Shown here: positions 1 through 64,000 of the stretch, in pieces
Layout: the number at the start of each line of letters is the position of its first letter
Position numbering within the stretch: position 1 is the first letter of the stretch
Origin: Paractinoplanes ovalisporus
GTDB taxonomy: Bacteria; Actinomycetota; Actinomycetes; Mycobacteriales; Micromonosporaceae
DNA length: 64,000 bases
NCBI RefSeq assembly: GCF_016834655.1
Contig: NZ_JAENHP010000002.1
Coordinates: 1-64,000, forward strand
Direction: 5' to 3'
Made by a program: the position numbers and the translations under genes
Notes under the pieces: generated by a model
The model's database searches: none
Seen by the model: only the letters and a program-made list of their open reading frames with translations
What the model was told of the DNA's origin: nothing

Positions 1-415
1 CACCGAGGCCGCGACCGGGGTGCATCATCGTGCTGCAGAAGTCGGGGCTGCCGCTGCACCGTGTTGCGGGAGATGAGTGTCTGCACCGAGGCCGCGACCG
101 GGGTGCATCATCGTGCTGCAGAAGTCGGGGCTGCCGCTGCACCGTGTTGCGGGAGATGAGTGTCTGCACCGAGGCCGCGACCGGGGTGCATCATCGTGCT
201 GCAGAAGTCGCGGCTGCCACCGCACGGTGTTGCATGAGACGGGGATGGCGCCCGCGCCGGGGCGCGTCAGGGCTGCCACATCACCGTGCTGCGGAAGTTG
301 CGGCTGCCACCGCACCGTGTTGCGGGAGACGGGACTGCCGCTGCACCGGGGCCCGACGCAGCTGCCGCTGCACCGTGAGACGGAGCGGCCACCGCGCCGA
401 GGCCGCGGCCCGACC
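1..415. repeat. 83-bp tandem repeat array, degenerating rightward
   Basis: Units start at 1, 84 and 167, a period of 83 bp. The first two are practically identical and the third diverges after about 45 bp. From about 250 the array continues as shorter, degenerate pieces sharing CGGCTGCCACCGCACCGTG-like words. The open frames across it exist only because the unit is GC-rich and lacks stops; they have no plausible start, domain or ribosome site. The array lies just downstream of the LuxR gene and runs off the left edge, so its full copy number is unknown. No gene is seen here. Confidence 0.9.
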
Positions 416-421
416 CCGGCG

Positions 422-3283
422 TCAGTTGTCGAGCAGGCCCAACCGTCGTGCCACCGCGGCGGCCTCGCCCCGGTTGGAGACCTCCAGCTTGGCGATGATG
501 CGGGAAACGTGGACGCTGGCCGTCTTCGGGGAGATGTAGAGGTCGGCGGCGATCCGGCTGTTGGAGTGGCCCTCGGCGACCAGCCGCAGCACCTCGCGTT
601 CCCGGGCCGTCAGCAGCTCGTCGCGATCGGCCGCGGGTGTCGACGGCCGGATGCCCAGGCGGCGGGTGAGCGTGTCGGCCGCATCGAGGAGCGGCTTCGC
701 GCCCAGCGCCGAGGCGACCGCCACCGCCTCGGCGATGGAATCTGCGGGCGCGGACCGGTCGCCGGCCGCGGCCTGGGCCTCGGCCAGGCTGAGCAGGGCC
801 GACGCCAGCTCGTGGCGATGCCCGTCGGTGCGCCAGGCGGCCACGGCCTCGGCCCAGCGGGCCGGCCCGCCCTCGAGCACGGCCCTCATCTGGGCGGCGA
901 ACGCCGTCTCGGCCGGGTAGCGCTGCGGCAACCCCTCGGCAACGCCGGCGACCGCGCCGGCCAGTTCGGTGTCGCCGGCCCGGACCGCGGCCTGGGCGGC
1001 GTGGGCCAGGATCGACCACGAATAGCGCGGCAGGACGGTCAGGCGGGGTTCGGCCAGGGCCGTGCGTGCGGCGTCGGCGGCGGTGACCGGGTCGGGGTCG
1101 TCGAAGGCGGCGACCAGGCACAGGTCGAGCGTGGCCAGGCGGCCCTCGGTGCTCAGATAGGGCCGGCGCAGAAACGCGGCCGAACGGCTCACCAGGGACT
1201 CGGCTCCCTCGCGGCCGCGGGCCAGGCGGATGCGGGCCCGCAGGCGCAACCAGGGCAGCGCCATCGTCTCGGGCGGGTCGAGGCGGGCGGCCTCGGCCAG
1301 ACGGGCGTCGGCCTCGTCCCACCGGCCCAGGGCGATCAGCGCCTCGGCGTGGTTGGCCAGCAGATAGACCCCGGTCGTGCGGCCGACGCCGATGCGGCCC
1401 GCGTCGGGCAGCCCCTCGGCCGCGGCGGCCGCGGAATCCTCGTAGCGCCCGAGCTCGAACAGCGAATCGGACACGCTGACCAGACCTCGCGTCACGCTGG
1501 GGAAATCGTCGGCGGCGCGGGCCCGGTCGACGGCCTCACGCATGACCGGCAGGGCATCGCCGGCCGGTATGCGGCCGGAGCACGAGGACCCGTACGCCAC
1601 CTCGGCCGACACCATCGCGACGAGGTCGCCGGACTGGTGGGCGTCTTCCATCGCGAGGCGTGCCACCTCGGTGCCCTGCTCGGGGTCGACGGCCGAGATG
1701 AGGTGGGCCAGCTCGGCCAGCAGCCGGACCCGCGTGGCGCCGCGCGGGGCGTGGGTGAGCAGGCGCAACGCCTCGTCGCACTCGGGCGTGGCGTCGGACT
1801 TGCCGGCGGTGCGCAGCAGTTTGGCCCGCCGCACCAGAAGCCGGCCCGCGCGCAGCGGCTCGGCCTCGCAGTCGAGATCGCCGAGGGCGGCCCGGGTGAG
1901 GCTGAGCGCGCGCATGTATTCCCCGGAGTCGATCGCGGCCAGCGCCGATTCCTCGAGCAGGTCGAGGTGGTCGATGCCGAGCCGGGCCGCGGCGTCGGGG
2001 ACGTCTTCCCACAGCTGCAGGACCCGATCGAGCAGACGGGCCTGTTCCCCGTACGCGAAGCGGCACTTGGCCTCATCGGCCGCGATCTTGGCAGTGAGCA
2101 GCGCGCGTGGATGATCGTGGGCGGCGTGCCAGTGGTGGGCGATCTCGGCGGCCGCGCGCCCGGCCGCGACCAGTTGCGGTTCGGCCTCGACGGCCTGGGC
2201 GTAACGCGCGTGGAGGCGGGCATGCTCGCCGGGGAGCAGGTCGTCGTGTACGGCCTCGCGCACCAGGGCGTGGCGGAACTCGTAACCTCCCTCGGCGTCG
2301 ACGACCACGACGAGCTGGGCCGCGACGATGACCCGCAGCGCGGACTCGAGGTCGGCCTCGTCCATGCCGGCGACGCGGGCCAGCAGCGCATGGCCGAACC
2401 GGGTGCCCCCGACGGCCGCCACCCGCAGCACACGCTGGGCCGGCTCGGGCAGCAGGTCGACCCGGGCGAGAAGCAGGTCGCGCAGGGTGGCCGGGATGTC
2501 GCCGCAGGCCGGATCGGCGGTCGCCGCGAACTGCTCGATGAAGAACGGATTGCCCTGGGCGCGCTCGTTGATGGTGTCGACCGTGCGCGGGTCGGGTTCG
2601 GCCCCGAGCAGATGGGCCAGCATCTCGGCGGTGCCCTCGCGGTCGAGCCGGTCGAGCTCGAGGCGCAACACACCCCGTACGCGGTCGAGCTCGCCCAGGA
2701 AAGGCCGGAGCGGATGCCCGCGGTGGAGCTCGTCGGTGCGGTACGTCGCCACCAGCAGCAGCTGGGGCAGCCGGGCGGCGCGCACCAGGAAGCCGATGAG
2801 GTCGCGGGTGGAGCGGTCGGACCAGTGCAGATCTTCCAGTACGAGGACGAGCGGCTGCTCGGCGCTGAGCCGGCCGAACAGCGCGGCGACCGCCTCGAAC
2901 AGCAGCCCCCGGCGGACGTCACCCTCGGGCGGCGGGCCCAGCTCGGGCAGCAGGCGGGCCAGCTCACGCTCGTGGCCGTCGAGAACCTCGCGGCCCTCGG
3001 CGCGCACCAGCTCACGCAGCGCGCCGGCGAACGGGGCGAACGGCAGGCCCTCCTCACCCAGCTCGAGGCACTGACCGGCCAGAACGCGGGCGGGCTCGGG
3101 GGCGAGACCTCGCCGGAACTCCTCGACCAGCCGCGTCTTGCCCACTCCCGCCTCACCGCCGACCAGCACGGTCGACGGCTCGGCGTGGCGCGCCCGCTTC
3201 AGTGCGTCGCGCAGCACGGCCAGGTCGGCCTCGCGGCCGACGATGACCTCGCTGTGGGCATGCACCGCCATGAGTTCGAGCAT
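422..3283 (-). CDS. Large ATP-binding LuxR-family transcriptional regulator (LAL type)
   Basis: Predicted cytoplasmic transcription activator of 953 residues. The Walker A motif GGEAGVGKT is near residues 42-50, followed by a Walker B-like LVLVLEDLHWSD and a long helical, TPR-like middle. The last 60 residues form a LuxR/GerE helix-turn-helix (LTAREREVLRLVAEGHSNS, then SPKTASVHV). This is the MalT/LAL architecture, in which nucleotide and inducer binding by the sensor region control DNA binding; the inducer is unknown. The start chosen gives MLELMAVHAHSEVIVGRE, which fits the family N-terminus. The frame is open to 3412, and no good ribosome site decides between the starts. A 59-residue gene lies directly upstream in the same direction and may share its transcript. 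Confidence 0.9.
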   Translation of the reverse strand: MLELMAVHAHSEVIVGREADLAVLRDALKRARHAEPSTVLVGGEAGVGKTRLVEEFRRGLAPEPARVLAGQCLELGEEGLPFAPFAGALRELVRAEGREVLDGHERELARLLPELGPPPEGDVRRGLLFEAVAALFGRLSAEQPLVLVLEDLHWSDRSTRDLIGFLVRAARLPQLLLVATYRTDELHRGHPLRPFLGELDRVRGVLRLELDRLDREGTAEMLAHLLGAEPDPRTVDTINERAQGNPFFIEQFAATADPACGDIPATLRDLLLARVDLLPEPAQRVLRVAAVGGTRFGHALLARVAGMDEADLESALRVIVAAQLVVVVDAEGGYEFRHALVREAVHDDLLPGEHARLHARYAQAVEAEPQLVAAGRAAAEIAHHWHAAHDHPRALLTAKIAADEAKCRFAYGEQARLLDRVLQLWEDVPDAAARLGIDHLDLLEESALAAIDSGEYMRALSLTRAALGDLDCEAEPLRAGRLLVRRAKLLRTAGKSDATPECDEALRLLTHAPRGATRVRLLAELAHLISAVDPEQGTEVARLAMEDAHQSGDLVAMVSAEVAYGSSCSGRIPAGDALPVMREAVDRARAADDFPSVTRGLVSVSDSLFELGRYEDSAAAAAEGLPDAGRIGVGRTTGVYLLANHAEALIALGRWDEADARLAEAARLDPPETMALPWLRLRARIRLARGREGAESLVSRSAAFLRRPYLSTEGRLATLDLCLVAAFDDPDPVTAADAARTALAEPRLTVLPRYSWSILAHAAQAAVRAGDTELAGAVAGVAEGLPQRYPAETAFAAQMRAVLEGGPARWAEAVAAWRTDGHRHELASALLSLAEAQAAAGDRSAPADSIAEAVAVASALGAKPLLDAADTLTRRLGIRPSTPAADRDELLTAREREVLRLVAEGHSNSRIAADLYISPKTASVHVSRIIAKLEVSNRGEAAAVARRLGLLDN

Positions 3284-3354
3284 GCCATGGGGGTGCGACA
3301 GAATTTCCGGCCCGAAATCAGCAGCCGGCCGGGTCCCCCCGAAGCCCGTGACCG

Positions 3355-3534
3355 TCATGCGGCCACGGCGGCCCGGGCCGGCTGCTGTTCCGCCCGCGAC
3401 CGGCGTGGCCACCGGCCGAAGCGGCGTACGCGCGCTTCCCGGACCAGCCGCGCCGAGGCCGCCCGGCCGGCGAGCTCACGGGCGCGCTGGTGGTGCAGGT
3501 CGAGCATCGTGTAGGGGTCGTTGTAGGGAAACAT
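3355..3534 (-). CDS. Small basic hypothetical protein, 59 residues
   Basis: Unrecognised small protein beginning MFPYNDPYTMLDLHHQRARE and ending in an Arg/Ala-rich tail. A good ribosome site (GAAGGAG) precedes the ATG by about 8 bases, which decides this start against the longer open frame to 3789. It is predicted helical and strongly basic, with no membrane segment. Small proteins with an aromatic/acidic start and an ELxxxRxxxLVRxAR pattern are common next to regulators in actinobacteria, but I know of no assigned function. It reads into the LuxR regulator after a 71-base gap, so co-transcription is likely. Confidence 0.6.
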   Translation of the reverse strand: MFPYNDPYTMLDLHHQRARELAGRAASARLVREARVRRFGRWPRRSRAEQQPARAAVAA

Positions 3535-3635
3535 CGCGGGCTCCTTCGAAGAGTGGGTCCTCCTTGCTGACTTCGACTCTTCGCCCGAAGGCCCCCGCCG
3601 GGCATGGGGCAGCTTCCTCATCTTGGGCCGCAGGC

Positions 3636-3678
3636 CCTCCTTACGCGGTGGGCGAACCTCCCGCCCCGCGTAAGGAGG
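3636..3678. promoter_or_regulatory. Perfect 13-bp inverted repeat between divergent genes
   Basis: Arms CCTCCTTACGCGG (3636-3648) and CCGCGTAAGGAGG (3666-3678) are perfect complements with a 17-base spacer. They sit between the divergent 59-residue gene and the DUF4191 gene, about 25 bases upstream of the latter's ATG. A TACACT -10-like hexamer lies at 3690-3695. No gene ends here, so an operator or a leader hairpin is more likely than a terminator. Confidence 0.5.
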
Positions 3679-3703
3679 TCCCGTCCCACTACACTTTCGA
3701 GCT

Positions 3704-4393
3704 ATGGCAAAACCCCAGGAGAAGGTGTCGTTCGGCGAGCGCCTGAAGCAGATCGGCCAGGTGTTCTCGTTCACGGCAAAGCAGGACAAATGGTTCGTTC
3801 CGCTGCTTCTGGCGGCCGTGCTGATCCCGCTCGCCCTGACTGTTCTCCTGGTGATCCTGTTCGGCTGGATCTACCTGCCCATCGGCATCATGGTCACGCT
3901 GCTGGCCGCCGTCATCGTGCTCAACCTGCGCTCCAACGCCGCGATGATGAACGCGGCCGAGGGCCAGCCCGGCGCCGCGGCCTCGCTGATGGAGAACATG
4001 CGCGGTGACTGGCGCGTCCGCCCCGCCGCCGCGTCGACCACCCAGTTCGACATGGTCCACGTGGTGATCGGCCGCCCCGGCGTGATCCTGCTGGCCGAAG
4101 GCAACCCGCAGCGCGTCCGCGGCCTGCTCGGCCAGGAGAAGAAGCGCTTGGCCAAGGTCATCGGCAACGCCCCGCTCTACGACTACGTCATCGGCTCCGA
4201 CGAGGGCCAGCTCCCGGTCCGCAAGCTGCGCACCACGATGATGCGCCTGCCGCGAAACCTGACCGGCAAGGACGTGAACTCCCTCGACAAGCGCCTGGGC
4301 GCCCTGATGGCCCGCCCCCAGATGCCGAAGGGCGCCATCCCCAAGAACATGCGCCCCAGCAAGGGAGCGTTCCGCCAGCAGCGGCCGCGCTAA
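3704..4393 (+). CDS. DUF4191 family integral membrane protein
   Basis: Membrane protein of 229 residues with two adjacent hydrophobic segments (about residues 31-50 and 54-75) and a cytosolic C-terminal domain ending in a basic tail. The sequence fits the actinobacterial DUF4191 family, usually encoded beside lipA/lipB, as here; function unknown. The ATG at 3704 lies only a few bases after a TACACT -10-like element (3690-3695) and has no clear ribosome site, so a leaderless or near-leaderless message is possible. The family association with lipoate genes is positional only. Confidence 0.9.
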   Translation: MAKPQEKVSFGERLKQIGQVFSFTAKQDKWFVPLLLAAVLIPLALTVLLVILFGWIYLPIGIMVTLLAAVIVLNLRSNAAMMNAAEGQPGAAASLMENMRGDWRVRPAAASTTQFDMVHVVIGRPGVILLAEGNPQRVRGLLGQEKKRLAKVIGNAPLYDYVIGSDEGQLPVRKLRTTMMRLPRNLTGKDVNSLDKRLGALMARPQMPKGAIPKNMRPSKGAFRQQRPR

Positions 4394-4894
4394 AAGCAAA
4401 CAACGACAAAAGCGTTCCCGTACGCTCCCACGCGCGCAAACCAAGCGCCAACTTCCCGCGTACGCCTCCTGACACGCCCGCCAAGCAGTCAGTCTCCCGC
4501 GTACGTGTTCTCGTGCGCGTGCCGAGCGGCGAGCCTGCCCCTCCTTACGTCTGTTGGCCGGCCTTCTTGCGCACTCCAGGAGTCGGCGTGGCCTTTGCCG
4601 GCTCGTTGGCTCTGTGCGCGGTGCTGAGCACGGCACGTCTCGACGTCCGACGTTGCCGGCGGAGCGCTGCGGTGGCCGCGGCGCTCCGCGCTTGACGACG
4701 GGCATTCGAGGTCGCCGCAAAGGCCGTGTCCCTGGCCCTGGCGACGGCATCATTGTGGCGCGTTCGGCCGATCTCTGCGGGCGGGCTGTGGATAACTGTG
4801 GACTGTGGACAAGTCTGGTTTGTCGACCGGGTGGTCGGTGCCGCAAGCCGGAAAGGCGTCGCCAGGCGTTGACCGTGATCGTTACCTTGTGGTC
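4394..4894. other. 501-base region without a supported gene
   Basis: Short open frames exist here (for example 4513-4695), but none has a ribosome site, a recognisable domain or actinobacterial codon bias. The visible structure is the DnaA-box cluster at 4787-4812 and GCGTACG words scattered between 4430 and 4510. Nothing else is supported. Confidence 0.6.
4787..4812. promoter_or_regulatory. Cluster of DnaA boxes
   Basis: TGTGGATAA (4787-4795) and TGTGGACAA (4804-4812) are exact reverse complements of the DnaA-box forms TTATCCACA and TTGTCCACA. A weaker TGTGGACTG (4797-4805) lies between them, giving three same-orientation sites in 26 bases. The cluster is intergenic, about 80 bases before the next start. 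Binding by DnaA is inferred from the motif only. Confidence 0.55.
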
Positions 4895-5110
4895 ATGACT
4901 TGGCTGCGTTCGGTGGTGGGATTGTTCCGGAAGCGGGAGCTGACCAAGGAAGAGCGTCTGCGTCAGGCGCAGCGGGCCAGCATGCAGGCCTCGCGGCAGA
5001 GCCGGCGCATGCGTGTGGGCAAGATGGCCGGCAAGGGCGGCGGCGGTCAGGACTACAACGCCACAGACGCGGCCATCGGCAGCGACGCCGGAACGCCGTC
5101 GGGCATGTAG
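4895..5110 (+). CDS. Small basic hypothetical protein, 71 residues
   Basis: Begins MTWLRSVVGLFRKRELTKEE. It has a short hydrophobic/amphipathic start, a Lys/Arg/Gln-rich helix and a Gly-rich, low-complexity end (KGGGGQDYNATDAAIG). There is no known domain. Codon use is GC-rich at third positions and the frame is clean, which supports coding, but the ribosome site is weak. The start was placed at the ATG at 4895 because the upstream extension to 4805 overlaps the DnaA boxes and is not protein-like. The amphipathic start could contact the membrane; that is a guess. Confidence 0.55.
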   Translation: MTWLRSVVGLFRKRELTKEERLRQAQRASMQASRQSRRMRVGKMAGKGGGGQDYNATDAAIGSDAGTPSGM

Positions 5111-5150
5111 CGCCTGCCCTGGGCGGGCGGCTCGCCCACAGGCGAACGGG

Positions 5151-5290
5151 CGCGGTCGAGCAGGGCGTGCCGAGTGGGGCCTGCTTGGGCGCGGTCGAGC
5201 AGGGCGTGTCGAGTGGGGCAGTTGCGCAGCCGCGGTCAGCGGGGCACGCCAAGTGGGGCAGTTGCGCAGGCGTGGTCGAGCACGCGCAGC
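5151..5290. repeat. Tandem repeat of about 40 bp, 3-4 copies
   Basis: Units beginning CGCGGTCGAG or close variants start at 5151, 5190, 5231 and 5271 (periods 39, 41 and 40). Each contains AGTGGGGC. The array fills the gap between the end of the 71-residue gene and the end of the convergent secreted-protein gene. Confidence 0.8.
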
Positions 5291-5391
5291 CGGGCATCGT
5301 GGCAATGTGAAGGTGGCCGGGCGCGTGGGCATCAACCCGCCCGGCCGGCCGGGTGATCCGGGCCCCCGCCGGGTGGCTGGTGTCGGCGGCG

Positions 5392-6378
5392 CTAGGCGGG
5401 GTCGCGTAGGGACTTGATCACGCGGACCAGCAGGATGCTTCCGCCGCCGATCAGGACCAGGCCGAAAGCGATCGCTATGACGCTGCTTGTGCTCATGGCC
5501 TTTTTCAGGGCCGTGGCCGTGGTCTCGGGGGTTGGCGTGGGAGTCACGTAGACGGCGGCGGGAGCGTCGGCGGTTGCGGTCGTGGTGCCGCTCTGCGGGG
5601 CCGACGCGGCGGGCGGGACCGCGACCGACGGTGGGACCGGAGGCGCCGCGGTGGGGGCGGTTGCGGCCGGTGGCGGCGTGTTCCCGGTGGTGCAGCCGCT
5701 TGCGGGTGGGCGCCAGGTCCCGACGTACGTGGTGAAACTGCTGTCTCTGATCGTCAGCGAACCGCCGATGGGGGCGGGGACCGTGGTGGAACGACCGGGG
5801 GCCAGGCGGGTCAGGCGGCCGCTCACCAGGAAGCCGGCGCTGACGTTGGCGCTGGCGGCGTTGGACAGGGTGGCCTGGAAGGAGCCGTCGCAGGCGTTCG
5901 TGAAGGCGACCCGGGGCTGGGGCTGACACTCGGCCGAGCCGCCGCGGTAGTGGGCCAGTGTGCCGGAGGAGCGGCTGCCCGAGGTGCCCAAGGTCCTTGC
6001 GCCGTACGGGTTGTCGGTGCTCGTGACCTCGTCCAGCAGCTCGTTGCCGAGGATCGCGGTGACCTGGGTGTTACAGGGCGGGACGACGACGTCCAAACTG
6101 ACGCTGCGGCGGGACGAGGTGATCGAGGCGCGGTCGGTCGAGTACACGAACTGGCCGGCGTTGCCCGTGCCCGCCGTGTAGGCGATCATCGCGAACGCCT
6201 GCGTCTGGCCGGGGCACAAAGGCCGTACGGAGGAAATGGTCGTCTTGCCGGAATTGCCGTTGAACGTGTGACGGAAGGTGGCGGAGGAGGCGGCCGTGCA
6301 CGACTCGGCGGCCGAAGCGGTGACCGGTGCTACGAACGCGGTCGCCACGGCGGCGAGCAGAAGCATGGTCCGGCGCAC
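5392..6378 (-). CDS. Secreted surface protein with C-terminal membrane anchor
   Basis: Exported protein of 328 residues. The GTG start at 6378 has an ideal ribosome site (AGGAGGT about 8 bases upstream) and gives a clean signal peptide, VRRTMLLLAAVATAFVAPV, ending in ASA. The body holds several Cys residues and Ser/Thr-rich beta-type sequence. A Pro/Ala/Thr-rich linker follows, then a C-terminal hydrophobic segment (IAIAFGLVLIGGGSILLV) and a short basic tail. This is the layout of a surface protein tethered through its C-terminus; no canonical LPXTG motif is visible, so membrane retention is more likely than sortase attachment. The domain family and ligand are not recognised. Confidence 0.8.
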   Translation of the reverse strand: MRRTMLLLAAVATAFVAPVTASAAESCTAASSATFRHTFNGNSGKTTISSVRPLCPGQTQAFAMIAYTAGTGNAGQFVYSTDRASITSSRRSVSLDVVVPPCNTQVTAILGNELLDEVTSTDNPYGARTLGTSGSRSSGTLAHYRGGSAECQPQPRVAFTNACDGSFQATLSNAASANVSAGFLVSGRLTRLAPGRSTTVPAPIGGSLTIRDSSFTTYVGTWRPPASGCTTGNTPPPAATAPTAAPPVPPSVAVPPAASAPQSGTTTATADAPAAVYVTPTPTPETTATALKKAMSTSSVIAIAFGLVLIGGGSILLVRVIKSLRDPA

Positions 6379-6616
6379 CCTGGCGACCTCCTGGAAACCG
6401 TACGAGACCTCATTATCAAAATCGGCCGAAATATCGGATTTGCTTAGCGCGGAGGGCAGCCCGGCGTGGGGGAGGGCGGGCGCGGCTGGCAGAGGCGCGA
6501 AGAGCAGGGCGCGGAGGGCAGGAGTGCGAAGCGGCGCGCGGGGGAGGGGGCGGAGGACAGAGGTTGCGGCGCGGGGAAAGCGCGGAGGGCGGGAAGTGGA
6601 GCACCGCGCATACAAC

Positions 6617-6649
6617 GATGCCCCGGCCTCGTGGCGAGACCGGGGCATC
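6617..6649 (-). terminator. Terminator hairpin of lipA
   Basis: Arms 6617-6631 and 6635-6649 pair over 15 bp with one mismatch (GATGCCCCGG / CCGGGGCATC outer part) around a TGG loop. It lies just after the lipA stop in the direction of lipA transcription. There is no strong U-tract. Confidence 0.75.
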
Positions 6650-6662
6650 GGCGGAAGACGGG

Positions 6663-7586
6663 TTACTTACGCGCCTCGAGGGCCTGCTTGTAGAGGCGGC
6701 CCGCCCGGTACGACGACCGGACCAGCGGCCCGCTCATCACGCCGGCGAAGCCGATCTGCTCGGCCTCCTCGCGCAGCTCGACGAACTCTTCGGGCTTGAC
6801 CCACCGCTCGACCGGGTGGTGACGCGGCGTCGGGCGCAGGTATTGCGTGATGGTGATCAGCTCGCAGCCCGCGTTGTGCAGGTCGCGCAGCGCCTGGGAG
6901 ATCTCGGCCCGCTCCTCGCCCATGCCCAGGATCAGGTTGCTCTTGGTGACCAGGTCGGCCGCGCGGGCCTGGGTGATCACGTCGAGGGAGCGTTCGTAGC
7001 GGAAGCCGGGACGGATCCGCTTGAAGATGCGCGGCACGGTCTCGACGTTGTGCGCGAGCACCTCGGGCGCGGCCCCGAACACCTCGGCCAGCTGGTCGGG
7101 CTCGGCGTTGAAGTCGGGGATCAGCAGCTCGACACCGCAGTCGGGCTGGAGCTTGTGGATCTGACGGACGGTCTCGGCGTAGAGCCAGGCGCCGCCGTCG
7201 GGCAGGTCGTCGCGGGCGACGCCGGTGACGGTCGCGTATTTCAGGCCCATCGTGGCGACGGACTCGCCCACACGACGCGGCTCGTCGGCGTCGAACTCGG
7301 CCGGCTTGCCCGTGTCGATCTGGCAGAAGTCACAGCGCCGCGTGCACTGGTCGCCGCCGATGAGGAACGTGGCCTCGCGGTCTTCCCAGCACTCGTAGAT
7401 GTTGGGACACCCGGCCTCCTGACAGACCGTGTGCAGGCCTTCCTTCTGCACCAGCCCGCGCATCTGGGTGTATTCCGGCCCCATCTTCGCTTTGACCTTG
7501 ATCCACGGAGGCTTCCGCTCGATCGGAGTTTCGGCGTTGCGCGCTTCGATGCGCAGCATGCGGCGGCCCTCGGGAGCAATAGTCAC
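6663..7586 (-). CDS. lipA: Lipoyl synthase (radical SAM)
   Basis: Inserts two sulfur atoms into octanoyl groups on lipoyl domains, completing the lipoate cofactor made with LipB (encoded about 6 kb away). The 307-residue protein has the auxiliary-cluster motif C55-x4-C60-x5-C66 ([12 protein letters not shown]), the radical SAM motif C81-x3-C85-x2-C88 (CTRRCDFC) and the conserved RSSYRAG near the C-terminus, whose Ser ligates the auxiliary cluster. The GTG start at 7586 gives the family N-terminus [19 protein letters not shown]; the frame stays open far upstream without support. Substrates in this window include SucB. It is divergent from the T-box/AspRS gene. Confidence 0.97.
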
Positions 7587-7740
7587 AGGGTCGAGGTTAC
7601 GCCTGAATAGGTCCCTGCCTAGACAGGGGCGACGAGGCTCACGTGACGTCTCCTGTGACCGCCGCCACATGAAACGTGTTAAATGCCTTTCGCACGGCCG
7701 TTGCCCCTTGTTAACGTCGCCGCACGGCGTTGACGGAACC

Positions 7741-7931
7741 GAGTAGCACCCCGATCCGCCGGCCGAGAGAGCCACCGCGAGCTGTGAAGGTGGCCCGCGC
7801 GCCGGGGTGCGAAGACACTCCCGAGCCGAGCACGACAAGAGGCGCCCGCGAGGGCGCGAAGGTGTGGTGGTACCGCGAGGATCCCGCTCGCCCACGCCTC
7901 CCTGGGGCCGCGTTGCCGAATCCAAGGAGGT
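7741..7931 (+). promoter_or_regulatory. Translational T-box riboswitch, Asp (GAC) specifier
   Basis: A T-box leader can be traced by hand. Stem I contains AGTA (7742-7745) facing GAA (7811-7813), followed by the specifier GAC (7814-7816). Flanking helices are GAGT/ACTC and GCACCCCG/CGGGGTGC. The AGAGAG motif is at 7766-7771 and a GCTGTGAA apical motif at 7781-7788. Stem III is GCGCCC-GCGA-GGGCGC (7842-7857). The T-box sequence TGGTACCGCG (7868-7877) lies in a bulge between the helices GGTGTGG/CCACGCC and GCGAG/CTCGC. The alternative sequestrator pairs CCTCCCTGG (7897-7905) with CCAAGGAGG (7922-7930), hiding the ribosome site. Uncharged tRNA-Asp should therefore free the site and switch on translation of the synthetase. 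Confidence 0.93.
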
Positions 7932-7939
7932 CACCCACC

Positions 7940-9199
7940 GTGCAACGCATCCTCTCCTCCCAGCTCACGGCCCATGTCCGCGAGACCGTGACGATCGCCG
8001 GCTGGATTCACCGCCGCCGCCTGCTCAAGGCGGTGGCCTTCCTGATCGTCCGGGACGCTGAGGGGCTCAGTCAGGTCGTCGTCACCGAACCGGCGGCCCG
8101 GACCCAGCTCGAGGAGCTCACCGAGGAGACCGTCGTCGAGGTGGTCGCCACGGTCACCCCGAACGAGCAGGCGCCCGGCGGCGTCGAGCTCACCGAGCCC
8201 AAGATCCGCGTCCTCTCCGGCGTGGCCGCGCCGCTGCCGTTCGAGCTGCACCGCCCCGCGATCGGGGCCGCGCTGCCGACGCAGCTCGACCACGCGGCGC
8301 TCGCCCTGCGGCACCCCACGCGCCGGTCGGCCCTGCGGATCGCGGCAGCCGCGACGGCCGGCTTCCGGGCCGCGCTCACCGAGCAGCGCTTCGTCGAGAT
8401 CCAGACGCCGAAGATCGTGGCGTCGGCCACCGAGTCCGGTGCGAACGTGTTCGAACTGGACTACTTCGGCCGTCCCGGCTATCTCGCCCAGTCGCCGCAG
8501 TTCTACAAGCAGCTCATGGTCGGCGTCTTCGAGCGGGTCTTCGAGGTCGGTCCGGTCTTCCGGGCCGAACCCAGCGACACCGTGCGGCACCTGGCGCAGT
8601 ACACGTCGCTCGACGCCGAGATGGGCTTCATCGCCGACCACCGCGACGTGATGGCGATGCTGACGCGGACGCTCTCCGGGATGATGGCCGCGGCGGCGCC
8701 CTTCGCGGAGGTGCCGCCGGTGCCGTCGGAGATCCCCGCCGTGCACTTCACCGAGGCGTTGCGCATCGCCGGAGCACCCGCCGACGAGCCCGACCTGGCC
8801 CCCGCGCACGAGCGGGCGCTGGGCGAATGGGCGCTGCGCGAGCACGGTTCGGAATTCGTCTACGTGACCGGTTATCCGATGCGGAAGCGGCCGTTCTACA
8901 CACACCCCGACCCGGCCCGACCGGCGTACTCGAACGGTTTCGACCTGCTTTTCCGAGGCCTCGAGATCGTGACCGGTGGCCAGCGCCTGCACCGATGGAC
9001 CGACTATGTGGAGGCGCTGACCCGAGCCGGCGAGCCCCTGGAGCCGTACGCGGGATATCTGGACGGCTTCCGCTACGGCATGCCCCCGCACGGCGGCTGG
9101 GCGATCGGCCTGGAACGCTTCGTGGCCCGCCTGACCGGGACCGCGAACGTGCGCGAGGTGACCGCCTTCCCGCGCGACCTCAACCGCATAACCCCATAG
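7940..9199 (+). CDS. aspS2: Archaeal-type aspartate--tRNA(Asp/Asn) ligase
   Basis: Class II aminoacyl-tRNA synthetase of 419 residues, charging tRNA with aspartate. An N-terminal OB-fold anticodon domain ([19 protein letters not shown], residues 21-39) precedes the catalytic core. Motif 2 is [15 protein letters not shown] with a following SLDAEMGF (about 204-230), and motif 3 is GWAIGLERF near residue 390. The length and the lack of the bacterial GAD insertion place it in the archaeal/eukaryotic AspRS group, not the roughly 590-residue bacterial AspS. The GTG at 7940 follows a strong AAGGAGGT (7924-7931), the element sequestered by the T-box. Whether it also charges tRNA-Asn cannot be decided here; no gatCAB genes are in the window. 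Confidence 0.92.
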
Positions 9200-9220
9200 A
9201 TCAGTTTCCTTCCGTACGGC

Positions 9221-9253
9221 GGTGGGGCCCCTCGGGTGTCGAGGGGCCCCACC
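9221..9253. terminator. Bidirectional terminator hairpin
   Basis: Perfect 13-bp arms GGTGGGGCCCCTC (9221-9233) and GAGGGGCCCCACC (9241-9253) with a 7-base loop. They lie between the convergent synthetase gene and the VWA-fusion gene. There is no long T-run on either side. Confidence 0.85.
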
Positions 9254-9262
9254 GTCCAGGCC

Positions 9263-11863
9263 TTACGGTCCGACCGCAACCGGGATCGGGTCTCCCGAGA
9301 CCGATGGTCCGCCGGTGAGCCGGGTGAGGTCGGCCGCCGCCCACGCGCCGCCGGACAACCTGAGCTCCCGGACGTGATCGTCCCGGTCCCGGTAGACAAC
9401 ACGTTGCGTGTCGGTCAGGAACGTCGTCAGGTATCCGGCTGGGCGTCCGTCGGCACGGCTGTCCCCGGACAGGGGTGCCAGTCGTTGCGAGGTCCACGCG
9501 CCGGTCGGCTGCTGCACGAACTGCCAGACCTGGCCTCCGGAGTCGCGGAACTGGACGGTCGCCAACGGCGTCGCGATACCCCACGGGTCGTCGGAGACCG
9601 ATGCCGTCGCGCCGGCGAGCCGGTTCAGGTCGGCGAACTTCCACCCGCCCGCCCCGGCCGGGGAGAAGAGCTCGTGGATGTGGTTGTCGTCGCCGCGGTA
9701 GATCACCCGGGCCCCCGACGAGGACAGGTAACCCTTCGGCGTGCCACGCACGTCCGAGCCCCGGCCGGCGAGCGCGTTCAGGTCGGCGTGCACCCATCCG
9801 GACGTGCCGAGGAACATTTCGTGGACGCGATTGTCGGTGCCCCGGTAGACGACACGGGGTGCCGGCGACGCGTAGCCGTACGGGTCGCTGCGGACCTGAG
9901 CGTTCCGGTTACCCGCCACGTTGGACAAAGCGGTCAGGTCGGACCGGGCCCATCGGGTGCCGTCAAAAGACAGCTCGTGGAGACGGTCGTCCCCGGTCCG
10001 GTAGACCACCCGCGGCGCCGGCGCCAGGAAGACCTGCGGTGAACCGACCGCCTTCTGCCCCGATGGAAGCCGTCCGGTCGGCGGGACACCGGCGGCCGTG
10101 GACAGATTTTCGTCCCGCCACACGCCGCGTGCGTCGTTGACCAGCTGGTGGATCCGGCCGTCCTCGGCCCGATAGACGACGCCCACCGTGGTGCCCTGCT
10201 TGTAGCTGGAGACCTGCCCGGCGGCGGGAACGGCGCCGTAGGTCACGCGGGTGACGTCGGTCCACGCCCAGGCGCGGTCCGGGCCGAGCGCGTACTCGAG
10301 CACGTGCCCGTCCGACACCACATGGACCCGCGCGGAGGGATTCGTCGAAGCTGTCTGCAGAGTGACCGAGAGGGGCAGGTGGTCGGAGACCTCCCAGTAC
10401 TTCTTCGTGCTCCCGGCGCGTTTCGGAATCTGGGCGTCCTCGTCCGGGACGTTCGCCGCCACGACCTCGTATCCGCTGTTCTTCCCGACGAAGGCGTAGT
10501 CGATCCGCGCGGTCGGAATGATCCGGCCCACGTTGGCTTTGGCGTTCTTCCGCACCGGGTTGGTGAGGCCGCATTCGGGTGGTCCGGGTTTGGTCAACGT
10601 CCCGATCGCGAAGAAGCACGAAGCCTGCTCGGCCGCTTTCGGGTGCAGGGCGGCCCACGCGTCGGTCAGGACCGACGAGAATGCCTGGCCGGCCGGTTCC
10701 CACGCGAACGAGTTGAGGTCGCCGACCAGCACCGGGCGGAAAGTGCCGCGTTCCGCCGTCCGATCCTGCTCGATGCGGGCCAGCGCGGCCTGAGCCTGGG
10801 CGCCCATCTGGCCGGCCTTGTTGGTCAGATGCGTGTTGTAGAAGTACATCTTCTGCCCGCGCACAGTCAGCGTCGCGCGCATCAGGAAGCGGTCGTGATC
10901 GCCCGTCCCGGCCGGGAGGAGTTTCCAGCTGGTGCTGCCGGTCAACGGATAACGGCTCAAGATCGCCGTGCCCTCACCGGTCCAGAAGCTCACCTGTTTC
11001 CAGAAGCAGTACGGCAGGGCGCAGGAATCGGCCCAGCCGAGCTTCCGCGCGACCTGGCCGGCCTCGTACCGATTGATCTCCTGCAGTCCGACGACGTCGG
11101 CGTTCTCGGCGGCGATGGCGTCGGCGTAGTCGGTCGGGCCGCCGGGCTCGTGCCGATCCGGGGAATCGTTGTTGCCGCGCACGTTGTAGGACATCACCGT
11201 GAAGCGGGCCTGCTCACCACCCCCGCCGAGGGCGGCGTCGATGGCCTTCTTGATGCCCTCGGTGTCGGAGGCCGGAAAATACGATCCGCCGGTTGCCGTG
11301 GCGATGCAGGACAGTTCGGTCTCGGCCTGGCCGTCCGTCTGGAAGCCGACGGTGAAGGCGGTGAAGGCGATGCCCTGCTGCTCCTTCAGTTCACGCGCGA
11401 CCGGGCACGGATCGCCACAGCTGCTCTGCCCGTCGGAAACCAGAATGAGGACCTTCTCCTTGGCGCCGGCCGGAAAGTTCGCGGCCGCCGACCGGAGTGC
11501 GTCCGGTGTCGGCGTCCCACCACTGGCCTCCAGGGCGCCCACGGCCGTGTGCAGGGACTCCCGATTGCCCACACCGGGCGGAACCAGCAGCTCCCCGCCG
11601 TCACCGCAGGCGCCGCCGTAGCGCTGCACGCCGGCCACATCGCTCGCCGGAAGGGCGTCGATGCCGGCGTTCAACGCGGACTTGGCCTCGTTCAGCCGCG
11701 TGCCCGCCATGGACCCCGACGTATCGACCACAAACATCACCGCCCGCCCGTCGGCGGCCGACGCCACCGGCGCCGTCAGCGTGACGAACGCTCCCGCGGT
11801 CACAAGAAGCGCGACACCGCAGACTGTGAACCGGAACGATCTCCACCGATGCGCTGAACCCAT
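9263..11863 (-). CDS. Exported VWA / endonuclease-exonuclease-phosphatase / lectin-like propeller fusion
   Basis: Secreted protein of 866 residues. The ATG at 11863 follows AGGAGGT with ideal spacing, and a signal peptide ends near ASA36. A von Willebrand A domain (about 40-215) carries the metal site DTSGS (47-51) and a LVSDG strand. An EEP-family domain starts near residue 221 (FTVMSYNVRGNN) and shows GLQEIN, VGDLNSF and, at its end, SDHLPLSVTL, the metal/phosphate residues of DNase I-like phosphodiesterases. From about 515 onward there are repeats of roughly 45 residues (VVYRGTDNRVHEM-type, W-x-x-x-DL) resembling fucose-lectin or tectonin propellers. A candidate promoter lies upstream (TTCCGG, 17 bases, TATAGC on the minus strand). 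Substrate and binding partner are unknown. Confidence 0.88.
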   Translation of the reverse strand: MGSAHRWRSFRFTVCGVALLVTAGAFVTLTAPVASAADGRAVMFVVDTSGSMAGTRLNEAKSALNAGIDALPASDVAGVQRYGGACGDGGELLVPPGVGNRESLHTAVGALEASGGTPTPDALRSAAANFPAGAKEKVLILVSDGQSSCGDPCPVARELKEQQGIAFTAFTVGFQTDGQAETELSCIATATGGSYFPASDTEGIKKAIDAALGGGGEQARFTVMSYNVRGNNDSPDRHEPGGPTDYADAIAAENADVVGLQEINRYEAGQVARKLGWADSCALPYCFWKQVSFWTGEGTAILSRYPLTGSTSWKLLPAGTGDHDRFLMRATLTVRGQKMYFYNTHLTNKAGQMGAQAQAALARIEQDRTAERGTFRPVLVGDLNSFAWEPAGQAFSSVLTDAWAALHPKAAEQASCFFAIGTLTKPGPPECGLTNPVRKNAKANVGRIIPTARIDYAFVGKNSGYEVVAANVPDEDAQIPKRAGSTKKYWEVSDHLPLSVTLQTASTNPSARVHVVSDGHVLEYALGPDRAWAWTDVTRVTYGAVPAAGQVSSYKQGTTVGVVYRAEDGRIHQLVNDARGVWRDENLSTAAGVPPTGRLPSGQKAVGSPQVFLAPAPRVVYRTGDDRLHELSFDGTRWARSDLTALSNVAGNRNAQVRSDPYGYASPAPRVVYRGTDNRVHEMFLGTSGWVHADLNALAGRGSDVRGTPKGYLSSSGARVIYRGDDNHIHELFSPAGAGGWKFADLNRLAGATASVSDDPWGIATPLATVQFRDSGGQVWQFVQQPTGAWTSQRLAPLSGDSRADGRPAGYLTTFLTDTQRVVYRDRDDHVRELRLSGGAWAAADLTRLTGGPSVSGDPIPVAVGP

Positions 11864-12232
11864 CGCGTACCTCCTGGACCGGTTGAGCATGGACAGCTAT
11901 ATCGATGCCCAACGGCGCCCGGAAGCCGAGGTTGTGTCACCGGGGCCGACCGTTCCTTCAATCCACCCGAACGGTCGCGTGGCCGTGGGCGATCCGCGGG
12001 ATCGTGCACCGGCCGTAGGACCCCCTTCCGGGTCCCGAAGACGGATGAGCCGTCCGCCAAGATCGCTTCGGCCGCTGTAGTGCCATCCCCAACCCCCACC
12101 CGCCACTGGGGATAAGGAAGCAAGCTACGCCCGTGTCAAGGTGATCAAGCTGGTTGTCCACAGCTCCTGCGGCGGCCGGGGCGGAATGTGGACAACCGAT
12201 TTTGATCTCCGGCTCGGCGTAAAGTCCCGTTC
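11864..12232. other. 369-base divergent intergenic region
   Basis: Lies between the divergent VWA-fusion and PQQ-propeller genes. It holds a short inverted repeat GACCGTTC (11948-11955) / GAACGGTC (11969-11976), a pair of inverted DnaA boxes (12154-12195) and a likely -10 element TAAAGT at 12220-12225 close to the downstream GTG. Small open frames on the minus strand have no support. Confidence 0.6.
12152..12197. promoter_or_regulatory. Inverted pair of perfect DnaA boxes
   Basis: GGTTGTCCACA (12152-12162) and TGTGGACAACC (12187-12197) form a perfect 11-bp inverted repeat. Each arm contains an exact TTGTCCACA DnaA box. The second arm ends 22 bases before a TAAAGT -10-like hexamer, so occupancy could affect the downstream promoter. 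DnaA binding is inferred. Confidence 0.55.
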
Positions 12233-13387
12233 GTGGTCATCGATCTCGATGTTGGGCCCGCTCACCGTGAGCGGGTCAGAAGTGCGGGATCGGTTCGCTA
12301 CGCGGTCGTGGCGGTTGTCGCCGCGGCTCTGCTTCTGCTCGGGGGCTCGGCCGCTCTGCCCCGCGGCTCCGGGGTCGTCGAGGTGCTCAAGGCCGACGCC
12401 CGCGGACTGTCGGCCGAGCTGCTCACGACCGAGGCGCTTTACGTCGTACGGTCGGACGGGCTGGTCCAGGCGACCCCGCTCTGTGCGGGGTGCCCGTCGT
12501 GGAGTGCCCAGATCACGGCGGGGCAGCGGGTGACCTCGGCCGGGGCCGGGACGCTCGTCATCGACGCGAACGACGCGGGGGTGGCGACGTTTGTCGACGC
12601 TCGTACGGGCGCTGTGCTGTGGAGCCGGGACGGCTTTCCGGTGGTGCAGCTGGTCGGCGGGCGGGTGGCCGACTGGAACCCGGAAGACGGGGTGCTGAGC
12701 GTGCGTGACCTGCGGACCGGGCGCCTGTTCTGGAAACGGCCGGCCGCGGGGTTCACGGGCGACGACCGGCGGATCGTGCTGCTCGAGGGGACGCGGGCCG
12801 CTGTCTACGCCGCCGAGGACGGGCGAGAGCTCACCGGGTTCAGTGATCTCGGCGTACCGGAGGAACTGAACTTCTCTGCCCCGGGCGCGGGAGCGTTGAT
12901 CGTGGGGGAGAGGCTGATCGTCTTCGGCGGGAACCGCATCGCGTCCTACCGGCTCGACGGGCTCTCGCGGGAATGGATCAAAAAGGTCGTTTCCCCGTAC
13001 GCGGTCGCGAGTTGCGGCGATGCGCTGCTGTGCGCGATCGGGTACGAGGGGGCGACCGTGCTCGATCTCGTCACGGGTGTCGAGCGGTGGAACGGCGAGC
13101 AGTGGCGCCTGGTCACCGAGAGCGGCGTGCTGACCGACGTGAACGGGCGTTCCGCTCGGGTCGACCTCGCCACCGGCCGGGTCGAGGCCGACTTCGGGCG
13201 GGGGCGGCCGGTCAGCGACCTGGTCTTCTATCCCGAAGGCGACCGGACGACGCTGGTCGGGCCGGAGGACGGCCGCGTCCGGGCGGTCATCCCGCGGGTC
13301 ACGCCCGACGCCTGCTCGACCGCCGGTGACCTGCTGGCCTGCCGGCGCTACGACCTGACCGTCACGGTGTGGCGCACAACGGGCTAG
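12233..13387 (+). CDS. Membrane-anchored PQQ-type beta-propeller protein
   Basis: Protein of 384 residues with one N-terminal membrane segment (about 24-42, YAVVAVVAAALLLLGGSAAL) after a basic stretch. The extracytoplasmic repeats carry the pattern of PQQ/WD-like propellers (DARTGAVLWSRDG, DLRTGRLFWKRP, DLVTGVERWNGE). Four Cys include a CAGC pair near residue 84. Such proteins usually act as scaffolds or sensors; the ligand is unknown and no catalytic residues are apparent. TAAAGT lies 7 bases before the GTG and there is no ribosome site, so the message is probably leaderless. Paired DnaA boxes lie just upstream. Confidence 0.82.
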   Translation: MVIDLDVGPAHRERVRSAGSVRYAVVAVVAAALLLLGGSAALPRGSGVVEVLKADARGLSAELLTTEALYVVRSDGLVQATPLCAGCPSWSAQITAGQRVTSAGAGTLVIDANDAGVATFVDARTGAVLWSRDGFPVVQLVGGRVADWNPEDGVLSVRDLRTGRLFWKRPAAGFTGDDRRIVLLEGTRAAVYAAEDGRELTGFSDLGVPEELNFSAPGAGALIVGERLIVFGGNRIASYRLDGLSREWIKKVVSPYAVASCGDALLCAIGYEGATVLDLVTGVERWNGEQWRLVTESGVLTDVNGRSARVDLATGRVEADFGRGRPVSDLVFYPEGDRTTLVGPEDGRVRAVIPRVTPDACSTAGDLLACRRYDLTVTVWRTTG

Positions 13388-13404
13388 GCGGTCCCGGCAG
13401 CGGC

Positions 13405-13500
13405 GTGCCGCCCGGCAACGGGCCAGGAGCGAGGGGCGTAGTGCCGCGCGGGGCCAGGAGCGTGGGGCGTAGTGCCCGCGCGGGGCCGAGAGCGCGGCGA
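13405..13500. repeat. Degenerate direct repeats of about 33 bp
   Basis: Three copies of GGGCCAGGAGCGNGGGGCGT or close variants lie after the PQQ-propeller gene. The first resembles the gene's own 3' end (ACGGGCTAGGCG versus ACGGGCCAGGAGCG), suggesting duplication of the gene end. Confidence 0.6.
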
Positions 13501-13514
13501 CGGCGGCCGGCGGG

Positions 13515-13679
13515 CTAGGAGAGGACCGCGATGGTCATGCCGATCACGATCGCGAACGGGATGATCGTGGTGCAGATGAGGATCACCCAGGCGATGGGGT
13601 GGCCGAAGTTCAGCGACACCCCACCGCCACGTTTGGGGACGAAGACGCGCTTGTCGTTCGGGTCCCGGTAGAGAGCCAT
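13515..13679 (-). CDS. DUF5808-like small membrane protein
   Basis: Protein of 54 residues: a basic start, [20 protein letters not shown], then one hydrophobic segment (GHPIAWVILICTTIIPFAIV) to near the C-terminus. The N-terminal YRDP-N-D-KR-FVPKR pattern matches the DUF5808 family; function unknown. Its ATG overlaps the lipB stop (TGATG), so translation is probably coupled to lipB. Confidence 0.8.
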   Translation of the reverse strand: MALYRDPNDKRVFVPKRGGGVSLNFGHPIAWVILICTTIIPFAIVIGMTIAVLS

Positions 13680-14314
13680 CAGAGCAGGGTAGTGAGGTGC
13701 TTCTCGACGACCGGCAGCACCTCGGCCACCGTCACGTCGCGGCCCAGCTCGGCCGAGAGCGACGTCACGCCGGCGTCGCGGATACCGCACGGGGTGAAGC
13801 GGTCGAAGTTCGCCAGGTCGCAGTCGGCGTTGATGGCGAAACCGTGCTGCGTCACGCCGCGGGCGACCCGGATGCCGATCGCGGCGATCTTGCGGTCGGG
13901 GCCGCGGTCGTCGGCCAGGACCCACGCGCCGCTGCGGCCCTTGATGTCGGAGCGGGCGGCGGTGACACCGAACTCGGCGCACACGTCGATCAACATCTGT
14001 TCCGTACGGCGGACGTAGGCGACCACGTCGATCGGGTCCGGCAGCTTGAGGATCGGGTAGCCGACCAGTTGGCCGGGGCCGTGCCAGGTGATCTTGCCGC
14101 CGCGGTCGACGTCGACGACGGGGGTGCCGTCGATCGGCAGGTCGGCCGGTTCGGTGCGCTTGCCCGCCGTGAGCACGCTGGGGTGCTCGAGCAGCAGGAC
14201 CGTGTCGGGCTGGGTGCCGTCCACCACGGCGTCGTGCAGGCGCCGCTGCTCGTCCCAGGCCTCGCGATAGTCGACCAGGCCGGGCCGCAGGACAGTGAGC
14301 GTGGAAGTTGTCAC
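13679..14314 (-). CDS. lipB: Octanoyltransferase (lipoate biosynthesis)
   Basis: Transfers octanoyl groups from acyl carrier protein to lipoyl domains, providing the substrate for LipA. The 211-residue protein shows [17 protein letters not shown] (71-87), the catalytic Lys142 ([11 protein letters not shown]) and the acyl-thioester Cys176 (RFTPCGI), plus THGFA-like TQHGFAIN. The GTG at 14314 gives the family N-terminus; the frame is open further upstream without support. The stop overlaps the start of the DUF5808 gene, and the membrane-protein gene upstream ends 10 bases away, so the three are probably one transcript. Confidence 0.96.
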
Positions 14315-14324
14315 GCGATCCACG

Positions 14325-16187
14325 TTAGTCCCCTGCCGGCCGGTCGACCGGATCCACACCGGGACGGATGCGCCACACCAGCACGTCGCCGACGCGCTCG
14401 GGCTCGCCCAGCAGGTCACGCGCGGTGACCTCGACCGCCGAGCGGAACAGCGGGCCCTCGGGACCGGTGATCTCGTCGGGCAGGAACAGCGCGTTGATGC
14501 CCCAGCGCTGGAAGTCGGCGCGGGCGGTGGCCCGGTCGGCGTTGTCCAGGTCGGCGATGTAGCCGTAGAGGGCGGCCCGCAGGAACAGCCAGTCGGTGGC
14601 GCGCGGGACGGCCCCGATGCGGCCCTTGCCCTCGACGCCGTCGATGTCGGGACCGAGGAAATAGCCGTCGGGGATGCGGAACATCTGGCCGCCCCGGGCC
14701 ATCGTGTACGCCTGCCAGCGCTGCCCGTCGGCCGCCACGTTGATCGCGAACGGCAGCGCGCTGATGACGCCGCCGTCGGGGACGTACCTCTCCCACGTGC
14801 CGTCGGCGATGAACTTCGGCTCGGGGGCGCGGTGCCGGTATTCGAGCGGGATCGGGAAGATCGGCAGGAGGGCGACGACCAGGCCCATCACGTACAGGGG
14901 CTGGGGTTTGACCTGGCCGAAGGCCTGCTCGCACGCCATCGCCAGGATCACGCCGAAGACACCGACCAGCACCAGGGCGAAACGGGCCGGGAGCGCCGCG
15001 TCGAACAGCGGCACGTGCTGGAGGAGGGCGTACAGAAGGGGAATGGGGGTTTCGCTCCCGGCCACCCGCAGCCGGGGGCCGAGCGAGATGAGCAGGAACA
15101 GCCCGCCCACCACCATCAGGGCCCGCAGGGTCGCGCGGCGGCGGTCGTCCGCGTTCCGATAGAGCATCACCAGCGACACGATGATCAGGATCATCAGCGG
15201 CAGGCCGAAGAAGCTCTGCTCCTCGGTGCGGTTGGCCGCCAGGTCGTTGTCGAGCCCGGCCCAGCTGGCCAGCGACCGGTCGGCGAACGCGAAGAACGAG
15301 AACAGGTCCTCGGAGTAGTGCCGCTGGTTGAAGCCGGTGCCCTTGAAGGTCTGCGGGCCCGCGAAGTGCATGTAGAGCGGGTAGGCGAGCAGGGCGCCGG
15401 CCACCACGGCGGTGACTCCGAGCCCGGCCAGGAACTTCGGCAGCGCCGCCCGCGCCTCGGCCCGGTTGATCGGGGCGAGCGCCCACGTGATCACGAACAC
15501 GCCACCGGCCAGCGCCGCGAAGAACAGGCCCTCGGCCGCGATCGAGAAGCCGAGCGCGAGCGTCACACCCAGCAGCAGGCCGTTGCGCAGCCAGCGGCCG
15601 GTGTCGCGCATCTTGAGCAGCCGCCACAGCACCAGCGGCGCGATCCAGCCCGAGGTCCAGTTGAGGTGGCCGTTGGCGTGTGCGATGAAGCCCGGCGCGA
15701 ACCCGCAGAACAGGCCGGCCAGCGCGGCCGCGGCCCGGTTGGCGGTGATCCAGCGGCCGAGGAACAGGTACCACGCGAAGGCGGAGCCGGCCAGGTTGAG
15801 TGTGAGGATCGTCAGGAACGTGACCTGCGGGCCGGCCAGCATCGTCAGCGGGGCGAACAGGATCGCGTACACCGTGATCGAGGTGTTGGCGGCCAGGTTC
15901 ACGCCGTCCGGCACGTTCAGCAGATCGGTGAAGAACGGGTCGCCGCCGTGCTGCAGCAGGTGCACGCCGTAGGACAGCACCCATTCGAAGAACGCCTGGT
16001 CGCCGACGTTCTCGGCGACGGCGTGCTGAAACGGGTCCTGCCACAGCCGGCTGATCACGTAATAGCCGAGCAGGAGGGCGGCCAGCGCGACGAACAGATG
16101 CGACCGCCACCGCCGGGTCGCCGCGGGGGCGTCGGGCGGGGCCGGCTCGTCGGCGGCGGACGTGGTGGTGGGAACGGCGACGGACAT
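14325..16187 (-). CDS. Polytopic membrane protein, GT-C glycosyltransferase-like
   Basis: Protein of 620 residues with about a dozen predicted transmembrane segments and an extracytoplasmic C-terminal domain. The first large loop holds [20 protein letters not shown], with the acidic residue and aromatic context typical of GT-C fold glycosyltransferases that use lipid-linked sugars. No exact family is recognised and the substrate is unknown. The ATG at 16187 was chosen because the upstream frame overlaps the neighbouring TIGR01777 gene. A TAACCT hexamer lies 8 bases before the ATG and there is no ribosome site, so the message may be leaderless. Confidence 0.75.
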
Positions 16188-16218
16188 CAGGCGCAGGTTA
16201 GCAAGCCCGCACCGCTGC

Positions 16219-17139
16219 TCAGCGCGATGCCGTCGCTTCCTGCCCGACGGCGGCCCGCAGAGCGGACTCGATGGTCGGGTGCGTCCACCGGAAACCGGCC
16301 CGTTCCAGCACCGCCGGGACGACCCGGCTGCTGCGCAGGGATTCGCCGGCGAGCTCGCCCAGCGCCAGGAACAGGGCCGGGCTGGGGACCGACAGGAGCG
16401 CCGGGCGGTGGACGGCGGACGCCAGGGCCTTGGTGAACTCGGCGTTGGTGGCCGGCTCCCGCCCGACCAGGTTGACCGGGCCCGCGATGTCTTCGCGCTC
16501 GAGCACGAACTCGGCCGCACCGAGCCAGTCGGGCACGTTGGTCCACGGCATCCACTGCTTGCCGCCGCCCAGCTTGGCCCCGGCGCCCAGCTTGAACAGC
16601 AGCACCAGCCGCTCGACCAGGGTCTCGACGGCGATGCCGGTGCGCAGGAGCACGACGCGTACGCCGGCGTCCTCGGCGGGCCGGGCGGCGGCCTCCCACA
16701 CGCGGCACAGGTCGGCCAGGAACGTGTTGCCGGCCGGCGCCTCCTCGGTGACCGGGTTGTCACCGGTGTCGCCGTACCAGCCGACGGCAGAGGCCTGCAG
16801 CAGCGTGTGCGGTCGGTCGGCCTCGGGCAGCTTGCGGATCGCCCGGGCGAGCGTGCCGGTGGTGTCGACCCGGCTCGAGCGCAGTTCGCTCTTGTAGCGG
16901 GCCGTCCAGCGCTTGGCGCCGACGTTCGCGCCGGACAGGTTGATCACCACGTCGGCCGCGGCCACCACGTGCGGGTCGATCTGCCCCTGGGAGGGCTGCC
17001 AGGTGGCCTCGTCGGGCTTCTCGGCGGGCCGGCGCACCAGCCGGGTCACCTCGTGGCCGCTCTCGCGCAGCCGCTCGACGAACGGCGTGCCGAGGAAGCC
17101 GGAACCGCCGGAGATCAGGATCCGCATGGTTCTCATCAT
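16219..17139 (-). CDS. TIGR01777 family NAD(P)-binding epimerase-like protein
   Basis: Extended short-chain dehydrogenase/reductase fold of 306 residues. The nucleotide-binding motif is GGSGFLG near the N-terminus, followed by VINLSGANV and the family signature QASAVGWYGDTGD, where the Tyr takes the catalytic YxxxK region's place. The C-terminal DUF1731-like region reads RSSRVVPAVLERAGF. These proteins are widespread and often called cell-division inhibitor SulA-like, but the activity is undefined. ATGs at 17139, 17136 and 17127 are all possible; the first is listed. Confidence 0.9.
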   Translation of the reverse strand: MMRTMRILISGGSGFLGTPFVERLRESGHEVTRLVRRPAEKPDEATWQPSQGQIDPHVVAAADVVINLSGANVGAKRWTARYKSELRSSRVDTTGTLARAIRKLPEADRPHTLLQASAVGWYGDTGDNPVTEEAPAGNTFLADLCRVWEAAARPAEDAGVRVVLLRTGIAVETLVERLVLLFKLGAGAKLGGGKQWMPWTNVPDWLGAAEFVLEREDIAGPVNLVGREPATNAEFTKALASAVHRPALLSVPSPALFLALGELAGESLRSSRVVPAVLERAGFRWTHPTIESALRAAVGQEATASR

Positions 17140-17167
17140 GCCCTGAAATGAACCCGTTCAAAACGAA

Positions 17168-17198
17168 GGGAGCGCCCGGGATGATCCCGGACGCTCCC
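17168..17198 (-). terminator. Rho-independent terminator of sucB
   Basis: Arms 17168-17180 and 17186-17198 pair over 12 of 13 positions (GGGAGCG / CGCTCCC outer part) around GATGA-type loop bases. On the minus strand the hairpin is followed by TTCGTTTT, fitting termination of the lpdA-sucB transcript. Confidence 0.85.
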
Positions 17199-17212
17199 TG
17201 TCGTCGGTGTCG

Positions 17213-19033
17213 TTACGCGAGACCCAGGTCGCCCTCGAAGTGGCCGCCCTCGAGGCGCTCCTTCAGCGTGACCAGGAAGCGGGCGGCGTCGGCGCCGTCC
17301 ACGATCCGGTGGTCGTAGCTCAGGGCCAGGTAGACCATCGAGCGCGGCGCGATGATCTCGCCCAGCTCGGGGTCGTTGATGACCACGGCCCGCTTGACCA
17401 CGGCGCCGGTGCCCAGGATGCCGACCTGCGGCTGGTTGATGATCGGCGTGTCGAAGAGCGCGCCCCGGCTGCCCGTGTTGGTCAGCGTGAACGTGCCGCC
17501 CGAGATCTCGTCCGGGCCGATCTTGTTGTTGCGGGTGCGGTCGGCCACGTCGGCGATCCGCTTGGCCAGCCCGGCCAGGTTGAGGTCACCGGCGTCCTTG
17601 ATGACCGGGACGATCAGGCCCTTCGGCGTGTCGACGGCCATGCCGAGGTGCTCGGCGTCGTGGTAGGTGACCGTGCCGGCCTCCTGGTCGATCGACGAGT
17701 TCACGACCGGGTGCTGGCGCAGCGCCTCGACGGCGGCCAGGGCGAAGAACGGCAGGAAGCTGAGCTTGACGCCGTGCTGGGCCAGGAAGTCGGCCTTCGC
17801 CTTGTTCCGCAGCTGGGCGATCCTGGTCACGTCGACCTCGACCACCGTGGTGAGCTGCGCCGAGATCTGCAGCGACTCGACCATGCGACGGGCGATCGTC
17901 GCGCGGGTGCGGGTCAGCTTCTCGGTGCGGCCCCGCAGCGGGCTCGGGGCCGGCTTGGCGGCTGCGGCGGGCTTGGCGGCCGGCTGGGCCGGGGCGGGCG
18001 CCGGAGCGGCCTTGGCGGCGGCCGCCTTGTCGGCGGCGTCGGTCACGTCCTGCTTGCGGATGCGGCCGCCGACGCCGGTGCCGGTCAGGGTCGACAGGTC
18101 GACGCCCTTCTCGGCGGCCAGCTTGCGGACCAGCGGCGTGACGTAACCGGCGTCGCCGGCGCCGTTCGGGCTGGCCGTCTCGGTGCGCGGCGTCGACGGG
18201 GCGGGCGGCTCGGCCTTGGCCTCGGCCGCCACCGGGTCCTTCGACGTCTCGGCCTCGGGGGCCGGGTCGGCGTAGGACTCGCCGGACGGCGCGAAGTCGG
18301 GCGCGGGGGCCGACTCGACCTTCGGGGCTTCCTGCTCCTGCTTGGGGGCGGGAGCCTGCTGCGGGGCCGGCGCTGCCTTCTCCGGCGCCGGCGCGGGAGC
18401 CGCACCCTCGGCGCCGATGATCGCCAGGTCGGCGCCGACGTCGGCCGTCTCGTCCTCCTGCACCTTGATCTCGAGCAGCGTGCCCGCGACCGGCGAGGGG
18501 ATCTCGGTGTCGACCTTGTCGGTCGAGACCTCGAGCAGCGGCTCGTCGACCTCGATCGAGTCGCCGACCGCCTTGAGCCAGCGGGTGACGGTGCCCTCGG
18601 TGACGCTCTCGCCGAGCGCCGGCATCTTCACCGCGGTGCCCTCGCCGCTGGAGGCGGAGGCGGTCTGCGGGGCCGGGGCCTCCTCCTCGACCGGCTTCTC
18701 GGTCGACGGGGTGGTCGGCGCCGCCGGCTCGGGCTCGGGCTCCGGCTCGGCCTGCTGCTGGGCCGGGGCGGGGGCGGAGGTGTCCGCCTCCTCGCCGTCG
18801 CCGGCGATGACCGCGAGCTCGCTGCCGACGTCGGCCGTCTCGTCCTCGCCGACGACGATCCGGGTGAGCACACCCGCGGCCGGCGACGGGATCTCCGTGT
18901 CGACCTTGTCGGTGGAGACCTCGAGCAGCGGCTCGTCGGCCTCCACCCGCTCGCCCTCCTGCTTCAGCCAGCGAGTGACGGTGCCCTCGGTGACGCTCTC
19001 ACCCAGCCGCGGCATGGTGACCGATGTCGGCAT
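17213..19033 (-). CDS. sucB: 2-oxoglutarate dehydrogenase E2, dihydrolipoyl succinyltransferase
   Basis: E2 core of a 2-oxoacid dehydrogenase complex, 606 residues. Two lipoyl domains (from residue 1 and about residue 127) each carry the lipoylated Lys in DKVDTE (Lys43 in the first). They are joined by long Ala/Pro/Glu linkers. The peripheral-subunit-binding domain [26 protein letters not shown] follows, then the catalytic domain with [14 protein letters not shown] near the C-terminus. Two lipoyl domains and the sequence fit the actinobacterial SucB annotated as succinyltransferase, though in actinobacteria this protein can also serve pyruvate dehydrogenase. It lies 38 bases downstream of lpdA in the same direction. 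Confidence 0.94.
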
Positions 19034-19071
19034 GTCTCAGAACTCCTTAACCGCTTCTCGTAAGACTCAGG

Positions 19072-20460
19072 TCAGCTGTGTGCGTGCAGGGGCTTGCCGG
19101 ACAGGGCCAGGAACGCCTCGCCGAGCGCCTCGTTCTGCGTCGGGTGGGCGTGGACCAGCTGAGCGACCTCTTCCGGGAACGCCTCCCAGTTGTAGATCAA
19201 CTGAGCCTCGCCGACCAGTTCGCCCATCCGCGCGCCGACCATGTGGACGCCCAGCACGGGGCCGTCGTTGAGGCGCACCAGCTTGACGAAGCCCGCGGTC
19301 TTGAGGATCTGGCTCTTGCCGTTGCCGCCGAGGTTGTAGTTGTACGTCGAGACCTTGTCCGCGCCGTACTGCTCCTTGGCCTTGGCCTCGGTCAGGCCCA
19401 CCGACGCGACCTCGGGGTCGGAGTAGGTGACCCGGGGGATGCCCGCCTCGTCGATCGGCGCCGGGCGCAGGCCCGCGATCTCTTCGGCCACGAAGATGCC
19501 CTGCTGGAAGCCGCGGTGCGCGAGCTGCAGGCCGGGGACGATGTCGCCCACGGCGTAGATGTTGCCGACGCCGGTGTGCAGCCGCTCGTTGGTGATCACG
19601 AAGCCGCGGTCGAGCGTGATGCCCTGCTGCTCGTAGCCCAGGTTGGCCGTTGTCGGGCCGCGGCCGACCGCGACCAGCAGCACCTCGGCCTCGACGGTCT
19701 CGCCGCCGGCGATGGTCGCGCGGACGCCGTTGGAGGTGTGCTCGACCTTCTCGAACGGCTTGCCGACCTTGAAGTTGATCTTGCGCTTGCGGAAGGCGCG
19801 CTCGACCGTCTTGGAGATCTCCTCGTCCTCGGCCGCGACCAGGCGGGGGAGGGCCTCGAGGATGGTGACGTCGGCGCCGAACGACTTCCAGACGCTGGCG
19901 AACTCGACGCCGATCACGCCGCCGCCCAGGACGATGGCCGAGGACGGCACCCGGTCGAGCTTGAGGGCGTGCTCGCTGGTGATGACGCGCTTGCCGTCGA
20001 CCTCGAGGCCGGGCAGCGAGCGGGAGTAGGAGCCGGTCGCCAGGATGACGTTGCGCCCGGTGTAGCGCTTGCCGTCGACCTCGACCGTGTCCTTGGCGAC
20101 AAGCTTGCCGGCGCCCTGCACCAGCGTGATCTTGTCCTGCTTGAGCAGGCCCTGCAGGCCCTTGTAGAGGCGGGCGACCACGCCGTCCTTGTACGCGTTG
20201 ACGCCGGCCATGTCGATGCCGACCAGGTCGGCCTTGACGCCGAACTGCTCGCTCTCGCGGGTCTGGTCGGCGATCTCGGCCGCGTGCAGCAGCGCCTTGG
20301 TCGGGATGCAGCCGCGGTGCAGGCACGTGCCGCCCAGCTCGGCCTTGTCGATCAGCGCGACGGAGAGGTTGAGCTCGGCCGCGCGCAGGGCGGCCGCATA
20401 ACCACCGCTGCCGGCGCCGAGGATGACGATGTCGAAGGTTCCGCCGTTCGGCTGGCTCAC
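19072..20460 (-). CDS. lpdA: Dihydrolipoyl dehydrogenase (E3)
   Basis: FAD-dependent disulfide oxidoreductase of 462 residues that re-oxidises the dihydrolipoyl groups of SucB and the glycine cleavage H-protein, passing electrons to NAD. The FAD motif is GAGSGGYAAA (15-24), the redox pair C46/C51 lies in GGTCLHRGCIP, the NAD motif is GGGVIGVEFASVW, and the active-site His-Glu is in HAHPTQNEALGE. It is probably the first gene of an lpdA-sucB operon. The region upstream carries a long inverted repeat (20503-20583) in the expected leader. Confidence 0.97.
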   Translation of the reverse strand: MSQPNGGTFDIVILGAGSGGYAAALRAAELNLSVALIDKAELGGTCLHRGCIPTKALLHAAEIADQTRESEQFGVKADLVGIDMAGVNAYKDGVVARLYKGLQGLLKQDKITLVQGAGKLVAKDTVEVDGKRYTGRNVILATGSYSRSLPGLEVDGKRVITSEHALKLDRVPSSAIVLGGGVIGVEFASVWKSFGADVTILEALPRLVAAEDEEISKTVERAFRKRKINFKVGKPFEKVEHTSNGVRATIAGGETVEAEVLLVAVGRGPTTANLGYEQQGITLDRGFVITNERLHTGVGNIYAVGDIVPGLQLAHRGFQQGIFVAEEIAGLRPAPIDEAGIPRVTYSDPEVASVGLTEAKAKEQYGADKVSTYNYNLGGNGKSQILKTAGFVKLVRLNDGPVLGVHMVGARMGELVGEAQLIYNWEAFPEEVAQLVHAHPTQNEALGEAFLALSGKPLHAHS

Positions 20461-20502
20461 GTTGACTCCAGTGTTCGCGTCGTTGCCATGCGGGTCACAC
20501 AG

Positions 20503-20583
20503 TCAGAATTATTCGGGGCGGTGGGCGCCGAGGCGTTCAGCTGTAGCTGTGCGTCGGTCAAGGTGAGCCCCGAATAACTCTGA
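20503..20583 (-). promoter_or_regulatory. Long inverted repeat in the lpdA leader region
   Basis: Arms TCAGAATTATTCGGGG (20503-20518) and CCCCGAATAACTCTGA (20568-20583) match at 15 of 16 positions and enclose a 49-base loop that itself contains CAGCTGTAGCTGTG. The AT-rich arms stand out in a GC-rich region. Position and spacing suggest either a structured 5' leader of lpdA or a paired operator; no known riboswitch class is recognised. Confidence 0.5.
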
Positions 20584-20706
20584 ATGGAAACGGTCACAGT
20601 ATGTCCAGGCCATCTTTCCACTTGACGATCCCGCGGATGCACTCAGGTTCCCCACGGCGAGCGTGCCCGACGTACTCTTGCCGCAATTGAACGTGAGGAG
20701 TGTGCG

Positions 20707-21036
20707 GTGGCCTGGTTTCGGCGTCGCCAGGAGCCGCGTGCCGCGGCCGGACGGGCTGTCGACCGTGCCGATCTTGAGTATCTTGCGGAGTTCGTCCGCA
20801 CTCGTCGCGGGGTCGAGGCCTTCATCGAACCGCGCACCAACGTGACCGAGACCACGGTGTTGCTCGTGGCACACGACGGTGAGTGGACGCGGCGTCGCAC
20901 CGAGACTCCCGAGATCGCCCGTCGGTGGGCTCATCAGCTGAGCGTTCCCATCTATGACGTGCGGCTCATGGGTTATCCGCAGCGGATGCGTGACTACAAC
21001 GAGCGCCAGAAGCGCCGGCCCGCTCAGGAAAACTGA
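20707..21036 (+). CDS. Conserved actinobacterial hypothetical protein, 109 residues
   Basis: Begins VAWFRRRQEPRAAAGRAVDR with a GTG start preceded by GAGGAG at good spacing. It is a compact alpha/beta protein containing FVRTRRGVEAFIEPRTNVTETTVLLVAHDGEWTRR and a basic tail. Homologues are regularly found between the E3 and aminopeptidase genes in actinobacteria and are often labelled oxidoreductase without evidence; no cofactor motif is visible. Function unknown. Confidence 0.85.
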   Translation: MAWFRRRQEPRAAAGRAVDRADLEYLAEFVRTRRGVEAFIEPRTNVTETTVLLVAHDGEWTRRRTETPEIARRWAHQLSVPIYDVRLMGYPQRMRDYNERQKRRPAQEN

Positions 21037-21069
21037 CATGGTTCCGGGCGATGTGCGCCCGGAACCATG
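21037..21069. terminator. Bidirectional terminator hairpin
   Basis: Perfect 14-bp arms CATGGTTCCGGGCG (21037-21050) and CGCCCGGAACCATG (21056-21069) with a 5-base loop, between the converging 109-residue gene and pepA. Confidence 0.88.
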
Positions 21070-21073
21070 ATAA

Positions 21074-22609
21074 TCAGCTCAAACGGTCGATAACCGCCAG
21101 CAGCGTACGAATCGGGACGCCCGTGCCGCCCTTCGTCCAATAACCGGTCGGCTCGCCCGTGTGGTAGCTCGGGCCCGCGATGTCGATGTGCGCCCACTCG
21201 ACACCCTCGGCGACGAACTCCCGCAGGAACACCCCGCCCTGCAGCATGTGGCCGGAGCGGTCCAGGTTCGAGTTGGTCTGGGAAATGTCGGCGATGTCCG
21301 ACTCCATGCCCTTGCGCACCTCGTCCGGCAACGGCATCGGCCAGGCCGGCTCGCCCACCAGGTCACCCGCCGCGCGCACCAGCTCGACCGCCTCGTCCGA
21401 ACCCATCAGGCCCGAGATGCGCTTGCCCAGCGCGACCACCTGGCCGCCGGTCAGCGTCGACGCCTCGAGCACGTAGTCGGTGCCGTCGGCGCAGGCGCGG
21501 GCGATCGCGTCGGCCAGCACCATGCGGCCCTCGGCGTCGGTGTTGTAGACCTCGACGCGCTTGCCGTTGAACATCGTGATGACGTCGCCCGGCCGGTACG
21601 CCGTACCGGAAGGCATGTTCTCGGCCATCGCGAGATAGGCGCTCACCGCGACCTGGGGCTTGAGCGCGGCGACGGCCAGCATGGTGGCGCCCACCGCGGC
21701 GGCGCCGGCCATGTCGGACTTCATCTCCCACATGCCCGCCGACGGCTTGATGCTGATGCCACCGGTGTCGAACGTGATGCCCTTGCCGACCAGCGCGACC
21801 CGCTTCGGCGACTCGACGCCCTCGGGCGTGTAGCTGAGCTTGACCAGCCGGGGCGGGGCCTCGGAACCCTGGCCCACGGCCACGATGCCGCCGTAGCCGC
21901 CGGCCTTCAGCTCGTCGAAGTCGAGCACCTCGACCTCGAGGCCGGTGCCCTTGGCCGCGGCCACCACGGCGTCGGCGAACTGCGGCGGGCGCAGCGAGTT
22001 GGGCGGCGTGTTGACCCAGTCACGGGTCAGGCGGACGGCCCGCGCGACGACCTCGGCCCGCGTCACCTCGGCGGCCGCGGCCGCGTCGGTCGCGTCCGGC
22101 ACGTGCACCTGCAGGGCCGAGACCGGGTCGCGGCGGTTCGGCTGCGGCTTGGTCTTGTAACCGGCGAACTTGTACGACCCCAGCAGCGCGCCCTCGAGGA
22201 TCGCGCGCAGCACGCCCGGAGCGTCCTCGTCGTCGGGCAGCGGCAGTGCCAGCGCGACGGTGGTGCTGCCGGCCAGCGCGCGCACGGCGGCGCCGGTGCC
22301 GCGGCGCAGCGTCTCGAGGTTGGGCGCCGACCCGGAGGGCTCGTCGCCCAGGCCGACCGCCACCACCAGGGGGGCCGTGATCGTGCCCAGGGTGGCCAGC
22401 TTGGTCACCTCGCCGGGCGCGCCGCTCGCGCCGAGCAGCGCCAGCGTCGAGGTCAGCTTGCCGTCGAACGCGGCGGCGATGCTTTCGGCGCCGGCCGCCG
22501 GCAACAGGGCGCCACCCTCGTCGGGCTGGCTGTGCAGGCCGATGACGATGGCATCGACGGCCAATTCGGCCGGGTCGGTGTCGACCAGGCTGAGGCTGGG
22601 CTGGCTCAC
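21074..22609 (-). CDS. pepA: Leucyl aminopeptidase (M17)
   Basis: Cytosolic dinuclear-metal aminopeptidase of 511 residues that removes N-terminal amino acids in peptide turnover. The catalytic half carries GKGITFDTGGISIKP (Lys/Asp ligands), KSDMAGAAA and the family signature NTDAEGRMVLADA. The N-terminal macro-like domain is present. The GTG at 22609 has a GGAGAG ribosome site and gives VSQPSLSLVDTDPAEL; the frame continues upstream but into non-conserved sequence. It is divergent from gcvT. Confidence 0.96.
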   Translation of the reverse strand: MSQPSLSLVDTDPAELAVDAIVIGLHSQPDEGGALLPAAGAESIAAAFDGKLTSTLALLGASGAPGEVTKLATLGTITAPLVVAVGLGDEPSGSAPNLETLRRGTGAAVRALAGSTTVALALPLPDDEDAPGVLRAILEGALLGSYKFAGYKTKPQPNRRDPVSALQVHVPDATDAAAAAEVTRAEVVARAVRLTRDWVNTPPNSLRPPQFADAVVAAAKGTGLEVEVLDFDELKAGGYGGIVAVGQGSEAPPRLVKLSYTPEGVESPKRVALVGKGITFDTGGISIKPSAGMWEMKSDMAGAAAVGATMLAVAALKPQVAVSAYLAMAENMPSGTAYRPGDVITMFNGKRVEVYNTDAEGRMVLADAIARACADGTDYVLEASTLTGGQVVALGKRISGLMGSDEAVELVRAAGDLVGEPAWPMPLPDEVRKGMESDIADISQTNSNLDRSGHMLQGGVFLREFVAEGVEWAHIDIAGPSYHTGEPTGYWTKGGTGVPIRTLLAVIDRLS

Positions 22610-22749
22610 AGAAGGCTCTCCGCGGACTTCGGGGCCGGGCGCCTCATGGGCCACGCCGGCTGATCGGTGGTTCCCCGGCGGACTGACGCCGGAGGTGGGG
22701 TGTCCCCGCGACTCTAACCACATGCAAGGTCACGGGTAAGTTGACTCTC

Positions 22750-23832
22750 ATGTCTGCCGACGCCCTTTCTCGTTCCCCGTTGCACGAGCGCCATGTCGCC
22801 CTCGGTGCGAAGTTCGCCGCTTTCGGGGGCTGGGAGATGCCGCTGGAGTACGCGGGCGGCGGCGTCATCAAGGAGCACACGGCGGTCCGGGAGGCCTCGG
22901 GCGTCTTCGACGTCTCCCACCTGGGCAAGGCCCGCGTACGGGGGGAGGGCGCGGCCGCCTTCGTCAACGCGTGCCTCACCAACGACCTGGGCCGCATCGC
23001 ACCCGGCAAGGCGCAGTACACGCTGTGCTGCGACGAGTCCGGTGGCGTGGTCGACGACCTCATCGCCTACCTGGTCTCCGACGACGAGGTCTTCCTCATT
23101 CCGAACGCCGCGAACACCGCTTCCGTCGTACGGCTCCTGACCGCCGCTGCCCCGGCCGGGGTGACCGTGACCGACGAGCACTCGGGCTGGGCCGTTCTCG
23201 CCGTGCAGGGCCCGCAGTCGCCCGAGGTGCTGGCCAAGCTGGGCCTGCCCACGCCCGACGACTACATGGCGTTCGTCCCCTCCGGCGAGTTGATCGTCTG
23301 CCGCACCGGCTACACCGGCGAGCACGGCTACGAACTCGTCGTGCCCTGGTCGGCGGCGGGCGAGGTGTGGGACTCGCTGATCGGCGCCGGGGTGCGCCCG
23401 TGCGGTCTGGGCGCGCGCGACACCCTGCGTACGGAGATGGGTTATCCGCTGCACGGTCAGGACCTGTCGCTCGACATCACGCCGGTGCAGGCGCGCTCGG
23501 GCTGGGCCGTCGGCTGGGGCAAGCCGGCCTTCTGGGGGCGGGACGCGCTGGTCGCCGAGAAGGCCGCCGGTCCGCGTCGCACCCTGCGCGGTCTCGAGCT
23601 GACCGGGCGGGGCATTCCCCGAGGCCACATGCCCGTGTACGCCGGTGAGTCGCTGATCGGCGAGACCACGTCGGGCACGTTCTCGCCGACGAAGAAGGTG
23701 GGCATCGCGCTGGCCCTGCTCGACACGGCGGCCGGCATCAGCGACGGTGACCTGGTCGAGGTCGACATCCGTGGACGCCGTACGGAGGCCCGGGTCGTGA
23801 AGCCGCCGTTCGTGCAGCCGTCCGTCCGCTAG
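22750..23832 (+). CDS. gcvT: Aminomethyltransferase, glycine cleavage T-protein
   Basis: Tetrahydrofolate-dependent aminomethyltransferase of 360 residues, releasing ammonia and methylene-THF from the H-protein-bound intermediate. Family features are the N-terminal [25 protein letters not shown] region, DVSHLGK, the folate-site Asp in [15 protein letters not shown], and [16 protein letters not shown] nine bases upstream is in frame, but the ATG is preferred. TAAGTT lies close upstream and no ribosome site is seen, so a leaderless message is possible. Neither gcvP nor gcvH is in the window. It shares lipoyl chemistry with lipA, lipB and lpdA. Confidence 0.95.
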
Positions 23833-23946
23833 CCGCCGCTCGCCCGGGGGCCTGTTCCCTCGCTGCCCTGTGCCGGCCTGTTCCGCAGCGGCCTGTTCAG
23901 CGCGCCTAGCACTGTTTGGGCTGGGAATACTGTTGGCAGGCTCACC

Positions 23947-23955
23947 TGTGGATAA
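23947..23955. promoter_or_regulatory. Single perfect DnaA box
   Basis: TGTGGATAA, the exact complement of TTATCCACA, lies in the 186-base gap between gcvT and the end of cobS. The rest of that gap holds three GCCTGTTCC words and no gene. Confidence 0.4.
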
Positions 23956-24018
23956 CCCGGATCGCTCGTCTGGCGGCGCGTATTTTTTGGCCAGCCCCCT
24001 GGGAGCGGTGGGGTGGGC

Positions 24019-24774
24019 CTAGTTGGCGGCGATCTTGGTGAACGACAAGCCGATCATGGCTAGCGTCGTGGCGACCTCGACCGAGGCGCCGAGCACGTCG
24101 CCGGTGATGCCGCCGAAACGGCGTACGGCGTGGTGCACCAGGGCGACCACCGCCAAGAGCGAGACGGCCACCGCGACCGGGCCCTGCCACGGACGGTCCG
24201 GAGTTGCGGCCACCCCCGCGGCGACCACCAGCGCCCCGATCACCACGGCCGGCCATCGGGGCACCGTGCCGGCCACCAGCGCGCCCAGGCCCTCGTTGCG
24301 GGCCGCGGGCACCCCGGACCGGCAGGCCAGCGTGATCGCCGTCCGGCCGGCCGCGAACGCCACGACCACCGCCGCCACCGGGAGCGTGGACAGCGCCGAC
24401 GCCTGGATCAGCAGCGTCAGGGCGATCGCGGCCACCCCGAACGGGCCGATGTCGGACTTTTTCATGATCTCCAGGGCGGCCTCGCCCCGGCGGTAGGAAC
24501 CCAGCGCGTCGACCGTGTCGGCCAGCCCGTCGAGGTGCATGCCCCGGGTCAGCAACGCGGCCGCGGCCACCGTCACCGCGGCCGCCACCATCGCGGGCGC
24601 GTGCGCCTCGCGCAGCGACCACAACAGGGCGCCCAGGATCAGGCCCAGCAGCGCTCCGACGGCCGGGGCCACGCTCATCGCCACCGCGGCCGCCGGGCGG
24701 TCGATGCGGCCGGCCCGGACCGGCAGGACCGTCAGCGTGGTGATCGAGAGGCGGATCCCGGCCGTGAGGCTCAC
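24019..24774 (-). CDS. cobS: Adenosylcobinamide-GDP ribazoletransferase (cobalamin synthase)
   Basis: Integral membrane enzyme of 251 residues joining adenosylcobinamide-GDP and alpha-ribazole in the last steps of B12 assembly. Family motifs are GMHLDGLADTVDAL followed by KKSDIGPFG, with several hydrophobic segments. The GTG start overlaps the TGA of the CobU-CobT fusion gene (GTGA), indicating translational coupling; the two proteins supply both CobS substrates. Confidence 0.95.
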   Translation of the reverse strand: MSLTAGIRLSITTLTVLPVRAGRIDRPAAAVAMSVAPAVGALLGLILGALLWSLREAHAPAMVAAAVTVAAAALLTRGMHLDGLADTVDALGSYRRGEAALEIMKKSDIGPFGVAAIALTLLIQASALSTLPVAAVVVAFAAGRTAITLACRSGVPAARNEGLGALVAGTVPRWPAVVIGALVVAAGVAATPDRPWQGPVAVAVSLLAVVALVHHAVRRFGGITGDVLGASVEVATTLAMIGLSFTKIAAN

Positions 24775-26609
24775 GTGCTCGCCGGGCCCGGCCCGTCCGG
24801 TTCCGGCTCGATGAACTCCGCGTCGTCGTCCGACAGGCCCTCGTCGCCGTGCTCGGCCAGCATCGCCGGATGCACGCCGACCGCCGACGCCAGACCCACG
24901 GCCGTCCTCAGCAGCGGCAGCGCGGCCAGGGCGTTCGCTCCTTCACCCAGACCCAGACCCAGGTCCAGTACGGGGTTCAGCCCGAGCACGTCCCCACCCT
25001 GGCGCACCAGTTCGAGGTTGCCCACGTCGACCAGCATCGACCAGTGCCGGGTCTGACTGGCGAGGTCGCGGGCGATCAGGCCGGCCGCGACACCGACCGG
25101 CCCGTCGAGCACCACCGGCAGGCGGCGGGCGGCCGCGCCGAGGAGCGCGCCCGTGGCGACCGCGAAGTCCTGGCCGCCGAGCTCCCGCAGCACGTCCTTG
25201 GCGCCGCGGGGCTCCCGGCGGATCCGGTGCATGGCGTCGCGGACGGCGGCGCACCGGACCATCCACGACTCGTCGTCGATGACCCCGCCCGGCAGCAGCA
25301 CCCGGGGCAGCACGGCGACCGCCTCGGCGCCGGTGGTCGCGACCGAGACCGCGGCCGCGACGGCGTCGGTGCCCGTGCCGATCGACGCGAGCACGAGCAG
25401 GTCCTTGCCCGCCTCGGCGGCCGCGTCGGCCAGGTGCCAGCCCTGCAGCAGGGCCCGTTCGACCTCTTCGTCGGTGGCGGCCGGACCGTCCTCGATGGGC
25501 GCGGCCTCGCCGGTGCGCAGGACGGCGATGTCGGCCCCGGCCGAACCGGCCAGGCGGCTCAGCACACCCTCACCGTTCTCGACCTGGGCGACGCGGCGCT
25601 CCACGTCCTCGATGTCGTCCCCGGCCGCGGCCCCACCGGCGTGCCGGCCCGAGAGCAGCAGCACCCGCACGGCCGACCACGGCTGCGGGGTGACCGTGGA
25701 CTGGGTGGCGGCGGCGAACTCGACCGCCTCGACCAGTCGGCCCAGCCCGGCGCCGGGGAAGTCGACGGTGGCGAGGCGGTCGCGCGCGTCGGGGCCGGCG
25801 TCGCCGTCGGGCAGCGGCAGTTCCATGCCGGGCTCGATGACGGTCTGCGACGCCACCAGCGGAAGCACCATGGTGGGCTCGTCGATGACTCCGGGCGTAC
25901 GGGAAACCGGGGTCGGCTCTTCCACCTCGGGACTGACGACCGTGGCCTCGACCGGGGGCACCTCAACCGGGGGCGCCGGAATGATCGCGGGCGCCTCCAC
26001 CAGGGGCGCCGGAGACGCGGCGGCCGGAGCGGCGGGTGCCGGAACCACGGGCGTCGCGGCCTCGGGCGACTCCTTCAACCACACCGCGCGGCCGGCGACG
26101 ACCAGCGCCACCCGGTCACAGGCCTCGGCGAGGGCCTGGTTCGTGGTGCCCAGCGCGTCGGCGAAGGCCCGCCCCACCGGCGTCGTGGGCACCAGCGCCA
26201 AACCGACCTCGGGGCTGACGAACACGACCCGGGCCGAGCACGTACGCACCGCGGCCGCCAGCGCCTCCACGTCGGCCTCGTCGTCGTTGGGCTGCCGGGC
26301 CGGGTCGAGCACCGCCGCCACCCAGCCGCCCAGGTCGTCGACGAGCAGCGTCTCGTCGGGCTTGGCCTCGGTCAGCAACTCGGTCAGCCGGGCCGGGTCG
26401 GCCCCGGTCTCCTCGGTCGACCACGACTGCGGCCGCCGCCGCTGATGGGCCTCGATCCGCCCCAGCCACTCGGGATCGTCCTCGCCGCCGGTCGCGGTGG
26501 CCACGTAACGCACCGCGGGGGCGTCGGCCACCAGCGATTCGGCGAACGCGGACTTGCCGGAACGGATACCGCCGAGCACCAGGACCGTGTGCCACCGATC
26601 ATCGGACAT
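24771..26609 (-). CDS. cobUT: CobU-CobT fusion: cobinamide kinase/guanylyltransferase plus DMB phosphoribosyltransferase
   Basis: Bifunctional B12 protein of 612 residues. The N-terminal CobU domain (about 1-185) has the P-loop GGIRSGKS (13-20), the VRYVATAT strand and the LLVDDLGGW region, for phosphorylating and guanylylating adenosylcobinamide. An Ala/Pro/Val-rich linker of roughly 80 residues follows. The C-terminal CobT domain has IGTGTDA (canonical IGNTT), PVVLDGPVGVAAGLIA and LGLGLGEGANAL, which keeps the catalytic Glu, for making alpha-ribazole phosphate. The start at 26609 (MSDDRWHTVLVLGG) was preferred over the ATG 27 bases upstream. It is coupled to cobS. Confidence 0.92.
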   Translation of the reverse strand: MSDDRWHTVLVLGGIRSGKSAFAESLVADAPAVRYVATATGGEDDPEWLGRIEAHQRRRPQSWSTEETGADPARLTELLTEAKPDETLLVDDLGGWVAAVLDPARQPNDDEADVEALAAAVRTCSARVVFVSPEVGLALVPTTPVGRAFADALGTTNQALAEACDRVALVVAGRAVWLKESPEAATPVVPAPAAPAAASPAPLVEAPAIIPAPPVEVPPVEATVVSPEVEEPTPVSRTPGVIDEPTMVLPLVASQTVIEPGMELPLPDGDAGPDARDRLATVDFPGAGLGRLVEAVEFAAATQSTVTPQPWSAVRVLLLSGRHAGGAAAGDDIEDVERRVAQVENGEGVLSRLAGSAGADIAVLRTGEAAPIEDGPAATDEEVERALLQGWHLADAAAEAGKDLLVLASIGTGTDAVAAAVSVATTGAEAVAVLPRVLLPGGVIDDESWMVRCAAVRDAMHRIRREPRGAKDVLRELGGQDFAVATGALLGAAARRLPVVLDGPVGVAAGLIARDLASQTRHWSMLVDVGNLELVRQGGDVLGLNPVLDLGLGLGEGANALAALPLLRTAVGLASAVGVHPAMLAEHGDEGLSDDDAEFIEPEPDGPGPAST

Positions 26610-26690
26610 GCCCCGTACCTTAAGGCCGGAGCGCACAGCCGGAAGCCGTAGGGTGGAGTCGCACCGACCGAAGACGTGAGGGGGCGGCGA

Positions 26691-26888
26691 ATGCCGTGGA
26701 GTTGGCGGTACGAGAACGTCGAAGGTCAGCCGGTGGGCGGGCCGCAGGAGACGTTCAGCAGCCAGGCCGACGCCGAGTCGTGGATCGGCCAGGAATGGCG
26801 TGCTCTGGCCGAGCAGGGAGTGGCCGGGGTCGTGCTCCTGGAGGACGATCGCGTCGACTACCGGATGAGCCTGCTCCCGGCGGAGTGA
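26691..26888 (+). CDS. Small acidic hypothetical protein, 65 residues
   Basis: Begins MPWSWRYENVEGQPVGG with a GAGGGGG ribosome site 6 bases upstream. It is a compact acidic alpha/beta sequence (ESWIGQEWRALAEQGVAGVVLLEDDRVDYRMSLL) conserved-looking among actinobacteria, with no known function. It ends 10 bases before the site-2 protease gene and is probably co-transcribed with it. Confidence 0.8.
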   Translation: MPWSWRYENVEGQPVGGPQETFSSQADAESWIGQEWRALAEQGVAGVVLLEDDRVDYRMSLLPAE

Positions 26889-26898
26889 GCGGAGCGAC

Positions 26899-27726
26899 GT
26901 GACTTACGAACCGGTCTACACCAGGACGCCTCGCCACGCCTTCGTGCCCAGCCCGGTGTTCGTGGGCATCGTCGCGGTCTTCGTCGTCAGCGGCTGGATG
27001 ACCTGGACGGGCTTCGGCAACGTCCGGGTCGACGTCTTCCTGTTCATCGTGGCGGGCTGGCTGGTCTCGCTGTGCCTGCACGAGTACGCCCACGCGCTGA
27101 TCGGCTATTTCTCGGGCGACCGCAGCGTGGCCGAGCGCGGCTACCTCAAGCTCAACCCGCTGAAGTACACCAGCCCGCTGCTGTCGATCGTGCTGCCGGT
27201 GGTCGTGGTGGTCCTCGGCGGCATCGGCCTGCCCGGCGGCGCCGTCTGGATCGACCACCGCTACATCAACAGCAAGGTCAAAGACTCGCTGATCAGTGCG
27301 GCCGGTCCGCTGACCAACGTGGTGCTCGCGCTGATCTGCGCGTTCCCGTTCCTGATCGGCGTCGGGCCCACGCTCGACGTGGTCGGCGGTCAGCTCGTCG
27401 CGGGCGGGTCGAGCGATCACCTGGAGTTCTGGGCGGCGCTCGCGGCGTTGGCGTTCCTGCAGGTCACGGCGACGATCCTCAACCTGCTGCCGATTCCCGG
27501 GCTCGACGGCGGCAGCATCCTCTCGCCGTGGATGAGTCCCGCCTATCAGCGGGCGTGGAACCTCTTCGCGCCGTACGGCTTCATCCTGCTCTTCCTGCTG
27601 CTCTGGCAGACGCGTATCGGCGAGTGGTTCTTCGACCTCGTCTACTGGATCACCGACCGTCTCGGCCTCTCCCAGGTCCTCATCCAGGTCGGCCTCGAGC
27701 TGATGAGGTTCTGGTCGGGCAGCTGA
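26899..27726 (+). CDS. Site-2 protease family membrane metallopeptidase (M50)
   Basis: Multi-pass membrane zinc protease of 275 residues. The active-site motif H61-E-x-x-H65 (LHEYAHAL) lies in a transmembrane segment, and the third ligand region is LNLLPIPGLDGGS near residue 200. Neither a PDZ nor a CBS domain is present, placing it with the short M50B-like enzymes that cut substrates within the membrane. The substrate is unknown and no anti-sigma factor gene is adjacent. The GTG start is only weakly supported by GGAGCG. Confidence 0.9.
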   Translation: MTYEPVYTRTPRHAFVPSPVFVGIVAVFVVSGWMTWTGFGNVRVDVFLFIVAGWLVSLCLHEYAHALIGYFSGDRSVAERGYLKLNPLKYTSPLLSIVLPVVVVVLGGIGLPGGAVWIDHRYINSKVKDSLISAAGPLTNVVLALICAFPFLIGVGPTLDVVGGQLVAGGSSDHLEFWAALAALAFLQVTATILNLLPIPGLDGGSILSPWMSPAYQRAWNLFAPYGFILLFLLLWQTRIGEWFFDLVYWITDRLGLSQVLIQVGLELMRFWSGS

Positions 27727-27752
27727 GCCGGTCGGCTCAGCTCGCTCCACGG

Positions 27753-27809
27753 GAGTTGGCACGCGGTTCGCCGCCGGCCTCGCGGCCGTCGAGAACCGAG
27801 TGCCAACTC
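27753..27809. terminator. Long imperfect bidirectional hairpin
   Basis: Outer arms GAGTTGGCAC (27753-27762) and GTGCCAACTC (27800-27809) are perfect. A second block, GGTTC (27765-27769) / GAACC (27793-27797), continues the stem. It lies between the converging M50 and aldo/keto reductase genes. Confidence 0.75.
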
Positions 27810-27841
27810 ACCGGCGGCGATCACCCGGGAGGGCAGTTCGC

Positions 27842-28840
27842 CTAGGGACGCCGAGCGGGGCTCTGGGTCTTGGCCGGGTCGCGCTCGACGACCGGCTCCA
27901 GGGCCGCGTCGATCGCCTTCATGAGGTCGGCGTCGAGCTTGCGGCCGGAGGCGACCGCGTTGTCGTGCACCTGCTCGGGCCGCGACGCGCCGATGATGGC
28001 GGCCGAGACGTTCGAGTTCTGCAGCACCCAGGCCAGGGCGAGCTGGGCCATCGACAGCCCGGCCTGCTCGGCCAGGGGCTGCAGCTGGGCCACGGCCGAC
28101 AACGTCTCGTCGTTCATGAAGCGGGCGATGAAGCCGGCGCCCGACTTCTCGTCGGTGGCCCGCGAACCGGCCGGCGGCTGCTCGCCCACCTTGTACTTGC
28201 CGGTCAGCACACCCTGCGCGATCGGCGAGAAGACGATCTGACCGACACCCAGCTCGATCGAGGTCGGCACCACCTCGGCCTCGATGACCCGGTGCAGGGC
28301 CGAGTATTGCGGCTGGTTCGAGACGAACGGGATCCGCAGCTCCTGGGCCATCTCCCAACCGGCCCGGATCTCGGACGCGGTCCACTCCGAGACGCCGATG
28401 TAGAGCGCCTTGCCCGAGCGGACCACGTCGGCGAACGCCTGCATGGTCTCCTCGAGCGGGGTCGAGTAGTCGTAGCGGTGGGCCTGGTAGAGGTCCACGT
28501 AGTCGGTCTGCAGCCGGCCCAGCGACGCGTCGATCGACTCCATGATGTGCTTGCGGGACAGGCTGCGGTCGTTCGGGCCGGGCCCGGTCGGCCAGAACAC
28601 CTTGGTGAAGATCTCCAGGCCGGCGCGGCGCTCGCCCTTCAGGGCCCGGCCCAGCACCTCCTCGGCGCGCCCACCGGCGTACGCGTCGGCGGTGTCGAAG
28701 CTGGTGATGCCCACGTCGAGCGCGGCCCGTACGCACGCGACGGCGGCCTCCTCCTCGACCTGGGAACCGTGGGTGATCCAGTTGCCGTAGGCGAGCTCAC
28801 TGATCAGCAGGCCGGAGCGGCCGAGATGACGATGTTCCAT
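27842..28840 (-). CDS. Aldo/keto reductase
   Basis: NADPH-dependent oxidoreductase of the (beta/alpha)8 aldo/keto reductase superfamily, 332 residues. The tetrad is visible as Asp49 and Tyr54 (FDTADAYAGG), the Lys in EIFTKVFW and the His in YQAHRYD. Two cofactor stretches, GVLTGKYK and IIGASRPEQV, are present, and the overall sequence resembles the potassium-channel beta-subunit/YajO group. Natural substrate unknown. A monocistronic gene is likely, with the hairpin downstream. Confidence 0.93.
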   Translation of the reverse strand: MEHRHLGRSGLLISELAYGNWITHGSQVEEEAAVACVRAALDVGITSFDTADAYAGGRAEEVLGRALKGERRAGLEIFTKVFWPTGPGPNDRSLSRKHIMESIDASLGRLQTDYVDLYQAHRYDYSTPLEETMQAFADVVRSGKALYIGVSEWTASEIRAGWEMAQELRIPFVSNQPQYSALHRVIEAEVVPTSIELGVGQIVFSPIAQGVLTGKYKVGEQPPAGSRATDEKSGAGFIARFMNDETLSAVAQLQPLAEQAGLSMAQLALAWVLQNSNVSAAIIGASRPEQVHDNAVASGRKLDADLMKAIDAALEPVVERDPAKTQSPARRP

Positions 28841-28860
28841 GCCCCGACCCTATGCCTTGC

Positions 28861-31800
28861 TCAGAGCACGGGCCGCGTGTCCTTGATCAACTTATCGATC
28901 TCGTCGAGCACGTCGGCCCGCTCCCGATACTTGAGCTCGACCATCGGCTGACCCTTGCGGTCGAGCGCGCCCCACAGCCCGAACTTGTCGGCCACCAGGA
29001 ACGCCGCCGGGTGGATCAGCAGCGCGGCGTGCACCGGCTGCACCAGCAGCTGCCCCGAGCGGTCGACCACGCCGTAGACCTCGCCCGCGTCGACCACCGC
29101 GAGCCCTTCCTCGGTGAAACCGTCGACCGGCTTCCCCGAGGCGAGCATGGTCGCGAACGCCCGGTAGTGCGGCTGCACCACGAGCCGGGCGTGGCGGTCG
29201 ACCACACCCCAGCCCCCACGCCGTACGAGGGCCAAGCCGTTGTGGAAAGGCCGCGCGTCATCAAATCCGCCCGGCACGATGACCCGGTTCTGCTTGTCGA
29301 CGGCGTACCAGCCACCGGCGTCGTCCCGCGACACCCAGGCCAGCCCCTCGGCGAACCGGCCGGCCGCGCGGTAGCCGGCCGACGCGTCGATCAGCAACGC
29401 CCCCGACTCGTCGATCAGCTCCCAGGCCTGCGCCTCGGGCCGGCGCACCCACGCCACGCCGTCCGCGAACGGTTGCGCCTGCGCGAACACGGGCGCCAGC
29501 GACCCCGGATACCCGTAAAGCCCCGAGCTCTCGTCCCGCTGCGGGCGCGGAGACGCCGTACGGCCGATGATCTCCTCGCGGGACCGCGGGTACGGACCCC
29601 ACCCCTCCGAGGCGTGCCCGGTGATCGTGTCGAGGGCCAGCTCGATCCGCTCGACCAGGTCGGGATCGGCCCCCTTCCGCAGATCGAGAGCGCTCTCCAG
29701 ATGGTTGACGGCCTCCAGCCAGCGCCCCTGTTCGAACGCCGACCGCCCCGCCAGCTCGTGGATCTCGGCCCGCAGCCGGTCCGGCAGCTCGGCCGAACTG
29801 ATCTCCGCGTAGATCCGGTCGGCCTCGGCGAACTCCCCGCGCCACTGCAACACGTGTGCCAGCCGCGCCCGCACGACCGCGGCCTTCGCGAGATCCCCGG
29901 CCGCCTCGGCGTGCACGAGGGCCGCCCGCGCATCTTCCAAGGCCGGGTCCAGGTCGCCCAGCAGCCGCGACGCCACCGCCCGCAGACTCAGAAGCCGCGC
30001 CCGGTCGGAGTCGCGCTCGGCATACTCGAGCTTGTCGGTGAGCCGGTCCAGAACCACCCACATCGGTTCGTCGTCCTCGATGCGTTCCCGCAGCGTCCGG
30101 GGGTCGAAGACGACCGGGTAGGCGGCCAGAATCTGCTCCGGGTCGGTCCGCCGGTTGCGGGGGTCCGCCTGCTGTTCGCGCCGCTGCCGGATCGGTGCGA
30201 GTTCCTTTTTCCCGTACGGGGTGACGCCCGTCCCAAGCCCAGCCGGCGCGTCGCCGTCCGCCTCCGCGGTCTCCCCGGTCAGGGGCTCGGCCGTGTCCGC
30301 GGTTTCGTGCTCGGTCGCGTGCTCGGCCGCTTCTGCCGTTTCGCGCTCGGCGTTGTCCGCGGTCTTGTGCTCGGTCGCTTCTGCCGTCTCGTCCTCGGCC
30401 GTGTCCGTGGTGTCCTGCTTGGCCGTCGCGACGGTTTCGGCTGTCTCTGAGGTCCCGCGCTCGGCCGTGTCCACGGAGTCGGCGTCCCCGGCCCCGCGTC
30501 CGGCCGTGTCCTCAGCGTTGGTGCCTGCGGTCGCGGGCCCGGTTGTTTCTGACGTTTCTGCGGCCCCGCGCCCGGCCGTGTCCTCAACGTGGGCGCCTGC
30601 GGTCGCAGGCCCAGTCGTGCCCGCCGCTTCCGCGGTCGCGCGCTCGGCTGTGTCCGCCGTGTCGGTGTCCGTGGTTCCGCGCTCGGCTGTGCTCTCAGCG
30701 TGGGCGCCTGCGGTCGCGGGTCCGGTCGGGCCCGTCGTGCCGCCAGATTCCGCAGTTCCGCGCCCGGCTGTGTTCGCCGCGCCGGCGTCCGCAGTTCCGC
30801 GCCCGGCCGTGTTCGCCGCGCCGGCGTCCGCAGGTCCGGGCCCGATCGTGTCCGCTGTGCCGGTCGTGTCCGTGACCGCTTCCGGCCAGTGCTGATCCGC
30901 CACAGCGTTGCCGGTCTCGGCCGCCTCGTGCACGGCCGGTTTCGCCGTGTTTGCCGAGCTCTCGGTATGCACGGTTCCGGGCCGGACGGTTCCGGCGGCG
31001 TTCCGCGTGTTGTCGTCCTCGGGCGCGTCGCCGGTGGTGGTCGGTGTGCCGTGTCCGGTCGTTTCGGCGTTGCTCTCCGCCGCGCCGTGGTGGGGCGTGT
31101 CGGCGGTCGGGTCGGCCGCTGCGGACTCGATGTTCCGTTCGGACACGCGCGAGTCCGTGTGCGTGGTGGGGCTGTCCGAATCGGGCTCGCCGGCCAGGGG
31201 ATCGGTGGCCCGATCGAACGCGTGCGAGGCCGTAGACCTGGTGAAGCCGCCCGTGTCCGGCTCGCCGGCGACGGTGTCCTGCTCGTAGGCGGAACCGGAG
31301 GGCTCGGCCGTGATCGCGTGCGTGACCGACGGAGCCGAGAGCACGCGGGGCGGGTCCTCGATGAGCTCGGCGTCCACGATGTCGTCATCGTCGTTGGCCT
31401 CGGTGGCGTGCACCACCACCGGAATGCCGGCACCGGATTCCGGTTCGATCAGCTCAGCGTCGATCGGCTCGTCGTAGTCGTGAAGTCCGGGCTCCGCGTC
31501 GACGTGGAACCGGGCTGCCGGCTCGTAGTCACCGTCCGCGTAGCCGTGCTCATCCCGCCCGGTAGCTCCGGTTTCGGCAGCCTCCGCCGAGCCGTGGCCC
31601 GTGGACTCGCTGTGGTGCGTTCCGGCGTAATCCGTGCCGGCGTCGGCCGCCGCGTGGAAGCCGGGCGCGGCCGTTGACGCGTCGGAGTCGGGAAGACCGG
31701 AGGTGGGCTGCGCCGACACCGGGCGGGCCGAGACAGGGTGCGCTGAGACAGGGGCGCCCGATGTCGGCTCCGTCGGAGCCGGAGGAGCCGAAACGGGGGT

Positions 31801-34800
31801 GTCCCAGCCCGGTTGAGCGGAAGTCGGTCGTGTGGGAGCCGGGGAGTCCCAACCGGACTGTGTCGAGTCGGGCCGGCCGGAAACTGGCTGTGCCGAGACC
31901 GGGTCGACGGAGGTGGGCGCCGCAGACGTGGGCTGGTCGGTGTCGGGCGCGGACTCCGGTTGGGCGTGGGCCGGCTGGGCCGAGGTGGGGAAGGACGACG
32001 TCGGCTGGGCTGACGTCGGGTGGGACGACGTGGGTTCGGATGAGACCGGGTGTGTTGCGGCCGGCTCGTCGTAGGTCGGCTGGGCCGAGACGGGTTGCGC
32101 TGAGACGGGTTCGGCTGCGACGGGGTGGGCCGACACCGGGCTGGTCGGCGTCGGCTCGGCGGAAACCGGGCGCGTGAGGATCTGCTGGACGGCGATCGGC
32201 TCGTCGTAGTCCGCGTAGGGGAGGTCGGCGTAGGGCGCGGCCTGGGACGGCTCCTCGGCTGAACTGGCCGAAGGGGTCGCAGAGGTCGGGCTGGATTCGG
32301 GCTGGGCCATGCCCTGGGGAACCACGATGGGCTGGGCGCCGGAGGGGGCGAACCAGTCCGGAGATTCGGCGCCGGGGTCGGTGGCGCCGGGGCTTGTCGG
32401 AGCCGTGGCCGGAGTCGGGGGAGCGGGTTGCGCCCACTTCGAACCGGCGTCAACCGGCCGGGTCCCGTCCGGCCGTCCCGCGTCGGCGGCCATGGGCTGA
32501 CCGGAGACCGGATGCGGCCAGCTCGGTGCTGCCGAGACCGGCTGCGTGACGGGCTGCACGGAGACCGGGTGCTGGGCGCCCGGGAACGACTGAGCGGTTC
32601 CGGGCTGGCCGGAGACCGGGTGGGGCCCGGTGTACGACTGCGCGGCTTCGGGCTGACCGGAGGCCGGACGGGGACCGTCCTGCCAGTCGGTGGCTTCGGG
32701 CTGACCTGAGACCGGGCGGGGACCGCCTTGGGGTCCGGCGTACGACTGCGCGACCTCGGGCCGGGCGTAGAGGTGCTGGGCGTGGGGGTCGCCGGAGACT
32801 GGGCTCGGGCCGCCTGGCTGCGCGGATGTCGGGCCGCCTGGCTGCGCGGATGTCGGGCCGCCTGGCTGCGCGGATGTCGGGCCGCCTGGCTGCGCGGATG
32901 TCGGGCCGCCTGGCTGCGCGGATGTCGGGCCGCCCGGCTGCGCGGACGTGGGGGCGCTCGGCTGTGCGGAGACCGGCTGGGTGTTGCTGGGGTAGCCGGA
33001 AACCGGCCGGGAGCCGGGGGCCGAGACCGGGTGGGTTGCGGCGGGCTGGGCTGATGTCGGCTGCGTGGGGGCCCAGATCGACCGCGCGGCCGGAGCGTCG
33101 GTTGTGGGCTGGGCAGCCGAGACCGGGGCGGCGGCAGCGGGCGAGACCGGGCGCGAGGCGGGCGAGACCGGTCCGGAAGGGCTTTCCGGATCGGTGATGG
33201 GCTCGATGGCTACCGGCTGGGCGACCGGGGGCTGGGCGATCGCCTGCGGGACCGGCGGGGGCAGCGGCGTGACCGCGCCCAAGCCGCTCTGGGAGAGCAG
33301 CCAGCCCAGGCCGTGCGGTTCGTCGTCGCCGGCCGGAGCGGCCGGGGCGTGGCTCTGATCGCGCTCGGCGGCCGGGCCCCACGACGGAGACGGGTTCGAG
33401 GGCTCGGTGTTCGGGGGAGGCGGGTTCGAAGGCTCGGTGTTCGCGGGAGGCGCGGTGACCGGATCGAGGGCCTCGGTGGGGCGGGGCGACGCCGACTGGC
33501 CCGCGGGCAGGGTGGAGACGGGGCCGACCGACGGGTCGTACGCGTCGTCGCGGGTGGTGGTCGTGTCGTCCGGCACGGGGTAGGGCGGCGCGGTGGTGGG
33601 TGCGATGGACTCGGCCGGGGACACAGGATCGGATGCGTTCCGCCGCGACGGGTCTCCCGGGCCGGACTGCGCGGGCGGTGCTGAGCCCGGGCGCGGCGAC
33701 ACGGGCTGAACCGACGACGGGGGACGACCCGCTTCGGGCCAGCCGGGTGCCTGGTATCCGGTCGACGAGTGAACACCCGACACCGGCTGCGCGGCCTCCG
33801 GACGCGATGCCGGGTAGTCCGGATAGTGAGGCTGGCCGGACGTCGGATACGCCGGCGACGAGGTCGGACGCGGCGTCGGCTCGCCCGAGACCGGGTGCGC
33901 GGACGCGGGCTGCGCCGAGCTCGGGTACGTGGGCGGCTGCTGTCCCGCGCCCGTGCGTGGCTGCATTGGCTCGCCCGAGACCGGGTGCGCGGACGCGGGC
34001 TGCGCCGAGCCCGGGTACGTGGGCGGCTGCTGTCCCGCGCCCGGGCGTGGCTGCATCGGCTGGCCCGAGACCGGGTGCGCGGACGCGGGCTGCGCCGAGC
34101 CCGGGTACATGGGCGCCGACTGTCCCGCGGCGGGGTATGGCTGCCCCGAGGCGGGACGGGGCTGCGCCGGCTGACCCGAGGCAGGGCGCGGCGGCATCGG
34201 CTGTCCTGAGGCCGGGTGCGTGGGTGTCGGCTGTCCCGAGGTCGGGCGCGGCATCCCCTGACCCGAAGTTGGGCGCGGCATCGGCTGGCCCGAGGTCGGG
34301 TTTGCCGGCGTGGGCTGACCCGGAGCGGGGCGTGGCGGCGTCGGACCCGCGGCCGGGTGCGGCGCGGGCTGGGACGACACGGGATGGGGCACGCCGGGCT
34401 GGGCGGGGAGGGGCTGGGGCCGTACGGGAGCTTGGTCCTGATGGGTGGGAACCGGACGGCCGGGCGTGTGGGGATAGGCGGGCGCGGGCGCATCCGGACG
34501 CTGCGGAGTCATCCGGGTGGGCTGTGGCGTCGGGCGCGCCTGGGCCGGCGTTCCGCGCTCGGGCGGCGCGGGGCGCAGGTCGAAGGGGGCGTCGTCGCGG
34601 CCGTCACGCTGAGTGGGGGCGGGACGGGAGCCGGGCCGGGACGGGAAAGCGTCGGCCGGCGCGGGACGGGCGTTTCCATAGACGCCGGCCGAGGGCGACA
34701 CGGGACGCGGCCCGGACGGTGACTCCGGTGGACGACGGTCGTCGGTCGGCCGGCGGCCGTAGTAGGGCTCGGACGACGGGCGCGCGGCGCCGTAGACGCC

Positions 34801-35535
34801 GGACGCGGGAGGTGAGACCGGCGCCGCCTGCGAACGGCCGTAGGGCTGGCCCTGAGGCTGAGGCTGAGCCGGCGGCTGCTCCCGACCAGGCGCGGAAGAC
34901 TGCCGACCGGGCGGGGAAGACTGCTGCCCAGGCGCCGAGGACTGCCGACCGGGCGCGGAAGACTGCCCAGGCGCGGAAGACTGCCGACCGGGCGGGGAAG
35001 ACGGCTGCCCGGGTGCGGAAGACTGCCGGCCGGACGCGGGCGGCGGCCCGGGCGTGAACGGCTGGCGACCGGGCGACGAAGGCTGCTGAGGTCCGGGCGT
35101 CACGGGCACCTGCCCACCGCCGCGGAACTGCGGCGGCCGCGGCCCGGAAGACGACGGCGGCGTGGCGGCCTCGCGCATCTGCGCCTCACGGAACTGCACA
35201 GCGTCGCGGTAGGAGCCGCCGCTGTCGGGGGACGGCGACCGCCCGTACGTGCCTCGCCTCTGTTCCGGCATCGCCCCGGCCGGCCGGTTCCACAGCGGTT
35301 CCTCACGAGGAGCCGCGGGCGGCTGCGGGGGCCGGCTCTCGCGAGCAGAGTCGGGAGGCGACCAGGAGGCCGGCGCCGAGGTGGAACCCGAGTCGGACGC
35401 CTCGTAGACCGGCGTGTGCACGGCCTTGCGCTTGCCCGGATCGCCGGGATAGCGCTGACCGGGCTGCGGCTCCCACTCCCAGGTGACCTCGTAGACCCAC
35501 GCGGGTTCGTCGGCCCAGTCGCCCCAGCCGCTCAT
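28861..35535 (-). CDS. Giant disordered / TPR-like / WG-repeat protein
   Basis: Protein of 2224 residues. The start MSGWGDWADEPAWVYEVTWE is a compact acidic-aromatic segment. It is followed by roughly 1700 residues of Pro, Ser, Gln, Ala, Thr and Glu low complexity with QPVSAQPTS-like words. A helical, TPR-like region (ALEDARAALVHAEAAGDLAKAA onward) precedes the C-terminal WG-type repeats (ELIDESGALLID, GWYAVDKQNRVIVPGGFDD, GWGVVDRHARLVVQPHY, YGVVDRSGQLLVQP, LWGALDRKGQPMVELKY). There is no signal peptide or transmembrane segment, so it is probably cytoplasmic. WG repeats are thought to mediate protein binding. Function unknown. The ribosome site is weak. The repetitive DNA makes assembly or length polymorphism a concern. 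Confidence 0.85.
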   Translation of the reverse strand: MSGWGDWADEPAWVYEVTWEWEPQPGQRYPGDPGKRKAVHTPVYEASDSGSTSAPASWSPPDSARESRPPQPPAAPREEPLWNRPAGAMPEQRRGTYGRSPSPDSGGSYRDAVQFREAQMREAATPPSSSGPRPPQFRGGGQVPVTPGPQQPSSPGRQPFTPGPPPASGRQSSAPGQPSSPPGRQSSAPGQSSAPGRQSSAPGQQSSPPGRQSSAPGREQPPAQPQPQGQPYGRSQAAPVSPPASGVYGAARPSSEPYYGRRPTDDRRPPESPSGPRPVSPSAGVYGNARPAPADAFPSRPGSRPAPTQRDGRDDAPFDLRPAPPERGTPAQARPTPQPTRMTPQRPDAPAPAYPHTPGRPVPTHQDQAPVRPQPLPAQPGVPHPVSSQPAPHPAAGPTPPRPAPGQPTPANPTSGQPMPRPTSGQGMPRPTSGQPTPTHPASGQPMPPRPASGQPAQPRPASGQPYPAAGQSAPMYPGSAQPASAHPVSGQPMQPRPGAGQQPPTYPGSAQPASAHPVSGEPMQPRTGAGQQPPTYPSSAQPASAHPVSGEPTPRPTSSPAYPTSGQPHYPDYPASRPEAAQPVSGVHSSTGYQAPGWPEAGRPPSSVQPVSPRPGSAPPAQSGPGDPSRRNASDPVSPAESIAPTTAPPYPVPDDTTTTRDDAYDPSVGPVSTLPAGQSASPRPTEALDPVTAPPANTEPSNPPPPNTEPSNPSPSWGPAAERDQSHAPAAPAGDDEPHGLGWLLSQSGLGAVTPLPPPVPQAIAQPPVAQPVAIEPITDPESPSGPVSPASRPVSPAAAAPVSAAQPTTDAPAARSIWAPTQPTSAQPAATHPVSAPGSRPVSGYPSNTQPVSAQPSAPTSAQPGGPTSAQPGGPTSAQPGGPTSAQPGGPTSAQPGGPTSAQPGGPSPVSGDPHAQHLYARPEVAQSYAGPQGGPRPVSGQPEATDWQDGPRPASGQPEAAQSYTGPHPVSGQPGTAQSFPGAQHPVSVQPVTQPVSAAPSWPHPVSGQPMAADAGRPDGTRPVDAGSKWAQPAPPTPATAPTSPGATDPGAESPDWFAPSGAQPIVVPQGMAQPESSPTSATPSASSAEEPSQAAPYADLPYADYDEPIAVQQILTRPVSAEPTPTSPVSAHPVAAEPVSAQPVSAQPTYDEPAATHPVSSEPTSSHPTSAQPTSSFPTSAQPAHAQPESAPDTDQPTSAAPTSVDPVSAQPVSGRPDSTQSGWDSPAPTRPTSAQPGWDTPVSAPPAPTEPTSGAPVSAHPVSARPVSAQPTSGLPDSDASTAAPGFHAAADAGTDYAGTHHSESTGHGSAEAAETGATGRDEHGYADGDYEPAARFHVDAEPGLHDYDEPIDAELIEPESGAGIPVVVHATEANDDDDIVDAELIEDPPRVLSAPSVTHAITAEPSGSAYEQDTVAGEPDTGGFTRSTASHAFDRATDPLAGEPDSDSPTTHTDSRVSERNIESAAADPTADTPHHGAAESNAETTGHGTPTTTGDAPEDDNTRNAAGTVRPGTVHTESSANTAKPAVHEAAETGNAVADQHWPEAVTDTTGTADTIGPGPADAGAANTAGRGTADAGAANTAGRGTAESGGTTGPTGPATAGAHAESTAERGTTDTDTADTAERATAEAAGTTGPATAGAHVEDTAGRGAAETSETTGPATAGTNAEDTAGRGAGDADSVDTAERGTSETAETVATAKQDTTDTAEDETAEATEHKTADNAERETAEAAEHATEHETADTAEPLTGETAEADGDAPAGLGTGVTPYGKKELAPIRQRREQQADPRNRRTDPEQILAAYPVVFDPRTLRERIEDDEPMWVVLDRLTDKLEYAERDSDRARLLSLRAVASRLLGDLDPALEDARAALVHAEAAGDLAKAAVVRARLAHVLQWRGEFAEADRIYAEISSAELPDRLRAEIHELAGRSAFEQGRWLEAVNHLESALDLRKGADPDLVERIELALDTITGHASEGWGPYPRSREEIIGRTASPRPQRDESSGLYGYPGSLAPVFAQAQPFADGVAWVRRPEAQAWELIDESGALLIDASAGYRAAGRFAEGLAWVSRDDAGGWYAVDKQNRVIVPGGFDDARPFHNGLALVRRGGWGVVDRHARLVVQPHYRAFATMLASGKPVDGFTEEGLAVVDAGEVYGVVDRSGQLLVQPVHAALLIHPAAFLVADKFGLWGALDRKGQPMVELKYRERADVLDEIDKLIKDTRPVL
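32807..32950 (-). repeat. 24-bp in-gene tandem repeat, six units
   Basis: Units start at 32807, 32831, 32855, 32879, 32903 and 32927 and encode PTSAQPGG six times within the giant WG-repeat protein. The first five are practically identical at DNA level, so recent slippage expansion is likely. Confidence 0.92.
33881..34130 (-). repeat. 90-bp in-gene tandem repeat, nearly three units
   Basis: Units start at 33881, 33971 and 34061 and encode a 30-residue module containing SAQPASAHPVSG and QPRPGAGQQPPTYPG. It lies in the disordered part of the giant protein, and the multiple of three keeps the frame. Confidence 0.88.
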
Positions 35536-35672
35536 CGGGCACCCAGAGCCGGGCCCGGCGAATGGCGACGCTCCGTCACGGCGAACTTCCACTTCTGGTC
35601 GAAATTGTGCGTGGGCGTCCGGAATCCCGGGTAGAGTCGCCCGGCTCTACTTCAGGGAAGGAGATTAACGGC

Positions 35673-36533
35673 GTGGACGGGCTTGACGCCAGCGTGCCGA
35701 CGATCTCCCCTCACCGTCCGATGAGCGCCTCCGTCGCTACTTTCGGTGCGTTGATGTGGTCGGGTTTCCGGCGCTACGCGACGTATCGGCAGGCCACGGT
35801 GGCCGGATCGTTCACCAACATAGTCTTCGGTTTTCTTCGCTGCTACGTGCTGCTCGCCGTCGCGGCCGGCGCCGCGGCCGGTGCGGCCGGGGGATACGAC
35901 GCGCGGCAGCTCGCGACCTTCGTCTGGGTGGGTCAGGGGTTACTCAACGTAGTTGGCATCTGGGGCTGGAACGACCTGGCCGAGCGGATCCGCACCGGTG
36001 ACATCGCCGCCGATCTGTTGCGGCCGGTCCCGCCGGTCACCGCCTATCTCGCCGCCGACCTGGGACGATGCGGCTATCAGATGCTCACCCGGTTCACCCC
36101 GCCGGTGATCGTCGGCGCGATCGCCTTTCCGCTGGTCGCGCCATCGCGCTGGCAGACTGTGCCGCTTTTCGCAGCTTCTGTGCTCCTGGCCGTGATCGGC
36201 AGTTTCGGATGTCGCTATCTGGTGAATGCGACCGCGTACTGGCTCGGCGACGCCCGCGGCCCGCTCATGTTCTGGACGCTGGGCTCGGGGGTGCTGGCCG
36301 GCCTCTACTTTCCGTTGCGCCTGCTGCCGGAGTGGGCGACCGTCACGATCTGGGTCGCCACGCCCCTTCCGGGTCTGCTCCAGACGCCGCTCGACGTGCT
36401 GGTCGAACGGGACGGCCCGGCGCTGCAGGCCGGGCTGGTCGCGCTCCAGGCGGTCTGGGCAGTGATCATGGTCGCACTCGCGGGCGTCGTGCAGCGCCGG
36501 GCCGAACGCAAGCTGGTGGTCCAGGGTGGCTGA
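35673..36533 (+). CDS. ABC-2 type transporter permease
   Basis: Membrane subunit of 286 residues with six predicted segments, matching the ABC-2 permease family that pairs with a second permease and a NodI-like ATPase (PF06182-like). The GTG at 35673 follows AAGGAG at 35658-35663 and gives VDGLDASVPTISPHRPMSASV; an internal ATG at 35721 is the alternative. The stop overlaps the start of the second permease by 8 bases. Substrate unknown. Confidence 0.9.
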   Translation: MDGLDASVPTISPHRPMSASVATFGALMWSGFRRYATYRQATVAGSFTNIVFGFLRCYVLLAVAAGAAAGAAGGYDARQLATFVWVGQGLLNVVGIWGWNDLAERIRTGDIAADLLRPVPPVTAYLAADLGRCGYQMLTRFTPPVIVGAIAFPLVAPSRWQTVPLFAASVLLAVIGSFGCRYLVNATAYWLGDARGPLMFWTLGSGVLAGLYFPLRLLPEWATVTIWVATPLPGLLQTPLDVLVERDGPALQAGLVALQAVWAVIMVALAGVVQRRAERKLVVQGG

Positions 36534-37326
36534 GCTCCGGGCGTACGCGGCTCTGCTCGGCGGCCGGTTCCGCAGCGCCACCGCGTACCGGACCTCTTTC
36601 GCCGTTGAATTGATCACCAATGCGGGCGGTACGGCGGTCGACGTCTCCACGGTCTTCGTGCTCTTCCACGCGGCCAAGGTGGTGGGCGGGTTCACGCTGG
36701 GTGAGGCGCTGATGATGACCGGGCTGACCGCGTCCGGGTTCGTGCTGGCCGACCTCACCGTGGGAAACGTCGACCAGCTCAAGACGTACGTGCGGAACGG
36801 GACCCTCGATGCGGTTCTCGTACGTCCCCTGGCCGTACTGCCGCAATTGGTGATCGCCGACCTGCCGCTGCGCAAGCTGATGCGGTTCGTGGTGGGTGTC
36901 ACCGTGCTGGTCGTGGCGGTCCTCAGCAACGACATCGACTGGACCCCGGGCCGGGCCGTGCTGCTCGTGACCGCTCCGCTGGCGGGCGCGGTCTTCTTCG
37001 GGGCGATCTTCGTGCTGAGCGCCAGCCTGGCCTTCTGGTGGGTCGAGTCGGGCGAGGTCGGGGCGGCTTTCACGTACGGCGGTCGCGACTTCACCTCCTA
37101 CCCGATCACGGTGTACGGCACGTGGTTCCGAGCCGTGTTCGCGTACGGGCTGGGCTTCGGTTTTGTGGCTTATCACCCGGCGCTGACCCTGCTCGGGCGC
37201 GCCGACCCGCTCGGTCTGCCGGCCTGGGCGGGATACCTGTCCCCGCTGGTGGCGCTGGCCGCCGCGGGGATCGCCGGGATCGTCTGGAGGACTGGCGTGC
37301 GGCACTACCGGAGCACCGGCTCATGA
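36526..37326 (+). CDS. ABC-2 type transporter permease, second subunit
   Basis: Membrane subunit of 266 residues, homologous in type to the preceding permease: an N-terminal amphipathic start (AELRAYAALLGGRFRSATAYRTSF), six hydrophobic segments and the loop VLVRPLAVLPQLVIADL. The GTG overlaps the upstream gene, and the stop overlaps the ATPase start (ATGA), so the three genes are translationally coupled. The two permeases probably form a heterodimer. Confidence 0.9.
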   Translation: MAELRAYAALLGGRFRSATAYRTSFAVELITNAGGTAVDVSTVFVLFHAAKVVGGFTLGEALMMTGLTASGFVLADLTVGNVDQLKTYVRNGTLDAVLVRPLAVLPQLVIADLPLRKLMRFVVGVTVLVVAVLSNDIDWTPGRAVLLVTAPLAGAVFFGAIFVLSASLAFWWVESGEVGAAFTYGGRDFTSYPITVYGTWFRAVFAYGLGFGFVAYHPALTLLGRADPLGLPAWAGYLSPLVALAAAGIAGIVWRTGVRHYRSTGS

Positions 37327-38294
37327 TCGAGATGCGGGAGCTGCGCAAGGATTTCACCGTACGGGTCAAGGCGGGCCGCCTCCGCCGGGAGAAACGGGTG
37401 CTGGCGGCGGTCGACGGGGTCAGCCTGTCGATCGGCGCGGGGGAGATGGTCGGCTACATCGGGCCCAACGGCGCCGGCAAGTCGACCACGCTGAAGATGC
37501 TGACCGGCGTGCTCTCCCCGTCCGGCGGCGAGGTGTCGGTGTGCGGGCTGCGACCGGTGCCGCAACGCACCCGGCTGGCGCTGCGTATCGGCGTGGTGTT
37601 CGGCCAGCGCTCCCAGCTGTGGTGGGACCTGCCGCTGGGCGAGTCGTTCCGGCTGCTCCGGTACGTCTACCGGGTGCCCGCGGCCGAGCACGAGGCCCGG
37701 TTGCGCCGCTGCCGTGACCTGCTCGACCTCGACGAGTTCATGGACACTCCCGTACGTCAGTTGTCGCTCGGCCAGCGCATGCGCGGTGAGCTGACGGCGG
37801 CCCTGCTGCACGGTCCCGAGGTGCTGTTCCTCGACGAGCCGACGATCGGGCTCGACGTGGTGAGCAAGCAGGCGGTCCGCTCGTTCCTGGGCGAGCTGGG
37901 CGCGACCGGCGACGTCACGCTGGTGCTGACCACCCACGACCTGGCCGACATCGAGCGGCTCTGCGAGCGTCTGGTCGTCATCGACCACGGCCGGGTGGTG
38001 CACGACGGCACGATCGACGACCTGCATTCCCGGTACGGGTCGAGGCGCAGCCTGGTGGCCGACCTGGACACGCCGTTGCCGCCCGGGTTCGCGCTGCCCG
38101 GCGCCACGACGGCCTCGATCGAGGCCGACGGTCACCGCGTCACGTTCACGCTGGAGTCGACCACGGCCGGCGCGGCGGTGGCGGCCCTGGTCAACGCCGC
38201 ACCGGTGCGTGACCTGTCGGTGGTCGAGCCGGAGATCGAGGACGTGGTGGCGCGCCTCTACACGGATGGCCGCGGTGTCAGCGGTGTTCCATGA
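37323..38294 (+). CDS. ABC transporter ATP-binding protein
   Basis: Nucleotide-binding subunit of 323 residues driving the two upstream permeases. Walker A is GPNGAGKST, the Q-loop VFGQRSQLWWDLPLGESF, the signature LSLGQRMRGELTAAL, Walker B VLFLDEPTIGLD and the switch His is in TTHDLADIERL. A C-terminal extension of about 80 residues is typical of the NodI/DrrA export group. The 3' end overlaps the converging XRE-cupin gene by 17 bases. The exported compound is unknown. Confidence 0.95.
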   Translation: MIEMRELRKDFTVRVKAGRLRREKRVLAAVDGVSLSIGAGEMVGYIGPNGAGKSTTLKMLTGVLSPSGGEVSVCGLRPVPQRTRLALRIGVVFGQRSQLWWDLPLGESFRLLRYVYRVPAAEHEARLRRCRDLLDLDEFMDTPVRQLSLGQRMRGELTAALLHGPEVLFLDEPTIGLDVVSKQAVRSFLGELGATGDVTLVLTTHDLADIERLCERLVVIDHGRVVHDGTIDDLHSRYGSRRSLVADLDTPLPPGFALPGATTASIEADGHRVTFTLESTTAGAAVAALVNAAPVRDLSVVEPEIEDVVARLYTDGRGVSGVP

Positions 38295-38844
38295 CCAATA
38301 CGGCCCATGAGGGCTCGAGCGCCTCGTAGTGGTGGTCGACGTCGCCCGGGAACGTGATGTAGTCACCCGGGCCCAGTTCGACCTCCTCGCCCACCGGCCC
38401 GGCCTTGATCCGGCCTGAGGCCAGCACGATGTGCTCGATGCTGCCCGGGATGTGCGCGACGGCGTCGCGGGCCTGCCCCGGCTCGAGCTCCATCAGATAG
38501 AGGTCGCGCCGGGTGTGCGGCGCGCCCGCCGCGAGCAGGGTCGCGATGAAGTCGGCCTCGTCGGCCTGCAGGCGCGGCCCCTCACCGGACCGGATCACCC
38601 GGACCTGCGTCTCGGGCGGCTCGACCAGGCGGCTGAACGGCACGCCGAGCGCCACCCCGAGCGACCACAGCGTCTCGATGCTCGGGTTGCCGGTGCCGTT
38701 CTCGAGCTGCGAAAGCGTCGACTTGGCCAGGCCGGCGCGCCGAGCCAGCTCGGCCAGCGAGATGCCGGCCCGTTCCCGTTCCCGGCGCAGGGCGGCAGCG
38801 ATCGTGGCAAGCGGGGGCGCCGGCTGATGCAATGTTCGCTCCAT
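38278..38844 (-). CDS. XRE-cupin transcriptional regulator
   Basis: DNA-binding regulator of 188 residues. The N-terminal helix-turn-helix (about 12-65) reads ISLAELARRAGLAKSTLSQLENG, followed by a cupin sensor domain with PGDYITFPGDVDHHYEAL. It is divergent from azlC across a 55-base gap that holds two inverted repeats, so autoregulation and control of the azlCD exporter are likely; the effector could be an amino acid, by inference from the neighbour. The ATG at 38844 lacks a clear ribosome site. Confidence 0.92.
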   Translation of the reverse strand: MERTLHQPAPPLATIAAALRRERERAGISLAELARRAGLAKSTLSQLENGTGNPSIETLWSLGVALGVPFSRLVEPPETQVRVIRSGEGPRLQADEADFIATLLAAGAPHTRRDLYLMELEPGQARDAVAHIPGSIEHIVLASGRIKAGPVGEEVELGPGDYITFPGDVDHHYEALEPSWAVLVMEHR

Positions 38845-38854
38845 CGATCGAGTT

Positions 38855-38900
38855 GTTCGGTTTGACGAACGCGCTTCACGTCGTTCAGTATCTCGAACTA
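38855..38900 (+). promoter_or_regulatory. azlC promoter with overlapping operator-like repeats
   Basis: A -35 TTGACG (38862-38867) and a -10 CAGTAT (38886-38891) are 18 bases apart. The -10 ends 8 bases before the azlC ATG and no ribosome site is present, so the message is probably leaderless. GTTCGGTTTGACGAAC (38855-38870) is an inverted repeat covering the -35, and GTTC...GAAC (38883-38898) covers the -10 and start. Both are candidate sites for the divergent XRE-cupin regulator. Confidence 0.6.
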
Positions 38901-39562
38901 TGCGTACGATACAGCGAACGCTCCTGCGGGACGCCGTCGCCATTGCCGCCGCGATGGTGGCCGTCGGCGCGTCGTTCGGGGCCATCGCCATCGCGTACGG
39001 TCTCCCGGTCTGGGTGCCGTTCCTCATGTCGACGGTGGTGTTCGCCGGGGGAGCGCAGTTCCTGGCCGTTGGCCTGCTGGCCGCCAGCCCCGTCGCCGCG
39101 GTGTTCGCCGGCCTGCTGCTCAACGCCCGCCACCTGCCGTTCGGCATGGCGATCGGCAGCAGCATGGGCACCGGGTGGCGCGACCGCCTGATCGGCAGCC
39201 ACCTGATGACCGACGAGGTGGTGGCGTTCACGCTGGCCGAGGACGATCCCGTCCAGCGTCGCCGCACCTACTGGCTGATCGGCATCACCCTGTTCACCTC
39301 GTGGAACCTGGGAACCGCCCTGGGTGTGCTGCTGGGCACCGCCGTCGGCGACTACGAGTCGCTGGGCCTGGACGCCGCCTTCCCCGCCGCGCTGATCGCC
39401 CTGATCCTGCCCTCGCTGCGCGACCGCCCCACCCGCACGGTAGCCCTGACCGGCGCCGCCGTCGCCGTGCTGGCAACGCCGGTGCTGCCCGCGGGCCTGC
39501 CCGTCCTGTGCGCCCTGCTGGGCCTGCTTACATTGCTGCTCCCCAGGAGGGCCGCCACATGA
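38900..39562 (+). CDS. azlC: AzlC family branched-chain amino acid export permease
   Basis: Large subunit of the AzlCD (LIV-E) exporter, 220 residues and about seven transmembrane segments, with family motifs VWVPFLMSTVVFAGGAQF, LLNARHLPFGM and SHLMTDEVVAF. It moves branched-chain amino acids or analogues out of the cell with AzlD. Its TGA overlaps an ATG (ATGA at 39559), ancestrally the azlD start by appearance, but three 47-bp tandem units now separate it from azlD. Confidence 0.95.
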   Translation: MRTIQRTLLRDAVAIAAAMVAVGASFGAIAIAYGLPVWVPFLMSTVVFAGGAQFLAVGLLAASPVAAVFAGLLLNARHLPFGMAIGSSMGTGWRDRLIGSHLMTDEVVAFTLAEDDPVQRRRTYWLIGITLFTSWNLGTALGVLLGTAVGDYESLGLDAAFPAALIALILPSLRDRPTRTVALTGAAVAVLATPVLPAGLPVLCALLGLLTLLLPRRAAT

Positions 39563-39703
39563 CGCTGGGCTTGCTTCCCTCGCCGTTTCTGGGGAGGGCC
39601 GCCGCATGACGCTGGGCTTGCTTTCCTCGCCGTTTCTGGGGAGGGCCGCCGCATGATGCTGGGCTTGCTTCCCTCGCCGTTTCTGGGGAGGGCCGCCGCA
39701 TGA
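39546..39703 (+). repeat. Three tandem 47-bp units forming coupled mini-ORFs
   Basis: Units start at 39559, 39606 and 39653. Each begins with ATG, encodes 16 residues (MTLGLLPSPFLGRAAA, with P7S in the second and T2M in the third) and ends in a TGA that overlaps the next ATG as ATGA. Each unit carries a GGGGAGG ribosome site before the next ATG. The chain runs from the azlC stop through three mini-ORFs into the azlD start at 39700. A 51-base mini-ORF minus the 4-base overlap gives exactly the 47-base period, so coupling is kept at every copy. Confidence 0.9.
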
Positions 39704-40008
39704 CGCTCGCCGCGATCATCGTTCTGGGCATCGGCACGTACACGATGCGCCTCGGCGGCGTGCTCCTGCGCGAGCGACTGGAACTCTCCGACAGCCTGCA
39801 GCGCCTGCTCCCCATGGCCGCCGCCGCCCTGCTGACCGCCTTGGCCGCCACATCGACCCTGATGGCCGGCAGCGGCTTCGCCGGAACTGCCCGCCCAGCC
39901 GGCGTCGCCGTCGGGGCCCTGCTGGCCTGGCGCAAGGCCCCTTTCGTCGCGGTGGTCGTGGCCGCCGCAGCCACCGCCGCCCTGCTCCGCATGGCCGGCA
40001 TCGACTGA
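39700..40008 (+). CDS. azlD: AzlD family branched-chain amino acid export subunit
   Basis: Small subunit of the AzlCD exporter, 102 residues and about four hydrophobic segments, beginning MTLAAIIVLGIGTYTMRLGG. The sequence RLGGVLLRERLELSDSLQRLLPMAAAALL fits the family. Its ATG overlaps the stop of the third mini-ORF and has GGGGAGG upstream. The first three codons resemble those of the mini-ORFs, pointing to duplication of its own 5' end. Confidence 0.93.
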   Translation: MTLAAIIVLGIGTYTMRLGGVLLRERLELSDSLQRLLPMAAAALLTALAATSTLMAGSGFAGTARPAGVAVGALLAWRKAPFVAVVVAAAATAALLRMAGID

Positions 40009-40013
40009 CACAG

Positions 40014-40039
40014 TTATCCACAATCTTCGGTTGTCCACA
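40014..40039. promoter_or_regulatory. Two perfect DnaA boxes
   Basis: TTATCCACA (40014-40022) and TTGTCCACA (40031-40039) lie in the same orientation, 17 bases start to start, just after the azlD stop. DnaA binding is inferred. Confidence 0.5.
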
Positions 40040-40169
40040 GCCGGAGCGCCCGGCCCCCGCAGAGATCGCCATTCCCCGCCACACTTATGGCCGAGGGCGG
40101 GGGCCCCCGGTAAGGGTGGGTTATGGGTAGGAGTACGTAGCAGCCGATCTTGGTGACGGCTCCTGGAGT

Positions 40170-40270
40170 CGTCAGCAGCGGGCAGCCGTTAGTGGAGGGC
40201 CTTGGAGCTCAGCGGCGGCCTTGGAGTTCTCAGCGGCGGCCCGGTGCCGTCGGCGGCGGGCCGTGGAGCT
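40170..40270. repeat. Short degenerate repeats after the methyltransferase gene
   Basis: Copies of CCTTGGAGYTCAGCGGCGG-like sequence begin near 40199, 40218 and 40258, directly abutting the 3' end of the minus-strand methyltransferase gene. No gene is seen here. Confidence 0.55.
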
Positions 40271-40271
40271 G

Positions 40272-41048
40272 TCAGCGGCGCGCCAGCCAGACCGTCCGCT
40301 CGGTGCGGATGCTCAAGTCGTCGCGGCTCGACAGCCCGGCCACCACCCGGTCCAATGCTTCCAGATCGGCCCGCCCCTCGAGCCGGTGCCGCATCCGCCC
40401 CAGCGTCACCTCGGCATAGCGCCGCGCCGCCGCGGGCAACGGCGGCTCCAGGGCGATGTCGAAGTGTCGCTCGACCACCTCGGTGAAGCCGGCCTGCGAC
40501 GCCCGCGTGCCCCAGTTCTCGTGCATGTGCAGGCCCGCGTCGTGGCGCATCTTGTCCGCCTCGGTGTGGACCATCGCTTCGACCTGCTCGTCGGCGGTGC
40601 CGGTCAGGAAGCGCGGGAACGACTCGAGCTCGGCGATCAGCAACACGCCGCCGGGGCGCAGCGCGGCGTGGGCCGAGGCCAGCGCGCGGGCCGGGTCGGC
40701 CATGTGGTGCATCGAGGACGACGCCCAGATCAGGTCGACCTCGCCGAACTCGGGCCACGGCTGGTCGAGGTCGGCCTCGACCGTGGTGATGCGCCCGCCC
40801 AGGCCGGTGGCGTCGGCCCGGGAGCGCAGGTGGGCCAGCATCTCGGGGGACACGTCGACCGCGGTGACCCGGGCGCCGGGCAGTTCGCGGGCCAGGGCCA
40901 GCGAACCGGTGCCGCTGCCCGCGCCCAGGTCGACGATGTGGGGGCGGTCGCCGGCCTCGCGACCGGCCCAGGCGATCAGGTCGCGGTGGTAGGCGCTCAG
41001 GACCTCGGCGTCCAGGTCCAGCATTTCGATCAGGTGGTCGTGTGCCAT
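40272..41048 (-). CDS. Class I SAM-dependent methyltransferase
   Basis: Protein of 258 residues with a Rossmann-like methyltransferase core: motif I VDLGAGSGTGSLALA, motif post-I TAVDVSPEML, and ADLDQPWPEFGEVDLIWASSSMHHM carrying motif II/III. A roughly 40-residue N-terminal lid and a variable C-terminus are typical of small-molecule or UbiE-like enzymes. Methyl acceptor unknown, and no biosynthetic partner genes are adjacent. Confidence 0.88.
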   Translation of the reverse strand: MAHDHLIEMLDLDAEVLSAYHRDLIAWAGREAGDRPHIVDLGAGSGTGSLALARELPGARVTAVDVSPEMLAHLRSRADATGLGGRITTVEADLDQPWPEFGEVDLIWASSSMHHMADPARALASAHAALRPGGVLLIAELESFPRFLTGTADEQVEAMVHTEADKMRHDAGLHMHENWGTRASQAGFTEVVERHFDIALEPPLPAAARRYAEVTLGRMRHRLEGRADLEALDRVVAGLSSRDDLSIRTERTVWLARR

Positions 41049-41201
41049 ACCTCGACGCTAGACACCGTTTGCACCGACGGCACGTACCCTTGCGGAATCA
41101 GCAAAATCCCAACCCGGCGCGCGGCCAAGGTAAGGAAGCACCAAAGCCAGACGAGCACTCAAGAAGCCGACGAGCGCCCGCGAGCCGGCAAGAGCTAGGA
41201 A

Positions 41202-41825
41202 TCAGACAGCGTCGCCCAACTCGACCCGCGCCTTGGGAACGCGCATCCGGCGGAACGTCAGCCCGCGCATCACACCGTAGATCTGCAGTGACCCCACCCG
41301 CTGCGTCGTCTTCGGGAAGCGTTCGTTGACCAGGCGCTTGACCTTGCGCGAGATCAGCACGCTGTCGATCACCACGCCCACCGCCAGGATCAGCCAGAGC
41401 AGGTTGCTGGCCAGCTGCACCGCGGGGATCTGCACCGTCGAGCCGATCAGGACGATCAGCGCGCCGCCGAAGAAGTAGGTGCCGACCGTGCGGCGGCTGT
41501 CGATGATGTCGCGCACCAGCGCCCGCTCGGGGCCCCGGTCACGGGCCAGCAGGTAGCGCTCGTCGCCCGCCTTCATGCCGGCCGACGCCTCGGCCCGCTC
41601 GACCCGCTGGCGCTCGCGCATCTGCTTGAGCTGCTCACGACGGTTGGCGGGGGCGGGCTCGGCACCGCCAACCCGGCGGCCGGTCGACGTGCGCTTGGGC
41701 GTGACGACGCCGAGTTCCTTCTTGCTGGGGGTGTAGCCCTTCGGGCGCGACTCGGCCGGCGTCACCTCCTCCTCGACTTCGGGAGTGGCGACGTCGGACT
41801 GCTTGCGGCGAAAAAGCGAGGGCAC
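41202..41825 (-). CDS. DUF3043 family membrane protein
   Basis: Protein of 207 residues with a charged N-terminal half (SLFRRKQSDVATPEVEEE, then KGYTPSKKELGVVTPKR) followed by two transmembrane segments (TYFFGGALIVLIGS and LLWLILAVGVVIDSVLI). The TPSKKE-GxxTPKR pattern is the DUF3043 signature, restricted to actinobacteria; function unknown. The GTG at 41825 was preferred; a TACTCT hexamer lies 6 bases upstream and there is no ribosome site, so it may be leaderless. Confidence 0.88.
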   Translation of the reverse strand: MPSLFRRKQSDVATPEVEEEVTPAESRPKGYTPSKKELGVVTPKRTSTGRRVGGAEPAPANRREQLKQMRERQRVERAEASAGMKAGDERYLLARDRGPERALVRDIIDSRRTVGTYFFGGALIVLIGSTVQIPAVQLASNLLWLILAVGVVIDSVLISRKVKRLVNERFPKTTQRVGSLQIYGVMRGLTFRRMRVPKARVELGDAV

Positions 41826-41842
41826 GCTAGGAGAGTAGCCAA

Positions 41843-41871
41843 GCGGCGCGGTGTGATTCACACCGCGCCGC
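41843..41871 (-). terminator. Terminator hairpin of murA
   Basis: Perfect 13-bp arms GCGGCGCGGTGTG (41843-41855) and CACACCGCGCCGC (41859-41871) with a 3-base loop, located after the murA stop and just before the DUF3043 promoter. Confidence 0.82.
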
Positions 41872-41894
41872 TGATAGTGATGAAACTGAAGGGT

Positions 41895-43250
41895 TTACAG
41901 CCGCTCGACGTGGGCGCCGAGCGCGGCCAGCTTGCCTTCGAAGTCCTCGTAGCCCCGGTTGATCAGGTCGACGCCGTACACCCGGGAGGTGCCCTCGGCG
42001 GCCAGCGCCGCGATCAGGTGGGCGAAGCCGGCCCGCAGGTCGGGGATGACCAGGTCGGCCGCGTGCAGCTTGGACGGGCCGGCGATGACCGCGGAGTGCT
42101 TGAAGTTGCGGCGGCCGAACCGGCAGGGGGTGCCGCCCAGGCAGTCCCGGTAGACCTGGATGGTGGCGCCCATCTGGTTGAGCGCGTCGGTGTAGCCCAG
42201 CCGCTGCTCATAGACGGTCTCGTGCATGATCGACAGGCCGCGGGCCTGGGTCAGCGCCACCACGAGGGGCTGCTGCCAGTCGGTCATGAAGCCGGGGTGC
42301 ACATCGGTCTCGAGCGCGACCGCCTGCAGCTCGTGGCCGGGGTGCCAGAACTTGATGCCGCCCTCGGCCCCGGTCACGCCGGGGCGCGCGACCCGGTCGT
42401 CGGTGATCTGGAACTCGCCACCGATCGAGCGGAACACGTTGAGGAACGTCATCATGTCGGCCTGCCGGGCGCCCAGGACCTCGATCTCGCCCTTGGTCGC
42501 GAGCGCGGCCGCGGCCCAGCTGGCGGCCTCGATGCGGTCGGGGATCGGCTTGTGCGCATAGCCGTACAGCCTCGGCACACCCTGGATCTCGATGACCCGG
42601 TCGGTGTGCACGGTGATGATGGCGCCCATCTTCTGCAGCACGCAGATCAGGTCGATGATCTCCGGCTCGATGGCCGCGTTGCGCAGCTCGGTCACACCCT
42701 CGGCCCGTACGGCGGTCAGCAGCACCTGCTCGGTGGCGCCGACGCTCGGGTAGGGCAGTTCGAGCTTCGCGCCCTTGAGGCCGTTCGGCGCGCTCAGGTG
42801 CATGCCCTCGGGCTGCTTGTCGACGACCGCGCCGAACTCGCGCAGCGCCTGGATGTGGAAGTCGATCGGGCGCGGGCCGATGTGGCAGCCGCCGAGGTCG
42901 GGAATGAACGCGTGCCCGAGCCGGTGCAGCAGCGGGCCGCAGAACAGGATCGGGATACGGCTGGAGCCGGCGTGCACGTTGATCTCGTCGGTGCTGGCGC
43001 TCTCGACGTTGGTCGGGTCCATGACGATCTCGCCGTCGTCGGCCCCGTCGGAGACCTTGACGCCGTGCAGTTCGAGCAGGCCGCGGACGACCTCGACGTC
43101 GCGGATGCGCGGGACGTCGAACAGGCGGCTCGGCGTCTCGCCCAGCAGGGCGGCCACCATGGCCTTGGAAACCAGGTTCTTGGCGCCACGGACCCGGATC
43201 TGACCCTGCAGCGGCGTTCCGCCGTGCACGACCAAGACGTCGTCGGTCAA
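41895..43250 (-). CDS. murA: UDP-N-acetylglucosamine 1-carboxyvinyltransferase
   Basis: First committed enzyme of peptidoglycan synthesis, adding enolpyruvate to UDP-GlcNAc; 451 residues. The sequence shows RVRGAKNLVSKAMVAALL at the N-terminus, the fosfomycin-target Cys in DLGGCHIGPRPIDFH, and TDWQQPLVVALTQA. The Cys is kept, so fosfomycin sensitivity is expected. The best start is TTG at 43250, giving LTDDVLVVHGGTPLQG, with GGAGG (43256-43260) five bases upstream; no ATG or GTG fits as well. Confidence 0.96.
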   Translation of the reverse strand: MTDDVLVVHGGTPLQGQIRVRGAKNLVSKAMVAALLGETPSRLFDVPRIRDVEVVRGLLELHGVKVSDGADDGEIVMDPTNVESASTDEINVHAGSSRIPILFCGPLLHRLGHAFIPDLGGCHIGPRPIDFHIQALREFGAVVDKQPEGMHLSAPNGLKGAKLELPYPSVGATEQVLLTAVRAEGVTELRNAAIEPEIIDLICVLQKMGAIITVHTDRVIEIQGVPRLYGYAHKPIPDRIEAASWAAAALATKGEIEVLGARQADMMTFLNVFRSIGGEFQITDDRVARPGVTGAEGGIKFWHPGHELQAVALETDVHPGFMTDWQQPLVVALTQARGLSIMHETVYEQRLGYTDALNQMGATIQVYRDCLGGTPCRFGRRNFKHSAVIAGPSKLHAADLVIPDLRAGFAHLIAALAAEGTSRVYGVDLINRGYEDFEGKLAALGAHVERL

Positions 43251-43459
43251 CGTAACCTCCAGCCGGTGGGCGTCAGGGGCGCCCGAAGATGATCGAGGGG
43301 GCAGGCGCGGGTGGGGGTACCCGTTCCTGCAACCGGGGAAGCATAGCGCTGAGTGACAAGGACGCCAGTCACACAACGCCCGCGAGGCCGCGAAAAGCCG
43401 ACAGTTAAGACAGCGCAAAGAAATCCTCGCGCTGAGCGGATCTTGCTGACTACGGTCCG

Positions 43460-44638
43460 TTACGGCAAGGCGAGCATCTGGTCCAGCGCGACACGCGCGT
43501 TGGCGGCCGTGTCCTCGTCCACCGTGATCACGTTGGGGACCCGGCCCGCGACCAGCTCCTCGAGCGCCCACACCAGGTGGGGCAGGTCGATCCGGTTCAT
43601 GGTGGAGCAGTAGCAGACCGTCCGGTCGAGGAACATGATCTGCTTGTCGGGGTGCGCCAGGGCCAGACGCCGTACGAGGTTGAGCTCGGTGCCCACCGCC
43701 CACGCCGACCCGGCCGGGGCCGCGTCGAGCGCCTTGATGATGTATTCGGTCGAGCCCACCTGGTCGGCCGCGCGCACGACCTCGTGGCGGCACTCCGGGT
43801 GCACCAGCACGTTGACCCCGGGCACCCGCTCGCGCACCTCGCGCACGCTGTCGAGCGTGAACCGCCCGTGCACCGAGCAGTGCCCCCGCCACAGGATCAT
43901 GCGGGCGTTGCGCAGCTGGTCGTCGGTGAGCCCGCCGCCCGGCTTGTGCGGGTCGTAGAGCACGCAGTCGTCGAGGTCGAAACCCATCTCCAGGACGGCG
44001 GTGTTGCGTCCCAGGTGCTGGTCGGGCAGGAAGAACACCTTGCTGCCCTGCTCGAACGACCAGGTCAGGGCCCGCTGGGCGTTCGACGACGTGCAGACCA
44101 CGCCCTTGTTGCGCCCGACGAAGCCCTTGATGTCGGCCGACGAGTTCATGTACGTCACCGGGACGATCTCACCGGTGATGCCGAGGTCTTCGAAACGCTC
44201 CCACGCCGCCTCGACCTGGCCCAGCACGGCCATGTCGGCCATCGAGCAGCCGGCCGCCAGGTCGGGCAGGATCACCTGCTGGTCCTTGCCGGTCAGGATG
44301 TCGGCGCTCTCGGCCATGAAGTGCACGCCGCAGAACACGATGAACTCGGCGTCGGGCCGGGCCGCGGCCTGCTGGGCGAGCTTGAACGAGTCGCCGGTGA
44401 CGTCGGCGAACTGGATGACCTCGTCACGCTGGTAGTGGTGGCCGAGAACGAAGACGCGGTCGCCGAGCGCGGCCTTGGCGGCGGTGGCGCGGGCGACCAG
44501 GTCGGGGTCGCTGGGTGCGGGCAGGTCGCCCGGGCAGTCCACGCCACGCTCGGAGGCGGGGTCGCTGCCCCGGCCGAGCAGCAGCAGGGCGGTGGCGGTG
44601 TTCGAGGGTTCGGTCCAGGTCGACGTCACATCGGCCAT
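43460..44638 (-). CDS. nadA: Quinolinate synthase
   Basis: Fe-S enzyme of 392 residues condensing iminoaspartate with dihydroxyacetone phosphate in de novo NAD synthesis. The three cluster ligands fall in FCGVHFMAES, HPECRHEV and RTVCYCSTMNRI, and the substrate motifs GHHYQRDEV and YMNSSADIKG are present. Neither nadB nor nadC is adjacent. The gene is divergent from the glycerate kinase gene across 60 bases. Confidence 0.96.
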   Translation of the reverse strand: MADVTSTWTEPSNTATALLLLGRGSDPASERGVDCPGDLPAPSDPDLVARATAAKAALGDRVFVLGHHYQRDEVIQFADVTGDSFKLAQQAAARPDAEFIVFCGVHFMAESADILTGKDQQVILPDLAAGCSMADMAVLGQVEAAWERFEDLGITGEIVPVTYMNSSADIKGFVGRNKGVVCTSSNAQRALTWSFEQGSKVFFLPDQHLGRNTAVLEMGFDLDDCVLYDPHKPGGGLTDDQLRNARMILWRGHCSVHGRFTLDSVREVRERVPGVNVLVHPECRHEVVRAADQVGSTEYIIKALDAAPAGSAWAVGTELNLVRRLALAHPDKQIMFLDRTVCYCSTMNRIDLPHLVWALEELVAGRVPNVITVDEDTAANARVALDQMLALP

Positions 44639-44698
44639 CGTCGCACAGCGCGGGAAGGGTATCGCTGGTCAGAAGAGTGGGCTGCCACACTCGTACGC

Positions 44699-45805
44699 GT
44701 GCGCGTACTCATCTGTCCGGACAAGTTCGCCGGCACCCTGTCCGCCCCCGAAGTCGCCGAGGCCGTGGTCGCAGGCTGGTCCAAGCCTGATGAATTGATC
44801 AAGAGGCCGCTGTCCGACGGCGGGCCCGGGTTCATCGAGGTGCTGGCGGGCGCGCTGCCCGGCCGGCGCATCCCGGTGCCGACCGTCGACCCGCTCGGGC
44901 GACCCGTCGAGGGCGAGATCCTGCTCTCCGGCACGACGGCCTACGTCGAGAGCGCACACGCCTGCGGCCTCCATCTGCTGAGCGCCGAGGAGAGAGACCC
45001 CAACAGCGCTTCCTCGTACGGGTTGGGCCTGCTCCTCCAAGCAGCGGTGGAAGCGGGCGCCGCCGAGGTCGTGATCGGCCTGGGCGGCTCCGCGGTCAAC
45101 GATGCCGGGGCCGGCATGCTGGCCGCGCTCGGCGCCCCACCGGTCGACATCGCCGGGTACGCCCTGCCCTACGGCGGCGCCTATCTGAACGCGGCCGCCT
45201 CGCTCGGGGGCGTCCCCCGGTTGCGGCAGGTCAGCCTGGTCGCCGCCACGGATGTGGACAACCCGCTGACCGGCCTGCAGGGGGCGAGCAACGTCTTCGG
45301 GCCGCAGAAGGGTGCCAGCCGGGAAGACGTGTATCGACTCGACGCCGCCCTCGAGCAGTTCGCCGGCGTACTGGAGAAGGCCTTCGGGGTCGAAGATCTG
45401 CAACGGGCCCCGGGTGGGGGAGCGGCCGGTGGGATCGGCGCCGCCCTGATCGCTCTCGGCGGGCGTGTGGTCTCGGGGATCGGCCTGGTCAGCACGGCGA
45501 TCGGGCTGGAGAAGGAGCTCGACGCGGCCGACCTGGTGATCACCGGAGAGGGATCTTTCGACCACCAGTCGCTGCGGGGCAAGGTCGTGGCCGGCATCGC
45601 CAACGCCGCCCGCGACCGTGGCCTCCCCTGTGTGGTGCTCGCCGGGCGCAACGAGACCGGCTACCGCGAGGCCGCCGCGGCCGGTGTCACCGAGACGTAT
45701 TCCCTCACCGAACACTTCGGCAGCACCGATCTGGCGATGGCCGAGCCCGCCCGGGGCTTGCGTGAGCTGGCCGGACGCCTGTCGGAGCAGTGGAGTCGCC
45801 TGTAG
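44699..45805 (+). CDS. Glycerate kinase
   Basis: Phosphorylates glycerate to a phosphoglycerate; 368 residues of the GlxK/GarK-type family (PF02595). Visible family stretches are VLICPDKFAGTLSA, PLSDGGPGFIEVL, IGLGGSAVNDAGAGML, ATDVDNPLTG, NVFGPQKGAS and TGEGSFDHQSLRGKV. The GTG at 44699 is preferred because the family starts with KVLIAPDKFKG-like sequence; the long upstream frame is antisense to nadA and not real. Confidence 0.93.
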   Translation: MRVLICPDKFAGTLSAPEVAEAVVAGWSKPDELIKRPLSDGGPGFIEVLAGALPGRRIPVPTVDPLGRPVEGEILLSGTTAYVESAHACGLHLLSAEERDPNSASSYGLGLLLQAAVEAGAAEVVIGLGGSAVNDAGAGMLAALGAPPVDIAGYALPYGGAYLNAAASLGGVPRLRQVSLVAATDVDNPLTGLQGASNVFGPQKGASREDVYRLDAALEQFAGVLEKAFGVEDLQRAPGGGAAGGIGAALIALGGRVVSGIGLVSTAIGLEKELDAADLVITGEGSFDHQSLRGKVVAGIANAARDRGLPCVVLAGRNETGYREAAAAGVTETYSLTEHFGSTDLAMAEPARGLRELAGRLSEQWSRL

Positions 45806-45934
45806 TCCGATCAAGGGGTGGTGGCCGGGGTGGTTGGACGGGGTGAACTGGGCCACCCGGATTGGGAATCTTCCGGAATGGGGCTAGCGTTGGCCAGTAC
45901 GGCAGATCTGTCCGCACCTGCAGGGAGATACCTA

Positions 45935-46306
45935 GTGACCACTGAAGCGCACACCGAGTCGGCCGAGGCGACGACCGCCCCGTCCGGCGTCATTCTGACC
46001 GACGTCGCCGCGGTGAAGGTCAAGGCCCTGATCGAGCAGGAAGGGCGCGACGACCTGCGCCTGCGCATCGCCGTCCAGCCCGGTGGCTGCTCCGGCCTTC
46101 GCTACCAGCTCTTCTTCGACGAGCGCTCGCTCGACGGTGACATCGTGGCCGACTTCGGCGGTGTCGAGGTCGTCGTCGACCGGATGAGCTCGCCCTACCT
46201 GGCCGGCGCCACGATCGACTTCGCGGACCGCATCGACGCCCAGGGCTTCACCATCGACAACCCGAACGCGCAGAACTCCTGCGCCTGTGGCGACTCGTTC
46301 CACTGA
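45935..46306 (+). CDS. erpA: Iron-sulfur cluster insertion protein, HesB/IscA family
   Basis: A-type Fe-S carrier of 123 residues. The three cluster Cys are C52 (GGCSG) and C116/C118 (NSCACGDSF). The GTG at 45935 follows GGGAGA at good spacing. It would deliver clusters to apo-enzymes such as LipA, NadA or respiratory proteins. The position between the glycerate kinase and the adoK-like kinase matches the mycobacterial order. Confidence 0.94.
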   Translation: MTTEAHTESAEATTAPSGVILTDVAAVKVKALIEQEGRDDLRLRIAVQPGGCSGLRYQLFFDERSLDGDIVADFGGVEVVVDRMSSPYLAGATIDFADRIDAQGFTIDNPNAQNSCACGDSFH

Positions 46307-46341
46307 TCCACCGGCTGATCGCCACCACATAGCAGAACCTT

Positions 46342-46377
46342 GCAGCAGGCCGCTCCGTTAACGGGGCGGCCTGCTGC
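46342..46377 (+). terminator. Terminator hairpin of erpA
   Basis: Perfect 12-bp arms GCAGCAGGCCGC (46342-46353) and GCGGCCTGCTGC (46366-46377). The stem continues inward through CCGT/ACGG to a two-base loop. Confidence 0.85.
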
Positions 46378-46407
46378 GCGTAACCAGCCGGTAGGCTGCG
46401 TACGTAA

Positions 46408-47469
<1,062 letters not shown>

Positions 47470-47488
47470 TCATGGTCTGATCGGAGTC

Positions 47489-47989
47489 ATGGTCCTAGCG
47501 GTTTTCGCCGGTCTCCCCGGTGTCGGGAAGAGCACGCTCGCCGCGCGGGTGGCCACGGAGCTGCCCGCGTGTGTGCTCGCCGTCGACACGGTCGACTCCG
47601 CCCTCCAGCGCTACGAGGTGAGCGAGCCGAGACCCGGTTTCGCCGCGTACGGGGCGGTGGCCGCGCTGGCCGAGGTCCAGCTCGGCATCGGCCACCACGT
47701 GATCATCGACGCCGTCAGCCCGGTCAAGGCGGCCCGCCAGCTGTGGGTCGACGTCGCCGACCGGGCCGGGGTGCCGCTGCGGGTGGTCGAGGTGGTGGTC
47801 GGTGACGACGCCGAACACCGCCGCCGCGTCGAGAAGCGCTACGAGAACCGCGACCACGACGGCGTACCGGACTGGGTGCGGGTTCTGGAGCGCCAGGCGG
47901 AATACGAGCCCTATCTCGGCCCGCGCCTGGTCGTCGACACGAACCTGGCCCAGGACCCGGTCGAGGCCGTCGTCCAGTACCTGCGCTGA
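47489..47989 (+). CDS. P-loop kinase-like ATP-binding protein
   Basis: Small P-loop NTPase of 166 residues. Walker A is GLPGVGKST (8-16), followed by VLAVDTVDSALQ, the DAVSPVKAARQLW region and RRRVEKRYENRDHDG, which resembles the lid of gluconate/shikimate-type kinases or zeta-toxin-like kinases. No antitoxin gene is adjacent. Substrate unknown. GGAG lies too close to the ATG to be ideal. Confidence 0.8.
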   Translation: MVLAVFAGLPGVGKSTLAARVATELPACVLAVDTVDSALQRYEVSEPRPGFAAYGAVAALAEVQLGIGHHVIIDAVSPVKAARQLWVDVADRAGVPLRVVEVVVGDDAEHRRRVEKRYENRDHDGVPDWVRVLERQAEYEPYLGPRLVVDTNLAQDPVEAVVQYLR

Positions 47990-47996
47990 GGAGCCG

Positions 47997-48209
47997 TCAG
48001 CTCAGGCGGCGGACCTCGAAGGCGTTCGGGGACGGCGAACCCACGTACTCCTGCTTCTTCATCCGGCACCAGGCCGGGATGTCGTTGGCGGCGGCCGGAT
48101 CGTCGGCGAGGACGCGGACGATCCCGCCCACCTCGACCCGGCCGATCGTCTGGGCGAGCCTGATCACCGGGAGCGGGCACTTCTGACCGAGGCAGTCCAG
48201 TTCGATCAC
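47997..48209 (-). CDS. TusA-family sulfurtransferase
   Basis: Small sulfur carrier of 70 residues. The motif CLGQKCPLPV (residues 6-15) holds the persulfide Cys in the CPxP context of TusA/SirA/YedF proteins. The GTG start overlaps the stop of the cysteine desulfurase gene (GTGA), and that pairing makes a sulfur relay likely: the desulfurase loads the TusA-like Cys. The acceptor is unknown. Confidence 0.9.
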   Translation of the reverse strand: MIELDCLGQKCPLPVIRLAQTIGRVEVGGIVRVLADDPAAANDIPAWCRMKKQEYVGSPSPNAFEVRRLS

Positions 48210-49351
48210 ATCCCCGCCTCCTTCCGGATCGCCTCGACCAGGCCCGGCAGCACGGCCAGGAACCGGTCGACGTCGGCCTCGGTGGTGCCGCGGTGCAGCG
48301 AGACCCGTACGTTGCCGTGACTGAGCACGCCCATGGCCTCGAGCACGTGACTGGGCCGCAGCGTCGACGCCGTGCACGACGAACCCGACGACACCGCGAA
48401 ACCGGCCCGGTCGAGCGCGTGCAGCAGCGCCTCCCCGTCCACGTACAGGCACGAGAACGTGACCAGGTGCGGGAGCCGTTGCGCGGGATCGCCGACCACT
48501 TCGACGTCGGGCACCAGCGCCGGCACCTGCTCGCGGATGCGGTCGACCAGCGCGCTCAGGCGTACGGACTCGGTCCGGGCCTCGGCTTGGACGGCGCGCA
48601 GGCTCGCCGCGGCGGCAACCACCGCGGGCAGGTCGACACTCCCAGGCTGGCCGGGGCGATAAAGATCATCCTGCGGGTACGGGGAGATCCAGCGCACACC
48701 CTTGCGGACCACCAGCACGCCGACTCCCGGCGGGCCGCCCCACTTGTGGGCGCTCGCGCTCAGCAGCGACCAGCCCGGCGGCACATCGGCCCGGCCCACG
48801 GTCTGCGCGGCGTCCACGAACAGCGGCACCCCCGCCTCGGAGCAGTAGCCGGCGGCGGCCGCGACCGGCTGGATCGTGCCCACCTCGTGGCTGGCGCTGA
48901 TCAGCGAGGCCAGCGCGACCCCGGGGGCGCTGACGGCCCGGTCCCAGGCGTCGAGGTCGAGGCGGCCCAGGCGGTCGACGCCGACCTCGGTGGCCCGGCC
49001 CCGGGCGGCCGCGTGCAGCACGGCCGAATGCTCGATGGCCGAATGCACCAGCGTGTCGCCCTGACGGGCCCGGCCGGTCAGCCCGCCCAGCACGGCGGCC
49101 TGGGCCGCGGCCGTGCCCGAGGGCCAGAAGGACACTTCGTCCGGGCGTACGGCGAAAGCCTCGGCGAACGCGGCCCGGGCCGCGTCGGAAAGCTGCTGGG
49201 CCCGCCGGCCCGCGGAATAGAGGCGCGCCGGGTCGGCCCAGCCGTCGGCCAGCGCGGCCAGCAACGCCTCGCGGGCCACCGGATGCAGTGGAGACGCGGT
49301 CGCCGCGTCGAGGTATGCGGCCGGACCGGCGGGATCGCCCGTGAATTCCAC
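48206..49351 (-). CDS. Cysteine desulfurase (class V aminotransferase)
   Basis: PLP enzyme of 381 residues releasing sulfur from cysteine as a persulfide. The PLP Lys lies in SASAHKWGGPPGVGVL, the cofactor Asp/His context in VDAAQTVG and SASHEVGT, and the mobile-loop Cys in SSGSSCTAS. The GTG at 49351 gives VEFTGDPAGPAAYLDAATASPLHP, the family start. TACCGT lies just upstream with no ribosome site, so it may be leaderless. It is coupled to the TusA-like gene and is a plausible sulfur donor for Fe-S or thio-cofactor synthesis. Confidence 0.93.
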   Translation of the reverse strand: MEFTGDPAGPAAYLDAATASPLHPVAREALLAALADGWADPARLYSAGRRAQQLSDAARAAFAEAFAVRPDEVSFWPSGTAAAQAAVLGGLTGRARQGDTLVHSAIEHSAVLHAAARGRATEVGVDRLGRLDLDAWDRAVSAPGVALASLISASHEVGTIQPVAAAAGYCSEAGVPLFVDAAQTVGRADVPPGWSLLSASAHKWGGPPGVGVLVVRKGVRWISPYPQDDLYRPGQPGSVDLPAVVAAAASLRAVQAEARTESVRLSALVDRIREQVPALVPDVEVVGDPAQRLPHLVTFSCLYVDGEALLHALDRAGFAVSSGSSCTASTLRPSHVLEAMGVLSHGNVRVSLHRGTTEADVDRFLAVLPGLVEAIRKEAGM

Positions 49352-49520
49352 CCAGGAACGGTATCGTCCGGTTGTTGAGGGGTACACGCGCACGGCCGAA
49401 GATCGGACCCCCGGAACGGTGTGTCAAGGCCTGGTCGAGTAGTGTGCGACCGTCGGTAACGCCTGGCCACTCGTGTCCGTTTCGGGCGGGAGGCGGCGCT
49501 GCTAAGGGAGGCAAAAGCAG

Positions 49521-50480
49521 GTGAGCGCAAAGAGTTCGGCCGCGCGGCCACGAGCTGCAGTCCGGGTCGCCGGGCTCGGCTTGAGCGGGGCGGCGCTGCT
49601 GATGCTGCTCTCGGGTTGTTCCCTCGAGGGCGTTGGGAACGCCTTCGGCCACTTCGGATGGCCGGGCAAGGGCATCACCCTCCAGGCGCACAAGATGTAC
49701 GACCTGTGGATCGCCTCGGTGATCGCGGCGCTGATCGTCGGCGTCTTCGTGTGGGGCCTGATCTTCTGGTGCATCATCCGGTATCGCAAGCGCGGCGACG
49801 AGCTGCCCGTGCAGACCCGGTTCAACATGCCGATGGAGGTTCTCTACACGGTCACCCCGGTGCTGATCGTGGCGATCCTCTTCTACTACACGGCCGTCGT
49901 GCAGACCGACGTGGACAAGCTGTCGAAGAACCCCGACCAGGTCGTCGAGGTCGTCGCGTTCAAGTGGAACTGGCAGTTCAACTACCGTGACGGCATGGGC
50001 GAGGAGGCCAACACGGTCGCCTCGACGGTCGGCTCGTCCGACGTGATCCCGATCCTGGTCCTCCCGACCAACGAGAAGATCCGGTTCGAAGAGACCAGCA
50101 AGGACGTCATCCACTCGTTCTGGGTCCCCGAGATCCTCTTCAAGCGGGACGTGTTCCCGGGCAACGTGCGCAACACCTTCGAGATCACTCTCGACAAGGA
50201 AGGCCGCTACGTCGGCCGCTGCGCCGAGCTCTGCGGCACCTACCACGCCTTCATGAACTTCGAGCTGGTCGTCGTCTCGCCCGAGCGGTTCGACCAGTTC
50301 CTCGCGGCCAAGCGCAACGGTTCCTCCACGCAGGAGGCGATGGCCGCCATCGGCTTCACCGGCGACCAGCAGTACGCGGTCACGACCGAGCCGTTCAACA
50401 CGCGGCGCCAGAAGAACGGCTGGAACCAGAACGGTGCGGTTGCCGCAGGCAGCGGCGCGGCCGTGACGGCCGGGAAGTAG
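49521..50480 (+). CDS. ctaC: Cytochrome c oxidase subunit II
   Basis: CuA-bearing subunit of the aa3 oxidase, 319 residues. A lipoprotein-type signal (LLMLLSGCS, lipidated Cys33) is followed by two transmembrane segments and the extracytoplasmic CuA domain with CAELCGTYHAFM and VIHSFWVPE. The GTG at 49521 follows AAGGGAGG. It accepts electrons from the QcrC cytochrome of the bc1 complex encoded 5 kb downstream; ctaF follows after 10 bases. Confidence 0.96.
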   Translation: MSAKSSAARPRAAVRVAGLGLSGAALLMLLSGCSLEGVGNAFGHFGWPGKGITLQAHKMYDLWIASVIAALIVGVFVWGLIFWCIIRYRKRGDELPVQTRFNMPMEVLYTVTPVLIVAILFYYTAVVQTDVDKLSKNPDQVVEVVAFKWNWQFNYRDGMGEEANTVASTVGSSDVIPILVLPTNEKIRFEETSKDVIHSFWVPEILFKRDVFPGNVRNTFEITLDKEGRYVGRCAELCGTYHAFMNFELVVVSPERFDQFLAAKRNGSSTQEAMAAIGFTGDQQYAVTTEPFNTRRQKNGWNQNGAVAAGSGAAVTAGK

Positions 50481-50490
50481 GGACAGAAAC

Positions 50491-50916
50491 GTGCGTACCG
50501 AATACAAGATCTTCGCGGGCGTCGCCGTCTTCCTCTTCGGCGCGTCGGTGGTCTACGGCTTCTACACCCACGGCGCCACCGGTCATCTGGAGTGGATCGG
50601 CACGGTCGCGCTGATCCTGTCCGGCCTGCTCTGCTCGATGTGCGGCGGCTTCTTCTGGTTCGTGGCCCGGCGCATCGACCTGCGGCCGGAAGACCGCGAG
50701 GACGGCGAGATCGCCGAGGGCGCGGGGGAGATCGGCTTCTTCAGCCCGGGCAGTTACTGGCCGTTCGGGATCGCGTTGTCGGCCTCGGTGGCCGGCCTCG
50801 GCCTGGTGTTCTGGATGTGGTGGCTGCTGGCGATGGGGTTGATCCTGGTGATCTTCTCGTCGTGCGCCATGATCTTCGAGTACTACACGGGTACTCGGCA
50901 TCCGGCTGAGCACTGA
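50491..50916 (+). CDS. ctaF: Cytochrome c oxidase subunit IV, actinobacterial type
   Basis: Small oxidase subunit of 141 residues with four hydrophobic segments (IFAGVAVFLFGASVVYGF, GTVALILSGLLCSMCGGFF and two near the C-terminus). The intervening loop RRIDLRPEDREDGEIAEGAGEIGFFSPGS is typical of actinobacterial CtaF. It is co-transcribed with ctaC; a good terminator follows. Confidence 0.93.
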   Translation: MRTEYKIFAGVAVFLFGASVVYGFYTHGATGHLEWIGTVALILSGLLCSMCGGFFWFVARRIDLRPEDREDGEIAEGAGEIGFFSPGSYWPFGIALSASVAGLGLVFWMWWLLAMGLILVIFSSCAMIFEYYTGTRHPAEH

Positions 50917-50930
50917 GTTTGTGCTTCTCA

Positions 50931-50962
50931 GCCCGCGTCCCCGTTGGGGGCGCGGGCTTTTG
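50931..50962 (+). terminator. Rho-independent terminator of ctaC-ctaF
   Basis: Stem GCCCGCGTCCCC (50931-50942) / GGGGGCGCGGGC (50946-50957) with a 3-base loop, followed by TTTTGTTGT. The stem has one wobble or mismatch. Confidence 0.92.
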
Positions 50963-50989
50963 TTGTGCGGCGGTGCGTTGTTGGGTGGG

Positions 50990-51099
50990 GGTGCTCTGCC
51001 GTGGGGGGGGAGTAGGGGGTGCTCTGCTGTGGGCGGAGTAAGGGGTGAGGTTGCTCTGCCGTGGGCGGAGCAAGGGCGAGGTTGCTCTGCCGTGGGACT
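50990..51099. repeat. Tandem repeats of about 28-32 bp
   Basis: The word TGCTCTGCCGTGGG or a close variant recurs at 50992, 51020, 51052 and 51083, separated by G-rich GGAGTAAGGGG-like sequence. The array lies between the ctaF terminator and the palindrome at 51137. Confidence 0.75.
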
Positions 51100-51136
51100 A
51101 GTCGGCTGAGCTTGCTGGCTCCGCTTCGCTCCGCGT

Positions 51137-51240
51137 GGGCCGAGCGTCTTTTAGGTCAATGAGATGAGCCCGGTTTTCCAACGCCGCAAAGAGCGACGGC
51201 GTCGGAAAACCGGGCTCATCTCATTGACGACGCTCGGCCC
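51137..51240. repeat. Long palindrome with about 44-bp arms
   Basis: Outer arms GGGCCGAGCGTC (51137-51148) and GACGCTCGGCCC (51229-51240) are perfect. After a 6-base bulge TTTTAG, the inner arms 51155-51186 and 51197-51228 pair at 31 of 32 positions (GTCAATGAGATGAGCCCGG / CCGGGCTCATCTCATTGAC) around a 10-base loop. It would fold into a very stable hairpin in RNA or a cruciform in DNA. The right arm is also part of the neighbouring 117-bp satellite unit. Confidence 0.9.
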
Positions 51241-51530
51241 GGCAGTTCTGTGGGAGCGTGCTCTCGCCGACGAGGGGCTGGTCGCGCTGCTGTAGGGCGC
51301 GCGGCGAAAGCAGCGGCGCGCAAGACCGGGGGCCTACTCGCTGACTGACCAGTCGGGCCGTTTTGTGGGAGCGTGCTCTCGCCGACGAGGGGCTTGGTCG
51401 CGCTGCTGGAGGGCGCGCGGCAAAAGCAGCAGCGCGCAAAACCGCTGAGCTTACTCATTGACGATGGGTCGCCCGGCAGTTCTGTGGGAGCGTGCTCTCG
51501 CCGACCTGGGGCTTGGCTGCGCTTGGGGGT
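51204..51530. repeat. Three tandem units of about 117 bp
   Basis: Units start near 51204, 51319 and 51438, sharing AAAACCG-type starts, CTCATTGACGA-like blocks, TGTGGGAGCGTGCTCTCGCC (at 51249, 51364 and 51483) and GGGCGCGCGGC-AAAGCAG-GCGCGC. Open frames across them have no support. The whole 50917-51530 interval lacks a gene. Confidence 0.82.
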
Positions 51531-51722
51531 TCAGGCGGCGCGGCGCTGGTGTGGGAGTGGGCGGGATGGGCTGGGCCAGAGGTGGGCGACGATGGGGGTG
51601 ACGACCTCGGCGGCGCCGCAGCGGGCGCATACCAGCTCCTCGACCTGGTCGTCGGTGGTGGCCGGCACCTCGAACAGCATGTCGCCGTCGCAGATGACGC
51701 AGCGGGGCTCGCGATCCGACAC
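51531..51722 (-). CDS. Small zinc-ribbon-like protein
   Basis: Protein of 63 residues with two CxxC pairs, RCVICDG and VCARCGA, 21 residues apart, fitting a single zinc ribbon, and a Pro/Arg-rich tail. The GTG at 51722 has GAGGAG about 8 bases upstream. No partner or function is evident. Its 3' end abuts the satellite repeats. Confidence 0.72.
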   Translation of the reverse strand: MSDREPRCVICDGDMLFEVPATTDDQVEELVCARCGAAEVVTPIVAHLWPSPSRPLPHQRRAA

Positions 51723-51886
51723 GGGTGGCTCCTCTCTTCGCCGGAAGGTGGATTACCCGAAACTGATTCCGACGTTGCCACGTAAAAGCGGCATTTGGGA
51801 GCATTGGCGGCGGCGTGTCCGCTGTGAAATTGCTCGTGGCGCCGAGGCCTCGCTCCGCATCGGGCCGGTAGGCCATGCTTCGCGGC

Positions 51887-51960
51887 CCCGGGCACGGCGT
51901 TGCGTCTGTGCTCGGCGGTCCCGGGCTCGGCGTTGCGTCTGTGCTCGGCCTCGCTTGGCG
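51887..51960. repeat. 33-bp direct repeat, two copies
   Basis: GCGTTGCGTCTGTGCTCGGC occurs at 51897 and 51930, in CGGGCWCGGCGTTG context. It lies between the zinc-ribbon gene's upstream side and the trpD 3' end; no gene is seen in this roughly 270-base gap. Confidence 0.75.
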
Positions 51961-51994
51961 CTACGAGGCCGCGGCGGGACTGCTCGACAGAGGG

Positions 51995-53053
51995 CTACTC
52001 GGCGGCCTTCGCTTTTTGGGCTGCGTCGACCCAGCGGGCCAGCTGAGCGGTCGCGGCGCCGGAGTCGATCGTTTCCTGGGCCCGGGCGATTCCGGCCCGC
52101 AGCGTGTCTCTCAGGTCGCCGGGGAAGCCTCCGTGCGCGGCCAGGGCCGCCGCCGCGTTGAGCACGACGGCATCACGCACCGGGCCGGGCTCGCCGGCGA
52201 AGGTGCGGTGGGCCACGTCGGCGTTGAACGCGGTGTCGCCGCCGCGCAGGTCGCCGGGCCGGCTGCGGGGCAGGCCCAGCTCGACGGCGTCGATCAGGTG
52301 CTCGGTGACCCGGCCGTCGTGCGCCTGCCACAGGCGCGTGGGGGCCGACGTGGTGAACTCGTCGAGGCCGTCCTCGCCCCGCATCACCAGCGCCGAGTCG
52401 CCACGCTGGGCGAACACGGCCGCCATGACCGGGGCCATGCGGGCGTCGAAGCAGCCGACCGCGGCCGCCGTGGGCCGGGCCGGGTTGGTCAGCGGGCCGA
52501 GCACGTTGAAGAACGTCGGAACGCCCAGCTCGCGACGCGTCACCGAGGCGTGCCGCATGCCGGGGTGGTAGCGGGCGGCGAAGCAGAAACCCATGCCGGC
52601 GCCGGTCACCGTGCTGGCCACGCCCTCGGGGCCCAGGTCGAGCGGGATGCCGAAGTGTTCCAGCAGGTCGGCCGTGCCGGTGGTGGACGAGGCGGACCGG
52701 TTGCCGTGCTTGACCACCGTCACACCCGAGGCGGCTGTGATGATCGCCGCCATCGTCGAGATGTTGACCGTGTTGGCCCGGTCGCCGCCGGTGCCGACCA
52801 CGTCGACCGCGTCGGTGCGGACCTCGTCGGGCAGCTCGACCAGGGTGGCGTTGGCCAGCATGGCGTCGACCAGGCCGGCCAGCTCGCCCGGCGTCTCACC
52901 CTTGGCCCGCAGCGCGATCGCGAACCCGGCGATCTGGGCCGGGGTGGCGTTGCCGGCCATGATCTCGCCCATGGCCCAGGCCGTGTCGGGGGTCCCGAGT
53001 TCTTCGCCCCGCAGCAGGGCGCTCGTCAGATTCGGCCAGGTACGTGCGCCCAT
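51995..53053 (-). CDS. trpD: Anthranilate phosphoribosyltransferase
   Basis: Second step of tryptophan synthesis, joining anthranilate to PRPP; 352 residues. The PRPP motif is [17 protein letters not shown], and [21 protein letters not shown] and [16 protein letters not shown] are family landmarks. There are no other trp genes nearby; the position beside ctaE/qcr genes is the same as in mycobacteria and streptomycetes. A receiver-like gene lies 38 bases upstream in the same direction. Confidence 0.96.
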
Positions 53054-53091
53054 GGCGGGGCCCTCCGGGGGGAGTCAGCGAAGAGTTGTCG

Positions 53092-53526
53092 TCAGCCGAG
53101 CTTGCCGAGCGTGCCCAGCGGCACGGCGCCGTTGCGGCGGGCGCGGAGCATGGCGGCGACCGTCTGGCCGGTGGTGACCGGGTCGAGCGGCGCGACCAGG
53201 GTCTGGTCGACCTGCGCGTAGGCGGCGAGCCAGCGGTCGGCGGCGCGGGCGATGACCACGCAGACCGGCGGGGGAGTGGCGTATTCGTCCTTGGTCTGCC
53301 GGGCGATGCCCATGCCGCCGGCGGGGGTCGCCTCGCCGTCGAGGACCATCAGGTCGATCTCGTACTTGTCGAGCAGGTCGCGGCAGTCCTCCCAGGTGGA
53401 GGCGTCGGCGAACTCGACCTTGAGGTCGGCCGCGGGCCGCACCCCGATCGCCAACCGGATGCGGTCGCGCACAGCGGCGTCGTCGCTGTAGAGGAGGACC
53501 GTGTATTGAGTCGGTTCGTCGCTCAT
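53092..53526 (-). CDS. Receiver-like domain protein with atypical active site
   Basis: Single-domain protein of 144 residues resembling response-regulator receivers. An acidic pair is in LLYSDDAAVRDRI, and the phospho-acceptor position is in LMVLDGEATPAGGMG. The conserved Lys-Pro near the C-terminus is replaced by VAPLDP, so normal phosphorylation switching is doubtful. There is no output domain. The orthologous position next to trpD and ctaG-like genes suggests a conserved actinobacterial protein of unknown function. Confidence 0.8.
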   Translation of the reverse strand: MSDEPTQYTVLLYSDDAAVRDRIRLAIGVRPAADLKVEFADASTWEDCRDLLDKYEIDLMVLDGEATPAGGMGIARQTKDEYATPPPVCVVIARAADRWLAAYAQVDQTLVAPLDPVTTGQTVAAMLRARRNGAVPLGTLGKLG

Positions 53527-53576
53527 AATGTGCCCCGGTTCACGTCGTAGGTGCCCGCCGATCGTAACGGACCCGG

Positions 53577-54590
53577 TTACGAGGTGACCGACCCCGGTCC
53601 GCCCGTGTCGGCGGGGGCCCCGTTTGTGATCTTGGCTGCATCCGGCCCGGCCTGCTCGGTGGCTTTGGCGGCCTCCGCTGCTTCCTCGGCCTCCTGGCGG
53701 TCGAGGGCCCGGTCGATGCGACGGGCCTCCCGTTCGGACTGGCGGATCCACTGCATGACCAGGATGCCCAGCATCGTGACGCTGACGATCTCGCCGCCGG
53801 CCCACAGGATGCCGCCCGCCGTGACCTGGTCGGAGACCGGATCGGTCCAGCTCAGGCCCAGGCTCGGGTAGTAGTCGCCGGCCAGCAGCGTCTTGCTCTG
53901 CATGATGGTCAGGCCGAGCACCGTGTGGAACGGCACCGACAGCACCATCAGCAGCGCGCGGCCCGGGTAGGGCCAGCGGTTGGGCAGCGGGTCGAGGCCC
54001 AGCAGCGGCCAGAAGAACAGGCAGCCGGTCACGATGAAGTGCACGTGGATGAACTCGTGCAGCCAGGAGTGCAGCAGCGTCTGGCGGTAGAGGTCGGTGA
54101 AGTACAGGACGAACGGGTTGGCCACGAAGATGCCAAACGCGACCAGCGGGAACGTCAGCACGCGGGCAACCCGGCTGTGCAGGACGGCCAGCAGTTTCTT
54201 GCGGGAGGCGACCGGCAGCGTACGCAGGGCCAGAGTCACCGGCGCACCGAGCGCGAGGAAGATCGGGCCGACCATCGACAGCACCATGTGCTGGACCATG
54301 TGCACCGAGAGCAGCGTGGTGTCGTACGCCTCGATGCCGGTCACGGCCACCGCCGCGATCGAGCCGAGTCCACCGACGACGAACGCCACCGTGCGGCCCA
54401 CCGGCCACTTGTCGCCCCGCTGCCGCAGGCGGTGCACGCCGTAGCCGTACAGCGCCGCGGCCACCAGCAGGAACAGCGCGATCAGGCTGCCCAGGTGGAT
54501 CTCCGTGAAGATGACGCCCGGCGTGAACGGCGGAAGGACAGTATCCCCGCCGGCGGCGGCGAGTGTGGGCGTTTCGGCTAGGTGCACCAC
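53577..54590 (-). CDS. CtaG-like cytochrome c oxidase assembly membrane protein
   Basis: Polytopic protein of 337 residues with seven or more membrane segments and a charged Ala/Glu-rich C-terminal tail. The family (caa3_CtaG, PF09678) is recognised from SVHMVQHMVLSMVGPIFLALGAPVTLALR and HSWLHEFIHVHFIVTGCLFFWPLLG, with the conserved His residues thought to bind copper. It lies next to ctaE, divergent from it. Two adjacent GTG codons (54590, 54587) are possible starts. Confidence 0.92.
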   Translation of the reverse strand: MVHLAETPTLAAAGGDTVLPPFTPGVIFTEIHLGSLIALFLLVAAALYGYGVHRLRQRGDKWPVGRTVAFVVGGLGSIAAVAVTGIEAYDTTLLSVHMVQHMVLSMVGPIFLALGAPVTLALRTLPVASRKKLLAVLHSRVARVLTFPLVAFGIFVANPFVLYFTDLYRQTLLHSWLHEFIHVHFIVTGCLFFWPLLGLDPLPNRWPYPGRALLMVLSVPFHTVLGLTIMQSKTLLAGDYYPSLGLSWTDPVSDQVTAGGILWAGGEIVSVTMLGILVMQWIRQSEREARRIDRALDRQEAEEAAEAAKATEQAGPDAAKITNGAPADTGGPGSVTS

Positions 54591-54696
54591 TCGAGGCTAG
54601 GCCTATCCGGTCGGTACCCGTTCTTCCGGGCTGCAACTGCTGCCGGAATTCGACCCCCACGGCACGTTGGACTGATCGCGGGGCAATAATGAGCCC

Positions 54697-55296
54697 GTGA
54701 CAGCGGCCTCAGCCATCGACAAGAGCAGGATCCACTCGCTGACGCGACCGAACATGGTGAGCGTCGGAACGATCGTGTGGCTCTCCAGCGAGCTCATGTT
54801 CTTCGCGGCGTTGTTCGCGATGTACTTCTCGATCCGCGCGGCGGACTACAGCATGTGGGAGGAACACACTCCCCATCTGGAGCTGCCGTACGCGACGACG
54901 TTCACGGTGATCCTGGTTCTCTCCTCGGTCACCTGCCAGCTCGGCGTCTTCGCGGCGGAGAAGGGTGATGTGTTCGCGCTCCGGCGCTGGTTCACCATCA
55001 CCTTCGTGATGGGCCTGATCTTCGTGCTCGGCCAGGCGAACGAATACCGGAACCTCGTCCACGAGGGCATCAAGCTCAACGGCGACGGCTACGGCTCGAT
55101 GTTCTACCTGACCACCGGCTTCCACGGCCTGCACGTCACCGGCGGTCTGATCGCCTTCATCGTCTACATGATCCGCACGACGATGGGCCGATTCACTCCG
55201 GCGCAGGCCACCTCGGCGATCGTCGTGTCGTACTACTGGCACTTCGTGGACATCGTGTGGATCGCGCTGTTCGCCATGATCTATTGGCTGCAGTAG
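54697..55296 (+). CDS. ctaE: Cytochrome c oxidase subunit III
   Basis: Membrane subunit of the aa3 oxidase, 199 residues and five segments. Recognisable stretches are [35 protein letters not shown] and the C-terminal [15 protein letters not shown]. It heads the block ctaE-qcrC-qcrA-qcrB. The subunit I gene (ctaD) is not in the window. The GTG start has no clear ribosome site. Confidence 0.96.
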
Positions 55297-55347
55297 AGCC
55301 GCACGCCGTCCATGAGCCTCAGGTCAAAACTCAGAGGGATACAACCC

Positions 55348-56196
55348 ATGACTTCAGACACCCCCGCCGGCCGGCGCCTCCGGGTGTTCTCCCGGCGGCG
55401 TGGCGCGCCGAGCAAGACGCGCCGGCGTCTCGGAGCGGCGGTGCGCATGGTCGCCGCGCTCGCGCTCGCCGGCGGCGTATACACCGCGTTCGCTCCGGGT
55501 GCGTTCGCTGACGAACCCCGGCAGCTGTCGGCCACCGCGCAAGAGGGCAAGCAGCTGTACGACAACAGCTGCATCACCTGCCACGGGCGCGACGGCCAGG
55601 GTGTCGACGACCGCGGTCCGAGCCTGATCGGCGTCGGCTCGGCATCGGTGGAGTTCCAGGTGGGCACCGGCCGCATGCCGATGGTCCGCCAGGAGGCCCA
55701 GGCCGAGCAGAAGAAGCCGCAGTTCGACAAGAACCAGACCAAGCAGCTCGGTCAGTACATCCAGGAGCTGGGTGGAGGCCCCCAGCTGCCCTCCGGTGAG
55801 CTGGTCGAGAACCTCGAGGAGAACCCCGAGGCGCTTGCCCGCGGTGGCGAGCTGTTCCGCGTCAACTGCACGTCCTGCCACAGCTTCACCGGCGCCGGCG
55901 GCGCGCTCAGCTCGGGCAAGTTCGCCCCGGCCCTGCACGACGCCACCCCTGAGCAGATCTACGCGGCGATGCTCACCGGCCCGCAGAACATGCCGGTCTT
56001 CGGTGACAACCAGCTCACGCCGGACGAGAAGCGCGAGATCATCACCTACATCAAGGTGCAGCTGCAGGACGACCGTGATCCGGGCGGTATCTTCAACCTG
56101 GGTGGGTACGGCCCGTCGACCGAGGGCATCGCGATCTTCCTCGTCGGCATCGTGCTCCTGGTGTTCACGGCTCTGTGGATTGCGGGGAAGTCATGA
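55348..56196 (+). CDS. qcrC: Cytochrome bc1 complex diheme cytochrome c subunit
   Basis: Diheme cytochrome c of 282 residues that carries electrons straight from the bc1 complex to the CuA site, replacing a soluble cytochrome c. An N-terminal membrane signal segment (about 32-52) precedes two heme motifs, CITCH (75-79) and CTSCH (174-178), and there is a C-terminal anchor (IAIFLVGIVLLVFTALWIA). The ATG at 55348 was preferred over 55312 because CAGAGGG lies before it. The stop overlaps the qcrA ATG (ATGA). Confidence 0.96.
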   Translation: MTSDTPAGRRLRVFSRRRGAPSKTRRRLGAAVRMVAALALAGGVYTAFAPGAFADEPRQLSATAQEGKQLYDNSCITCHGRDGQGVDDRGPSLIGVGSASVEFQVGTGRMPMVRQEAQAEQKKPQFDKNQTKQLGQYIQELGGGPQLPSGELVENLEENPEALARGGELFRVNCTSCHSFTGAGGALSSGKFAPALHDATPEQIYAAMLTGPQNMPVFGDNQLTPDEKREIITYIKVQLQDDRDPGGIFNLGGYGPSTEGIAIFLVGIVLLVFTALWIAGKS

Positions 56197-57299
56197 CCAC
56201 GCTGCACGACGACGCGACGGCCACGCAGAAAGCGGTCGACGTCAGCGACCCGCGGCTCAGCCGTTTCGACATCGTCAAAGAGGGCCTGCGCCGCGACGAG
56301 ATCGAAATCATCACGTACGAGTCGCAGTTCCAGGGCACGAACTCCAAGGCCGAGAAGCGGGTCGTCCGCAACATCGCCCTGCTGTTCATCATCGCCGGCC
56401 TGGGCGCCCTGGCCTTCCTCGGCTTCTACATCTGGTGGCCGTGGCGGTTCGAGCTCGGTGAGACGCTGAGCGACTTCTACACCCCGCTGCTGGGCATCTC
56501 GCTGGGCGTCTCGCTGTTCGCGCTCGGCCTGGCGATCCTGGCCTGGGCCAAGAAGCTGCTGCCGCACGAGGTGTCGATCCAGGCCCGCCACGACGGCGGG
56601 TCGCCGACCGACGAGCAGAAGATCACCGGTCAGACGATGATGTTCGTCGCCGACGAGCTCGGCAACGGCGTCCAGCGCCGCCCGCTGCTCAAGGGCGCGA
56701 TCGGTTTCGGCCTGGCGCCGATCGGCCTGGTCGCGGCGGCGCCGCTGATCGGTGGCCTGATCGAGAACCCGCACAAGGACGAACTGCCGATCATGTACAC
56801 CACCGGGTTCAACCCGGGGAAGAACGGCGGCAACCTGGTGCGGCTGACCCGCGAGGACGGCTCGCCCATCCGGCCCGAAGACGTCAGCACCGGTGGTCAG
56901 ATGACGGTCTTCCCGGGCATCCCGCACGGCGCGACCAACGAGTACGCCGACTCGCCGACCCTGCTGATCCACCTGCGCGCCGACGACGCGCAGAAGACCC
57001 GCGAGGCGGCCGAGGCCGACCGTCGCAACCAGGGGTCGATGTGGGGCGACTACGTGGCGTACTCGAAGATCTGCACGCACGCCGGTTGCCCGGCGAGCCT
57101 GTACGAGCAGCAGACCAACCGCCTGCTGTGCCCCTGCCACCAGTCCCAGTTCCTCATCACCCGGAACGCGCAGCCGATCTTCGGTCCCGCCACCCGGCGG
57201 CTGCCGATGCTGCCGCTGGGGGTGGACGAGGAGGGCTACTTCGTGGCAACGTCCGACTTCAAGGACACCGTCGGACCTGACTTCTGGGAGCGGCCGTGA
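56193..57299 (+). CDS. qcrA: Cytochrome bc1 complex Rieske iron-sulfur subunit
   Basis: Rieske 2Fe-2S protein of 368 residues, with the N-terminal extension and three membrane segments typical of actinobacteria. The cluster motifs are CTHAGCP and [16 protein letters not shown] sequence before the last membrane segment is a twin-arginine signal that is partly kept. The start overlaps qcrC and the stop overlaps qcrB (GTGA), so all three are translationally coupled. Confidence 0.97.
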
Positions 57300-58906
57300 A
57301 GCGCCGAAAAGTAGACCTCCAGCAGGCGCCGGTCAATGCGGCCAAGGGCGTCGACGAGCGGTTCCAGGCGGCCACCCCGCTGCGGGCCCTGCTCAACAAG
57401 GTCTTCCCTGACCACTGGTCGTTCCTGCTCGGTGAGATCGCGCTCTTCTCGTTCATCATCCTGCTGCTCACCGGTGTCTTCCTGACCCTCTTCTTCGACC
57501 CGTCGATGAAGGAGGTCGCCTACGAGGGCGCCTACCCGGCCCTGCGCGGCACGGAGATGTCGGCGGCGTACGAGTCGTCCCTGCACATCTCGTTCGAGGT
57601 GCGCGGTGGTCTGTTCATGCGTCAAATGCACCACTGGGCAGCCCTGCTGTTCATGGCGTCGATCGTCATCCACATGGCCCGCATCTTCTTCACCGGCGCT
57701 TACCGCAAGCCGCGTGAGGCCAACTGGGCCATCGGCATGATCCTGTTCCTCCTGGGCTTCCTGGCCGGTTTCACCGGCTACTCGCTCCCGGACGACGGCC
57801 TCTCCGGCACCGGTCTCCGCATCGCTTCGGCGATCATGCTGTCGATCCCGGTCGTCGGCACCTGGCTCTCCGCCTCGATCTTCGGCGGCGAGTTCCCGGG
57901 CCACCTGATCATCGGCCGGTTCTACATCGCGCACGTGCTGCTCATCCCGGGCGGCCTGCTCGCGCTGATCAGCGTCCACCTGGGCCTGGTCTTCAAGCAG
58001 AAGCACACCCAGTGGCCCGGCCCGATGCGGACCAACACCAACGTGGTCGGCGAGCGCATGTTCCCGCGTTACGCGCTCAAGCAGGGCGGCTTCTTCATGG
58101 CCGTCTTCGGCACGGTCGCGCTGATGGCCGGTCTGTTCCAGATCAACCCGATCTGGCTGTTCGGCCCGTACCGTGCGTCCGAGGTGTCGTCGGCGTCGCA
58201 GCCCGACTGGTACGTCATGTTCATGGACGGCCTGGTCCGGCTCATGCCGAACTGGCAGATCTACATCGGCGACTACAGCATCCCGCCGCTGTTCTGGCCG
58301 GCCGTGGTCGGTCTGGGCGCCCTCACCACCGGCCCGATCTTCTGGCCGTGGATCGAGGCCCGCAAGAGCGGCGACAAGCGGATCCACAACCTGCTGGAGC
58401 GTCCGCGTGACAACCCGGAGCGGGTCGGCATCGGCGCGATGGCGTTCACGTTCTTCATCATCGCGACGCTGTCCGGCGGCAACGACGTCATCGCCGACAA
58501 GTTCCACATCAGCCTCAACGCGATGACCTGGGCCGGCCGCATCGGCATGCTGGTCCTGCCGCCGCTGGCCTACTTCATCTCGGTCCGTATCTGCCTGGGT
58601 CTCCAGCAGCACGACCGCGAGGTGCTGGCCCACGGCGTCGAGACCGGCATCATCAAGCGCCTGCCGAACGGCCAGTTCGTCGAGGTGCACCAGCCGCTCG
58701 GCCCGGTCGACGACCACGGTCACCCGATCCCGCTGGAGTACGGCGGCTGGGTCGTCCCGAAGAAGATGAACCGCGTCGGAGCCCTGGCCCCGGCCGTGAA
58801 GGGCTTCTTCTTCCCGGTCGAGAAGCCGGCCGAGGCCCCGGTCTCGCCGGGCATGCCGCCGGTCAGCGGCGACACCCGCGAAGAGATCACGTCCGGCCGC
58901 AAGTAA
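57296..58906 (+). CDS. qcrB: Cytochrome bc1 complex cytochrome b subunit
   Basis: Cytochrome b of 536 residues with eight or so membrane segments and an actinobacterial C-terminal extension. Heme-ligand His pairs occur in [25 protein letters not shown] and in [22 protein letters not shown] (each shown here as fragments of longer helices), and the Qo-site motif PDWY lies in [13 protein letters not shown]. It is the target class of Q203-like inhibitors in mycobacteria. A perfect bidirectional hairpin follows. Confidence 0.97.
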
Positions 58907-58920
58907 AGCGACAGCGCAAC

Positions 58921-58950
58921 AAAGGGGGCCCGCTCCGGCGGGCCCCCTTT
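58921..58950. terminator. Bidirectional Rho-independent terminator
   Basis: Perfect 13-bp arms AAAGGGGGCCCGC (58921-58933) and GCGGGCCCCCTTT (58938-58950) around TCCG, between the converging qcrB and PKD-protein genes. The A/T ends serve as U-tracts in both directions. Confidence 0.95.
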
Positions 58951-58964
58951 CGCGTGTCCGGGTT

Positions 58965-59723
58965 CTACTTGGTGATCGTCTGGGTCAGGTATTTCGGGGC
59001 CGAGCGGTTGCCGGCCCGGTCGAAGGCCGAGTAGGCGATCCGGATCGACCCCTTGGTCACGCCCTTGAACTTGAAGCTGAAGAGACCCTTCAGCGGGGTG
59101 ACCGTGAGGACCTTGGCCTTCTGGCCGGCCGTGGTCTGCGAGCTCGCCTTCACCCAGGCCGAGCCGTTGTAGTAGTACCAGGCCGAGCCGCGCTTCTCGA
59201 TGGCGGTCACCGCCACCGTCTTCAGACCCGAGCCGGTGTCCGAGGCCTTGCCCTTGAGCAGGGCCCAAGAGGTGGCCTTGGTCGGGCTGGCCGGCTTGTT
59301 CAGGCTGACCACGGGCTTGGTCGCATCCTTCTTCACGCTGAGCCGGCCGACCATCCGCACGTTCGGCGCGGAGACGCCGTCCTCCAAGGTCACCTGGATG
59401 GAGTACGACCCGGCGGTGCGGTAGACGTGGCTGAACTTCTTCGTGGTGCCGTACGCCCGCTGGACCGTGCCGTCGCCCCATTTGATGGTCTGCACGACCT
59501 CGGAGGCGGGGGTGTCGCCGACGGTGATCGAGGTCTGGGTCATGGTCACCGGAGCCCCGATGAAGGGGTAGTACGTCGAGAAGTCGTACGAGGCGGCGGG
59601 TGCTGCGCTCGCCGACAACTCGGAGCCTTGGGCGTTCGCGGCCAGGACGACCCCGGTCGTGCCCAGAGCCGTGACGGCGGTGGCGACGGTGATTGATGTG
59701 AGCATGCGGCGTCGGCCGGTCAT
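58965..59723 (-). CDS. Secreted PKD-domain protein
   Basis: Exported protein of 252 residues. The ATG at 59723 has a GAAGGA ribosome site and gives a signal peptide, MTGRRRMLTSITVATAVTAL, ending in an ANA/ASA region. A PKD/Ig-like fold follows (IKWGDGTVQRAYGTTKKFSHVYRT then AGSYSIQVTLEDG, the WGDG and H-Y-AG-Y pattern). The C-terminal half (KPVVSLNKPASPT, DTGSGLKTV, AFDRAGNRS) is a second Ig-like domain. It is probably an extracellular adhesion or structural protein with no catalytic residues seen. Confidence 0.86.
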   Translation of the reverse strand: MTGRRRMLTSITVATAVTALGTTGVVLAANAQGSELSASAAPAASYDFSTYYPFIGAPVTMTQTSITVGDTPASEVVQTIKWGDGTVQRAYGTTKKFSHVYRTAGSYSIQVTLEDGVSAPNVRMVGRLSVKKDATKPVVSLNKPASPTKATSWALLKGKASDTGSGLKTVAVTAIEKRGSAWYYYNGSAWVKASSQTTAGQKAKVLTVTPLKGLFSFKFKGVTKGSIRIAYSAFDRAGNRSAPKYLTQTITK

Positions 59724-59864
59724 GCGGTTCCTTCCCCCGTAACGGTCAAAGATCAGCAGATTAGGGGTGCCGGCCACTTCGATCAATCGGCCGATCCGGT
59801 ACGGGTAACGAGCTGCGGATAGCATGGTCGCGACGACCCGCCCGGCCACCCGAGGAGTTCGCTG

Positions 59865-60152
59865 GTGAACACCGCGATCGTGCACATCGACTGCGCTACC
59901 GACTCCATCCCCGAGGTCGCCGAGGCGCTGGCCGCGCTCGACGGCGTCAGCGAGGTCTACTCGGTGGCCGGCAACGTCGACCTGATCGCGATCGTGCGGG
60001 TCGCCAAGTTCGAAGACATCGCCGAGGTCATCGCCGGCCGCATCTCCAAGACCGCGGGCGTGCTCAACACCGAGTCCCACATCGCCTTCCGCGCCTATTC
60101 CAAGCACGACCTGGAAGACGCCTTCGCGATCGGCCTGCCCGACGCCGACTGA
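59865..60152 (+). CDS. Lrp/AsnC ligand-binding (RAM) domain protein
   Basis: Protein of 95 residues consisting only of the RAM effector domain (alpha-beta sandwich) of Lrp/AsnC regulators: IDCATDSIPEVAEALAALDGVSEVYSVAGNVDLIAIVRV. The helix-turn-helix half is missing, as in other stand-alone RAM proteins, which form oligomers and bind amino acids. The GTG follows CGAGGAG. Such a gene near trpD and the qcr genes is conserved in actinobacteria. The partner is unknown. Confidence 0.92.
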   Translation: MNTAIVHIDCATDSIPEVAEALAALDGVSEVYSVAGNVDLIAIVRVAKFEDIAEVIAGRISKTAGVLNTESHIAFRAYSKHDLEDAFAIGLPDAD

Positions 60153-60193
60153 GGGTCAAGGTCAACTTCTTTCCCCGTACGGCGGTCCGGCTC

Positions 60194-61417
60194 TCAGCTC
60201 TCCGGCACCCGCCACGGCAGGAAGGCGACCCCGCCGAGCAGCACCACCGCGACGATCGTCAGCGCCGTCCGGGCGTTGGTAGCCGCCGCGACGGCCCCGG
60301 CGGCCGCGATGAAGACCGGCTGCACGACCTTGTTGGTGACCGACCAGGCCATGACCACGCGGGACATGTGGCCGTCGTCCGTGGCGTTCATGCGGTAGGT
60401 CGCGAACGTGGGGCTGAACATGCCCGCGAACAGCACCAGCAGGAACTCCGCGGCCGCGATCAGGACCAGCCCGGTGGCGTTCGCGGGGGCGAGCGGGATC
60501 AGGACCAGCCACAGGTTGCGGCCGACGCCCGAGGCCAGCATCAGGCGATGCTCGCCCAGCCGGCGGCGGAGCGGCCCGGCCAGCAGCGAGCCGGCGACCC
60601 CGGCCACGCCCGCGGTGCCGATGATCAGGCCGTACTGCCAGGGTGGGAAGCCGAGGTCGCGGACCACCAGCACGGCGAGCAGGGGCGACAGCGCCATGAT
60701 GCAGCCGCCGAAGATGAGCGAGTTCCAGAAGAGCGCGGCCAGCCCCGGGTGGCCGAGGATGTGGCGCCAGCCCGCGGTGATGTCCCGGCGCCAGTGATGG
60801 TCCGGCGCGCGCGGTGGCGGGGGCGGCTCGGGGTGCCGCAGGCCATGCAGCAGCAGCGCCGAGAGCAGAAAGCTCAGTGCGTCCACAACCATCGTGACGG
60901 TGGCGCCCAGCGCTGAGATCAGCAGGCCGCCGGCGGCCGGGCCGACCGCGTTGGTGGTCCACAGGGTCGTCTCGAAGCGGCCGTTGGCGTCGGCCCGGTG
61001 TTCGCGGGGCACCAGCGTGCGCAGTTGGGCGATGCCGGCCGCGTCGAAGGCGAGCCGGGCCGCCATCTGCGCCATCGCCACCGCGGCGAGGTGCCAGTAG
61101 GTGAGGATGCCCAGCCACGCCGCCGTGGGCACGGAGAGCACGGCGAGGAACCGTACGAGGTCCGCGGTCACCATCACCGGGAGTTTGCGATGGTGTTCGA
61201 TCCAGGGGCCCAGCGGCAGGGCGGCCACGGCGCTGACCACTCCGGCCAGGACGGTCAGCAGCGAGACCCGGAAATCCGAGGCGCCCAGCACCAGCACGGC
61301 GACGAGCGGGAGAGCCGAGTAGCCGACGGCACTGCCGAACTCGCTGACCGCGTACGCCGCCCACCGCCGCCGGAAGTCACCCCGCCACTCCCGCGTCACC
61401 GCGCCGGCCGCCACCAC
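60194..61417 (-). CDS. Major facilitator superfamily transporter
   Basis: Membrane transporter of 407 residues with about twelve predicted segments in two halves separated by a cytosolic loop (HPEPPPPPRAPDHHWRRDI). The LGPWIEHHRKLPVMV loop matches the MFS loop 2-3 motif, and the sequence resembles the enterobactin-exporter/drug-efflux (MFS_3) branch. Substrate unknown. Two GTG codons (61417 and 61414) are possible starts. Confidence 0.9.
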   Translation of the reverse strand: MVAAGAVTREWRGDFRRRWAAYAVSEFGSAVGYSALPLVAVLVLGASDFRVSLLTVLAGVVSAVAALPLGPWIEHHRKLPVMVTADLVRFLAVLSVPTAAWLGILTYWHLAAVAMAQMAARLAFDAAGIAQLRTLVPREHRADANGRFETTLWTTNAVGPAAGGLLISALGATVTMVVDALSFLLSALLLHGLRHPEPPPPPRAPDHHWRRDITAGWRHILGHPGLAALFWNSLIFGGCIMALSPLLAVLVVRDLGFPPWQYGLIIGTAGVAGVAGSLLAGPLRRRLGEHRLMLASGVGRNLWLVLIPLAPANATGLVLIAAAEFLLVLFAGMFSPTFATYRMNATDDGHMSRVVMAWSVTNKVVQPVFIAAAGAVAAATNARTALTIVAVVLLGGVAFLPWRVPES

Positions 61418-61427
61418 GGACGGATCG

Positions 61428-61530
61428 TGTCAGATCCCGCCGCGGATGTGTCAGACGTGGGCGGTGATGTCGCCTCGGTCGGCTGCTCGGCGGCGGATCG
61501 TGTCAGACGTGGATGGTGATGTCGCCGCCG
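61428..61530. repeat. Direct repeat of the nucleotidyltransferase gene 3' end
   Basis: GTGTCAGACGTGGATGGTGA around the stop of the minus-strand gene at 61503 recurs 52 bases away as GTGTCAGACGTGGGCGGTGA (from 61449). A shorter third copy, GGATCGTGTCAGA, lies near 61425. All copies fall between the nucleotidyltransferase stop and the MFS start. Confidence 0.75.
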
Positions 61531-62336
61531 GCGCGGATGGCGTCCACCAGCGACTCGTCGGCGGTCACCTCGGCGCCGGGCCAGACGACGCAGCGGGTGA
61601 CCGCGCCCGCGATGTGGGCGTGCGGGCCGATCACGGACTCGGTGACGGCTCCGGTGACCGTGGCGGTGGGGTCGACCAGGGCGGCGCCGTTCGCGGCGTG
61701 CAGATTGGCCTTGAGGTAGTCGGCGGGCGTGCCGGTGTCGATGTAGACGCCCTCGTAGTTGACGAGCTCCAGGGCACCCTCGGCTTCGGCCGGCCGCCAC
61801 ACCGTACGGACGAGGTTGCCGTGATCGGTGCCGAGGTCGCGGACGTAGCGCCAGGGCAGCAGCGAGAAGCCGGTGAAGCGGCGGCCGCTGAAGCCGCCCG
61901 TCGCGCCGGGGAGGTTGGGTTTGGTTAGCATGCGGACCGTGTCGCCCGACCAGCCGTCGAGCAGGGCGGCGATGTCTTTGCCGGGGTCGCGGGCGGGGTC
62001 GGCCAGATAGGCGTCGGCGTTGCCGACCAGGGCGCCGCGACCGTCGATCCAGCCCTTGAGCCGGCCCACGCCGCCCGAGGTGCCGACCGGGCCGTCGGGC
62101 TCGACCGACAGGTGGGCGCGGTCGCCGACGTGCCGCACCACCTGCTCGCCCAGATAGGCCGCGTTGACGGCCACCTCGGCCGGGCCGGACAGGCCGAGCG
62201 CGGCCAGCCGGGCCAGGGCGCGGTCGAGCAGGGCCACGTTGCCGACCGGGCAGAGCGCCTTGGGCAGGGTCGCGGTCAACGGCCGCAGCCGCTGCCCCTC
62301 GCCGGCGGCCAGGACGACGCCGCAGACCCGGGTCAC
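61503..62336 (-). CDS. Nucleotidyltransferase (sugar-1-phosphate NTP transferase family)
   Basis: Protein of 277 residues with the nucleotidyltransferase signature LAAGEGQRLRPLTATLPKALCPVG at the N-terminus (GxGxRLxPLT...PK), an EPDGPVGTSGGVGRLKGW loop, NADAYL as the metal-binding Asp, and a short C-terminal left-handed helix tail (ATVTGAVTESVIGPHAHIAG). It probably activates a sugar phosphate, as in mannose-1-phosphate guanylyltransferases; sugar and nucleotide are unknown. The GTG start overlaps the Nudix stop (GTGA). Confidence 0.9.
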   Translation of the reverse strand: MTRVCGVVLAAGEGQRLRPLTATLPKALCPVGNVALLDRALARLAALGLSGPAEVAVNAAYLGEQVVRHVGDRAHLSVEPDGPVGTSGGVGRLKGWIDGRGALVGNADAYLADPARDPGKDIAALLDGWSGDTVRMLTKPNLPGATGGFSGRRFTGFSLLPWRYVRDLGTDHGNLVRTVWRPAEAEGALELVNYEGVYIDTGTPADYLKANLHAANGAALVDPTATVTGAVTESVIGPHAHIAGAVTRCVVWPGAEVTADESLVDAIRAGGDITIHV

Positions 62337-62833
62337 TTCCGGCGGCCGATGTCGTAGCGGTTCAGCAGCTGGGCGGTGTTGCGGGTGAGGCGGGGCAGGT
62401 CGTCGACCGGGAACCAGCCCGCCTCGAGGATCTCGCCGCCGTCGACGCGCAGTTCGGTGGTGGAGGCGGGCACCCGGCCGAAGAAGACGGTGTCGACCAC
62501 GCCGACGGGGTGGACGATCGCGTTCGGGTTGCCGGGAGTCAGCTCGTCGGGGTCGACCCGTACGCCGGTCTCTTCGAAGAGCTCACGGGCCGCACCCACC
62601 GCGGGCGGCTCGTGACGCTTCAGCAGACCCGCCGGCAGGCTCCAGCCGTGCGTGGTGGGCTGGCGCAGCAACAGCAGCCGGTCGGGGCCCTCGGACTCGG
62701 AGTCGTGGATCACCGCAACCGCGCCGACCAGGTATTTCGGAGCGACCAGGCTCGCGACGGCGCGGCGCACGGAACTCGGCATGCGATAGAACGTCTGGTA
62801 GGCGTACGCCCGCACGCGCCGAGGGATATTCAC
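62333..62833 (-). CDS. Nudix hydrolase
   Basis: Protein of 166 residues with a complete Nudix box, GLLKRHEPPAVGAARELFEETGV (shown over two parts in the sequence as GLLKRHE and REL-x-EETGV), and the substrate-side stretch WSLPAGLLKR. It hydrolyses a nucleoside diphosphate linked to another group; the substrate is undetermined. Coupling to the nucleotidyltransferase gene hints that it acts on the related NDP-sugar or clears by-products, which is inference. Confidence 0.92.
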   Translation of the reverse strand: MNIPRRVRAYAYQTFYRMPSSVRRAVASLVAPKYLVGAVAVIHDSESEGPDRLLLLRQPTTHGWSLPAGLLKRHEPPAVGAARELFEETGVRVDPDELTPGNPNAIVHPVGVVDTVFFGRVPASTTELRVDGGEILEAGWFPVDDLPRLTRNTAQLLNRYDIGRRK

Positions 62834-62864
62834 AACGGCAAGGCTAGCGGGGCCTCGCCGCGGG

Positions 62865-64000
62865 CTAGTCAGGGTGGTCGACGAGCGCGATCAGCTGCTC
62901 GACGACCGTGTCGGGTTCGAGGGTGCGCTCACAGACCGCGACCAGCATCGTCTCGAGGTCGGGATAGCCCAACTCCTCGGCCAGCCGGCGCAGCGGCACC
63001 TCGCTGGCCAGGCCCCGGTCGTGCTTGCGCAGGGTCAGCCCGATGGTGGCGCGGCCCAGGCGGACCTTGTCGGCGATGCTGATGCCCGGTTCGTTCTTCT
63101 CGTCGAAGTACCGGTTGATCTGCATCTGGGCGGTGCTCGATTTCACGAAGCCGAGCCACTCGCGACGCGGACCGCGAGGAGCGTTCGGCTCCACCTCCAC
63201 GTGGTGTTCGTTCTCGGAGAAGATCTCGACGACGTCACCGTCGCGCAACTGCGAGCTCAGCGGGGCCAGCCGGCCGTTGATGGTCGAGGCCAGGCACTGG
63301 TCGCCGGTCTGCGGGCCCAGTTCGTAGGCCAGGTCGACCGGGGTGGAGCCGCTCGGCAGCTCGAACGCGTGCCCGTGGGCGAAGACCGTGATCTGGGCCT
63401 CGGCCAGGTCGCAGCGCAGCGAGGCCAGGAACTGGGCGGCGTCGGTGGTGTCCTGCTGCCAGTCGAGCACCCGCTTGAGCCAGGTCAGCTGGTCGGCGCC
63501 GGACGCCTCGGCGGTCTCCGCGTATTTCGGATAGCGGTAGGTCGTGGCCACGCCGTATTCCGAATAGCGGTGCATCGCCCGGGTGCGGATCAGCACCTCG
63601 ACCAGGCGCCCGTCGGGGCCGGTGACGGTGGTGTGCAGCGAGCGGTAGAGGTTGTTCTTGGGGGAGGCGATGAAGTCTTTGAAACGGCCGGCCACCGGGC
63701 GCCACTGGCCGTGGACAGCGCCCAGGGCGGCGTAACAGTCGGTTTCGGGACCGTCGACCACGACCGCGATGCGGGGCAGGTCGAACGGGACGGTGTGGCC
63801 GCCGGCGACCGTGTCTTTCCAGATCGAGTAATAGTGCCGGGGGCGGGGGGTGACCTCGGCCGTCACACGCTGGCGGCGCAGGGCCGAGCGCGCCTTGGTG
63901 CTGACGTCGTCGAGGTAGTCGTCCCAGCCGGGGCGGTTTCGCACGTGCTCGTCGATGCGTGCGAACGACTCGGGTTCGAGGTGGTAGAGCACCACGTCGT
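62865..64000 (-). CDS. RelA/SpoT-family (p)ppGpp synthetase-like protein, 5' end outside the window
   Basis: Partial gene: the frame is open to the window edge. The visible part starts within the linker before the synthetase domain (ESFARIDEHVRNRPGWDDYL, then VTPRPRHYYSIWK). The core is GRFKDFIASPKNNLYRSLHTTV and VEVLIRTRAMHRYSEYGVA, followed by a TGS domain (ITVFAHGHAFELPSGSTPVDLAYEL). The protein ends soon after, without the zinc-finger and ACT domains of classical Rel. The stretch PFDLPRIAVVV lacks the usual Arg spacing of DL-x-x-x-R and so may differ in activity. An HD domain could lie beyond the edge. Confidence 0.88.
   Translation of the reverse strand, partial: DVVLYHLEPESFARIDEHVRNRPGWDDYLDDVSTKARSALRRQRVTAEVTPRPRHYYSIWKDTVAGGHTVPFDLPRIAVVVDGPETDCYAALGAVHGQWRPVAGRFKDFIASPKNNLYRSLHTTVTGPDGRLVEVLIRTRAMHRYSEYGVATTYRYPKYAETAEASGADQLTWLKRVLDWQQDTTDAAQFLASLRCDLAEAQITVFAHGHAFELPSGSTPVDLAYELGPQTGDQCLASTINGRLAPLSSQLRDGDVVEIFSENEHHVEVEPNAPRGPRREWLGFVKSSTAQMQINRYFDEKNEPGISIADKVRLGRATIGLTLRKHDRGLASEVPLRRLAEELGYPDLETMLVAVCERTLEPDTVVEQLIALVDHPD

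Follow-up and report, generated by a model that had tools for sequence, protein, structure and literature searches.

A predicted aspartate-specific T-box without Stem II upstream of a second, archaeal-type aspartyl-tRNA synthetase gene in Paractinoplanes ovalisporus

The aspS2 locus and its leader RNA

The window, a stretch of 64,000 nucleotides of Paractinoplanes ovalisporus DNA, contains a T-box leader at positions 7726–7939, directly 5′ of aspS2, the gene of a second aspartyl-tRNA synthetase (AspRS2); the features of the locus are given in Table 1. T-boxes on synthetase genes raise the amount of enzyme when the cognate tRNA is uncharged. The 5′ end of the leader lies ∼15 bases upstream of the coordinate given in the preliminary description of this DNA, and all the motifs listed in that description (AGTA, GAA, GAC, AGAGAG, the apical motif, a stem III with a GCGA loop and TGGTACC) were located in the sequence. 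The AGAGAG bulge is assigned to the elbow-binding apical motif on the basis of its alignment with RF00230, under the name IDTM used in PMC7583486.

Table 1. Features of the aspS2 leader and gene in the window (all on the forward strand; positions are those of the window)
Feature	Position	Strand	Basis
T-box Stem I, long form (lower helix, specifier internal loop, upper helices, apical loop)	7726..7828	+	R1 model match, 90.9 bits, E 7.5e-23; same helices covary in 30 leaders
AGTA, 5′ side of specifier loop	7742..7745	+	Sequence; identical in 30/30 aligned leaders
AGAGAG bulge, part of the elbow-binding apical motif (IDTM)	7766..7771	+	Sequence; aligns with AGAGA of RF00230
Apical loop GCGAGCTGTGAA atop GCCACC/GGTGGC helix (7771-7776 / 7789-7794)	7777..7788	+	Sequence; helix 5, 96.7% of cells paired
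Apical-loop motif GCTGTGAA	7781..7788	+	Sequence
GAA before specifier	7811..7813	+	Sequence
Specifier codon GAC (Asp)	7814..7816	+	GAC in 162/164 T-box leaders; frame from lower helix GGAG:CTCC and TBDB rule
9-base linker GAGCACGAC replacing Stem II and IIA/B	7828..7836	+	8–12 bases in 56/56 leaders examined in the genus
Purine stretch AAGAGG before Stem III	7837..7842	+	Predicted fold; Rfam alignment
Stem III GCGCCC-GCGA-GGGCGC, GCGA loop	7842..7857	+	Predicted fold; Rfam alignment
Antisequestrator	7861..7898	+	Predicted fold; A1/A2 covary, 23 distinct sets, 0/500 shuffles reach
Helix A1	7861-7867/7892-7898	+	Predicted fold
Helix A2	7875-7879/7887-7891	+	Predicted fold
T-box bulge UGGUACC (DNA TGGTACC) between A1 and A2	7868..7874	+	Sequence
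Predicted anti-Shine-Dalgarno GCCUCC, overlapping helix A1	7896..7901	+	Near-equal energies of two folds; weak swap test
Shine-Dalgarno AAGGAGGT (AAGGAGGU)	7924..7931	+	Sequence
aspS2, 419 aa, GTG start 7940: archaeal-type, non-discriminating-type aspartate--tRNA ligase	7940..9199	+	NF003483, 511.6 bits; nearest solved relative 1n9w

A default Rfam scan of the window returned no match. In a permissive search, RF00230 aligned over 7721–7898 with 42.1 bits (E 3e-8 on 311 bases), so that the Rfam comparison proposed in the preliminary description came out in favor of a T-box, though below the gathering score of 93, which is a score threshold and no anatomical feature. Submitted to the same search, the two ileS T-boxes of the same genome reached 57.7 and 42.9 bits, both also below 93; the absent default match thus reflects the Rfam threshold for actinobacterial T-boxes more than it does this leader. 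The match to a covariance model of Stem I (R1), derived from 29 relatives with the window excluded, is listed in Table 1 (E-values are rough). Across the 11.4 Mb genome, where 150 of 19710 first-look candidates were scored, the next best R1 match was the ileS T-box with a long Stem I (46.9 bits). A second R1 match in the window (1991–2083, minus strand, 23.7 bits, E 3e-4), located within a long open reading frame of that strand, was rejected as a chance match.

The secondary structure is conserved. Among 30 non-redundant Stem I sequences, 94.4% of the cells form consensus pairs and two-sided changes occur at 19 of 23 pairs. None of 500 shuffles matched the native alignment on any of five measures, a control that related rows can inflate, and slid structures were 36–47% paired, a control that retains kinship but favors a consensus-derived structure. 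For helices A1 and A2 of the antisequestrator, two-sided changes were found at 8 of 12 pairs in the 23 distinct sets. The whole leader folds no better than shuffled sequences by minimum free energy (z 0.14), a measure that is uninformative here. With a Stem I that bears a specifier loop and the conserved AGTA/GAA, and with UGGN in the bulge between A1 and A2, the leader has the anatomy of a T-box RNA, and its assignment as such is confirmed at the level of sequence and covariation.

The gene is present in 82/397 genomes of the order, in 285/354 genomes of the bacterial family, including 63/67 of the window's genus, and, with a different query and a stricter limit, in 21/394 genomes of the class. 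Among the best 80 of 588 relatives are ones from Phytohabitans flavus, Nonomuraea, Kineosporia, Terrabacter, Flexivirga and Microbacterium; Phytohabitans (Micromonosporaceae) nests within the window's family in the tree. The leaders classified (n = 166) comprise 81 of the 82 order loci (L089 was dropped, at 38% identity), 10 of the best 80 relatives (70 were dropped, at <55% identity), 16 of the 21 class loci (five repeats were dropped), 29 new family loci and 30 further loci. A T-box was found in 164 of these 166 leaders and in neither L072 nor L221. A long Stem I with GAAGAC occurs in 146 leaders (144 recognized by script, L126 and L273 by eye) and a short hairpin with GAC in its loop in 16. 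L064 and L085 (genus g2) have no recognizable Stem I and their aspS2 matches are partial; they are possibly decaying copies. Six leaders (L026, L032, L041, L045, L051 and L053) have a second TGGCACCG motif farther upstream, corresponding either to tandem elements or to chance.

A second synthetase and its proposed role

The archaeal type ascribed to the enzyme in the preliminary description is borne out by NF003483 (aspartate--tRNA(Asn) ligase), for which the score of AspRS2 exceeds the cut-off of 353, and by its nearest solved relative, Thermus AspRS2 (1n9w, E 5.5e-99). In an alignment, the two places that decide tRNA choice, W26 and K85 in Thermococcus AspRS, are occupied by His and Pro, as they are in Thermus AspRS2. 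TIGR00458 gave 340.2 bits and missed its cut-off of 368.4, so that the charging of tRNA-Asn by AspRS2, as predicted from the protein sequence, is likely but not secured.

A bacterial-type AspS, suspected from the outset, is encoded elsewhere in the same genome (AspS1). Among the aspS2 genomes, 80 of the 82 were tested (G235 and G278 were left out). A bacterial AspS with an E-value of 1e-80 or better was found in all 80, and in 79 it also exceeds the curated cut-off; the one below it is a 74% complete genome (G033) with an AspS fragment. AspRS2 is thus an additional enzyme in every genome sampled. GatB, the component of GatCAB that was searched, is also present in the window's genome. No AsnRS was found over cut-off in this genome, so that loss of AspRS function is expected to affect both Asp and Asn. 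T-box hits in the genome number three and, of its AspRS genes, only the second has one.

The reading favored here, to which we give a probability of about 0.85, is that a T-box with a GAC specifier, standing before the gene of a second, archaeal-type AspRS, responds to the charging of tRNA-Asp. Uncharged tRNA-Asp would bind the leader, which would in this way sense the charging state of this tRNA; the bound tRNA is predicted to hold the antisequestrator and would likely free the ribosome site, so that AspRS2 would be made when charged tRNA-Asp is short. When tRNA is absent, a CCUCC:GGAGG helix would hide the Shine-Dalgarno sequence. Through its elbow-binding apical motif, the long Stem I would offer a further contact with the tRNA, in the manner of the glyQS T-box. 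AspRS2 would then act as a backup for tRNA-Asp and, together with GatCAB, for Asn-tRNA-Asn.

Comparable arrangements are known in other bacteria. In Clostridium acetobutylicum, an extra aspS, one of three aspS genes, is under T-box control (PMC2494555), but the host is a Firmicute; the comparison concerns the presence of the T-box and leaves its layout aside. Bacillus cereus lysK, encoding a class I LysRS, offers a further parallel, since here too a T-box governs a second synthetase of archaeal type in a host that also has a bacterial-type one, but it concerns Lys, belongs to a Firmicute and is described as controlled by T-box antitermination (PMC2916919). The nearest solved relative, AspRS2 of Thermus thermophilus, is likewise archaeal-type and non-discriminating and is described as a second AspRS (PMC4206432). 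No report of an actinobacterial aspS T-box was encountered in the literature searched, while TBDB may list such leaders.

The genomic context bears on the role. In 1–2.5 kb flanks, lipA adjoins aspS2 in 58/58 tested loci of genus g2 and in 28/28 of the window's genus, where aspS2 is a stable core locus, and also in L063 (genus g6) and in the Phytohabitans locus (L121); it was found beside none of the other 47 of the 135 loci, including three of the same family (L065, L068 and L079). These observations weigh on a different explanation, in which AspRS2 is an inhibitor-resistant enzyme for self-protection or defense against AspRS poisons, with the T-box as its alarm. This possibility agrees with the additional character of AspRS2 in 80/80 genomes, with the response that a T-box would give to inhibition of AspRS1, and with the precedent of the B. 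cereus LysRS (PMC2916919). It nonetheless seems less likely than not: the lipA neighbor in 86/86 tested loci of two genera makes a cluster-borne resistance gene less likely in the family, and the gene is common there, hence more core-like. The lipA-linked locus would rather speak for a physiological backup. The data point to a common, putatively inducible second AspRS in Micromonosporaceae and other actinomycetes, and in such hosts the loss of AspRS function is expected to hit Asp-tRNA and, via GatCAB, Asn-tRNA.

Mode of action and architecture of the leaders

Translational control, as put forward in the preliminary description, is the best reading of the sequences and predicted folds. A terminator scan of 7560–8000 detected none and a U-tract follows the T-box in only 1 of 164 leaders, so that the switch is most likely translational. 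The sequence CUCC lies within or just past helix A1 in 78/88 leaders and faces GGAG in 88/88, the latter having served as the Shine-Dalgarno search term in this count. The helix proposed to hide the ribosome site is indeed predicted (CCUCC:GGAGG), but its covariation is weak. Folded with Stem III and 20 coding bases, the window gives −50.6 kcal/mol for the antisequestrator and −50.2 kcal/mol for the Shine-Dalgarno-hiding structure (0.4 against hiding), and without them −29.0 versus −35.0 kcal/mol (6.0 for hiding). Among 56 genus leaders, the mean preference is 2.2 kcal/mol toward hiding (sd 3.2), with extremes of 8.0 in its favor and 16.7 against it. When anti-Shine-Dalgarno and Shine-Dalgarno sequences were swapped among 47 distinct pairs, the native combinations were better by 0.4 kcal/mol, a value reached by 278 of 5000 permutations.

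The single leader with a U-tract is L156, from an Anaerolineae metagenome bin; around 2420–2480 a T-rich run of terminator type, as judged by eye, follows its T-box, at a site that the terminator consensus scan did not call. This run suggests a transcriptional version. An action of the switch on transcription, for example through Rho, rather than on the ribosome site could draw on this leader, since it indicates that the platform can change, and on the weakness of the swap test. It is improbable for the leaders at large, given the near absence of U-tracts, the lack of a terminator-like site in the scanned stretch of the window and the recurrent CUCC at A1 opposite GGAG.

At least four T-box classes are distinguished (PMC10482949). 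Class II, exemplified by glyQS, combines a long Stem I with a linker instead of Stem II and is described as glycine-specific and generally transcriptional (PMC10482949), the glycine exception being attributed to G-C-rich codon pairing (PMC7583486). In Class III, Stem I is short and Stem II is indispensable (PMC10482949). The translational ileS T-boxes of Actinobacteria belong to Class III/IV (Sherwood 2015, via PMC10482949 and PMC7583486). They resemble the aspS2 leader in their T-box, their antisequestrator and the lack of a terminator, in the same phylum and with two representatives in the same genome, but the aspS2 leader is specific for Asp and has a long Stem I with an apical motif, no Stem II and a variable T-box base fitting G73 (by wobble in the window). 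Its layout, with a long Stem I, an apical elbow motif recognized from sequence alone and a linker in place of Stem II, is that of Class II and shares this linker with glyQS; the specifier, however, is GAC instead of a glycine codon, and no terminator was detected. Because of this specifier, the leader is built like Class II but is not filed there. It also differs from the Class III layout (short Stem I, specifier in the apical loop, Stem II). The aspS2 leader is likely a new variant of a known switch.

In the window, nothing but the 9-base linker lies between Stem I and the purine stretch of Stem III. The preliminary description mentions neither this lack of Stem II nor the wide occurrence of the gene. 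Such a linker without Stem II was found in all 56 leaders examined in the genus (the gene being carried by 63 genus genomes), and these 56 retain GAC, the T-box and the antisequestrator. The leaders of Phytohabitans (L121) and of a Nocardioidaceae bin (L126) lack Stem II as well. In 90 leaders, specifier and T-box are more than 90 bases apart; 86 of these match a motif typical of the Stem II region and 4 do not. Two of the 56 genus leaders, L268 (G765) and L270 (G778), have 282 and 292 bases between specifier and T-box, seemingly through a huge insertion in Stem III.

The 56/56 conservation also speaks against the proposal that this is a decaying T-box, having lost Stem II, with a broken lower-helix pair and a variable base drifted to U, before a gene now expressed without tRNA control. 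The absent Stem II, the A–C at the top of the lower helix and the U of the window would fit such a course, but decay would be expected to look like L064 and L085, in which an unrecognizable Stem I goes with partial gene matches. Plain decay is thus rejected as quite improbable.

The reduction goes further in four minimal leaders, L247 (G790), L265 (G806), L127 and L128, which have GAC in a hairpin loop, 64–66 bases from hairpin to T-box and no elbow motif or Stem II; in the remaining 12 short leaders this distance is greater. L247 and L265 belong to the set of 56 genus leaders, L127 and L128 lie elsewhere, and the window's genus therefore contains a natural series from long to minimal leader. 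In a quick tree of 77 rows with many weak forks, the proteins of L247 and L265 are sisters (the latter represented by L281, the protein of the same genome) nested among genus members with a long Stem I and no Stem II, and L127 and L128 form a separate pair. The fewest changes on this tree are four between long and short Stem I, hence shrinkage more than once on that tree, and three between presence and absence of Stem II, short leaders with a longer linker being uncounted. Judged by their sequences, the minimal leaders fall outside the four T-box classes listed in PMC10482949.

With modest confidence, it is proposed that the Stem II-less layout is bound neither to glycine nor to transcription: the genus would run a translational Asp version of it, and this version would have shrunk twice (L247/L265 and L127/L128) to a bare specifier hairpin and discriminator, without elbow motif and Stem II. 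In T-boxes, tRNA capture is reinforced through the elbow motif, Stem II or the two together (PMC7583486, PMC10482949). A conserved GAC T-box without Stem II, together with relatives lacking both elements, makes this capture rule directly testable, and the minimal leaders may define the smallest working T-box.

Specifier codon and discriminator base

The specificity for Asp claimed in the preliminary description agrees with the specifiers, which read GAC in 162 of the 164 leaders that have a T-box, and with the variable base N of the T-box, matched to G73 of tRNA-Asp; the specifier call itself holds at the codon listed in Table 1, with its frame set by the lower helix and the TBDB rule. Since the leader scans had required GAC, controls with an open codon were run. 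For long leaders, a pattern that fixed GAA, the lower helix and the K-turn but left the codon free matched 144 times in 143/148 leaders, with GAC in 143 matches and GAT in 1; the pattern is missed by L064, L085, L121, L126 and L252, the last three of which read GAC by eye. For the short hairpins (n = 16), each of the 64 codons was tried and fitted 1.8 leaders on average, with GAC in 16/16, TGA in 15 and ACG (Thr) in 11. A stricter hairpin filter on a narrower region left GAC in 8/16 and ACG also in 8 and did not separate the two frames. The frame in the short-hairpin leaders is less sure.

In long leaders, the frame is given by structure. The lower helix GGAG:CTCC is present in most aligned leaders, with its top pair intact in 28/30, so that the 3′ strand of the specifier loop reads GAA-GAC-N; GAC thereby stands in the frame preferred by TBDB, 2–4 bases before the end of the bulge (PMC7778990). 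In the window and in Phytohabitans the top pair is A–C, so that a strict count from the helix end would by itself permit ACA (Thr) versus GAC in the window.

The discriminator decides between them. The variable base of the T-box is C in 128 leaders and U in 36, and never A or G. In the window it is U and would form a G–U wobble with G73 of tRNA-Asp; TBDB permits wobble at this position, with the same wobble in 46% of Trp T-boxes (PMC7778990). Within the window's genome, to which the comparison is confined, the bases at position 73 were read in 44 stretches covering all 73 tRNA hits except any >80 bases. G73 occurs in both of the distinct tRNA-Asp genes found, U73 in four normal-length tRNA-Thr genes and A73 in both tRNA-Ile genes; a fifth, odd tRNA-Thr call of 86 bases gives G. 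With G73 in tRNA-Asp and U73 in tRNA-Thr against C or U at N, the choice falls on Asp. The tRNA-Asn also has G73, but an Asn codon is found at the specifier place in 0/162 leaders. The variable base can thus pair with the discriminator of the tRNA that the specifier designates, through a wobble in the window and through C in 128/164 leaders.

That the leader reads ACA or ACC and senses tRNA-Thr, alone or beside tRNA-Asp, was rejected as highly improbable. GAAGACA or GAAGACC in the window and most relatives does give a Thr codon one base later, at a count permitted by the helix end of the window under the TBDB rule, and ACG fits 11/16 short-hairpin leaders too, but the frame-setting pair is intact in 28/30 leaders, the four normal-length tRNA-Thr would need an A at N that occurs in 0/164, and the downstream gene encodes an AspRS.

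An internal control for the specific reading of Asp is given by the two ileS T-boxes of the same genome, which both read ATC with U at N, fitting A73 of tRNA-Ile (the loop of L007 was read by eye). These two ileS genes (L006 and L007, on contigs C19 and C13), identified from 490 residues of each, have each their own T-box, one with a long Stem I bearing ATC and the other ultrashort with ATC in the loop. In the same genome, tRNA arrays lie at C6:67036-67796 and C22:586758-588197, and the C6 array contains the second, different tRNA-Asp(GTC), with G73.
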